From: a virus
Virus record (IMG/VR): IMGVR_UViG_3300043419_000243
Location: 1-28,521 of that record
Direction: 5' to 3' (one strand)
DNA: 28,521 bases
This document shows, in pieces, positions 1 to 28,521 of the stretch. A program made the translations under genes and the position numbers. A model generated the notes under the pieces. That model was not told the DNA's origin. It did no database searches and saw only the letters and a program-made list of their open reading frames with translations. Each line of letters opens with the position of its first letter. Position 1 is the stretch's first letter.

Positions 1-1
1 A

Positions 2-406
2 GGGCTTAGTGTTAAAATTATTCACAGCAAGTCACCTAGTTCACAAGAAAACTTGCGTGGTGCTGTTCGCAGACTTGATCCTAGTGTATCAACATTTGAT
101 TATGCTATGATTAGTAATGGTTTGTACAACAAAAAGGATGCTCTAACTAAAGAGTCATTGAATCTGCGTGATTTTTCCATTGTAGAAATTGGTGATGTGT
201 TTGAAAACGATGCAGGCTTAGATGAAGATTTTGATGACAACAGCGTAGAAGACTATGTTTATACTGAAGATGATGATATGTTTACAGAAAGTGCAAAAGA
301 ACCCTGTTTACCCTGCAACCCTGCACAACCAACCATTAATGAGGCAAAAATGCTTACAACGGCCAAGCTATTGGCGATTTTAAAACCAGCGGGCCTGCAG
401 GGTTAA
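2..406 (+). CDS. SF3-type replicative helicase, C-terminal part (continues from right edge)
   Basis: This is the 3' end of the helicase gene that starts at 26896 and runs off the right edge. Because bases 1-127 duplicate 28395-28521, the frame joins exactly: codons starting at 28396 equal codons starting at 2. The full product would be 634 residues and this part holds the last 134. It lies beyond the ATPase core. It begins as a folded region, then becomes strongly acidic (runs of D/E around nt 195-290), then has a Pro/Cys-rich tail (EPCLPCNPAQP) encoded by tandem ACCCTG repeats. The stop TAA (404-406) lies at the inner edge of an inverted-repeat arm. The ATG at 53 is only an internal codon. 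The acidic tail may be a contact surface for the primase encoded next, but that is inference. Confidence 0.85.
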   Translation, partial: GLSVKIIHSKSPSSQENLRGAVRRLDPSVSTFDYAMISNGLYNKKDALTKESLNLRDFSIVEIGDVFENDAGLDEDFDDNSVEDYVYTEDDDMFTESAKEPCLPCNPAQPTINEAKMLTTAKLLAILKPAGLQG

Positions 407-441
407 AATGATGAACCCTGCACACCCTGTTTTAACCCTGC
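301..441. repeat. Iteron-like cluster of seven ACCCTG(C) repeats
   Basis: Direct copies of ACCCTG(C) start at 301, 310, 318, 415, 424 and 435, and an inverted copy (GCAGGGT) lies at 397-403. Start-to-start spacings within the two groups are 8-11 bp, close to one helical turn. By eye I find only about four other ACCCTG copies in the remaining 28 kb. The array spans the helicase C-terminus, the helicase-primase gap and the primase ribosome-binding region. Repeats of this kind next to replication genes commonly bind an initiator or a repressor; here the role is inferred. Confidence 0.6.
396..422. repeat. 9-bp perfect inverted repeat at helicase stop codon
   Basis: TGCAGGGTT (396-404) and AACCCTGCA (414-422) are exact reverse complements separated by 9 bp. 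The left arm includes the first base of the helicase stop codon; the right arm contains one of the ACCCTGC repeats. As DNA it is a palindromic protein site; as RNA it is a 9-bp hairpin just upstream of the primase ribosome-binding site. No T-tract follows, so it is not a classical terminator. Confidence 0.55.
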
Positions 442-451
442 AAGGAACTAT

Positions 452-1378
452 ATGAAAGTAAACTTATATCACAGTATAAATGATGCTTGGATACACCCAA
501 GCGAAGTTGTTGACACTACATTTGAAAGATTTTGTAGCATGGTTACAGATTCAATTGAATGTATTGAAGATAAGACTAAAGTTAAAATGTTTAACTTGTG
601 CTCTTGGAATGACAACTTTGAAAATCCAGATTGGGCAAATCCACGCAAGACACCGTATTCTGCAAGTGAATTAATAAAACGTTGTAAAGCCAATGTTAAA
701 GAAATTTACGGTTTAGTGTTGGATGTTGATGGCACAAAAAGCATAGCAGAAGCAGAAGCATTATGGGGTGAATATGAGTATTTCATTTATAGTACACATA
801 GACACCACATTCGCGAAACCAACTATGTTGATAAATTTAGAATGGTTATGCCACTTGCTACACCAATGACCAATGCAGAATTTACCAGTAGGAGAGATGC
901 TATGATTGAATATTTTGGTGTAGACAAAGCAAGTTTTACAATCAGTCAAGCATTTTACTTGCCTAGTTGTAGCAATGAAAACAAAGAACACGCATTTGCT
1001 AGAGTTAATCCAGGGGTGCGTTTTAATGGGCATCAATTTGCTGAACAAGAGATTAGTTATAACAAAGTGGAATTTGTGCTACAACCTGGGCACAGAGATC
1101 CGTTAGCAACAGCCATTTTAAAGACTTTAAAGACTGGTAATAACTTACACTATCCAGATGCAATGCCACTTGCTGTAGTATGTAAAAGCAAAGGAATCAG
1201 CGAAGAAGAGTTTTATCAACTTGCTAGAAGTATTGCGGCACCTGGCCATTCTATAAGCACTGGAGAAGCAGATTTAGTTACAGTATGGAAGAAGGCTTAT
1301 GCGGCACAATTGCGTAATGATACTGTATTAAAGTTAATGAGGACATTGAACTGTAATATGTGGAGATGGGGCGGATAA
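452..1378 (+). CDS. Archaeo-eukaryotic-type (AEP/PrimPol-like) DNA primase
   Basis: Probable catalytic primase of 308 residues that would make primers, possibly with polymerase activity, for phage replication. Three AEP-type motifs are visible: the metal-binding DxD in GLVLDVDG (Asp91, Asp93), the STHRH segment (114-118) after a predicted strand (FIYSTHRH), and a basic KFRMVMPL strand (128-135) like the third motif of phage primases. QAFYLP (166-171) also matches the usual spacing. The remainder is helical, as in C-terminal PriCT-like regions. ATG 452 is preceded by AAGGA at 442-446, right after the last ACCCTGC repeat. It lies 45 bp after the helicase stop, so primase and helicase form a pair, as in phages using a DUF5906-type helicase. 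The family call is from recognised motifs; polymerase activity is not established. Confidence 0.75.
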   Translation: MKVNLYHSINDAWIHPSEVVDTTFERFCSMVTDSIECIEDKTKVKMFNLCSWNDNFENPDWANPRKTPYSASELIKRCKANVKEIYGLVLDVDGTKSIAEAEALWGEYEYFIYSTHRHHIRETNYVDKFRMVMPLATPMTNAEFTSRRDAMIEYFGVDKASFTISQAFYLPSCSNENKEHAFARVNPGVRFNGHQFAEQEISYNKVEFVLQPGHRDPLATAILKTLKTGNNLHYPDAMPLAVVCKSKGISEEEFYQLARSIAAPGHSISTGEADLVTVWKKAYAAQLRNDTVLKLMRTLNCNMWRWGG

Positions 1379-1629
1379 TGTTCACATACCCTTTAACACT
1401 AGATGATGCAATACAAGCATTTGTCAAATACGGTAAAACACACAACAGTCAAGTTGAGTTTACAGACCCAGCCCTGAACCAGTTTTATGCAGATGAAGCC
1501 CTAGGCTTATGCACAATAAACTTTAAGACCAATACTACTAATAGATATATTGGTGGTCAAGGTGATAGTACATTGGAAATAACATACCTAGATCCAGAAC
1601 TAGAGTTTGTGCGTAGACTAGGATCATAA
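1378..1629 (+). CDS. Small hypothetical protein coupled to primase
   Basis: An 83-residue protein of unknown function. I chose ATG 1378 because it overlaps the primase stop as TAATG, the usual arrangement for translational coupling; in-frame GTG 1360 and ATG 1366 would add 4-6 residues but need to start inside the primase. The product is acidic and soluble with no membrane segment or recognisable motif. Coupling to the primase suggests a replication accessory or a member of the same early operon. A 45-bp gap with no terminator separates it from the next gene. Confidence 0.65.
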   Translation: MFTYPLTLDDAIQAFVKYGKTHNSQVEFTDPALNQFYADEALGLCTINFKTNTTNRYIGGQGDSTLEITYLDPELEFVRRLGS

Positions 1630-1674
1630 ACGGATTGTTTATCAAAAGAATCATTTTAGACACTAAATAAACAC

Positions 1675-2028
1675 ATGGAAAAACAAAAAGAAAAAATCAG
1701 TAGTAGAGGTGGATACCGCAAAGGTGCTGGTAGACCTGCTGGTAGCATGACTAGACTCAGTGCCGCACACATACTTGACACAGCTGAGTCAATGTTGGGC
1801 AAGCCTTTGATAGTCTCAATCATGGAAGGCTACATTGAAGCAATTCAAAGTGGCGACACAAAGGAACGTATTCAATATGAAAAGTTCTTGTTGGACAAAA
1901 CAGCAAGTACTGTAGTAGAAGCTGAAGTCACCAATATGAGCAATAACATTGAAGCCAAGCAGGCAGCATTTGCAGAAGCATTGGCAAAACTAGTTCCAAT
2001 GCCCGTTGACAAAAGCAGTTTAAACTAG
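1675..2028 (+). CDS. KGAGRP-motif protein, possible DNA-binding or terminase-small-like
   Basis: A 117-residue protein whose basic N-terminus contains GGYRKGAGRPAGS (about residues 12-24), a glycine/arginine motif common near the start of phage small terminases and other phage DNA-binding proteins. The rest is helical with an acidic middle and no enzyme motif. A second, better small-terminase candidate lies beside the large terminase at 3131, so this one may instead be a regulator or nucleoid-type protein. It is the last gene before the terminator at 2100-2131 and so likely ends the early transcript. No strong Shine-Dalgarno precedes ATG 1675; the leader is A-rich. The function is uncertain. 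Confidence 0.6.
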   Translation: MEKQKEKISSRGGYRKGAGRPAGSMTRLSAAHILDTAESMLGKPLIVSIMEGYIEAIQSGDTKERIQYEKFLLDKTASTVVEAEVTNMSNNIEAKQAAFAEALAKLVPMPVDKSSLN

Positions 2029-2099
2029 TATACTAAATACAGTTGTTAGAGTTTGTGGTGGACTTTAACAATGTGGTAGTAGGAATGAGTTCTCTGGAG

Positions 2100-2131
2100 C
2101 CCCCTATCGTGAGATACGGGGTTTTCCTTTT
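2100..2131 (+). terminator. Intrinsic terminator closing the early operon
   Basis: The arms CCCCCTATC (2100-2108) and GATACGGGG (2113-2121) pair over nine positions with one C-C mismatch around a GTGA tetraloop. TTTTCCTTTT (2122-2131) follows. It lies 71 bp after the stop of the KGAGRP-motif gene and before a fresh promoter. Confidence 0.75.
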
Positions 2132-2164
2132 GGCAAGGCCCAGGTCGCATGGTCCTGCTTTGAT

Positions 2165-2173
2165 TGTTATAAT
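2165..2173 (+). promoter_or_regulatory. Extended -10 promoter for the 56-codon gene
   Basis: TGTTATAAT carries a consensus TATAAT (2168-2173) preceded by the TGn extension. At 17-bp spacing the -35 (TCGCAT, 2145-2150) is poor, which is normal for extended -10 promoters. Transcription would start near 2180, about 50 nt before the ATG at 2229 and just after the early terminator. Confidence 0.55.
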
Positions 2174-2228
2174 TGATACATGGGCTACACAATGTAGTTC
2201 ATAACAAACTAAAGAAAGAGAGAACTTT

Positions 2229-2399
2229 ATGACAATTGAAACACAAATGGATCAGTTAATTGATGCAGTAAGAGGAATTGATTCAGAATCCAACTATGAT
2301 TATAGAGATCATTTTAATGCTGTTGAATGGGATCTAGGTGAAATTAGAAAACATTTAGAAGACATTGCAAATGCATTAAAGATAATCGCCAACAAATAA
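2229..2399 (+). CDS. 56-residue acidic orphan protein
   Basis: A short gene: ATG 2229, stop TAA 2397-2399, 56 residues, starting MTIETQMDQLIDAV and ending NALKIIANK. It is acidic and predicted to be helical, with a heptad-like pattern in its second half (WDLGEIRKHLEDIANALKII), so it may dimerise. A purine-rich ribosome-binding sequence (AAAGAGAG) lies at suitable distance and a consensus extended -10 promoter lies about 50 bp upstream. Its position between the early terminator and the late-gene leader would suit a small regulator, but no motif supports any particular function. Confidence 0.55.
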   Translation: MTIETQMDQLIDAVRGIDSESNYDYRDHFNAVEWDLGEIRKHLEDIANALKIIANK

Positions 2400-2407
2400 G
2401 AAAGGAA

Positions 2408-2423
2408 GGGGAGGAAACTCCCC
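2408..2423 (+). promoter_or_regulatory. GNRA-loop hairpin after the 56-codon gene
   Basis: GGGGAG (2408-2413) and CTCCCC (2418-2423) form a perfect 6-bp stem closed by a GAAA tetraloop, nine bases after a stop codon. No T-tract follows, so it is more likely an mRNA-stabilising or processing hairpin than a terminator. It also buries a GGAGG sequence. Confidence 0.5.
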
Positions 2424-2433
2424 TGCTAACAAG

Positions 2434-2553
2434 ATGGGATACATTACAATTACATATCAGCAATACTTAGAAGACGTTGCTTACTGGACCAATTTTAGTA
2501 ACACAAACCAAGTTGCTATTCATTGCGTACCAAGCAATACTTTTAAGATATAA
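2434..2553 (+). CDS. Doubtful 39-residue ORF
   Basis: ATG 2434 to TAA 2551-2553 encodes 39 residues (starting MGYITITYQQYLEDVAY). The only Shine-Dalgarno-like sequence (GGAGG, 2410-2414) is 19 nt upstream and inside a stable hairpin, so initiation would be weak unless folding brings it closer. The residues look protein-like and aromatic-rich but match nothing I recognise. It is kept because nothing else explains 2430-2555. Confidence 0.25.
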   Translation: MGYITITYQQYLEDVAYWTNFSNTNQVAIHCVPSNTFKI

Positions 2554-2561
2554 AACAAGAT

Positions 2562-2581
2562 GGGCAAGTAAACACTTGCTC
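2562..2581 (+). promoter_or_regulatory. Palindrome abutting the -35 of the leader promoter
   Basis: GGGCAAGT (2562-2569) and ACTTGCTC (2574-2581) pair over 8 bp (one G.U) around AAAC. The core GCAAGT-n4-ACTTGC is a perfect DNA palindrome ending two bases before the -35 hexamer at 2583, a usual position for an activator or repressor site. Confidence 0.4.
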
Positions 2582-2582
2582 A

Positions 2583-2611
2583 TTGACCTAGTGTATGCTA
2601 TTATGTATATA
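2583..2611 (+). promoter_or_regulatory. Sigma70-like promoter ahead of a short leader
   Basis: TTGACC (2583-2588, five of six consensus) and TATATA (2606-2611) are separated by 17 bp; an overlapping TATACT (2608-2613) is an alternative -10 at 19 bp. Transcription would start near 2618 and meet the terminator at 2682-2706 within about 90 nt. Confidence 0.5.
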
Positions 2612-2617
2612 CTGGGA

Positions 2618-2706
2618 AATAAGGCCTCTTTAGTTGGGATTGTTTGCTCTCTCTTTCTGTCCTGCTATAGATCCTAAAGTCAGCCCCTTAATTGGGGCTT
2701 TCTTTT
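2618..2706 (+). ncRNA. Putative ~90-nt leader or small RNA
   Basis: The segment between the promoter at 2583-2611 and the terminator at 2682-2706 has no convincing ORF. If both signals work, a discrete RNA of about 90 nt with a pyrimidine-rich middle (GCTCTCTCTTTCTGTCC) is made. It could be a stand-alone small RNA or the aborted leader of the late operon, as with the lambda PR' transcript. The coordinates are estimates. Confidence 0.35.
2682..2706 (+). terminator. Intrinsic terminator before the late genes
   Basis: AGCCCC (2682-2687) and GGGGCT (2694-2699) form a perfect 6-bp stem with a TTAATT loop, followed by TTTCTTTT. It lies about 80 bp upstream of the first late gene, so late transcription must either start after it or read through it. 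Confidence 0.8.
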
Positions 2707-2784
2707 ATGTAAATTTTCACCTATGATCGCCTAGTTTTACGCAGTCTTGGTAAGTAAGTGCATAGATTTGGAGATTGCACTGAA

Positions 2785-3153
2785 ATGAAAACACAACCAC
2801 GAGGCCTGGTTAATCCGCCTCACCCTACAACTTATCGTCAAATAGAAATCCTAGGCAATGTCACAGACATACAATGGATACCACAACGCATTATGTCAAG
2901 TGCGTTTGGGGAACAAGACCTAGCACACAGCGAAATTAGAATACAAGATCAACTCAAAGGTATTCAGTGCTTGGATACACTACTACATGAAGTTAATCAT
3001 GTTATTTCAGACTTACTACATTTAGAATTAACAGAGCATCAAGTTCACAACTTGGGAATGGCATGGGCACAGATATTCTTTGCCAATCCTGAACTCTTGG
3101 GCTTTATTGCTGAAAGGACACAAGAAGAAGATGAACGAAGAATCAAACGATAA
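2785..3153 (+). CDS. HExxH zinc-metallopeptidase-like phage protein
   Basis: A 122-residue protein with the zinc-binding motif HEVNH at residues 68-72, inside a long helix (LDTLLHEVNHVISDLLHL), followed by a second helix with Glu84/His85 (LTEHQVHNLG) that could give the third metal ligand. This layout (HExxH, short spacer, then LGxxWAQxxxxNPELL) is familiar from small phage proteins near terminase genes whose substrate is unknown. There is no signal peptide or cell-wall-binding domain, so a role as endolysin is not supported. I chose ATG 2785 (GGAG at 2770-2773); GTG 2758 would add nine residues. The end overlaps the next gene by 23 nt, suggesting translational coupling with the small terminase. 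Confidence 0.65.
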   Translation: MKTQPRGLVNPPHPTTYRQIEILGNVTDIQWIPQRIMSSAFGEQDLAHSEIRIQDQLKGIQCLDTLLHEVNHVISDLLHLELTEHQVHNLGMAWAQIFFANPELLGFIAERTQEEDERRIKR

Positions 3154-3601
3154 ACCTTACAACAAGCCTGGCCCACAAACTGGGCACTGGGCTGAAATAA
3201 CAAAGATGGGCATTGTTATTGGACGCAACAAGATTGCTGTGCCTCCAGATGAAGTAGAACATCAAGCCAGTCTAGGCTGTACTGATAGAGAAATAGCCAA
3301 CTACTTTGGTGTCAAAGAAGATACACTACGCAGACATTTTGCGGAATATCTTACAAAAGGTCGTCATAACCTTAAAACTAGTTTAAGGCAAGCACAACTG
3401 CGTGTAGCACTAGAAGGCAATCCAACCATGCTAATCTGGTTAGGTAAAAATGTGCTCAACCAAAACGATGCTGGAACTACCAGTGATGATAAACGTCCAT
3501 TGCCCTGGACTGATGATATGGATGAAGACAGCATTGAAGATGAAGACGATAATCATACTTCAGTATTAGAAGGAGAACAAGATGTTGATACAGAAGCTTG
3601 A
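3131..3601 (+). CDS. terS: Terminase small subunit
   Basis: A 156-residue protein that probably recognises phage DNA and loads the large terminase. Residues about 43-75 (EHQASLGCTDREIANYFGVKE) form a helix-turn-helix with the next helix TLRRHFAEY. Then comes a second helical block containing LRVALEGNPTMLIWLGKNVL (90-109), a signature of many small terminases. The C-terminus is highly acidic and probably disordered. I chose ATG 3131 because an upstream TTG at 3080 would add residues that do not resemble the family. It lies inside the upstream gene's end, and the large terminase follows after one small gene, as expected. Confidence 0.75.
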   Translation: MNEESNDKPYNKPGPQTGHWAEITKMGIVIGRNKIAVPPDEVEHQASLGCTDREIANYFGVKEDTLRRHFAEYLTKGRHNLKTSLRQAQLRVALEGNPTMLIWLGKNVLNQNDAGTTSDDKRPLPWTDDMDEDSIEDEDDNHTSVLEGEQDVDTEA

Positions 3602-3776
3602 TGATTACGAGTTAAAAATTAGCCTAGCATGGCTCAGCCAAGAAGAATTACATCTTAAAATTACAACAACAATTTTAGATGGTGTGTCAGGAACTACGCA
3701 ACACCGTAGCTACTTTGTTAGTCCAGAAGAAGCAGGGCGTATTGCTGACCACATTAACGATGTGCTATGCCGCTAA
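3582..3776 (+). CDS. Small orphan between terminase subunits
   Basis: A 64-residue protein of unknown function. ATG 3582 is preceded by a good AAGGAG (3570-3575), which lies inside the end of the small-terminase gene; the genes overlap by 20 nt and the large terminase gene overlaps its end by 10 nt. The protein has a predicted beta-rich core (ELHLKITTTILDGV, RSYFVSPEEA) and a C-terminal helix (GRIADHINDVL). Tight overlap at both ends suggests it is translated together with terminase, perhaps as a packaging accessory, but no motif proves this. Confidence 0.65.
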   Translation: MLIQKLDDYELKISLAWLSQEELHLKITTTILDGVSGTTQHRSYFVSPEEAGRIADHINDVLCR

Positions 3777-5005
3777 GTGTCAAGCAACAATTAATTGCTG
3801 ACAGTAAGAGTCGCTTTAGAGTTGTGCTGGCTGGTCGTCGTGGAGGCAAAACATTTCTTGCCATGCGTGAGGCTTGCCGCTTTGCATCAAAGCCAAATAG
3901 CATAGTGTGGATGTTGGCCAACTCAAGACAGCAAATTAAAAGTCTATGTTGGACCAAACTTAAAAAGAAGTTAGGTAAACTAAATTGGATTGCCGCTACA
4001 AATGAAAGTGAACTCACAATCAATCTTGTTAATGGCAGTATGATATGTTTAAAGTCAGCAGAGCAAGGAGATAACTTGCGTGGTGAAAGTTTAGATGCAA
4101 TCATTATAGATGAGTTCTGCGACATTGACTTAGAAGAAATATGGCACCAAATTATACGACCAAGTTTAAGTGATAAAAAAGGTGCTGCCATGTTCTGCGG
4201 AACGCCTAAAGCAGGCAACCAGGCTGCCAGAGACTTGTATGACAACTACCTTACTAAAAAGAACTGGGCTAGTTTCTCATACACTACAGCAGAAGGTGGC
4301 TTTGTTGATGAGGATGAAATTGAACAAGCCCGTCAAGACCTATCACCTAAAGTGTTCAAGCAAGAGTATGAAGCGTCGTGGGAAAACTTAACAGCAGTTA
4401 TACTTGAAGACTTTGGCGAACACAACATTAGAGAAGTGCCATTACCATTAGGTCATGAACCCATTATTGTAGGACTTGACTTTAACGTGGGCAAAATGTG
4501 TGCTCAAGTTGGTCGTCAAACCAAAGACGGCATTGAATACTTTGATGAAATCATTTTAGAGAATAGTAATACAACAGAGATGTGTGAGGAGATACGCCTA
4601 CGCTATCCACGCAACCCTGTTACTATCTTTCCTGATGCAAGCGGTCAGGCAAGGAAGACCAGTGCCAATGGTAGCACTGACATGATCATCTTACAGAACG
4701 CAGGTTTTAACGTTAGGTCTAATAGAACTAATCCAACTGTAAGAGATAGAATCAACTGTGCCAATAGCTTGTTCTTCAAGCGACCAGATGGTACTACAAG
4801 ATTCTACATAGATCCACGCTGTAAGTTCACTATTAAAAGTTTTAAGAACTGGACTTACAAAGAAGGATCTCAAGGTATCCCAGACAAAGATGGGGGCTGG
4901 GACCACGCATGTGATAGTGCAACTTATCCTGTTGCATTTTTGTATCCTATCACACGCCCTATACCAGAGAGCCGTCCTCAACGATTTGGACATGCTCTTG
5001 CATAA
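3767..5005 (+). CDS. terL: Terminase large subunit (ATPase-nuclease)
   Basis: The packaging motor, 412 residues. The ATPase half shows Walker A AGRRGGKT (22-29), Walker B AIIIDE (111-116) and the coupling motif CGTPKAGN (144-151). The nuclease half shows the RNase-H-like acidic residues Asp238 (VGLDFN), Asp290 (FPDASG) and the DHACD motif (379-383) near the C-terminus. The length is at the short end for large terminases but all core motifs are present. ATG 3767 overlaps the upstream stop by 10 nt. The usual small terminase, large terminase, portal order follows. The circularly permuted assembly would fit headful packaging, but no pac site was identified. Confidence 0.95.
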   Translation: MPLSVKQQLIADSKSRFRVVLAGRRGGKTFLAMREACRFASKPNSIVWMLANSRQQIKSLCWTKLKKKLGKLNWIAATNESELTINLVNGSMICLKSAEQGDNLRGESLDAIIIDEFCDIDLEEIWHQIIRPSLSDKKGAAMFCGTPKAGNQAARDLYDNYLTKKNWASFSYTTAEGGFVDEDEIEQARQDLSPKVFKQEYEASWENLTAVILEDFGEHNIREVPLPLGHEPIIVGLDFNVGKMCAQVGRQTKDGIEYFDEIILENSNTTEMCEEIRLRYPRNPVTIFPDASGQARKTSANGSTDMIILQNAGFNVRSNRTNPTVRDRINCANSLFFKRPDGTTRFYIDPRCKFTIKSFKNWTYKEGSQGIPDKDGGWDHACDSATYPVAFLYPITRPIPESRPQRFGHALA

Positions 5006-5032
5006 ATAATATTTCAAAAGGAATAGCATAGA

Positions 5033-6421
5033 ATGGATTTCGTAATTTCACAAGACTATGCAGAAGCGGTATCTGCAAATGCTTTACACAACCGCAATCG
5101 TGACAGATGGAACTTTCTTCTCAACTCATACGTTGGCGGAGATGAGTATAAACGTGGCGGCTACCTTACACGCTACCAACTTGAGACTGAAAATGAATAT
5201 GCTCAACGCACTCAAGTAACTCCCTTAGACAATCAGTGTCGTAGTATCATTGCTACCTACATTAGTTTCTTGTTTAGACAAGAACCAGAACGTGATTTTG
5301 GTAGCCTATCAACTGAACCCAGCCTATCTAGTTTCTTAGAAGACGCAGACTGGGAAGGTCGTAGCCTAGATAGTTTCATGAAGCAGGCATCCATTTACGC
5401 AAACATCTTTGGCCATAGTTGGATTGTAATGAGCAAGCCTGACATTGGTGCTGTTACTCGTGCAGATGAAATGGCACAAGGTGTTCGTCCTTATCTAAAC
5501 CTAATGACTCCACTTGCTGTTACAGATTGGAAGTGGGCTCGCAGACTTAATGGCAGTTATGAACTTGTATATCTCAAGTATGTTGAAGATGCCAATGACA
5601 CAATCACAGTTGTCAAAGAGTGGACTAAGACTGAAGTCACTACCAGCACACTAAGCCACAAAGAAGAACTTATTGTAGATCGCTTAGTTGAACTAAATGG
5701 CTTGGGACAAATCCCTGCTGTCATCATGTATGCACATACTAGCCCAGTTCGTGGCATTGGCTTGTCAACAATCAATGACATTGCTGACGCACAAAAGTTT
5801 ATCTTTAACATGTTGAGTGAGGCAGAGCAAGCCACACGCTTAGGTGGGCATCCAAGTTTAGTTAAAACAGCCGCAACCAATGCAGGCACAGGTGCAGGCA
5901 GTATCATTGAAATGCCAGAACATCTTGATCCAGCACTAAAGCCTTATGTGCTTGAGTTTAATGGACAAGAAATTGCCAGCATCTACACAGCAATCAACCA
6001 AGCAGTTGAAAGCATTGACAAGATGGCCAACACTGGTAGTGTTCGTGCCACAGAAGCCAAGATGATGTCAGGTGTTGCAAGAGAAGTTGAATTCCAATTA
6101 CTCAACGCACGCCTAAGTGAGCAAGCATCAAACATTGAACTTGCTGAAGAACAACTATGGCAACTGTATGCCGCATACCAAATGAGTACATGGGATGGTG
6201 AGATTGAATATCCAAGTAGCTTTGCTATTCGTGATACACAAAATGATCTTACTCAACTTGCTTTAGTGTATGACAAGGTCTCAAACCCTGCAGCCAAGTT
6301 GGCAATTGAACACGAAATGTTAGAATTAATTGATGTAGAAGTTGAAGAACTTGCTACAGGAGTAGCTGTTGAAACAGCAGTTCCAGAAGATGCCGCAGAG
6401 CAGATGCCACTGGAAGAATAA
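5033..6421 (+). CDS. Portal protein
   Basis: A 462-residue protein placed directly after the large terminase and before the scaffold, in the portal position. It has the usual features: an N-terminal helical/strand region with aromatic residues, a central long-helix region (GLSTINDIADAQKFIFNMLS, about residues 242-261, and following) matching the portal stem/clip layout, then a crown-like helical C-terminus ending in an acidic tail rich in E, A and V. It would form the dodecameric ring at the capsid vertex through which DNA enters and to which the tail attaches. Ribosome-binding sequence AAGGAAT precedes ATG 5033. The closest resemblance is to the DUF4055/SPP1-like portals, but the subfamily is uncertain. 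Confidence 0.85.
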   Translation: MDFVISQDYAEAVSANALHNRNRDRWNFLLNSYVGGDEYKRGGYLTRYQLETENEYAQRTQVTPLDNQCRSIIATYISFLFRQEPERDFGSLSTEPSLSSFLEDADWEGRSLDSFMKQASIYANIFGHSWIVMSKPDIGAVTRADEMAQGVRPYLNLMTPLAVTDWKWARRLNGSYELVYLKYVEDANDTITVVKEWTKTEVTTSTLSHKEELIVDRLVELNGLGQIPAVIMYAHTSPVRGIGLSTINDIADAQKFIFNMLSEAEQATRLGGHPSLVKTAATNAGTGAGSIIEMPEHLDPALKPYVLEFNGQEIASIYTAINQAVESIDKMANTGSVRATEAKMMSGVAREVEFQLLNARLSEQASNIELAEEQLWQLYAAYQMSTWDGEIEYPSSFAIRDTQNDLTQLALVYDKVSNPAAKLAIEHEMLELIDVEVEELATGVAVETAVPEDAAEQMPLEE

Positions 6422-6436
6422 CAGCTACTAAATAGA

Positions 6437-6460
6437 ATTGCGGGGGTTGATGCCCCCAAT
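6437..6460 (+). promoter_or_regulatory. Hairpin between portal and scaffold genes
   Basis: ATTG (6437-6440) and GGGG (6442-6445) pair with CCCC (6453-6456) and CAAT (6457-6460), giving an 8-bp stem with one bulged C. No T-tract follows. It probably stabilises or marks a processing site for mRNA of the highly expressed head genes. Confidence 0.5.
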
Positions 6461-6500
6461 ATAAACATACTCTCATTTAGAGGAGAGGCAAAGGAAAACA

Positions 6501-7175
6501 ATGGCCCAAGAAAACATTGGCAATGTAGTGGATACTGATACCGCTACGGAAACTAACAATCAGGTGGAACGAACTTACTCACAGAAGGAAGTAGATGACT
6601 TAATGGCTCGCACTAAAGGTGCAGTTCTAAAAAAAGCATTAAAGCCTTATGAAGACTTAGGTGATCCAGATACTATTCGCACGGTGCTTTCACAGCATCA
6701 ACAACGTGAACAGGAAACTGCACTCAAGCGTGGTGAGTTTGACAAGGTGATGAGTGAACTAGCATCTAAGAAAGATGCTGAGATTCAAAAGCGTGATGCG
6801 ATTATTCGTGAATTCAAAGTTGAACAACCTTTAGTAAACTTGGCAGCACAGTATCGTAGCGTAAACCCAGAGCAGGTAAAATTGTTATTGAAACCTAATC
6901 TGCGTTTAAATGAAGATGGTGAAGTAGAAGTGATTGACTCTAAGACTGGCAGCGTCAGGTATGACGACTCAGGTTCTCCGCTAACAGTGGACAAATATGT
7001 TAAAGAGTTCTTAGATGCCAACCCACACTTTACTAGTGCTACGCCTGCTACTACAAATACACAAGGTAATGTAAACAAAACAGTTGGTGCTCCAATTGAT
7101 TTGAAAGCATTAGATCTAACACGCCCAGATCACAGAAAAATATACGCTGAAGCAAGACGCAACGGCAAACTCTAA
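6501..7175 (+). CDS. Capsid scaffolding protein
   Basis: A 224-residue, very hydrophilic protein immediately upstream of the major capsid gene, the canonical scaffold position. An acidic N-terminus (ENIGNVVDTDTATETNNQ) leads to YSQKEVDDLMARTKG (about 25-39) and then a long charged helix region with heptad character (QQREQETALKRGEFDKVMSE, KKDAEIQKRDAIIREFK). The C-terminus is basic (DHRKIYAEARRNGKL), as expected for a capsid-binding tail. It resembles GP20/DUF4355-type scaffolds. AGAGGAGAGG lies upstream of ATG 6501. It would direct procapsid assembly and then leave; no protease gene is seen, so release may not need cleavage. Confidence 0.8.
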   Translation: MAQENIGNVVDTDTATETNNQVERTYSQKEVDDLMARTKGAVLKKALKPYEDLGDPDTIRTVLSQHQQREQETALKRGEFDKVMSELASKKDAEIQKRDAIIREFKVEQPLVNLAAQYRSVNPEQVKLLLKPNLRLNEDGEVEVIDSKTGSVRYDDSGSPLTVDKYVKEFLDANPHFTSATPATTNTQGNVNKTVGAPIDLKALDLTRPDHRKIYAEARRNGKL

Positions 7176-7190
7176 CTATTGAATAGTTAG
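7172..7190 (+). promoter_or_regulatory. Hairpin at the scaffold stop, upstream of major capsid gene
   Basis: CTAACTAT (7172-7179) and ATAGTTAG (7183-7190) form a perfect 8-bp stem around TGA, overlapping the scaffold stop codon TAA (7173-7175). It has no T-tract. Its place 26 nt before the capsid ATG suggests control of mRNA stability or translation between scaffold and capsid. Confidence 0.5.
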
Positions 7191-7216
7191 GTAAAGAATA
7201 GAAAAGGTAATATAAA

Positions 7217-8038
7217 ATGGGTTACAATACAGCTTATGACTTAGCAGGCTTCATGGTCAACACCAAAGCAGCCGCAGTTTATGCCGCACAAGAATCTTCA
7301 TTGTTCTTGGGTGGTTTGACAATTCCACAAATTCAGGTTCCAGCAGGTTCCATCACAGCACAACTACCATTGTTGGGTGCTGTTACAGCACAGAAGTTGA
7401 CAAGTGCCAGCCACAACGTTGATGACTTCAACGCATTAGGCGTTACATCAGAATCTAAAACAATCACAGCAAACATTTATGCCGCACGTGATGTTGTTCG
7501 TGATTTAGGTGGCATTGACCCTAACGAATTAGGTCGTGTTTTAGGCAACAGCGTAAGTGCAGCCTTTGACAAAGATGTTATCGCCGCAATGAGCGGTTTG
7601 ACAGCAAGTGCTGACACAGGCACATTGACATTGAACGCAATCTTTGATGCAGTTGCACAAATCCGTGGTGCTGGTGAAACTGGTCAATTGATTGGTGTTC
7701 TAGGCACAGTTGCTGCCGCTGAATTGATGAAAGTTATTGGTAGCACAGCTTACGCTGGTGGTGCAATGCAAAATGAAGCAATGGCAAACGGTTTCGTTGG
7801 TCAAGTTGCTGGTGTTCGCTTCTATCAGTCAGCCTTCGCTACAGCCACTATCTCTGGCGTAACTGGTTTCAAAGGTGCTATCTTTGGTCAAGACGCAATG
7901 CGTATCGCTATGTTCAAGAATGTTGACTTAGAAGTTCAACGCCGTGCAGCCGCTGTTGGTAACGACATCGTTGCTAGCCTACACGCTGGTGTTGGTTTGG
8001 TTAATGCGGCCACTGGTGTTAAGTTGGTTGACGCTTAA
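7217..8038 (+). CDS. Major capsid protein
   Basis: A 273-residue protein after the scaffold gene, the expected place for the major head protein. It is rich in Ala, Gly and Val with few Cys or Trp, as in HK97-fold coats. It has an extended N-terminus (TAYDLAGFMVNTKAAAVYAA), a beta-rich region with a possible E-loop (IPQIQVPAGSITAQLPLLGA), a long helix (DPNELGRVLGNSVSAAFDKD) and a C-terminal region with LEVQRRAAAVGNDIVASLHA, similar to the closing strands and helix of coat proteins from other small phages. Codon choice is more uniform than in neighbours, consistent with high expression. AAAAGGTAA precedes ATG 7217. The assignment rests on position and composition more than on a diagnostic motif. 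Confidence 0.85.
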   Translation: MGYNTAYDLAGFMVNTKAAAVYAAQESSLFLGGLTIPQIQVPAGSITAQLPLLGAVTAQKLTSASHNVDDFNALGVTSESKTITANIYAARDVVRDLGGIDPNELGRVLGNSVSAAFDKDVIAAMSGLTASADTGTLTLNAIFDAVAQIRGAGETGQLIGVLGTVAAAELMKVIGSTAYAGGAMQNEAMANGFVGQVAGVRFYQSAFATATISGVTGFKGAIFGQDAMRIAMFKNVDLEVQRRAAAVGNDIVASLHAGVGLVNAATGVKLVDA

Positions 8039-8059
8039 TAATCAATAAAGGAGATCACG

Positions 8060-8566
8060 ATGTCGTTTATTATTTCAGGAACAACAGTTCGCAGTTTTGC
8101 GGACTACCAGGATGTAGTGGATCGTGATCAACGTTTATTTGAAAGCAATGAGGGATTAACTGATACCGTTGTAGAAGATGCATTGATCCGTGCCAGTGAG
8201 AGATTACTGACACGCATTAGAAGCACAAATTGGTGGAAGGATTACCAATTTAAGCGTGATGCAAGTTTGAAAAACGATATTAGATTAATTCCCCCAGTCA
8301 ATGCCGCAAAGATAAAAGCACGCCAAGCAGACTTTACTGACTTGTGCGTTTATCTAGCCCTAGCAGAATACATTTTGCCTAAGGTTGCAGACTTTTCAAA
8401 TCAAGATAGTGCTGAGGTTCAAAAGATCAAGTACTATGAAGATAAAACTGAAAAGTTGTTTGTGGAATTGATTGAGGCAGGAGATTTTTACGACTTTGGT
8501 GGCGATGGCACAGTTAATACAAGTGACATTGCTCCATCTAAATTAAACTTGGTGCGTGTAAGATGA
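8060..8566 (+). CDS. Head-tail adaptor (connector) protein
   Basis: A 168-residue protein directly after the capsid gene. It resembles the small helical adaptors (gp6-like, often annotated DnaT-like) that extend the portal ring: SFADYQDVVDRDQRLFE at the N-terminus, a helix ending in SERLLTRIRSTNWWKD, then DFTDLCVYLALAEYILPKVAD and a C-terminal helix (VQKIKYYEDKTEKLFVELIE). It would join portal and tail. AAGGAG lies at 8047-8052. The stop overlaps the next ATG as ATGA (8563-8566), indicating coupling. Confidence 0.7.
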   Translation: MSFIISGTTVRSFADYQDVVDRDQRLFESNEGLTDTVVEDALIRASERLLTRIRSTNWWKDYQFKRDASLKNDIRLIPPVNAAKIKARQADFTDLCVYLALAEYILPKVADFSNQDSAEVQKIKYYEDKTEKLFVELIEAGDFYDFGGDGTVNTSDIAPSKLNLVRVR

Positions 8567-8955
8567 GAACAGAATTATTAACTTACCTCAAAGCAAACTT
8601 GGCAGGCGGCATTACTACCAGTCCTGAGTTGCCTTGGGCACAAGGTGATAGTCCGTTGTATCTCACTAACAAGAAACGAGTTTATCTTGATGAGCCAACC
8701 ACTAAACAGACTCCAGTCATTCAAGTGCTTGATGGCAATGATATCATGGAAATTGTAACAACAGTCCAAGGATATCTTGCAGTAGACGCTAAGAATAGAC
8801 CTATTGATTTAGATTCAGCATTGACTACACTAAGAGTAGCAAAAGATTTGAGCAACATACCAACATCTTTCAGAAAAGAATTTGACTATGATGCCTCTAT
8901 TGACAGAGATGTCGTAACTTATACTTTTGAGTATAGGTTCTACACAATTAATTAA
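8563..8955 (+). CDS. Tail completion/terminator-like protein
   Basis: A 130-residue protein between the adaptor and the tail tube. It begins MRTELLTYLKANLAG, then has a beta-rich middle (TPVIQVLDGNDIMEIVTTVQ) and ends with alternating strands (VVTYTFEYRFYTIN), the general pattern of tail-terminator proteins that cap the tube at the head side. There is no diagnostic motif, so the call relies on gene order and predicted fold. It overlaps the upstream gene by 4 nt, and the tail tube gene begins 12 nt later. Confidence 0.6.
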   Translation: MRTELLTYLKANLAGGITTSPELPWAQGDSPLYLTNKKRVYLDEPTTKQTPVIQVLDGNDIMEIVTTVQGYLAVDAKNRPIDLDSALTTLRVAKDLSNIPTSFRKEFDYDASIDRDVVTYTFEYRFYTIN

Positions 8956-8967
8956 GGAAACAACAAC

Positions 8968-9519
8968 ATGGCATATATTAATGCGACTACCGCGGTAAAC
9001 CGCGTAAAACTTGTTCTTGTCAAGTATGATGCAACTGCACACGCTACGCTAACTGCTAGCGATTTCTATAGTGCTGTTGATTCTGCAACTGGTGCTTTGA
9101 CACTGGTAGCAGGAGCCATTGAACTAGCAGGCCTACAAGATGTAACTATCCAGAATGCAAACGGTAGTTTTAGATGGAAATCGCTTGACCAAGCAGGTGA
9201 ATCAGTTATTACTACTGTTTCTACCAACAGCCTAAGCGGCAACTTTGTTCTTGACCCAACCTTGTTCTTTGGAACAACTGGTGCAACTACAACTGCCATC
9301 ACAGCTGGTATCTTTGGTCTAAGCAACAGCCGCACTCAAGTGGCATTCATGATTGCTCCAAGTGGTGCTGCCACTGGACAAACTCCTGACAACTACTTGA
9401 TCATGGGTAATGGTTTCGTATCTAGCCTGGCACCAAAAGTGTCTGCTGATAGCCCAGTATGGGTAAGCCCAATCACTATTGAAGTTAACGGTGATTACAC
9501 ATTAGCCAACATTGCTTAA
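8968..9519 (+). CDS. Major tail tube protein
   Basis: A 183-residue protein, rich in Thr, Ala, Ser and Gly, just before the tail assembly chaperones and a terminator: the normal place of the tube protein. It shows alternating beta strands (DVTIQNANGSFRWKSLDQAG, ESVITTVSTNSLSGNFVLD) and a final strand (WVSPITIEVNGDYTLANIA), consistent with tube proteins that stack in rings round the tape measure. AAGGAAACAAC precedes ATG 8968. The terminator 26 bp after its stop may allow more tube mRNA than downstream mRNA. Confidence 0.75.
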   Translation: MAYINATTAVNRVKLVLVKYDATAHATLTASDFYSAVDSATGALTLVAGAIELAGLQDVTIQNANGSFRWKSLDQAGESVITTVSTNSLSGNFVLDPTLFFGTTGATTTAITAGIFGLSNSRTQVAFMIAPSGAATGQTPDNYLIMGNGFVSSLAPKVSADSPVWVSPITIEVNGDYTLANIA

Positions 9520-9544
9520 TTGACCACAAGTTAGTTTAGTAAAC

Positions 9545-9572
9545 AAGCCCCCTACCTTGGGGGCTTTCTCTT
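9545..9572 (+). terminator. Intrinsic terminator after tail tube gene
   Basis: AAGCCCCC (9545-9552) and GGGGGCTT (9559-9566) form a perfect 8-bp stem with a TACCTT loop, followed by TCTCTT. It splits the late operon after the abundant capsid and tube genes. Downstream tail genes would need read-through or a new promoter, of which I see none. Confidence 0.75.
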
Positions 9573-9607
9573 GGGCTAAATATCTTTAACTACCTAGGAG
9601 GTAAGTT

Positions 9608-9778
9608 ATGATTTTTGATAAGTTGAGCACTGAAGATATTCTCAAGAGCATGGAAGCAGAAGCAGCCAAATGCATTGCAGAATTAAAGTGCAGTCGTAAG
9701 GACTTAGAACAAGCAGACGCAAGATTGCGTTTTCTACTAAGCACCATACACCATTTAAAAGATAAGATTGGATCGTAA
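9608..9778 (+). CDS. 56-residue helical orphan upstream of chaperone G
   Basis: A short gene with an unusually strong Shine-Dalgarno (AGGAGGT, 9596-9602, 5 nt before ATG 9608) and a stop at 9776-9778, 3 bp before the next ATG. The 56 residues look entirely helical with a leucine/alanine heptad pattern (ILKSMEAEAAKCIAELKCSR, KDLEQADARLRFLLSTIHHL), suggesting a coiled coil. It contains two cysteines. Being placed between the tube and chaperone genes, it could assist tail assembly, but no family is recognised. Confidence 0.65.
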   Translation: MIFDKLSTEDILKSMEAEAAKCIAELKCSRKDLEQADARLRFLLSTIHHLKDKIGS

Positions 9779-9781
9779 GAT

Positions 9782-10084
9782 ATGGCATTGAAATTAACAC
9801 AATTGGCAGCAAAGCCAACACTGGTTCGCATTGAACTAGATGATGAAGAAATACAAAAACAATATGGAGACAGCCTAGAGTTTTGGATCTGGGATCGTCA
9901 GCCTATGAGTCAGTTTGTCAAACTAGCAACTGTCCATCAAAACAACTTTGGTGAAATGGTGGAGTTAGTAAATAGCATGGTATTAGATGAAGAAGGTAAT
10001 CAAATTGCACATGGGGAATTGGTGTTCCCAACTGATGTAATGATGAAGATTATTAATAGGGTAGTAGAAACGCTGGGAAAGTAA
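9782..10084 (+). CDS. Tail assembly chaperone G (zero-frame product)
   Basis: A 100-residue acidic protein in the position of lambda gpG, between tail tube and tape measure. It would coat the tape measure during tail assembly. Its last codons are CTG GGA AAG TAA, which contain the slippery heptamer GGGAAAG (10075-10081) in the X XXY YYZ register, the same heptamer used in lambda G/T. A minority of ribosomes should slip to -1 and make a 179-residue GT fusion. The protein itself has strands at the start (TLVRIELDDEEIQ) and a helical C-terminus (DVMMKIINRVVETLGK). Confidence 0.8.
   Translation: MALKLTQLAAKPTLVRIELDDEEIQKQYGDSLEFWIWDRQPMSQFVKLATVHQNNFGEMVELVNSMVLDEEGNQIAHGELVFPTDVMMKIINRVVETLGK
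10075..10081 (+). promoter_or_regulatory. Programmed -1 ribosomal frameshift site
   Basis: GGGAAAG is read as (CT)G GGA AAG with the stop TAA directly after. Slipping back one base re-pairs the tRNAs with GGG AAA, and the next codon is GTA at 10081. The -1 frame stays open to 10320. No strong downstream pseudoknot was seen by eye. Confidence 0.8.
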
Positions 10085-10320
10085 CAAGCGAGCATTTGCC
10101 AGAGGATTCAGTTGAGCTGAATATGATAATGGCCATAGATGCAATGAGTAGCAGATATGGGGTGCTTCCAAGTGAAATCATGAGTAGAGCCAGTACATTT
10201 GATTTGTTTGTGTATGACACAGCAGTTTCATTTATACAGCACGCTCAAGATAAAGCACAAGGCAAAGAACCTGAATACAAGCAGGAAGACTTACTGGCAA
10301 TTCTTAAAGGAAAAGCATAG
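10081..10320 (+). CDS. Tail assembly chaperone T extension (made by -1 frameshift)
   Basis: An open frame entered by slippage at GGGAAAG; it adds 79 residues (starting VTSEHLPEDSVELNM) to the 100-residue G protein, giving a 179-residue GT fusion. A stand-alone start would have to be TTG 10096, with no good ribosome-binding site, so frameshift expression is preferred. The region is helical (ELNMIMAIDAMSSRYGVLPS) and ends in YKQEDLLAILKGKA. In lambda-like phages the T domain binds tail tube protein while G binds the tape measure. Its stop lies 2 bp from the next ATG. Confidence 0.8.
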   Translation, partial: VTSEHLPEDSVELNMIMAIDAMSSRYGVLPSEIMSRASTFDLFVYDTAVSFIQHAQDKAQGKEPEYKQEDLLAILKGKA

Positions 10321-10322
10321 AA

Positions 10323-10610
10323 ATGAAAATGAAAATTGATACAAAGGCATTAGAAGCAGAACTTGCTGACATGGCTGAATTAAAAACCAGTTTGCTTGCC
10401 AATGCATACAAATACTTTGTGTCAATCACTCCTGTTCGTAGTGGCAATGCTCGCCGCAACACCAAACTCACACGCGATTCCATAGAAGCAGATTATCCTT
10501 ATGCTGAACGTTTAGACACGGGCTGGTCTAAGCAAGCCACTGATGGCATGACCAAGCCCACTGAACAGTTCCTAGAGAATGAAGTTCAAAATATATTAAA
10601 AGGAAAATGA
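10323..10610 (+). CDS. HK97 gp10-like tail/neck protein
   Basis: A 95-residue protein with the segment SITPVRSGNARRNTKL (about 34-49), followed by YPYAERLDTGWSKQATDGM. This TPVRTGNAR...YA.RLD.GWS pattern is characteristic of HK97-gp10-like proteins, which act in head-tail joining or tail completion. They normally lie near the connector genes; here the gene is next to the tape measure. Start ATG 10323 has AAAGGAAAAG upstream, overlapping the end of T, and the tape measure begins 1 bp after the stop. A second in-frame ATG is at 10329. Confidence 0.65.
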   Translation: MKMKIDTKALEAELADMAELKTSLLANAYKYFVSITPVRSGNARRNTKLTRDSIEADYPYAERLDTGWSKQATDGMTKPTEQFLENEVQNILKGK

Positions 10611-10611
10611 T

Positions 10612-12939
10612 ATGGCTACAAGTGTAAAAGTCACTTTAGAACTAGATGATCGCGGTTATCTAACAGGCATCAAAGCCGCAACAGATGAAACAAACAAACT
10701 AAAAGGTGCGGCTGAACGAGGCACACAAGGTATTGCTACAGGCTTTACTAATGCAACTGGCAAATTAAATGACTTTGCTGGTAAGATGAATAATCTTGTT
10801 ACTGTGCTATTGGGTGCAGGCTTTGTTGCATTTGGACAACGAGCACTTGCTGCCGCTGACAATGTTGTTGATCTAAGCAACGCAACTGATGTAAGCATTC
10901 CTAAGATCCTACAATTGCGTGATGCATTTGCAGCCAATGGCGGTAGTGCTGATGGGCTTGCCAAAGTTTTAAGCAAGTTGAGCAACAGTCTATATGATGC
11001 TAGAGAAGGTGGAGCAACTGCACAAGAAAACTTGATCAAACTTGGTTTCTCAATGAAAGAGATTGCCAATCTTAACACTGACCAGGCAATGGGTAAGGTA
11101 GTTGAGAAATTAGCAGGTATGACTGACCCTGTTGAACGTAATGCATTGGCATTTCGCACATTAGGTAAAGAAGCAAAGTCAATTGACTGGGTTGGAATTG
11201 CCAACGGAACCAAAAATGCCACTGATGAATATGATAAGATGGCTGCAAGTCAAAAGGCAGCCGCTGATGCACATGACAAACTAAATGCGGCAGCAGACAA
11301 GTTGACCATTGCATTTGCCAGTATGTTAGACAAAGTTGGTGTGTTAGACTTTATCAAGAACTTAGACACCAACATGCAAAAAGTTGAGAAAGTTGTCACC
11401 GTTGCCGCAGGTGCCATGGCTGCATTTGCTGGTGCTAGTGTTATTGCTGGCTTGGTAGCTATGGTCAAAGTAGTGCTGGATTTAGAAAAAGGCATCATTG
11501 CACTTGGCATTGCATTAAAATTACTTGAGCAAGGCAACATCTTTACACGCTTGGCCAGTCTTGCTTTTACCATTGGTGCAGCCGCTGGTGCTTACCTAGG
11601 TGTCACCAAACTACTTGAAGAGGCCATGAAAGGCCCAGATACCACTGAGGCTGAAAAGGCCTTAGAAGCCCAACGCAAAGCCGCTGAAGCAGCCGCGGCA
11701 GCAAATAAAAATAAGCCAGCCGTTACTCCATATTGGGAAAAAGAACTTGTTGGCATCCGTCAACTTACAGCAGAGTACGGACGCAATGAGCAGGCTTTGC
11801 TTGGTAGATTACGTGCGTCAACAGCTATGTTGGGCGACGGCGAAGATCAAATTGCTAAAACTACCCGTCTAAATGAAGTAACAGCACGCTTCAATGATAA
11901 GATGGCTGAACTTAAAAATAAGCAACAAAGTCTGCAAGCAACACCGCAAAGTGCTGGGCGTGATGCACAAATTGCTGAAATTACCAAACAAATGAAAGCA
12001 GTGGATGCATTGTATGAATCCACTTATGAAAGAGCTGTGGCAGACACAACCGCCAATAACAATGCAATCTCCTTAGAAAAGATCCGTGTTACATTACTCA
12101 ATGATCAAATTGCATTACAAGACAGACTCAAGACATTGCAAGATGAGTCAGCCAAGGTAGGGTTGACTGGCATTGAGAAGAAGTATTATGATATTGAAGC
12201 GGCTGCAAAGAAAGCCGCAGAAGCAGAGATCCGTGCTGAAGAACAAAGACGCTTTGGTGCGGTTGCTGGGCAAGGTCAATATGTTCTTGGTGCTGATGAA
12301 AAGAAACGCATTACAGAAGCAGCCGCTGAAAGAGCCAAAGCAGAAAAGGCACAAACACAAAGCACATATGAAGCACAAAGAACATTTGCTGGTGGTTGGA
12401 AAGATGCTTTCAATTCTTATGTAGAAAGTGCAACCAATGCCGCACAACAAGCACAAAGTATATTCTCAAGTGTTACAAAAGGCTTAGAAGATTTGATTGT
12501 TAACTTTGTCACAACAGGCAAGTTGAACTTTAAAGACTTTGCCAACAGTATCATTGCTGAGTTTGTTCGTATCCAAGCAAGAAAAGTCATTGCTAATATT
12601 ATGGGTGGCAGTGGCACTAGCGACTTCTTCTCAATGTTAACTGGTCGTGCGTCTGGTGGACCAGTTGCGGCAAATACTCCTTACATTGTAGGTGAGAATG
12701 GCCCAGAACTTTTCTACAGTAAAACAGCAGGCAACATTATACCTAACAATAAACTTGGTAGCATTGTTAATCAAGGTAATCCAATATCAACAGAGGCAAT
12801 GAATAATATTGTCAATGTCAATTACACAATACATGCGGCAGATGCACAAAGTTTCCGTCAAATGATTGCACGTGATCCAGAGTTTTTATATGCTGTGACT
12901 GAGAAAGGTCGCAGTTCAATCCCAAGTGGTAGGAGATAA
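10612..12939 (+). CDS. Tail tape measure protein
   Basis: A 775-residue protein that sets tail length and travels into the cell envelope at infection. It is the longest helical protein of the tail block and directly follows the chaperone genes. Coiled-coil stretches dominate (for example EAEKALEAQRKAAEAAAAAN, and a long K/E/A/Q-rich stretch at about residues 525-595). Two hydrophobic segments lie at about 262-290 (VAAGAMAAFAGASVIAGLVA) and 312-335 (LASLAFTIGAAAGAYLGV), suited to membrane insertion. The C-terminus has the common AANTPYIVGENGPELFYS motif seen at the end of many tape measures. By comparison with lambda, 775 residues would give a tail of roughly 110-120 nm (inference). Confidence 0.9.
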   Translation: MATSVKVTLELDDRGYLTGIKAATDETNKLKGAAERGTQGIATGFTNATGKLNDFAGKMNNLVTVLLGAGFVAFGQRALAAADNVVDLSNATDVSIPKILQLRDAFAANGGSADGLAKVLSKLSNSLYDAREGGATAQENLIKLGFSMKEIANLNTDQAMGKVVEKLAGMTDPVERNALAFRTLGKEAKSIDWVGIANGTKNATDEYDKMAASQKAAADAHDKLNAAADKLTIAFASMLDKVGVLDFIKNLDTNMQKVEKVVTVAAGAMAAFAGASVIAGLVAMVKVVLDLEKGIIALGIALKLLEQGNIFTRLASLAFTIGAAAGAYLGVTKLLEEAMKGPDTTEAEKALEAQRKAAEAAAAANKNKPAVTPYWEKELVGIRQLTAEYGRNEQALLGRLRASTAMLGDGEDQIAKTTRLNEVTARFNDKMAELKNKQQSLQATPQSAGRDAQIAEITKQMKAVDALYESTYERAVADTTANNNAISLEKIRVTLLNDQIALQDRLKTLQDESAKVGLTGIEKKYYDIEAAAKKAAEAEIRAEEQRRFGAVAGQGQYVLGADEKKRITEAAAERAKAEKAQTQSTYEAQRTFAGGWKDAFNSYVESATNAAQQAQSIFSSVTKGLEDLIVNFVTTGKLNFKDFANSIIAEFVRIQARKVIANIMGGSGTSDFFSMLTGRASGGPVAANTPYIVGENGPELFYSKTAGNIIPNNKLGSIVNQGNPISTEAMNNIVNVNYTIHAADAQSFRQMIARDPEFLYAVTEKGRSSIPSGRR

Positions 12940-12942
12940 GAT

Positions 12943-13584
12943 ATGAGTTTTCAATGGGTAATAGATAACGCTGAAGACATCAGCATAGTAAAGCGTCCAG
13001 TAATAAGTCAAACAGTAAGTCGTGATCAAAGAGTTCGTAGTGTTAGTCGTGGTGGTAATGTTTGGAAGTTTGCTGTCAAGATGCCTCCACGCATGGTATG
13101 GAACAATCACCGTGGGTTTATAGAAAGCATTGAAAGCAATGCTATGTTGACGAGCCAAAGCATCAACTTGGCCAAGACAGGATATGATTGGATCACAAGG
13201 TATCGTGGTGATGCTACTTCAACTACAACAATGACTTGGAAATACACAGCCGCCCAAGCGGCAAGCAATACCTACAAGTTTGAATTAGGCAACATGCCAG
13301 GTGCTACAGGTAGTGTGTTGTTTAGAGCAGGTGATTTGATTCAGCCCAACGGCAGCAATTATGTTTATAGTATTGTTGCGGCTGTGACCAAAGGTGCCGC
13401 AGCCACTCAATTGGTTGAAGTTCATAGAAGCATTTTAAGCACACCAAGTGATACAGCAGTGACATTTAAAGTTGGCCCAGCAGTATCATGGCAAGTGATC
13501 TGCACCAAGATGCCAACATGGACATTTGTTGAAAAAGACCTTATTGAGTTTAATGGCGACTTTGAGTTTCAAGAGGTCCTATAA
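12943..13584 (+). CDS. Distal tail / baseplate protein
   Basis: A 213-residue, beta-rich protein immediately after the tape measure, where distal tail proteins are encoded. It begins MSFQWVIDNAEDISIVKRPV and includes VWKFAVKMPPRMVWNNHRGF and a closing strand pair (PTWTFVEKDLIEFNGDFEFQ), a pattern of phage proteins that form the ring at the tube's end. The family is not pinned down. The stop overlaps the next start as TAATG (13582-13586), so the two products are probably made in fixed ratio. Confidence 0.6.
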   Translation: MSFQWVIDNAEDISIVKRPVISQTVSRDQRVRSVSRGGNVWKFAVKMPPRMVWNNHRGFIESIESNAMLTSQSINLAKTGYDWITRYRGDATSTTTMTWKYTAAQAASNTYKFELGNMPGATGSVLFRAGDLIQPNGSNYVYSIVAAVTKGAAATQLVEVHRSILSTPSDTAVTFKVGPAVSWQVICTKMPTWTFVEKDLIEFNGDFEFQEVL

Positions 13585-14444
13585 TGAGCACAGGTCTTAA
13601 TTTAACATCATATTCAGCTGTCAAGCAGGCGGCATTTGTTCGCATGGTAATACCCATGTATGGTGTGCTACGATTCAGCAGTCATGATGTGCCTGTCAGC
13701 ATTACGGAAGATGATAATGTTGCTTACTCATATTTGCCATTAGGTATCTTGTTAGGCATCAGTGAGTTTAACAATGAACTAAGCCCAAGTGGCAGTGATG
13801 TTACCATCTCTATGAGTGCCATTGATCAGGCATTTGTTGCCAATATGATGGACTACAAACTCAAAGGCAGTAGTGTTATTATCTATCGTGTGTTCTTCAA
13901 TGCCACAACTGGTGTTGCATTAAACATCACTGGTAATCCTAGCAAACGATTTCAAGGTGTGATTGCAAACTACAGTTTCAATGACGAGTTTAACCAGTTC
14001 TCAAATGTTGCAACCACAACAGTAAGTGTAAGTTGCAGTAGCCTTGTTAAAGTATTAGAGCAAAAGATTGTTGGACAAAGAACCAATGATTATGAACGCA
14101 AGTATAACTTTCCAGGATACTATTGCACAGCCGCAATACCTGGAGGCACTGGATTCTCATTTAAAATTAAAACTACAACAACTGGAGGTGCCATTGCCTC
14201 AATAGATGAGATAGAGCCAGGTACAGGTTATACCAATGGCACATACACCAATCAAAGTTTTACCACAGACGCAGGCCTTGGCACTGGAGGTAGAATAACA
14301 GTTGTTGTTACCAGTGGTTCAGTGTCTAGTGTAACAGTTACAACAGCTGGAACAGGCTATCGTGGTGATGATGCAGGCTTTGCTAGAGTGGCCACAATTG
14401 CCAACTCAAACTTTGACTTTGGTAAGCCCTTGGCGGTAGCATGA
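13584..14444 (+). CDS. Tail hub-like (DUF2163-type) protein with inserted beta domain
   Basis: A 286-residue protein in the tail-hub position. The first 185 residues are strand-rich (RMVIPMYGVLRFSSHDVPVS; LGILLGISEFNNELSPSGSD) and the last residues (RVATIANSNFDFGKPLAV) resemble the end of tail-hub domains. Between them, at about residues 190-265, lies a Gly/Thr-rich stretch with two paired motifs, EPGTGYTNGTY and TTAGTGYRGDD. These are typical of a modular beta-repeat found in several marine phage virion proteins and look like an inserted decoration or glycan-binding domain. The stop overlaps the next ATG as ATGA. Confidence 0.55.
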   Translation: MSTGLNLTSYSAVKQAAFVRMVIPMYGVLRFSSHDVPVSITEDDNVAYSYLPLGILLGISEFNNELSPSGSDVTISMSAIDQAFVANMMDYKLKGSSVIIYRVFFNATTGVALNITGNPSKRFQGVIANYSFNDEFNQFSNVATTTVSVSCSSLVKVLEQKIVGQRTNDYERKYNFPGYYCTAAIPGGTGFSFKIKTTTTGGAIASIDEIEPGTGYTNGTYTNQSFTTDAGLGTGGRITVVVTSGSVSSVTVTTAGTGYRGDDAGFARVATIANSNFDFGKPLAVA

Positions 14445-14890
14445 TACGACCAGCCAAGGTTACGGATGTAGAACAACTGTTAAAGTTGTTGAAAGATTTT
14501 GCCAGTGCCAGTTTAGTAAATTACCAAGCCTGGAGTGAGCAAGATTTGTCATGTGCCCGTGAGCGACTAACTAATGTAATACTGTATCACTATCTCATGA
14601 TCGCTGAACATGAAGGTCAAGTGGTTGGTATGATAGGTGCAATGAAGGAACAAGATCCTTGGATTGGTAATCGCACCAGGATGCGTGAATTGTTTTGGTG
14701 GGTAACGCCAGCGTTCCGCAAAGGAAGACTCAGTGTAGAATTATATCTGCGTTGGGAAACGGATTGTGAAAGATTTATACGAGATAAATTGGTAGATCAG
14801 GTTAGTCTGAGTACACAACCAGGCAGCACAGATGTTAATCTAGGCAAGCGTGGATGGAAGTGTGTAGAACAGCATTGGATTAAGGAATAG
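14441..14890 (+). CDS. GNAT-like acetyltransferase
   Basis: A 149-residue protein resembling small GNAT N-acetyltransferases: an N-terminal MIRPAKVTDVEQLLKLLKDF, a strand pair YLMIAEHEGQVVGMIGAM with the usual hydrophobic pattern before motif A, RELFWWVTPAFRKGRLSVEL in place of the acetyl-CoA loop (normally Q/RxxGxG/A; here a weaker RKGRLS), and a C-terminal region ending in RGWKCVEQHWIKE. The pyrophosphate loop is imperfect, so activity is uncertain. It lies between tail hub and tail tip genes, overlapping the former by 4 nt, where other phages have an NlpC/P60 peptidase. It could modify a host target or a virion protein. Confidence 0.65.
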   Translation: MIRPAKVTDVEQLLKLLKDFASASLVNYQAWSEQDLSCARERLTNVILYHYLMIAEHEGQVVGMIGAMKEQDPWIGNRTRMRELFWWVTPAFRKGRLSVELYLRWETDCERFIRDKLVDQVSLSTQPGSTDVNLGKRGWKCVEQHWIKE

Positions 14891-14897
14891 AATAGAT

Positions 14898-17800
14898 ATG
14901 GCAGCATTTTTAACAGCGGCAGCGGCCGCAATAGGAAGTTCAAGCATTGGTGGAGCACTGGTGCGTATACTTGTTGCGTATGGTGTTAGTAGGCTCATCA
15001 ACAAAGCCACTGGCAATACCAACACACCAGATGCCGTTGATCAAGGCATTAGATTACAAGCGGCTCCAGACACAACAAACCCAATTCCAGTCTTATATGG
15101 TAGTGCTTATCTTGGTGGTAAGATTACTGACGCACAATTGGTAGATGCCAATAAGACCATGTGGTATTGCTTAACACTTGCTGAGACACCACGCACAGTA
15201 ACAACTAGACTCAGTGACGGTGCCGCAATCATAACCACAGTAGATGAAGTATATTGGAACAACCAGCGTGTGTATTTCAAAAGTGATGGTATTACAATTG
15301 ATTACATTGTAAACCAAGATGGCGTTGTTGATACAAGTCCAAGAGACCTGGTCAAAATTTATCTATACAACAGTAGTGTTACTCCAACACGCCCAAGCGA
15401 TTTGTTGGAATACTTGCCAAGCCTACCAACACTACATGGTGATGCTAGAACCTTAATGCCAGGTTGGATCAGTGATGAGCGTATGATTGGTTTGACATTT
15501 GCCTTGGTTAGGATCTCTTACAACAGAGACAAAGGCATTACTGGATTGCCAGAACTCCAATTCAGAGTCAGCAACAACTTGTTCAAGCCAGGTGATGCAC
15601 TACATTCATTTTTACGCAACAAGATCAGTGGTGCTGGTCTAAGCAATAGTCAAATTGATACAGCAAGTTTAATTGCACTAAATGCCTATGCTGATGACAC
15701 AGTGAGTTATTATGATGAAGAAGATGGTCAAACAAAGACCTTGGCCAATCGTTATCAAATCAATGGTGTTGTCAATCCTGCTAATAGTGTTATGACCAAC
15801 CTACAAAAGTTGGCAGGCAATGCAGGTTGTTTTGTAAGTTATGATATTGGCACTGGCTTATGGGGCGTTACAATTAACAAAGATCAAAGTGCCGTTCTGG
15901 CATTTGATGACAGCAATATTATTTCAGGTATTGACTTAACAGGCACCAACTTGGACAGCATGTATAACGCAGTTGAAGTTGAGTTTCCACATCGTGAGTT
16001 GCGTGACCAGATGGATAAGATTCGTATTGACTTGCCTACAGAATATCGCAATGCCAATGAGCCAGATAACATTCTACAACTAAAGTTGGATCTCATCAAT
16101 GAACCACTACAGGCACGTGAACTTGGCTACTTAGAGCTGTATCAAAACCGTATGGATCAGATTGTCACATTCACAACTGACTACAGTAAGATTAACACTG
16201 AAGCAGGTGATGTGATTACAGTAAGCACAGATGTGTATGGTTGGACACTCAAACCATTCCGTGTTGTTCGTGTGCGTGAAGTTGAAAGCGAAACAGGTGG
16301 CTTGGCAGTTGAAATCACAGCACAAGAATATGATTCAACAATGTACACAGCAGGTGGTGTCCCTCGCAGACCAAGAGTGCCAACTGAACCAATTGCCATC
16401 CCAGACATTGCAGTAATTGGAACTCCTGCGGCACCAACCATTGCTGAACTTAATAATGTTGCTGTGCCAGCTCTAGACATCACTGGTGTTACTCCTAGTG
16501 GTATTGTGGATCGCTTTGAATACTGGTATAGCAGTGATGCTGGTGCAACATATCGTATATTAGGAAGTCGTGCCAACAGCAATGGTTCGCCATATGCACA
16601 AGGAACCAGTTTAACATTTAGAGCCGCAAGTTTACCTGCTGGTAGTTATTTGTTTAGAGTGCGTGGTGGCAATGAAAAAGCATTTGGTGAGTTTAGTCCT
16701 ACAACAAGTAAAACATGGGCACCAGTGCAAGTTACTGATCAAGTTAATTTAACCAGTAAAGTTAGCGACAGCACTAATTTGTTGCCAGTATTAGCCATGG
16801 GTGCTCTTGCCTATTTTGCGTATCAAAAACTATATCCAGAAGTATTAGCCGCAATTGGTGATAGTGCTTTAGGGAACATTTTTGGTATTCCTTCAAGTGC
16901 TGTTCAAACAATGAAAAATGCCGCTGGTAATTTCAAGTTAATTCAAGTTGGTGATAGCATCCAAACACCTTACAACAATGATACAATTACATTCATTGCT
17001 GGAGATGGCATTGAGATTACAGCAGTAGCGGATGATGGAACTATTACAATTGCCGCAACTGGTTCAGTCAGTGCTGGTGTTAATAAAATCATTGCTGGAA
17101 CTGGTATTACCGTTACTCCTGCTGAAGGCACTGGTGATGTTACTATTAGTTTAACCAACGGCGGCTCTGGTGGTGGAGAAGGTCCAGTTGATAGTGGTGG
17201 TAAAACTTCTGGTGATTCTTATGTGCTTAATGGTAGTGTGTTCCCTTGCACGTATGATGCAAACAATCAAGACAAACCTGCCATTTTTGCACATGGCAAC
17301 ATGGTAATTGCTACATCATCCTACGATAATACTATTCAACGAGACAATATTGTAACACCTGATACTATTTTAACACCAATATTAACCACATTTGGTGATA
17401 CTGTTCCTGCTGAGCCTCCAGCAATTTCATATGACACTGATCAATTTACAGGTGGGCCAAGCACAGCCAGCACAGAAGCCGCAAGTGAAGCAGCCGCTAG
17501 GGCACAAGCAGTTGCTTTAGCAAATGCATTATACGGAAGCACTTGGACTGAAACAAGTTTTAATGAAGTTAGAACAAAACTCAATGATGGCGGAACATAT
17601 ACTACAACATATATTTTAAGAGTTCAATATCCTATATCATCAATTCCTGGATCAACAGACACTAGATTTGACAATTATCGTTATTATTCAAAGTGTGTTT
17701 ACAATGAAGGGGTAGATTTATCACAACAGTCTTGGAGCGAGTGGAAAAAGTGGAAAGAACCCATCACTGAATCCAAACAAATTATTATTGGTTATACAAA

Positions 17801-19433
17801 TCCTCCACCTGAGAATAAAACTGTTGGTTACATTGTAGATGGTGAATATACGCCTGGTGGTTTAAATTTAAAGAATCCATCACAGGCCAGTTTTGATTAC
17901 AATCCGTTTATACCAAACGTACCAATATACAGCACAACCAATGTGTCCACTGATTATCAGCAGGTCAAATGTGCCGCTGGAGAGTTAGTTGTTTTTGGTG
18001 TTTGTAATCGTGATCTTGGCGATACCGTCCCATTTGCTACAAATACTATTTTTGGATTGGAAACTGCTGATTATGTTTCTAAACTTGCAACTGTTGCTGG
18101 TTATCCAGGTGCTGAGATAGTTTATGGTAATAGCATATATGTTACTGCCAGTCCAAGTAAAGTTGATACATTGTTTTGGTCAACTGATACCATTAACTGG
18201 ACTAAAGTTAAAGATGTTACTTTTACTGGCGGTGCTACAACTGATGCTACCAACACTGGAAAGTTTAAACTTGCACCATTTAATCCAGTAAGTGGCAAGT
18301 TCTTAGCATGGCGTAATATTGCTATCAGCACACTATATCCAGAAGGTAATAATCACATCTTTGCTTTTAGCACTGATGGTAAAACTTGGACTGAAAGTAA
18401 TGGCAACATTGGCTCTGGCATTGTTACTAAAATTAACATAAACCCAGCAGGACATTATATTGCTAACACATATAGAGTTTCAATGGCCTACGTTAAAACA
18501 CAAACAGCTTCAAGATATAGCACTGATGGTGGTACGACTTGGAACACAATGGCCTTCATGGTCAGTGATAATGTTTCTTGGGATAGCACAAATAATCGTT
18601 GGGTGGATGGCGATGGTTATTTTGCTTCAGTTACATCAAGTTCTAAAACAGCATTTACTGTTCAGAGTGGTGTTCAAACTTTTTCTTCATATCTTAGCAG
18701 TTACTCATTTACTAAACCATCAAGTGTTATGGGACAATATAATTGGGTAACAGTTCCAAACCATTATGTTTTTGCTGGAATTTACAATTATAATTTGTAT
18801 ACTCAAGAGCGTGCGAATACACAATATGCTTATGGTAACAATAAAATTTATGTATTGTATAATAACTTTACTGTGGCGTGGGCATCTCCTGGTTATGGTT
18901 CAGGTCAAATAGATTCAAGAGGAACTGGTATTGTATATGAAACATCTTCAGTTAAGTTACTTGGAATGTATACCATTAGTGGTAATACAATTACAGCGGC
19001 TTCATATGATGCGACATCTGGTTTAACAAGTTTCCTTGAATATGATAGTACAAAGAATTGGATGTGGGCATTACAAGGTTCATATCCTAGTGCTTTCCCT
19101 TCACAAGTTTATGCACAAGGCACCACTGTAAAATGGTATAATGGTGGTAGCAATGCTGCCAACTGGTTCTCAAAAGCCAATAACTTGTATTTCCAAGGTA
19201 ATAACACATACAGTCTAATGACAGTGACTCCAGCATCAACAGCAGGAACTTATCCAATGGCAAGTTATAATACTATATCAGCAGTTACAAAGTATTCTGC
19301 TTTACCAGTTGCGTATGCTACTGAATACAAGTATCCTGGTGTTGGTGGGACTCCTGTAATTTACAGAGCAGGTGATTATGGTGTAGGAGCATATAGTAGT
19401 TCAGTGGCGTTGAAGGCAACTTACTCAACGTAA
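14898..19433 (+). CDS. Large tail-tip / host-attachment protein
   Basis: A 1511-residue protein, the largest of the genome, equivalent in position to lambda gpJ. A hydrophobic N-terminus (about 1-32) precedes the tail-hub core (GIRLQAAPDTTNPIPVLYGS, about 50 onward, and regions to about 490). About 500-613 is fibronectin-like (FEYWYSSDAGATYRILGS). A short hydrophobic segment follows (LLPVLAMGALAYFAYQ, about 628-643). The C-terminal half has BNR/Asp-box-like motifs WSTDTINW (about 1093), FSTDGKTW (about 1156) and YSTDGGTTW (about 1206), suggesting a beta-propeller that binds surface glycan. No catalytic residues of a sialidase were recognised. It starts 7 bp after the GNAT gene and is followed by a structured leader. 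Confidence 0.85.
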   Translation: MAAFLTAAAAAIGSSSIGGALVRILVAYGVSRLINKATGNTNTPDAVDQGIRLQAAPDTTNPIPVLYGSAYLGGKITDAQLVDANKTMWYCLTLAETPRTVTTRLSDGAAIITTVDEVYWNNQRVYFKSDGITIDYIVNQDGVVDTSPRDLVKIYLYNSSVTPTRPSDLLEYLPSLPTLHGDARTLMPGWISDERMIGLTFALVRISYNRDKGITGLPELQFRVSNNLFKPGDALHSFLRNKISGAGLSNSQIDTASLIALNAYADDTVSYYDEEDGQTKTLANRYQINGVVNPANSVMTNLQKLAGNAGCFVSYDIGTGLWGVTINKDQSAVLAFDDSNIISGIDLTGTNLDSMYNAVEVEFPHRELRDQMDKIRIDLPTEYRNANEPDNILQLKLDLINEPLQARELGYLELYQNRMDQIVTFTTDYSKINTEAGDVITVSTDVYGWTLKPFRVVRVREVESETGGLAVEITAQEYDSTMYTAGGVPRRPRVPTEPIAIPDIAVIGTPAAPTIAELNNVAVPALDITGVTPSGIVDRFEYWYSSDAGATYRILGSRANSNGSPYAQGTSLTFRAASLPAGSYLFRVRGGNEKAFGEFSPTTSKTWAPVQVTDQVNLTSKVSDSTNLLPVLAMGALAYFAYQKLYPEVLAAIGDSALGNIFGIPSSAVQTMKNAAGNFKLIQVGDSIQTPYNNDTITFIAGDGIEITAVADDGTITIAATGSVSAGVNKIIAGTGITVTPAEGTGDVTISLTNGGSGGGEGPVDSGGKTSGDSYVLNGSVFPCTYDANNQDKPAIFAHGNMVIATSSYDNTIQRDNIVTPDTILTPILTTFGDTVPAEPPAISYDTDQFTGGPSTASTEAASEAAARAQAVALANALYGSTWTETSFNEVRTKLNDGGTYTTTYILRVQYPISSIPGSTDTRFDNYRYYSKCVYNEGVDLSQQSWSEWKKWKEPITESKQIIIGYTNPPPENKTVGYIVDGEYTPGGLNLKNPSQASFDYNPFIPNVPIYSTTNVSTDYQQVKCAAGELVVFGVCNRDLGDTVPFATNTIFGLETADYVSKLATVAGYPGAEIVYGNSIYVTASPSKVDTLFWSTDTINWTKVKDVTFTGGATTDATNTGKFKLAPFNPVSGKFLAWRNIAISTLYPEGNNHIFAFSTDGKTWTESNGNIGSGIVTKININPAGHYIANTYRVSMAYVKTQTASRYSTDGGTTWNTMAFMVSDNVSWDSTNNRWVDGDGYFASVTSSSKTAFTVQSGVQTFSSYLSSYSFTKPSSVMGQYNWVTVPNHYVFAGIYNYNLYTQERANTQYAYGNNKIYVLYNNFTVAWASPGYGSGQIDSRGTGIVYETSSVKLLGMYTISGNTITAASYDATSGLTSFLEYDSTKNWMWALQGSYPSAFPSQVYAQGTTVKWYNGGSNAANWFSKANNLYFQGNNTYSLMTVTPASTAGTYPMASYNTISAVTKYSALPVAYATEYKYPGVGGTPVIYRAGDYGVGAYSSSVALKATYST

Positions 19434-19448
19434 TAAATAAAAATAGAA

Positions 19449-19494
19449 CCTTGCTGGGGCCTGAGTCCCAGCATTGTATCCCTTAGGAGCAAGG
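19449..19494 (+). promoter_or_regulatory. Alternative hairpins over the ribosome-binding site
   Basis: TGCTGGG (19452-19458) pairs with CCCAGCA (19467-19473). The overlapping CCTTGCT (19449-19455) can instead pair with AGCAAGG (19488-19494), which covers the 3' end of the Shine-Dalgarno AGGAG (19485-19489). A local CCTT/AAGG hairpin (19481-19494) would place AGGAGC in its loop. The pairings are mutually exclusive and could tune translation from ATG 19497. Confidence 0.45.
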
Positions 19495-19496
19495 CA

Positions 19497-20000
19497 ATGG
19501 CAGGCATTTTAACATTTCAACAATTCATAGGCGGACCTGATCAGGTCAAGTGCGAAGCAATCTTCCCATCAACGCAAAAAACATTACAATATAACTTTGG
19601 ACAGAACATCACAGGATGGACATTTGAAGTTGATCATCAAACCTTAGTTGTAGACACCCTGGGCTACGACCGTTATAGTGGCGAACCTAACTTTGCCAAC
19701 AGCAAGATCATTGGTTCTTTTCCCAAAGTAGAAGTCAGTGGCAGCAACATTGTTGTTGTGTCTGCTACAGCAGGAACAGTTAACATTACTATTCCAGCCA
19801 ATATGTATACAGGTCCTATTATTCCTGATGCACGTAAAAACATTCCAATCACAGTGGTTGGCATTACTTGGAAGACAAGTGGTAGTCTAAACAATATCAA
19901 TACACATCGTTGGGTCTATATTAATAACTGGGAGCCAGATGTTGCTCCTGGTGATCCAACAACTAGCACCAGTCCTTTATACACAACATTAGGAGTTTAA
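19497..20000 (+). CDS. Predicted virion structural protein, beta-rich
   Basis: A 167-residue protein of unknown function between the tail-tip and tail-fibre genes. It is beta-rich with a Gly/Thr/Val composition, with no cysteine cluster, membrane segment or coiled coil. Segments such as TLQYNFGQNITGWTFEVDHQ, VSATAGTVNITIPANMYTG and ITVVGITWKTSGSLNN resemble small baseplate or adaptor domains that link fibres to the tip. AGGAG lies 7 nt before ATG 19497 and is covered by the alternative hairpins described at 19449-19494. The fibre gene starts 1 bp after its stop, so the two are probably co-translated and their products may bind each other. Confidence 0.55.
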   Translation: MAGILTFQQFIGGPDQVKCEAIFPSTQKTLQYNFGQNITGWTFEVDHQTLVVDTLGYDRYSGEPNFANSKIIGSFPKVEVSGSNIVVVSATAGTVNITIPANMYTGPIIPDARKNIPITVVGITWKTSGSLNNINTHRWVYINNWEPDVAPGDPTTSTSPLYTTLGV

Positions 20001-20001
20001 T

Positions 20002-23000
20002 ATGCCTACTGATATCACTGTAACTGAATTGAAAGAAACAGTAACAGTAACAGGAGGCACCACTTCTATTACTGTCACTGGTGATTCCGCAACCGTAAGT
20101 GTTGCAACTACAACTCAACCTGTAAGTGTTGTTCAAGAAACTTCAGCATTTACAATTAATACCGTTGCCAACAAAGCAGACATTGGTTTAGGCAATGTTG
20201 ATGATACCAGCGATGCCAACAAGCCTGTTAGTAGTGCAACACAAACAGCATTGGACGCTAAACTAAACAAGAATGGTGGCACAATGACTGGTGCTTTGAC
20301 TCTTGCCAGTGATCCAACACAAAACTTACAAGCCGCAACAAAAGGTTATGTTGACAGCCAAGTAAATGCTGTGCCTGTTATCTTGACAACTGATGATGTA
20401 GCAGAAGGTGAGATCAATCTATACTACACAGCCAATCGTGTTAATAGTGCCTTTGACACACGTTTAGCAACTAAGAGCACAACCAACTTAACAGAAGGCA
20501 GTAATTTATATCATACAACGGCTCGTGCTCGCAGTAGTATTAGTGCTACAGGTAGCATTGCTTACAATTCAACAACTGGTGTTATTTCTTATACTGGTGG
20601 TAGCAATCCAACCAACACAGATGAATTACCAGAAGGCACCACAAACAAATACTATACTGACTCAAGAGTCAATAGTGCGTTTGACACACGCCTTGCTACT
20701 AAGACAACCTCAAACTTAAATGAAGGCACTAATCTTTATTACACTAGCAGTCGTGCTAACACTGACTTTGACACTAGATTGGCTACAAAAAGCACAACAA
20801 ACTTGGCTGAAGGAACTAATCTATATTACACTAGTGCTCGTAGCAATAGTGATTTTGATGGCAGACTAGCAACTAAGTCAACTACAAATCTTACTGAAGG
20901 TAGCAATCTATATTACACAACAGCCCGTGCTAGAAGTGCTGTCAGTGGTAGCACAGGTATCACTTATACTGAAAGCACAGGTGCTATTGCTGTTGATAGC
21001 ACAATTGCAACAAAGACTTATGCTGACTCAGCGGCAGCAAGTGCGGCAGCAGCCATTGTTGATTCAAGTCCTGCTACATTGGATACATTAAATGAATTGG
21101 CTGCGGCTCTTGGTGATGATCCAAACTTTGCTACAACTGTTTCTACAGCATTGGGCAATAAGTTAGATGCGGCTGGCTTTAGTAGTGCTTTTGATGGTCA
21201 ACTTGCTGGTAAAACTACAACAAATGTAGCTGAAGGTAGTAATCTATATTACACAGATGCTAGAGCCAGAGCCGCCATTAGTGCCACTGGTTCTATTTCA
21301 TACAACAGTACTACTGGTGTAATAAGTTATACACAACCTTCATACGCAACAGTGGCCTCAACTGGTGCCTACAGTGATTTAACTGGTAAGCCAACATTGT
21401 TCTCAGGTGCTTATGCTGACCTAAGTGGTAAGCCTACATTGTTTGATGGTGCGTATTCAAGCCTAAGTGGTAAGCCTACATTGTTCAGTGGCTCTTACAC
21501 TGACTTAACAAACAAGCCTACATTGTTTTCAGGTGCGTATGCGGACTTAACAAACAAGCCTACATTGTTCTCAGGTGCATACGCAGACCTAACAGGCAAA
21601 CCAACAGCATTAAGTTCATTTACTAATGACACAAATTACATTACCACTTCAGGTGCTCGTAGTGCGTTAAGTGCTGGCACAGGTGTTTCTTACAATAGTT
21701 CTACTGGTGCCATTAGCATTGGTCAAGCAGTTGGCACAACAGACAATCCAACCTTTGGCACAGTCACAGCAAACTTAACAGATGGTAGTAAGGTGCTTGG
21801 TTCATTACAAGCAACAACAAACACTTCATACACATTTCCACCTGTTGCGTTGAATACAATTACAAACAACAACGGTTTGGATGCGGCATCAAGTATGAGC
21901 AGTGGTTCAAGTCTTGGCTTAGGTGCTCAAGGACAGTTCACACATTATTTTGGTGATACATTTGCTGGTGGTAATACAACTGCGGTGTTCTCATTTAAAA
22001 CAGCAAACGGCAACTCTGCAAGTAGTGGCACAATTCCTTTTACTGGTGTAGCAGTTTCTACTCCAAGTGCTGTTACAAGTGCTAACACTATTGGTGGCTT
22101 AAACTTTAACGGCTACGCAACAACGGGCTTTACAGATTACATTGGCACACAAAATCAAGGTGGTGGTAGTAATGCTATTCATGCTGGACAGATTCAATTT
22201 GCCCCCACTGAAACATTTGCTGATGGCACATTGACAATTTCAGGTGCTACTATTACAGCAGTAAGTCGTCTTAATGTTACGCAAACAGTTACGGCAGTTG
22301 GTGGCACAAGAGGCCAACTTACCATTCCAAGCACACTGGCTGGCGTAGGTCAAGCAGTTATTGTTACAGGAACTGACACAAATAATGTTGGTATTGCTCC
22401 AGGCACATATTACATTGTTGCTAACAACGGTGGTGCAAGCAACTCAACACAAATTACATTGGGCACAAGTCCAGGCGGTGCTCCAATTACAACAACAGCG
22501 GGCACACCAACTGGTTTGACATTTACACGCCAAATGATTATTGTCACATACTCAGCACAAAGCAACATACCATTTGGACAAAATGCTAAAGTAACAATCA
22601 GTGGTTTTACTAACGTCACTAGCGGCACTTATATGTTGATTGGTGCTGGTACTACAACAACAGCAAACATTGGTGCTCCTTCAAGTGCCGCACCAAGTTT
22701 AAGTGGTAGCCAAAGCATAAGTTGCCCTACTATTACAGCAGGTGCCGCACAGTTGCGTGTTCGTGCTTTCCCAGCGGCAACTCCGTTAAACTCAGGTAAT
22801 CGTGTTGATTTAATTAATCATTCTGCGGCAAGTGCTACATATCGCACAGACTCATTTGTTATTGCAGGTGGTGCGTATGGCAACACAAGTGCCGCAAGGG
22901 TAACAGTTGATTCTGCTAAAGCAACATTTGGATTGCCAGTGGCATATCCAAGTTATACAACAACCACAAGAAATGCGTTAACGCCTGCGGCTGGTTGGGT

Positions 23001-23067
23001 TATTTGGAACACAACAACAGTCAAACTAGAATGCTACGATGGCACAGCTTGGCAAGCATTGTTTTAA
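20002..23067 (+). CDS. Repetitive tail fibre protein
   Basis: A 1021-residue fibre probably forming an elongated trimer for host recognition. An N-terminal Val/Thr-rich segment (about 1-50) is followed by NGGTMTGALTLASDP (about 93-107), common in phage fibres. At about residues 133-445 lie seven copies of an EG-x-NLYYT unit, several followed by FDTRLATKSTTN. At about 455-538 lie six near-identical 14-residue units (GAYADLSGKPTLFS type). The C-terminal part is Gly/Thr-rich and ends in WVIWNTTTVKLECYDGTAWQ, a short tip motif shared by many fibres that probably makes the receptor contact. No chaperone domain is evident. Confidence 0.85.
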   Translation: MPTDITVTELKETVTVTGGTTSITVTGDSATVSVATTTQPVSVVQETSAFTINTVANKADIGLGNVDDTSDANKPVSSATQTALDAKLNKNGGTMTGALTLASDPTQNLQAATKGYVDSQVNAVPVILTTDDVAEGEINLYYTANRVNSAFDTRLATKSTTNLTEGSNLYHTTARARSSISATGSIAYNSTTGVISYTGGSNPTNTDELPEGTTNKYYTDSRVNSAFDTRLATKTTSNLNEGTNLYYTSSRANTDFDTRLATKSTTNLAEGTNLYYTSARSNSDFDGRLATKSTTNLTEGSNLYYTTARARSAVSGSTGITYTESTGAIAVDSTIATKTYADSAAASAAAAIVDSSPATLDTLNELAAALGDDPNFATTVSTALGNKLDAAGFSSAFDGQLAGKTTTNVAEGSNLYYTDARARAAISATGSISYNSTTGVISYTQPSYATVASTGAYSDLTGKPTLFSGAYADLSGKPTLFDGAYSSLSGKPTLFSGSYTDLTNKPTLFSGAYADLTNKPTLFSGAYADLTGKPTALSSFTNDTNYITTSGARSALSAGTGVSYNSSTGAISIGQAVGTTDNPTFGTVTANLTDGSKVLGSLQATTNTSYTFPPVALNTITNNNGLDAASSMSSGSSLGLGAQGQFTHYFGDTFAGGNTTAVFSFKTANGNSASSGTIPFTGVAVSTPSAVTSANTIGGLNFNGYATTGFTDYIGTQNQGGGSNAIHAGQIQFAPTETFADGTLTISGATITAVSRLNVTQTVTAVGGTRGQLTIPSTLAGVGQAVIVTGTDTNNVGIAPGTYYIVANNGGASNSTQITLGTSPGGAPITTTAGTPTGLTFTRQMIIVTYSAQSNIPFGQNAKVTISGFTNVTSGTYMLIGAGTTTTANIGAPSSAAPSLSGSQSISCPTITAGAAQLRVRAFPAATPLNSGNRVDLINHSAASATYRTDSFVIAGGAYGNTSAARVTVDSAKATFGLPVAYPSYTTTTRNALTPAAGWVIWNTTTVKLECYDGTAWQALF
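20398..21340 (+). repeat. Seven EG-x-NLYYT repeats in the fibre shaft
   Basis: Seven degenerate units carry (V/L)xEGxxNLYYTxAR; the full form is about 29 residues and ends FDTRLATKSTTN. Two units instead carry an inserted ISATGSIxYNSTTGVISYT segment. DNA identity between neighbours is lower than protein identity. Confidence 0.8.
21364..21615 (+). repeat. Six 42-nt tandem repeats in the fibre gene
   Basis: Six consecutive 14-codon units of the form G-A-Y-x-D-L-(S/T)-(G/N)-K-P-T-L-F-S occupy exactly 252 nt. The CCTACATTGTT stretch recurs almost unchanged, so slippage or recombination could change copy number and fibre length. Confidence 0.85.
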
Positions 23068-23080
23068 TTAAGGAATAGAT

Positions 23081-23149
23081 ATGAGAGGATTACCAACTCG
23101 TGGCTCAAGAACAGAAAAGAATCGTGGTCGTCGTCCACCCAAAAAATAA
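23081..23149 (+). CDS. 22-residue Arg/Lys-rich micropeptide
   Basis: ATG 23081 to TAA 23147-23149 encodes MRGLPTRGSRTEKNRGRRPP followed by KK. It has a good Shine-Dalgarno (AAGGAA, 23070-23075, 5 nt before ATG) and starts 13 bp after the fibre stop. About 40% of residues are Arg or Lys, so it could bind nucleic acid or membranes, or be an expression leader for the lysis genes. A second frame inside it (23100-23273) is also open. It is too short for confident calling. Confidence 0.4.
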   Translation: MRGLPTRGSRTEKNRGRRPPKK

Positions 23150-23273
23150 CATTGCAGACATTGTTATTGATCCAGAAATATTGAAGGTAAAACAAAAATG
23201 CAACCAACTGATACGGGCGTTAAGAAACGCAGAACTAGAAGAGATCCTGCAACGACAGGCAGCAAAGAAATGA
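23100..23273 (+). CDS. 57-residue ORF overlapping the micropeptide and membrane protein
   Basis: GTG 23100 to TGA 23271-23273 encodes 57 residues that look protein-like: a strand (KRIVVVVHPKNNIADIVIDP) and a charged helix (LIRALRNAELEEILQRQAAKK). A possible Shine-Dalgarno AGAGGA (23084-23089) lies 10 nt upstream, inside the micropeptide gene. Its stop overlaps ATG 23270 of the next frame as ATGA, typical of coupled phage genes. Against it are the GTG start and overlap with other frames on both sides. No family is recognised. Confidence 0.4.
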   Translation: MAQEQKRIVVVVHPKNNIADIVIDPEILKVKQKCNQLIRALRNAELEEILQRQAAKK

Positions 23274-23557
23274 CACAGATAGATGAAACTAGTGCAAGAC
23301 TTAATACCCACGAGGCTGTATGCAGTGAGCGTTTTTTAGGTTTGGATATTAAAATGAAAAACATTGAAGATCGTTTAGACAAATTAGAAACAACTGTAAA
23401 AGAACTTAGTTCAGGCACAGCAAAAGGTTTTAGTGAAATCAAAGAACTTATTGAGAAACGCAATAACTCAAGCCACACCGCTATCATTACAGCGGCAGGA
23501 TCAGTGATTGTGGCTCTTATAGCTTTCCTTGGTTATCTAATCACTCACATAAAATAA
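23198..23557 (+). CDS. Coiled-coil, single-TM membrane protein (XhlA/spanin-like)
   Basis: A 119-residue protein from ATG 23198 (AAGG 10 nt upstream), or 95 residues from ATG 23270, which is coupled as ATGA to the overlapping ORF. It has an Arg/Lys-rich N-terminus (KKRRTRRD, only in the long form), a coiled coil (IKMKNIEDRLDKLETTVKEL) and one C-terminal transmembrane helix (TAAGSVIVALIAFLGYLI, about 98-115 of the long form) ending in basic residues. This layout matches XhlA-type accessory lysis proteins or some inner-membrane spanins. It lies just before the holin and so belongs to the lysis cassette. Which start is used cannot be decided from sequence. Confidence 0.65.
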   Translation: MQPTDTGVKKRRTRRDPATTGSKEMTQIDETSARLNTHEAVCSERFLGLDIKMKNIEDRLDKLETTVKELSSGTAKGFSEIKELIEKRNNSSHTAIITAAGSVIVALIAFLGYLITHIK

Positions 23558-23558
23558 T

Positions 23559-24005
23559 ATGCCAAAACTTGACAACTTCTTTAACACTGATGTCTTAGGC
23601 GAAATGAGTCCTGGGGCACAACGCAGTATTGATGCCAAGGTAGCGGCTGGAGGTTGGTCAAGTGCTGATGAAGCCGCTAAGACCAAAGCAGTGGCAGATG
23701 CGGCAGCACAGGTAGCAGTCCAAGGTGCCACTAACACTCTTGAAACTGATGACAAGTTTGGCAACTTTATTAACAGTAGATGGAGACCCATGATGGCGTT
23801 CATCTATATGATTACTTGTGCCACAGACTTCGTAATATTCCCAGTGCTATGGAGTGTATTACAAGCAGTACAAGGTGGGCAAGTAACAAGCCAATGGAGT
23901 CCGTTGACATTACAAGGTGCGGGCCTGTATCACATAGCAATGGGTGCTGTGCTTGGACTTGCCGCATATGGTCGTAGTCAAGAAAAGATAGCAGGCAAAT
24001 CCTGA
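23559..24005 (+). CDS. Holin of the GTA 3-TM type
   Basis: A 148-residue protein that probably permeabilises the inner membrane at lysis. An Ala-rich soluble N-terminus (SSADEAAKTKAVADAAAQVA) leads to NSRWRPMMAFIYMITCATDF (72-91), the RP(L/M)MA...D(F) signature of GTA-type holins, with a first membrane region about 77-103. A second, about 117-137, is PLTLQGAGLYHIAMGAVLGL, also family-typical, ending in the conserved QEKI. It begins 1 bp after the coiled-coil gene. The expected third segment is short. No endolysin gene lies next to it, which is unusual. Confidence 0.75.
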   Translation: MPKLDNFFNTDVLGEMSPGAQRSIDAKVAAGGWSSADEAAKTKAVADAAAQVAVQGATNTLETDDKFGNFINSRWRPMMAFIYMITCATDFVIFPVLWSVLQAVQGGQVTSQWSPLTLQGAGLYHIAMGAVLGLAAYGRSQEKIAGKS

Positions 24006-24025
24006 GTTGGTAAAGTTCCATATAT

Positions 24026-24056
24026 AAAAGCGTAGACTGATTATCTACGCTTTTTT
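24026..24056 (+). terminator. Strong intrinsic terminator ending the late operon
   Basis: AAAAGCGTAGA (24026-24036) and TCTACGCTTTT (24044-24054) form a perfect 11-bp stem with a CTGATTA loop and a run of six T (24051-24056). It lies 20 bp after the holin stop and separates lysis genes from the two genes that follow. Confidence 0.9.
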
Positions 24057-24067
24057 ATTGAATAGCA

Positions 24068-24694
24068 ATGACTTTCCAAAAACCCTCAAGCCAACTTGTG
24101 GCAAATAAATGGCATCCCATGGCAGGTGATGGCACAGCAAAATATCCCAGTGCTCAAGCAGTATTACGAGCCAGTCTAGGAGAAGTCAATTATAAGTTTG
24201 TAAGTGAAACTGTAACAAGCGAACATGTAAGATGTGCTTGTGTGATGCCAGTCCACTTACCGTTCAGCCACTTATTAGATGTGCCTTGGGCCATGGTGTA
24301 TAGAGCACCTGATTATCGCATGATCATTGTTAGTGTGTTGGACACAGTCAAGTGGTTGGATCTTGCACGTATGACTGGTTCTATAAACTGGTTCAAAGCA
24401 TCTAACATGACCGTGACTTATCAATGGGAGCCACCTGTTCGTGATTCCACGGGCAATAAAGTTCGCCCACCTAATGCCTTGGGTGTAACATCAACAATAT
24501 CAAACAACGCATTATTTGGTTCTCAAAAAAAGGAATATGACCGCGAAGAAGTCCTAAGTGATTTGAGAGCGGGTATACTAACACGAACAGAGATTGCTGA
24601 CAAGTATGAACTAAGTCGCAACCGTATTCATATCATTGCCAAGCAGTATGGCATTACCGCGGATACAAGAAGAATTCCAGTTATAGGAGCATGA
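24068..24694 (+). CDS. Orphan protein with C-terminal helix-turn-helix
   Basis: A 208-residue protein. The first about 150 residues have no recognised family and contain several aromatic and Met-rich strands (VPWAMVYRAPDYRMIIVSVL). The C-terminal 50 residues contain a helix-turn-helix: EEVLSDLRAGILTRTEIADK then YELSRNRIHIIAKQYGI. It could be a DNA-binding regulator, for example of the late or early operon, or a DNA-modifying or virion protein carrying a DNA-binding tail. It begins 11 bp after a strong terminator, and no clear ribosome-binding site or promoter is seen before ATG 24068. The next gene follows after one base. Confidence 0.6.
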   Translation: MTFQKPSSQLVANKWHPMAGDGTAKYPSAQAVLRASLGEVNYKFVSETVTSEHVRCACVMPVHLPFSHLLDVPWAMVYRAPDYRMIIVSVLDTVKWLDLARMTGSINWFKASNMTVTYQWEPPVRDSTGNKVRPPNALGVTSTISNNALFGSQKKEYDREEVLSDLRAGILTRTEIADKYELSRNRIHIIAKQYGITADTRRIPVIGA

Positions 24695-24695
24695 C

Positions 24696-24980
24696 ATGGC
24701 AAGGCCATCACCAACTGTATTATTACAGCACATTTACGAAGATGAACGAGCATTAGAAATATGTGAAGCAGATTTCACTTGGGGAGTTTATTATAAAGGC
24801 AAACCAATTGCAATTAAAAACATTCCCAGCGTTGAACATCCATATCCTGGGCCAAAATATCCGCGTGTGAACTTTCAAAACTTGGCTCACGCATTACGCT
24901 TGCGGGACAAGATGAACACTTTGTTTAACACAGAAGATTTTAGTGTAGTACGAATGGAAGCTGGTTACACAATGAAGTAG
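24696..24980 (+). CDS. Hypothetical protein, 94 residues
   Basis: A soluble 94-residue protein of unknown function, with a Pro/Tyr-rich middle (SVEHPYPGPKYPRVNFQNLA) followed by a helix (HALRLRDKMNTLFNT). ATG 24696 lies one base after the upstream stop, with TAGGAG about 7 nt upstream, so it is coupled to the helix-turn-helix gene. The two form a separate unit between the late terminator and the structured intergenic region. Confidence 0.6.
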   Translation: MARPSPTVLLQHIYEDERALEICEADFTWGVYYKGKPIAIKNIPSVEHPYPGPKYPRVNFQNLAHALRLRDKMNTLFNTEDFSVVRMEAGYTMK

Positions 24981-24986
24981 CCATAA

Positions 24987-25158
24987 GAAAAGGACCAAGT
25001 TGTATAACAAACGTTATACTGTGCCCCAACAGCACCTTGATCCTCTTCCCTGGTTTGGCGTAATTAGGATGGCGTCCCAATTACAATTAAATTAAATGAC
25101 AAACAAGCGACGAGATATATACTCACCAAACCAGTAGCAAGCAATATGCTTTGCTTGC
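24987..25158 (-). ncRNA. Putative structured minus-strand RNA with three-way junction
   Basis: Read on the minus strand there are, in order: a perfect 8-bp hairpin (25158-25151/25144-25137); an 11-bp long-range helix (25134-25124/25060-25050) enclosing a 9-bp hairpin with a CGCCA loop (25083-25061); and a three-way junction made of a 13-bp helix (25048-25036/24999-24987) around a 4-bp/7-nt hairpin (25035-25021) and a perfect 7-bp hairpin (25019-25002). Gaps between elements are 0-2 nt. All four non-Watson-Crick positions (24990/25045, 24995/25040, 25066/25078, 25059/25125) are G.U on the minus strand but A.C on the plus strand. A U-rich end (CCTTTTCTT) follows the last helix. The RNA and its ends are inferred. 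Confidence 0.45.
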
Positions 25159-25161
25159 ATG

Positions 25162-25191
25162 TTTATATTTATACAACTTTCAAATACGCAA
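25162..25191 (-). promoter_or_regulatory. Weak candidate promoter for the minus-strand RNA
   Basis: On the minus strand TTGCGT (25191-25186) and TATAAA (25167-25162) are 18 bp apart; an overlapping TATAAATA lies at 25173-25166. Transcription would begin near 25155, just at the first hairpin of the putative RNA. The -35 is poor, so this is tentative. Confidence 0.25.
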
Positions 25192-25255
25192 CACACCAAA
25201 GCCCCAGCATTTGGGCAGTTTAACCAAAAGTAAGTAAAATTTGCTTCATTTGAGC

Positions 25256-25275
25256 ACTTGATCTATACATCAAGT
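25256..25275. promoter_or_regulatory. Operator-like palindrome over the early promoter
   Basis: ACTTGAT (25256-25262) and ATCAAGT (25269-25275) are perfect 7-bp arms with a 6-bp centre (CTATAC). The left arm includes most of the -35 and the right arm lies in the spacer, so a bound dimer would block RNA polymerase. The sequence binder is unknown; the helix-turn-helix protein at 24068 is one candidate. Confidence 0.5.
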
Positions 25276-25286
25276 ATAAGTATAAT
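25258..25286 (+). promoter_or_regulatory. Strong sigma70-like early promoter
   Basis: TTGATC (25258-25263) and a consensus TATAAT (25281-25286) are separated by exactly 17 bp. Transcription would begin near 25293, about 55 nt before ATG 25349, and could run through all small early genes, helicase and primase to the terminator at 2100. Confidence 0.65.
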
Positions 25287-25348
25287 ATACAATGTTATCG
25301 CCCAAACGATACCAATGTAGAAAGACAAACAAATGAAAGCGATATATT

Positions 25349-25789
25349 ATGGTAAACCACACAGAAGATTTTGCGAACTGGATTCAGTCCTGGTCCACTA
25401 GGCTGGAGAATGCCTACAACAGCGGCATTGATTATGAAGGATGGCCACGTTTCTTAGAAGCATTACAGCACTTTGAAAAGAACGGCTACTTTACTCCAGG
25501 TCAAATTGATTACTTTCTTAGACGCGATCCTCGTCTAGGCCACGGTAAGTTAAAAGATTACAACACATTCAAAGGCTACAATAGGAAATTAGGCAGTATT
25601 CTGCCTGCTCCTGTTGACGCAATAATTCATGGTAAGTTTGTAGCATGGACTACTCCTTATCAGAATATGCCTGACCTCACCAAGAGGCTGGCATCACAAG
25701 CACCTGGATGGGAATACAATCCCAGAACCAAGTCTTGGCAGGGAAAGAACCCTGTGGTCCAACAACGATTGACGGACATTTTTAATTAA
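25349..25789 (+). CDS. First early gene, orphan 146-residue protein
   Basis: The first gene after the early promoter. It is soluble, rich in Trp, Tyr and Phe (FANWIQSWSTRLENAYNSGI; FTPGQIDYFLRRDPRLG), and ends in WEYNPRTKSWQGKNPVVQQR. There is no membrane segment, metal motif or helix-turn-helix, and no known family. First early genes of small phages are often host-takeover or anti-defence proteins, so this is a candidate on position only. The ribosome-binding site for ATG 25349 is weak (GAAAG 25335-25339); ATG 25333 opens only a 22-codon frame. Confidence 0.65.
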   Translation: MVNHTEDFANWIQSWSTRLENAYNSGIDYEGWPRFLEALQHFEKNGYFTPGQIDYFLRRDPRLGHGKLKDYNTFKGYNRKLGSILPAPVDAIIHGKFVAWTTPYQNMPDLTKRLASQAPGWEYNPRTKSWQGKNPVVQQRLTDIFN

Positions 25790-25801
25790 AGAGAACTTAC
25801 A

Positions 25802-26020
25802 ATGACAACAATAAAAGTATTTGAATACAAGTATGAAGTATCATGCGAAGATGATACTTCAGCAGAATACTATTGTAGCACCTACAATGAAGCACACAAA
25901 CTATTTTGTAGTTTAATTGAGCAAGGATATACACCATATCTAACTACAAATGATAAATTTGATGCTACCACAGACATGCTCAGTAGACATGTTGCTTTAA
26001 GTAAAATATTAGGGAAATAA
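25802..26020 (+). CDS. Small acidic orphan, 72 residues
   Basis: Second early gene, beginning 12 bp after the previous stop with AGAGAACTT upstream. It is a 72-residue acidic protein with strands (TIKVFEYKYEVSCEDDTS) and helices (YNEAHKLFCSLIEQGY; MLSRHVALSKILGK), and it contains three cysteines (one in SCEDD, one in YYCST, one in LFCSL). It has no recognised family. Its small size, charge and early position fit phage inhibitors of host or defence proteins, but there is no direct evidence. Confidence 0.65.
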   Translation: MTTIKVFEYKYEVSCEDDTSAEYYCSTYNEAHKLFCSLIEQGYTPYLTTNDKFDATTDMLSRHVALSKILGK

Positions 26021-26021
26021 T

Positions 26022-26243
26022 ATGAAAATTGAAATTACAGATTTAGAACAAATCAACGCACCATTCACAATGGACATCACAGACTTTGAACAAGAAGGTT
26101 TTGATGTTTATCGCAGGGCACATGATACTTGGGGTGAAGAAAACTGGCATGTCATGGCTGTAACACACGATGGTGTTGAGTTGGGGCGTATGCTTAACAG
26201 TAGCACCATGGTTCCTGTTGTTGTTCCAAACGAAGACGCATAA
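26022..26243 (+). CDS. Small acidic orphan, 73 residues
   Basis: Third early gene, starting 1 bp after the previous stop, so translation is probably coupled. It is strongly acidic (DITDFEQEGFDVYRRAHDTW; GEENWHVMAVTHDGVELG), predicted to be mixed alpha/beta, with no membrane segment. No family is recognised. An acidic small protein could mimic nucleic acid, but the spacing of charges shows no clear DNA-mimic pattern. TAAGGAAC after its stop serves as ribosome-binding site for the next gene. Confidence 0.65.
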   Translation: MKIEITDLEQINAPFTMDITDFEQEGFDVYRRAHDTWGEENWHVMAVTHDGVELGRMLNSSTMVPVVVPNEDA

Positions 26244-26252
26244 GGAACTAAA

Positions 26253-26456
26253 ATGAAACTAACACCTACAGCCACCAAAATTATTATTGAAGACTTCTTA
26301 GTAAGACTAAGAGAAAACAAAGCCACACTACAAGACTTTGAAACTATATTTGACATTGCTGAAGATAGCAATGTTATAATTCCTCCTCCAGTACGTGAGT
26401 TCCTATTGGGCTTGCGTGAGAAACTTAAAATGGATTTAGGAGGAGAGCAGTTATGA
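26253..26456 (+). CDS. Small helical orphan, 67 residues
   Basis: Fourth early gene: 67 residues, largely helical (KIIIEDFLVRLRENKATLQD; VREFLLGLREKLKMDLGGEQ), with a good AAGGAA before ATG 26253. No family is recognised. The stop overlaps ATG 26453 of the next gene as ATGA. An AGGAGAG sequence just before its stop supplies the next gene's Shine-Dalgarno and encodes part of its C-terminus. Confidence 0.65.
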   Translation: MKLTPTATKIIIEDFLVRLRENKATLQDFETIFDIAEDSNVIIPPPVREFLLGLREKLKMDLGGEQL

Positions 26457-26899
26457 AACAATACAAATATAGAGTTATGTCCTGGGCGTTTGTCCCAGAT
26501 AACAAAGATAGAAGATATTGGCCTGAAGGCGAATTGCGTGAAGTTAAACGCCGCCATTTTAAAAATGTTGAAAAAATGAACGAATATGTGTTCATGGAAC
26601 AACTACTAGGCAGAACTGTTGAAGTGATGGACATGGAACAATTTTATGAAAACTATCCTGACCAGCCAGATGCAATATTAACATACTATCGTCTTATGAA
26701 TCATAACCGCATTGAAGATGCCCGTAGATTTTTACGCGGAGAAATTGATACAGAACTCCATTTTGCTTTAGAAGATAGACCAGGTTCAGTTGGATTGGGT
26801 AGATTACGAACCGCATTAAAGAAAATGATGGGTGGTAATACTCTTTGCATAGAGCCAAAAGGTGTTGATAGTTATACAGCAGTGGAGTTTCAATTATGA
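26453..26899 (+). CDS. Orphan protein with helicase-like C-terminal tail
   Basis: A 148-residue protein directly upstream of the helicase and overlapping it by 4 nt (ATGA). The first about 115 residues (MKQYKYRVMSWAFVPDNKDR and on) match nothing I know. The last about 30 (RLRTALKKMMGGNTLCIEPK, then GVDSYTAVEFQL) look like the sensor-1 side of an SF3/DUF5906 helicase. They share nine identical residues (EPKGVDSYT) with the downstream helicase, encoded by 28 identical nucleotides. The tail thus seems derived from a helicase copy. It may be a recombination scar, a fused regulatory tail or, less likely, an assembly error. Confidence 0.65.
   Translation: MKQYKYRVMSWAFVPDNKDRRYWPEGELREVKRRHFKNVEKMNEYVFMEQLLGRTVEVMDMEQFYENYPDQPDAILTYYRLMNHNRIEDARRFLRGEIDTELHFALEDRPGSVGLGRLRTALKKMMGGNTLCIEPKGVDSYTAVEFQL
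26852..26879. repeat. 28-nt exact direct repeat, copy 1
   Basis: These 28 nt at the end of the orphan gene are identical to 27862-27889 inside the helicase gene and are read in the same frame in both (EPKGVDSYT). If a 3-nt gap is allowed, four more bases (TGGA) match afterwards. The copies are 1,010 bp apart. Confidence 0.85.
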
Positions 26900-28521
26900 A
26901 CGAAGAAGCAACATTAAATGAATCCACATTGAAGAACCAATATCTTTCAAAGATAAAGGAACTAAGAAATAAAATTGCTGATAAGACTAAGCTATTACAA
27001 ACAGAAACAGATGAACATGTAAGAGAGGCCTATGAAAAAACCATTACAACCAGCAATGAAGAACTAGAAGAAACACAAAAAGAGTTAAATGCGTTAAACG
27101 AAGAAAAGAATAAAACCATTAAAAAAGCTTTGGAAGATTTGATTCGTGGCACCAATAACAATGACAAGTTAAAGCGTGTGCATATTGCTTACATTGCTAC
27201 AGATGACAAGTATGTAATCATTAAAAACTATTCTAAAACTGACAAGCGTGTAAACATTCGTGAAAACAGTTTAACGGCATCTAAGATGGTTGGTATCTTA
27301 AACAACTTAATTGGTAAGCCTGGCTTTTTTGATACCTTCAGTGGGCAAGGCGGTGCAGATAGATTGCGAACAGCATTTGAACGTGCTGGTGCAAGTTATA
27401 TGATCCGCACTAGTAGTTTTGATGATCCAAAATGGGATGTCAAATATGTTTTTAATGCGTTACAGATTCAAAGGGAATTTTGGGCACCAATTGATCAAGG
27501 TGATGATTATGATCCTGCATTTGATGATCTAATGTATAGTTTAGGTGGTGGCAAAGATGAAAACATTGCACACTTAGAACAATGGGTACCTTACAAGTTT
27601 TTGTATCCTGAAAAACTTGTGTCTACACCAAATATAAACTTAACTGGTATCCCTGGTGGTAATGGTAAAGGTTTGTTTTGTAAGATCCTTAGTAGTGTGT
27701 TTACATTGTTAGGTGTAGGTTGGATTAAAGGTAAAAACTTAACAGGTGGCTTTAATGCAAACATGGAAGGTAAAGTTATCAATGTATTTGATGATGAAAA
27801 GAAAGATAAGTTTCCAAATGATGAACTAAAGCAAAATACTGGCAACGGCAATATTGTTGTTGAGCCAAAAGGTGTTGATAGTTATACAGTGGATGCTACC
27901 GCTAACATTTTGGTCATGGACAATACTGGATTAATTAAATTGGTAGGTGGTGGTTCTGGTGGTGAGGATAGACGTTGGAGTATTATTACAACTGAAATTT
28001 CACTATTGGACCACTTGATGCAAAAGTATACTTTGACAGCAGATCAAGCAAAAAAGAAGGCTGAAGATATGGCCGCTATATTTGAGGATCGTATTGCATG
28101 TGGTAAGTGGCTTGCGGCAATGATTAAAAAACATAGTGTAAGCACAATGTCTGTATTGCGTCCATTACACGGGCAAGATTATCAACGCAGACTTATTGAT
28201 CAACGTGATAACTGGATTGAGATATTTGAAAGAGTATTGCCCATTTTTGTGGACCAAAAAATCTTACCATTCAAGTTCTTAAAGGAAATTGTAGAAGCGG
28301 AAACTGGGGAAAAGATCAAGAAGCCAGCTACACTTAGCAGTAAGTTTGATGAGTTCTTAAGCAGAAACGGACACCGCAATGTAGAAAAGGTAGAAGGGCT
28401 TAGTGTTAAAATTATTCACAGCAAGTCACCTAGTTCACAAGAAAACTTGCGTGGTGCTGTTCGCAGACTTGATCCTAGTGTATCAACATTTGATTATGCT
28501 ATGATTAGTAATGGTTTGTAC
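26896..28521 (+). CDS. SF3-type (DUF5906-like) replicative helicase, N-terminal part
   Basis: The first 542 codons of a 634-codon product; the rest continues at 2-406 through the circular junction. It probably unwinds DNA ahead of the primer made by the adjacent primase. The N-terminus (about 10-85) is a charged coiled coil. Walker A is GIPGGNGKG (251-259, Lys258). The Walker-B-like strand is VINVFDDE (294-301). IVVEPKGVDSY (320-330) with the strand ANILVMDNTG (336-345) takes the sensor-1 position, and a GGEDRRW segment (355-361) may supply the arginine finger. This order is typical of SF3/DUF5906 phage primase-helicases. ATG 26896 overlaps the upstream stop as ATGA, with GGAG 26884-26887 upstream. 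Confidence 0.85.
   Translation, partial: MNEEATLNESTLKNQYLSKIKELRNKIADKTKLLQTETDEHVREAYEKTITTSNEELEETQKELNALNEEKNKTIKKALEDLIRGTNNNDKLKRVHIAYIATDDKYVIIKNYSKTDKRVNIRENSLTASKMVGILNNLIGKPGFFDTFSGQGGADRLRTAFERAGASYMIRTSSFDDPKWDVKYVFNALQIQREFWAPIDQGDDYDPAFDDLMYSLGGGKDENIAHLEQWVPYKFLYPEKLVSTPNINLTGIPGGNGKGLFCKILSSVFTLLGVGWIKGKNLTGGFNANMEGKVINVFDDEKKDKFPNDELKQNTGNGNIVVEPKGVDSYTVDATANILVMDNTGLIKLVGGGSGGEDRRWSIITTEISLLDHLMQKYTLTADQAKKKAEDMAAIFEDRIACGKWLAAMIKKHSVSTMSVLRPLHGQDYQRRLIDQRDNWIEIFERVLPIFVDQKILPFKFLKEIVEAETGEKIKKPATLSSKFDEFLSRNGHRNVEKVEGLSVKIIHSKSPSSQENLRGAVRRLDPSVSTFDYAMISNGLY
27862..27889. repeat. 28-nt exact direct repeat, copy 2
   Basis: Second copy of the 28-nt repeat first seen at 26852-26879. 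Here it encodes EPKGVDSYT at helicase residues 323-331, at the sensor-1 side of the ATPase, where the sequence is functionally constrained. Confidence 0.85.
28395..28521 (+). repeat. 127-bp terminal direct repeat (contig overlap)
   Basis: Bases 28395-28521 are identical to 1-127. A length of exactly 127 equals a common maximum assembly k-mer, so this is more likely the assembler's closure of a circular or circularly permuted molecule than a real phage terminal repeat. The helicase frame continues intact across it. Confidence 0.9.

Follow-up and report, generated by a model that had tools for sequence, protein, structure and literature searches.

The analyzed stretch of DNA, which is called the window throughout (28,521 nucleotides), is a complete, circularly closed phage genome of about 28.4 kb, and its ends of 127 bases are identical (1-127 and 28395-28521). 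The late genes are located on the plus strand, run from tail to lysis, and end at position 24980; two holin-like genes at 23198-24005 are the lysis genes. The next block of plus-strand genes begins at 25349 and reaches, across the circle, a gene resembling a primase/helicase (DUF5906) and another primase-like gene. The late and the early genes are separated by a gap of 368 bases, and it is this gap that harbors the structured RNA element described below. The genome has an ordinary large terminase (Terminase_6N, phrog_2) and a portal gene. The scans made of the proteins of this lineage gave no match to an integrase or a repressor, a search of the GTDB species genomes by terminase found no relative, and BLASTN of the junction against the phage collection gave no match. 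The terminases of the nearest cultured phages, HTVC026P and DSL-LC06, are only about 42% identical.

Several other features of the genome were noted. The gene that ends just before the element (24696-24980) encodes a protein of 94 aa that has no Pfam or PHROG match; members of its family occur in at least 567 viral contig stretches; in the related contig L045, a tRNA gene (7373-7443, plus strand) lies directly 3′ of the gene for the 94-aa protein, on the late side of the junction. The presumed tail-fiber gene (1021 aa) contains diverged tandem repeats of 87 and 42 bases (20445-21614). An exact repeat of 28 nt (GAGCCAAAAGGTGTTGATAGTTATACAG) is present in frame in two different genes, at 26852-26879 and 27862-27889, and encodes EPKGVDSYT in both.

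In the gap, an antisense small RNA of about 175 nt is predicted on the minus strand (24985-25160), with its 5′ end near 25160 and its 3′ end near 24985. The prediction is based on the z-score of the fold, on 11 covarying pairs, and on the same architecture in relatives. The RNA is predicted to begin with a 5′ hairpin of 8 bp (25137-25158), the loop of which reads AGCAAUC, AGCAAUA, or UGCAAUG in relatives that otherwise differ in sequence. It is followed by a long-range helix, P1, formed by the 5′ strand CUGGUUUGGUG (25124-25134) and the 3′ strand CGCCAAACCAG (25050-25060), in which compensatory and G.U changes were found at three pairs. P1 encloses a single-stranded stretch (25085-25123) and an inner hairpin (GUAAUUGGG...CCUAAUUAC, 25060-25084), in which both sides have changed at 4 of 10 pairs. 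The 3′ part (24985-25049), a three-way junction with an outer helix and a U-tract, is a probable intrinsic terminator, as indicated by the fold, the covariation, and the constancy of the U-tract. The junction contains a hairpin of 4-5 bp with the loop UGUUGGG (25021-25035) and a 7-bp hairpin (25002-25019).

Both strands of the region 24980-25170 were folded in silico and compared with shuffled sequences. The minus strand reached -69.9 kcal/mol (z -7.57), and none of 200 dinucleotide shuffles equalled this value. The fold of the plus strand was weaker (-51.7 kcal/mol, z -4.66). G.U pairs accounted for 7 of 59 pairs in the minus-strand fold versus 1 of 52 in the plus-strand fold. A first-pass annotation had described six stems on the minus strand and a G.U bias toward this strand; the bias was confirmed, and all six stems, including the 8-bp hairpin, P1, the inner hairpin, and the three-way junction, were present in the predicted fold.

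Patterns drawn from the RNA led to homologues in four related phages (L015, L016/L018, L019, and L020/L022). L017, L021, and L023-L026 were chance matches to the DNA patterns and were set aside on reading the DNA. The window RNA and its homologues were aligned (alignment A2), and this alignment was used to quantify covariation. The pairs were kept in 98.4% of the cells. Both sides had changed at 11 of the 50 pairs, compared with a mean of 4.3 after shuffling, and none of 500 shuffles was as high. When the partners were slid as a control, pairing fell to 34-50%. The changes on both sides occur in five of the six helices; in the junction helix of L020, GGAUC/GGUCC has become GGAAC/GUUCC. The claim that a phage with plus-strand genes encodes a structured RNA on its minus strand was thus supported by the compensatory changes in related phages as well as by minus-strand folding, and contrary evidence was not encountered. 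The layout of the six stems had to be corrected at one point. Some of the outermost pairs of the helix that had been given as 13 bp long (GGAAG/UUUUC) are broken in relatives. Because the UUUUC run is constant while its pairing partner changes, an intrinsic-terminator U-tract is the better interpretation of this run.

A candidate -10 element (TATAAATA, 25166-25173, minus strand) is present directly upstream of the RNA, and most members have TAAATA or a near match at this site. L045 and L056 have a full TTGACA-N18-TAAATA upstream of the RNA, and L130 has TTGACA-N17-CATAAT; in the window the -10 element is present and the -35 box is poor. The RNA gene would thus form its own transcription unit, with a promoter and an intrinsic terminator. 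On the plus strand, the putative early promoter TTGATC-N17-TATAAT (25258-25286) agrees with the consensus at 10 of 12 positions, and its TATAAT is conserved in L016, L019, and L022. Because this promoter points in the opposite direction, the early transcript would not overlap the RNA gene. Upstream of the first early gene of L022 (reverse strand), the early promoter and the leader occur as a tandem duplication that includes the antisense target.

RNAs of the same architecture were found at the same late/early junction in six more contigs (L002, L045, L056, L127, L128, and L130), and their sequences are nearly unrelated to that of the window. The usual plan consists of a 5′ hairpin, a long-range helix around a single-stranded stretch and a hairpin, and a forked helix with a terminal U-tract. 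A covariance model (R1) built from the window RNA and its sequence homologues yielded no further members in 85 loci and left the six contigs unmatched. Because R1 gave no further members, an architecture-based search was undertaken, using a descriptor that comprised a hairpin with a GCAAU loop, a spacer of 1-2, a helix of at least 7 bp, and a U-tract. This descriptor recovered the same plan in L056, L127, L128, and L130; L045 has the plan with an imperfect hairpin. The RNA of L002 has a 9-bp helix around a single-stranded stretch and an 8-bp hairpin, followed by a forked helix and UUUUCC, without sequence similarity. Compared with the window and L002, the hairpin and the stretch have exchanged places within the long-range helix of L045, L056, L127, L128, and L130. 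The minus-strand fold surpassed the plus-strand fold in 11 of 11 RNAs; the fold z-scores of L127 and L128 are weak. The kinship of the six RNAs rests on their position, architecture, GCAAU loop (absent from L002), and target match, from which we infer common descent.

The descriptor had no match in L027-L044 and L176-L250, loci that have no more than a holin or gp94 relative, and the matches in L115 and L151 were set aside. In the junction regions of L112, L116, L120, L121, and L133, a minus-strand RNA of this type was not clearly recognizable. A second structured element, located on the plus strand, was observed in the same lineage (L114:274-460, L116:4390-4585, and L112:5621-5815). It has TAAATA or TAAGTA, a 5′ hairpin with the loop UGCAAYG, a long-range helix, and the conserved blocks CCCGUCU..AGUC..AGU..CCUACGA and CCCAGGACCA, and the changes between L114 and L116 look compensatory. 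L130 has, besides the minus-strand RNA at 2074, a plus-strand hairpin at 3750 with the loop UGCAACG, which is located behind TAAATA and close to a primase-like gene. Judging from these cases, a hairpin with a GCAAY loop seems to be a recurrent 5′ end of transcripts in the lineage.

The proposed target of the RNA is the first early gene of the window (25349-25789, plus strand), an ORF of 146 aa. The protein has no Pfam or PHROG match, and a search with it found no relatives. The first early genes of L015, L016, L019, L020, L002, L127, and L128 form one family with products of 133-138 aa (alignment A6), and all loci at which such a protein was found (10 of 10) come from RNA-carrying phages. The structural model of this family is of moderate confidence (pLDDT 69) and has the strand order of an OB-fold. 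Many of its best matches among solved structures are OB-fold proteins, including single-stranded DNA-binding proteins, with no match below an E-value of 0.001. According to the model, the target in the relatives is probably an OB-fold protein. This first early protein of the relatives (L118:4433-4846), with its predicted OB-fold-like strand order, has a conserved DLF at the C-terminus and is perhaps a single-stranded DNA-binding protein. The first early gene of the window differs from the family of the relatives, and the window RNA matches this gene instead. In L015, the end of the first early gene overlaps the start of the primase gene. The window also contains an ORF of 22 aa (25333-25401, plus strand), which starts 16 bases before the first early gene and overlaps it. 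Because its start lies between the two segments of the antisense target, it could encode a leader peptide.

The stretch at 25085-25123 is the sole part of the RNA with clear target-specific complementarity. It can base-pair with the ribosome-binding region of the first early gene, and its sequence differs by phage type. In the window, segment 1 (UUGUUUGUC, 25098-25106) can pair with GACAAACAA in the mRNA (25324-25332), which is the best helix between the whole RNA and the leader, and segment 2 (GUCGCUU, 25105-25111) can pair with AAGCGAU (25337-25343), which is the second-best helix. Both segments have a predicted unpaired probability of 0.80-0.83. For the complete target site around the ribosome-binding region (GACAAACAA ... 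AAGCGAU, 25324-25343, plus strand), a duplex of -19.4 kcal/mol was calculated, and 42 of the 5653 remaining plus-strand segments of the genome give an equally good one. In L015, UAUAUCUUCUUGUGUG matches CACACAAGGAGAUAUA with 16 contiguous pairs, including one G.U, that span the Shine-Dalgarno sequence AAGGAG and stop just 5′ of the AUG. The respective partners are UAAGUUUCCU and AGGAAACUUA in L128 and L127, UUGUUGGUAA and UUACCAACAA plus GUCGCUU and GAGCGAU in L016, CUCCGUU and AACGGAG in L002, CUCUAACU and GGUUAGAG in L056, and AAGUUCUC and GAGAACUU in L130.

The specificity of the matching was analyzed by permuting seven distinct RNA-target pairs, several of which share ancestry, with stretch boundaries picked from the predicted folds. 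The cognate assignment ranked first of 5040 by the energy of the gapless contiguous helix and fourth of 5040 by RNAduplex. No specificity was seen in the controls, which ranked 1378 (reversed stretch), 3197 (RNA 3′ of the stretch), and 4435 (plus-strand sequence) of 5040. The RNA 5′ of the stretch had a slight specificity (rank 100 of 5040), which is probably owed to L002; in this phage the single best helix between RNA and leader lies mostly outside the stretch. When the whole RNA was scanned without preselection, the best helix with the leader was located inside the stretch in 5 of the 7 phages and overlapped it in L128. Unconstrained RNAduplex calculations with the full RNA and the leader produced over-long duplexes, and the stretch-based tests were used instead.

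The genome-wide comparison did not yield uniform values. No other plus-strand segment of 40 nt equalled the cognate ribosome-binding region in L015, L127, and L128. In the window, the cognate region belonged to the best 0.7% of segments; for L002 and L056 the figure was 1.5% and for L016 and L130 roughly 6%, and some of these values improve if the segment may shift. Taken singly, the matches of L016, L002, and L130 are only moderately above chance (shuffle p of 0.13-0.23 for L002). The pairing segments are predicted to be unpaired to about 80% or more in the window and L002, almost fully in L045/L056, and to 39% in L015, the stretch of which is partly paired in the predicted RNA.

A second contact is suggested by the 5′ hairpin of the early transcript (25296-25311, plus strand), the loop of which, CCCAAA, is a possible kissing partner of the junction loop UGUUGGG. 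Such an interaction would comprise 5-7 bp in the window, L015, L016, L002, and L056, and none was found in L128 and L130. Of 120 permutations, 4 were as good, and the kissing contact is thus only suggestive.

Taken together, the element is most likely a phage-encoded antisense RNA that represses the early operon in trans by preventing translation of its first gene. This reading is favored because position, covariation, and matching are combined. From the computed results, i.e., the minus-strand fold, the covariation, the architecture that is kept without sequence, and the phage-by-phage matching of stretch and target, we infer the following course of events. At the late/early junction, minus-strand transcription of the RNA would start at its own promoter, diverge from that of the early operon, and stop at its intrinsic terminator. 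The conserved scaffold would display a single-stranded stretch of 14-40 nt, and this stretch would pair with the leader and the ribosome-binding region of the first early mRNA (about -26 to +3, counted from the start codon), so that ribosome loading would be blocked. Repression rather than activation is assumed because of the site of pairing. The downstream replication genes may also be lowered through translational coupling; in L015, the first early gene overlaps that of the primase. Pairing might be started by the contact between the loop of the three-way junction and the 5′ hairpin loop of the early mRNA. The purpose could be to turn down the early and replication genes or to exclude a second infecting phage of the same type. 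A regulator had been among the functions listed by the first-pass annotation, and the target-specific complementarity argues for it; the specific form, an antisense RNA against a ribosome-binding region, had not been proposed.

Three other explanations were considered. The matching segments are also short plus-strand direct repeats that flank divergent promoters, and they might serve as two binding sites (operators or iterons) of a phage repressor or replication initiator, with the RNA complementarity as a by-product. We regard this as unlikely, since the copies of every phage lie in the unpaired loop of a covarying RNA and at the ribosome-binding region (about -26 to +3), the two non-Watson-Crick positions in the contiguous matches (L015 and L056) are G.U-compatible in RNA, and the conserved scaffold and the minus-strand bias would be left unaccounted for. 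A role solely in terminating transcription or insulating the late operon from the early one, through hairpins on both strands, is very unlikely. A terminator would need neither a scaffold of 175 nt with a compensated long-range helix nor a stretch that tracks the ribosome-binding region of the early gene, and L016 has, next to the element, a separate terminator-like hairpin on the plus strand, although the location between the operons, the U-tract at the end, and the folding of both strands beyond shuffled sequences would all fit.

The antisense match would be incidental if the structured RNA worked through a protein, as a host-factor decoy or a packaging RNA, and this we consider highly improbable. 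The 5′ hairpin loop (A/U)GCAAU(C/G) is kept across otherwise unrelated RNAs, like a protein-binding site, and the three-way junction is reminiscent of the phi29 packaging RNA, but the sequences of the junction vary across the lineage, the large terminase and the portal of the phage are of the ordinary kind, an Rfam match is absent, and the antisense statistics would not be accounted for. Nothing was found that supports either of the two other functions offered by the first-pass annotation, packaging RNA and host-factor decoy.

Antisense control of phage genes is documented chiefly in a handful of model phages. What is new here is the probable function of the element, which, judging from its sequence matches, would be directed as an antisense RNA against the ribosome-binding region of the first early mRNA. 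An uncultured phage lineage would thus keep an RNA scaffold while the sequence of the RNA and its target change jointly, and would offer natural, directly testable cases of RNA-target coevolution. Covariance-model searches miss such RNAs, since nothing but the architecture is conserved. A possible search route is to look for structured RNAs opposite early operons and to compare them with the neighboring ribosome-binding site. Should related phages indeed be excluded, this would be an immunity system consisting only of RNA. More tentatively, and with clearly less confidence than the antisense function itself, the RNA may be a retargetable immunity or timing device of the whole lineage. Any change in the early gene or in its ribosome-binding region would then be followed by a rewriting of the antisense part, and each phage type would silence only its own kind (superinfection exclusion or copy control) without a repressor protein.

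The packaging RNA of phi29 has a similar length and contains a three-way junction. Neither a sequence or structure match to this family (Rfam scans) nor a packaging ATPase of the phi29 type was found; the phage has an ordinary large terminase instead, and an antisense function is indicated for its RNA. More generally, Rfam gave no covariance-model match at the gathering score for the window (including c4, if represented there) or for the RNAs of the relatives that were searched. The translation of replication genes is controlled by antisense RNAs in plasmids, e.g., by CopA of R1, and the antisense RNAs of plasmid replication control are cis-encoded and fully complementary to their targets. Antisense control of replication-gene translation is likewise described for RNAII of pMV158 (PMC4485353). 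The control of the translation of replication genes would be shared with these RNAs; in contrast to them, the RNA described here combines a conserved scaffold with a changeable antisense segment and is encoded elsewhere than its target.

Among phage RNAs, OOP of lambda is an antisense RNA that acts on a phage gene, and its promoter also matters for DNA replication (PMC12197685). OOP is a small regulatory antisense RNA as well, but it has 77 nt, is cis-encoded against cII, and leads to decay of the cII mRNA via RNase III. The sar RNA of P22 pairs with a phage mRNA and hinders the initiation of translation (PMC12197685), which would also be the mode of action of the RNA described here. However, sar is much shorter (68/69 nt) and has an antirepressor target, whereas here the complementary segments are short and scattered, with no overlap between the RNA gene and the target. 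The c4 RNA of the phages P1 and P7 is structured, its loops pair around the ribosome-binding site of a phage mRNA, and its specificity underlies P1/P7 heteroimmunity (PMC12197685). The likeness to c4 lies in a structured phage RNA that would pair with the ribosome-binding region of a phage mRNA. The target of c4 is the antirepressor gene ant; the RNA described here, of about 175 nt, has its own putative divergent promoter and terminator, would be directed against the first early gene, and matches no Rfam family. It resembles the functional class of sar and c4 in that its gene (24985-25160, minus strand) is distinct from the target mRNA and in that it can pair with a phage mRNA at the ribosome-binding region. 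The best reading is thus that the antisense RNA belongs to no known RNA family yet works like sar and c4, and by analogy the mechanistically nearest system would be c4 of P1/P7, followed by sar of P22 (PMC12197685).
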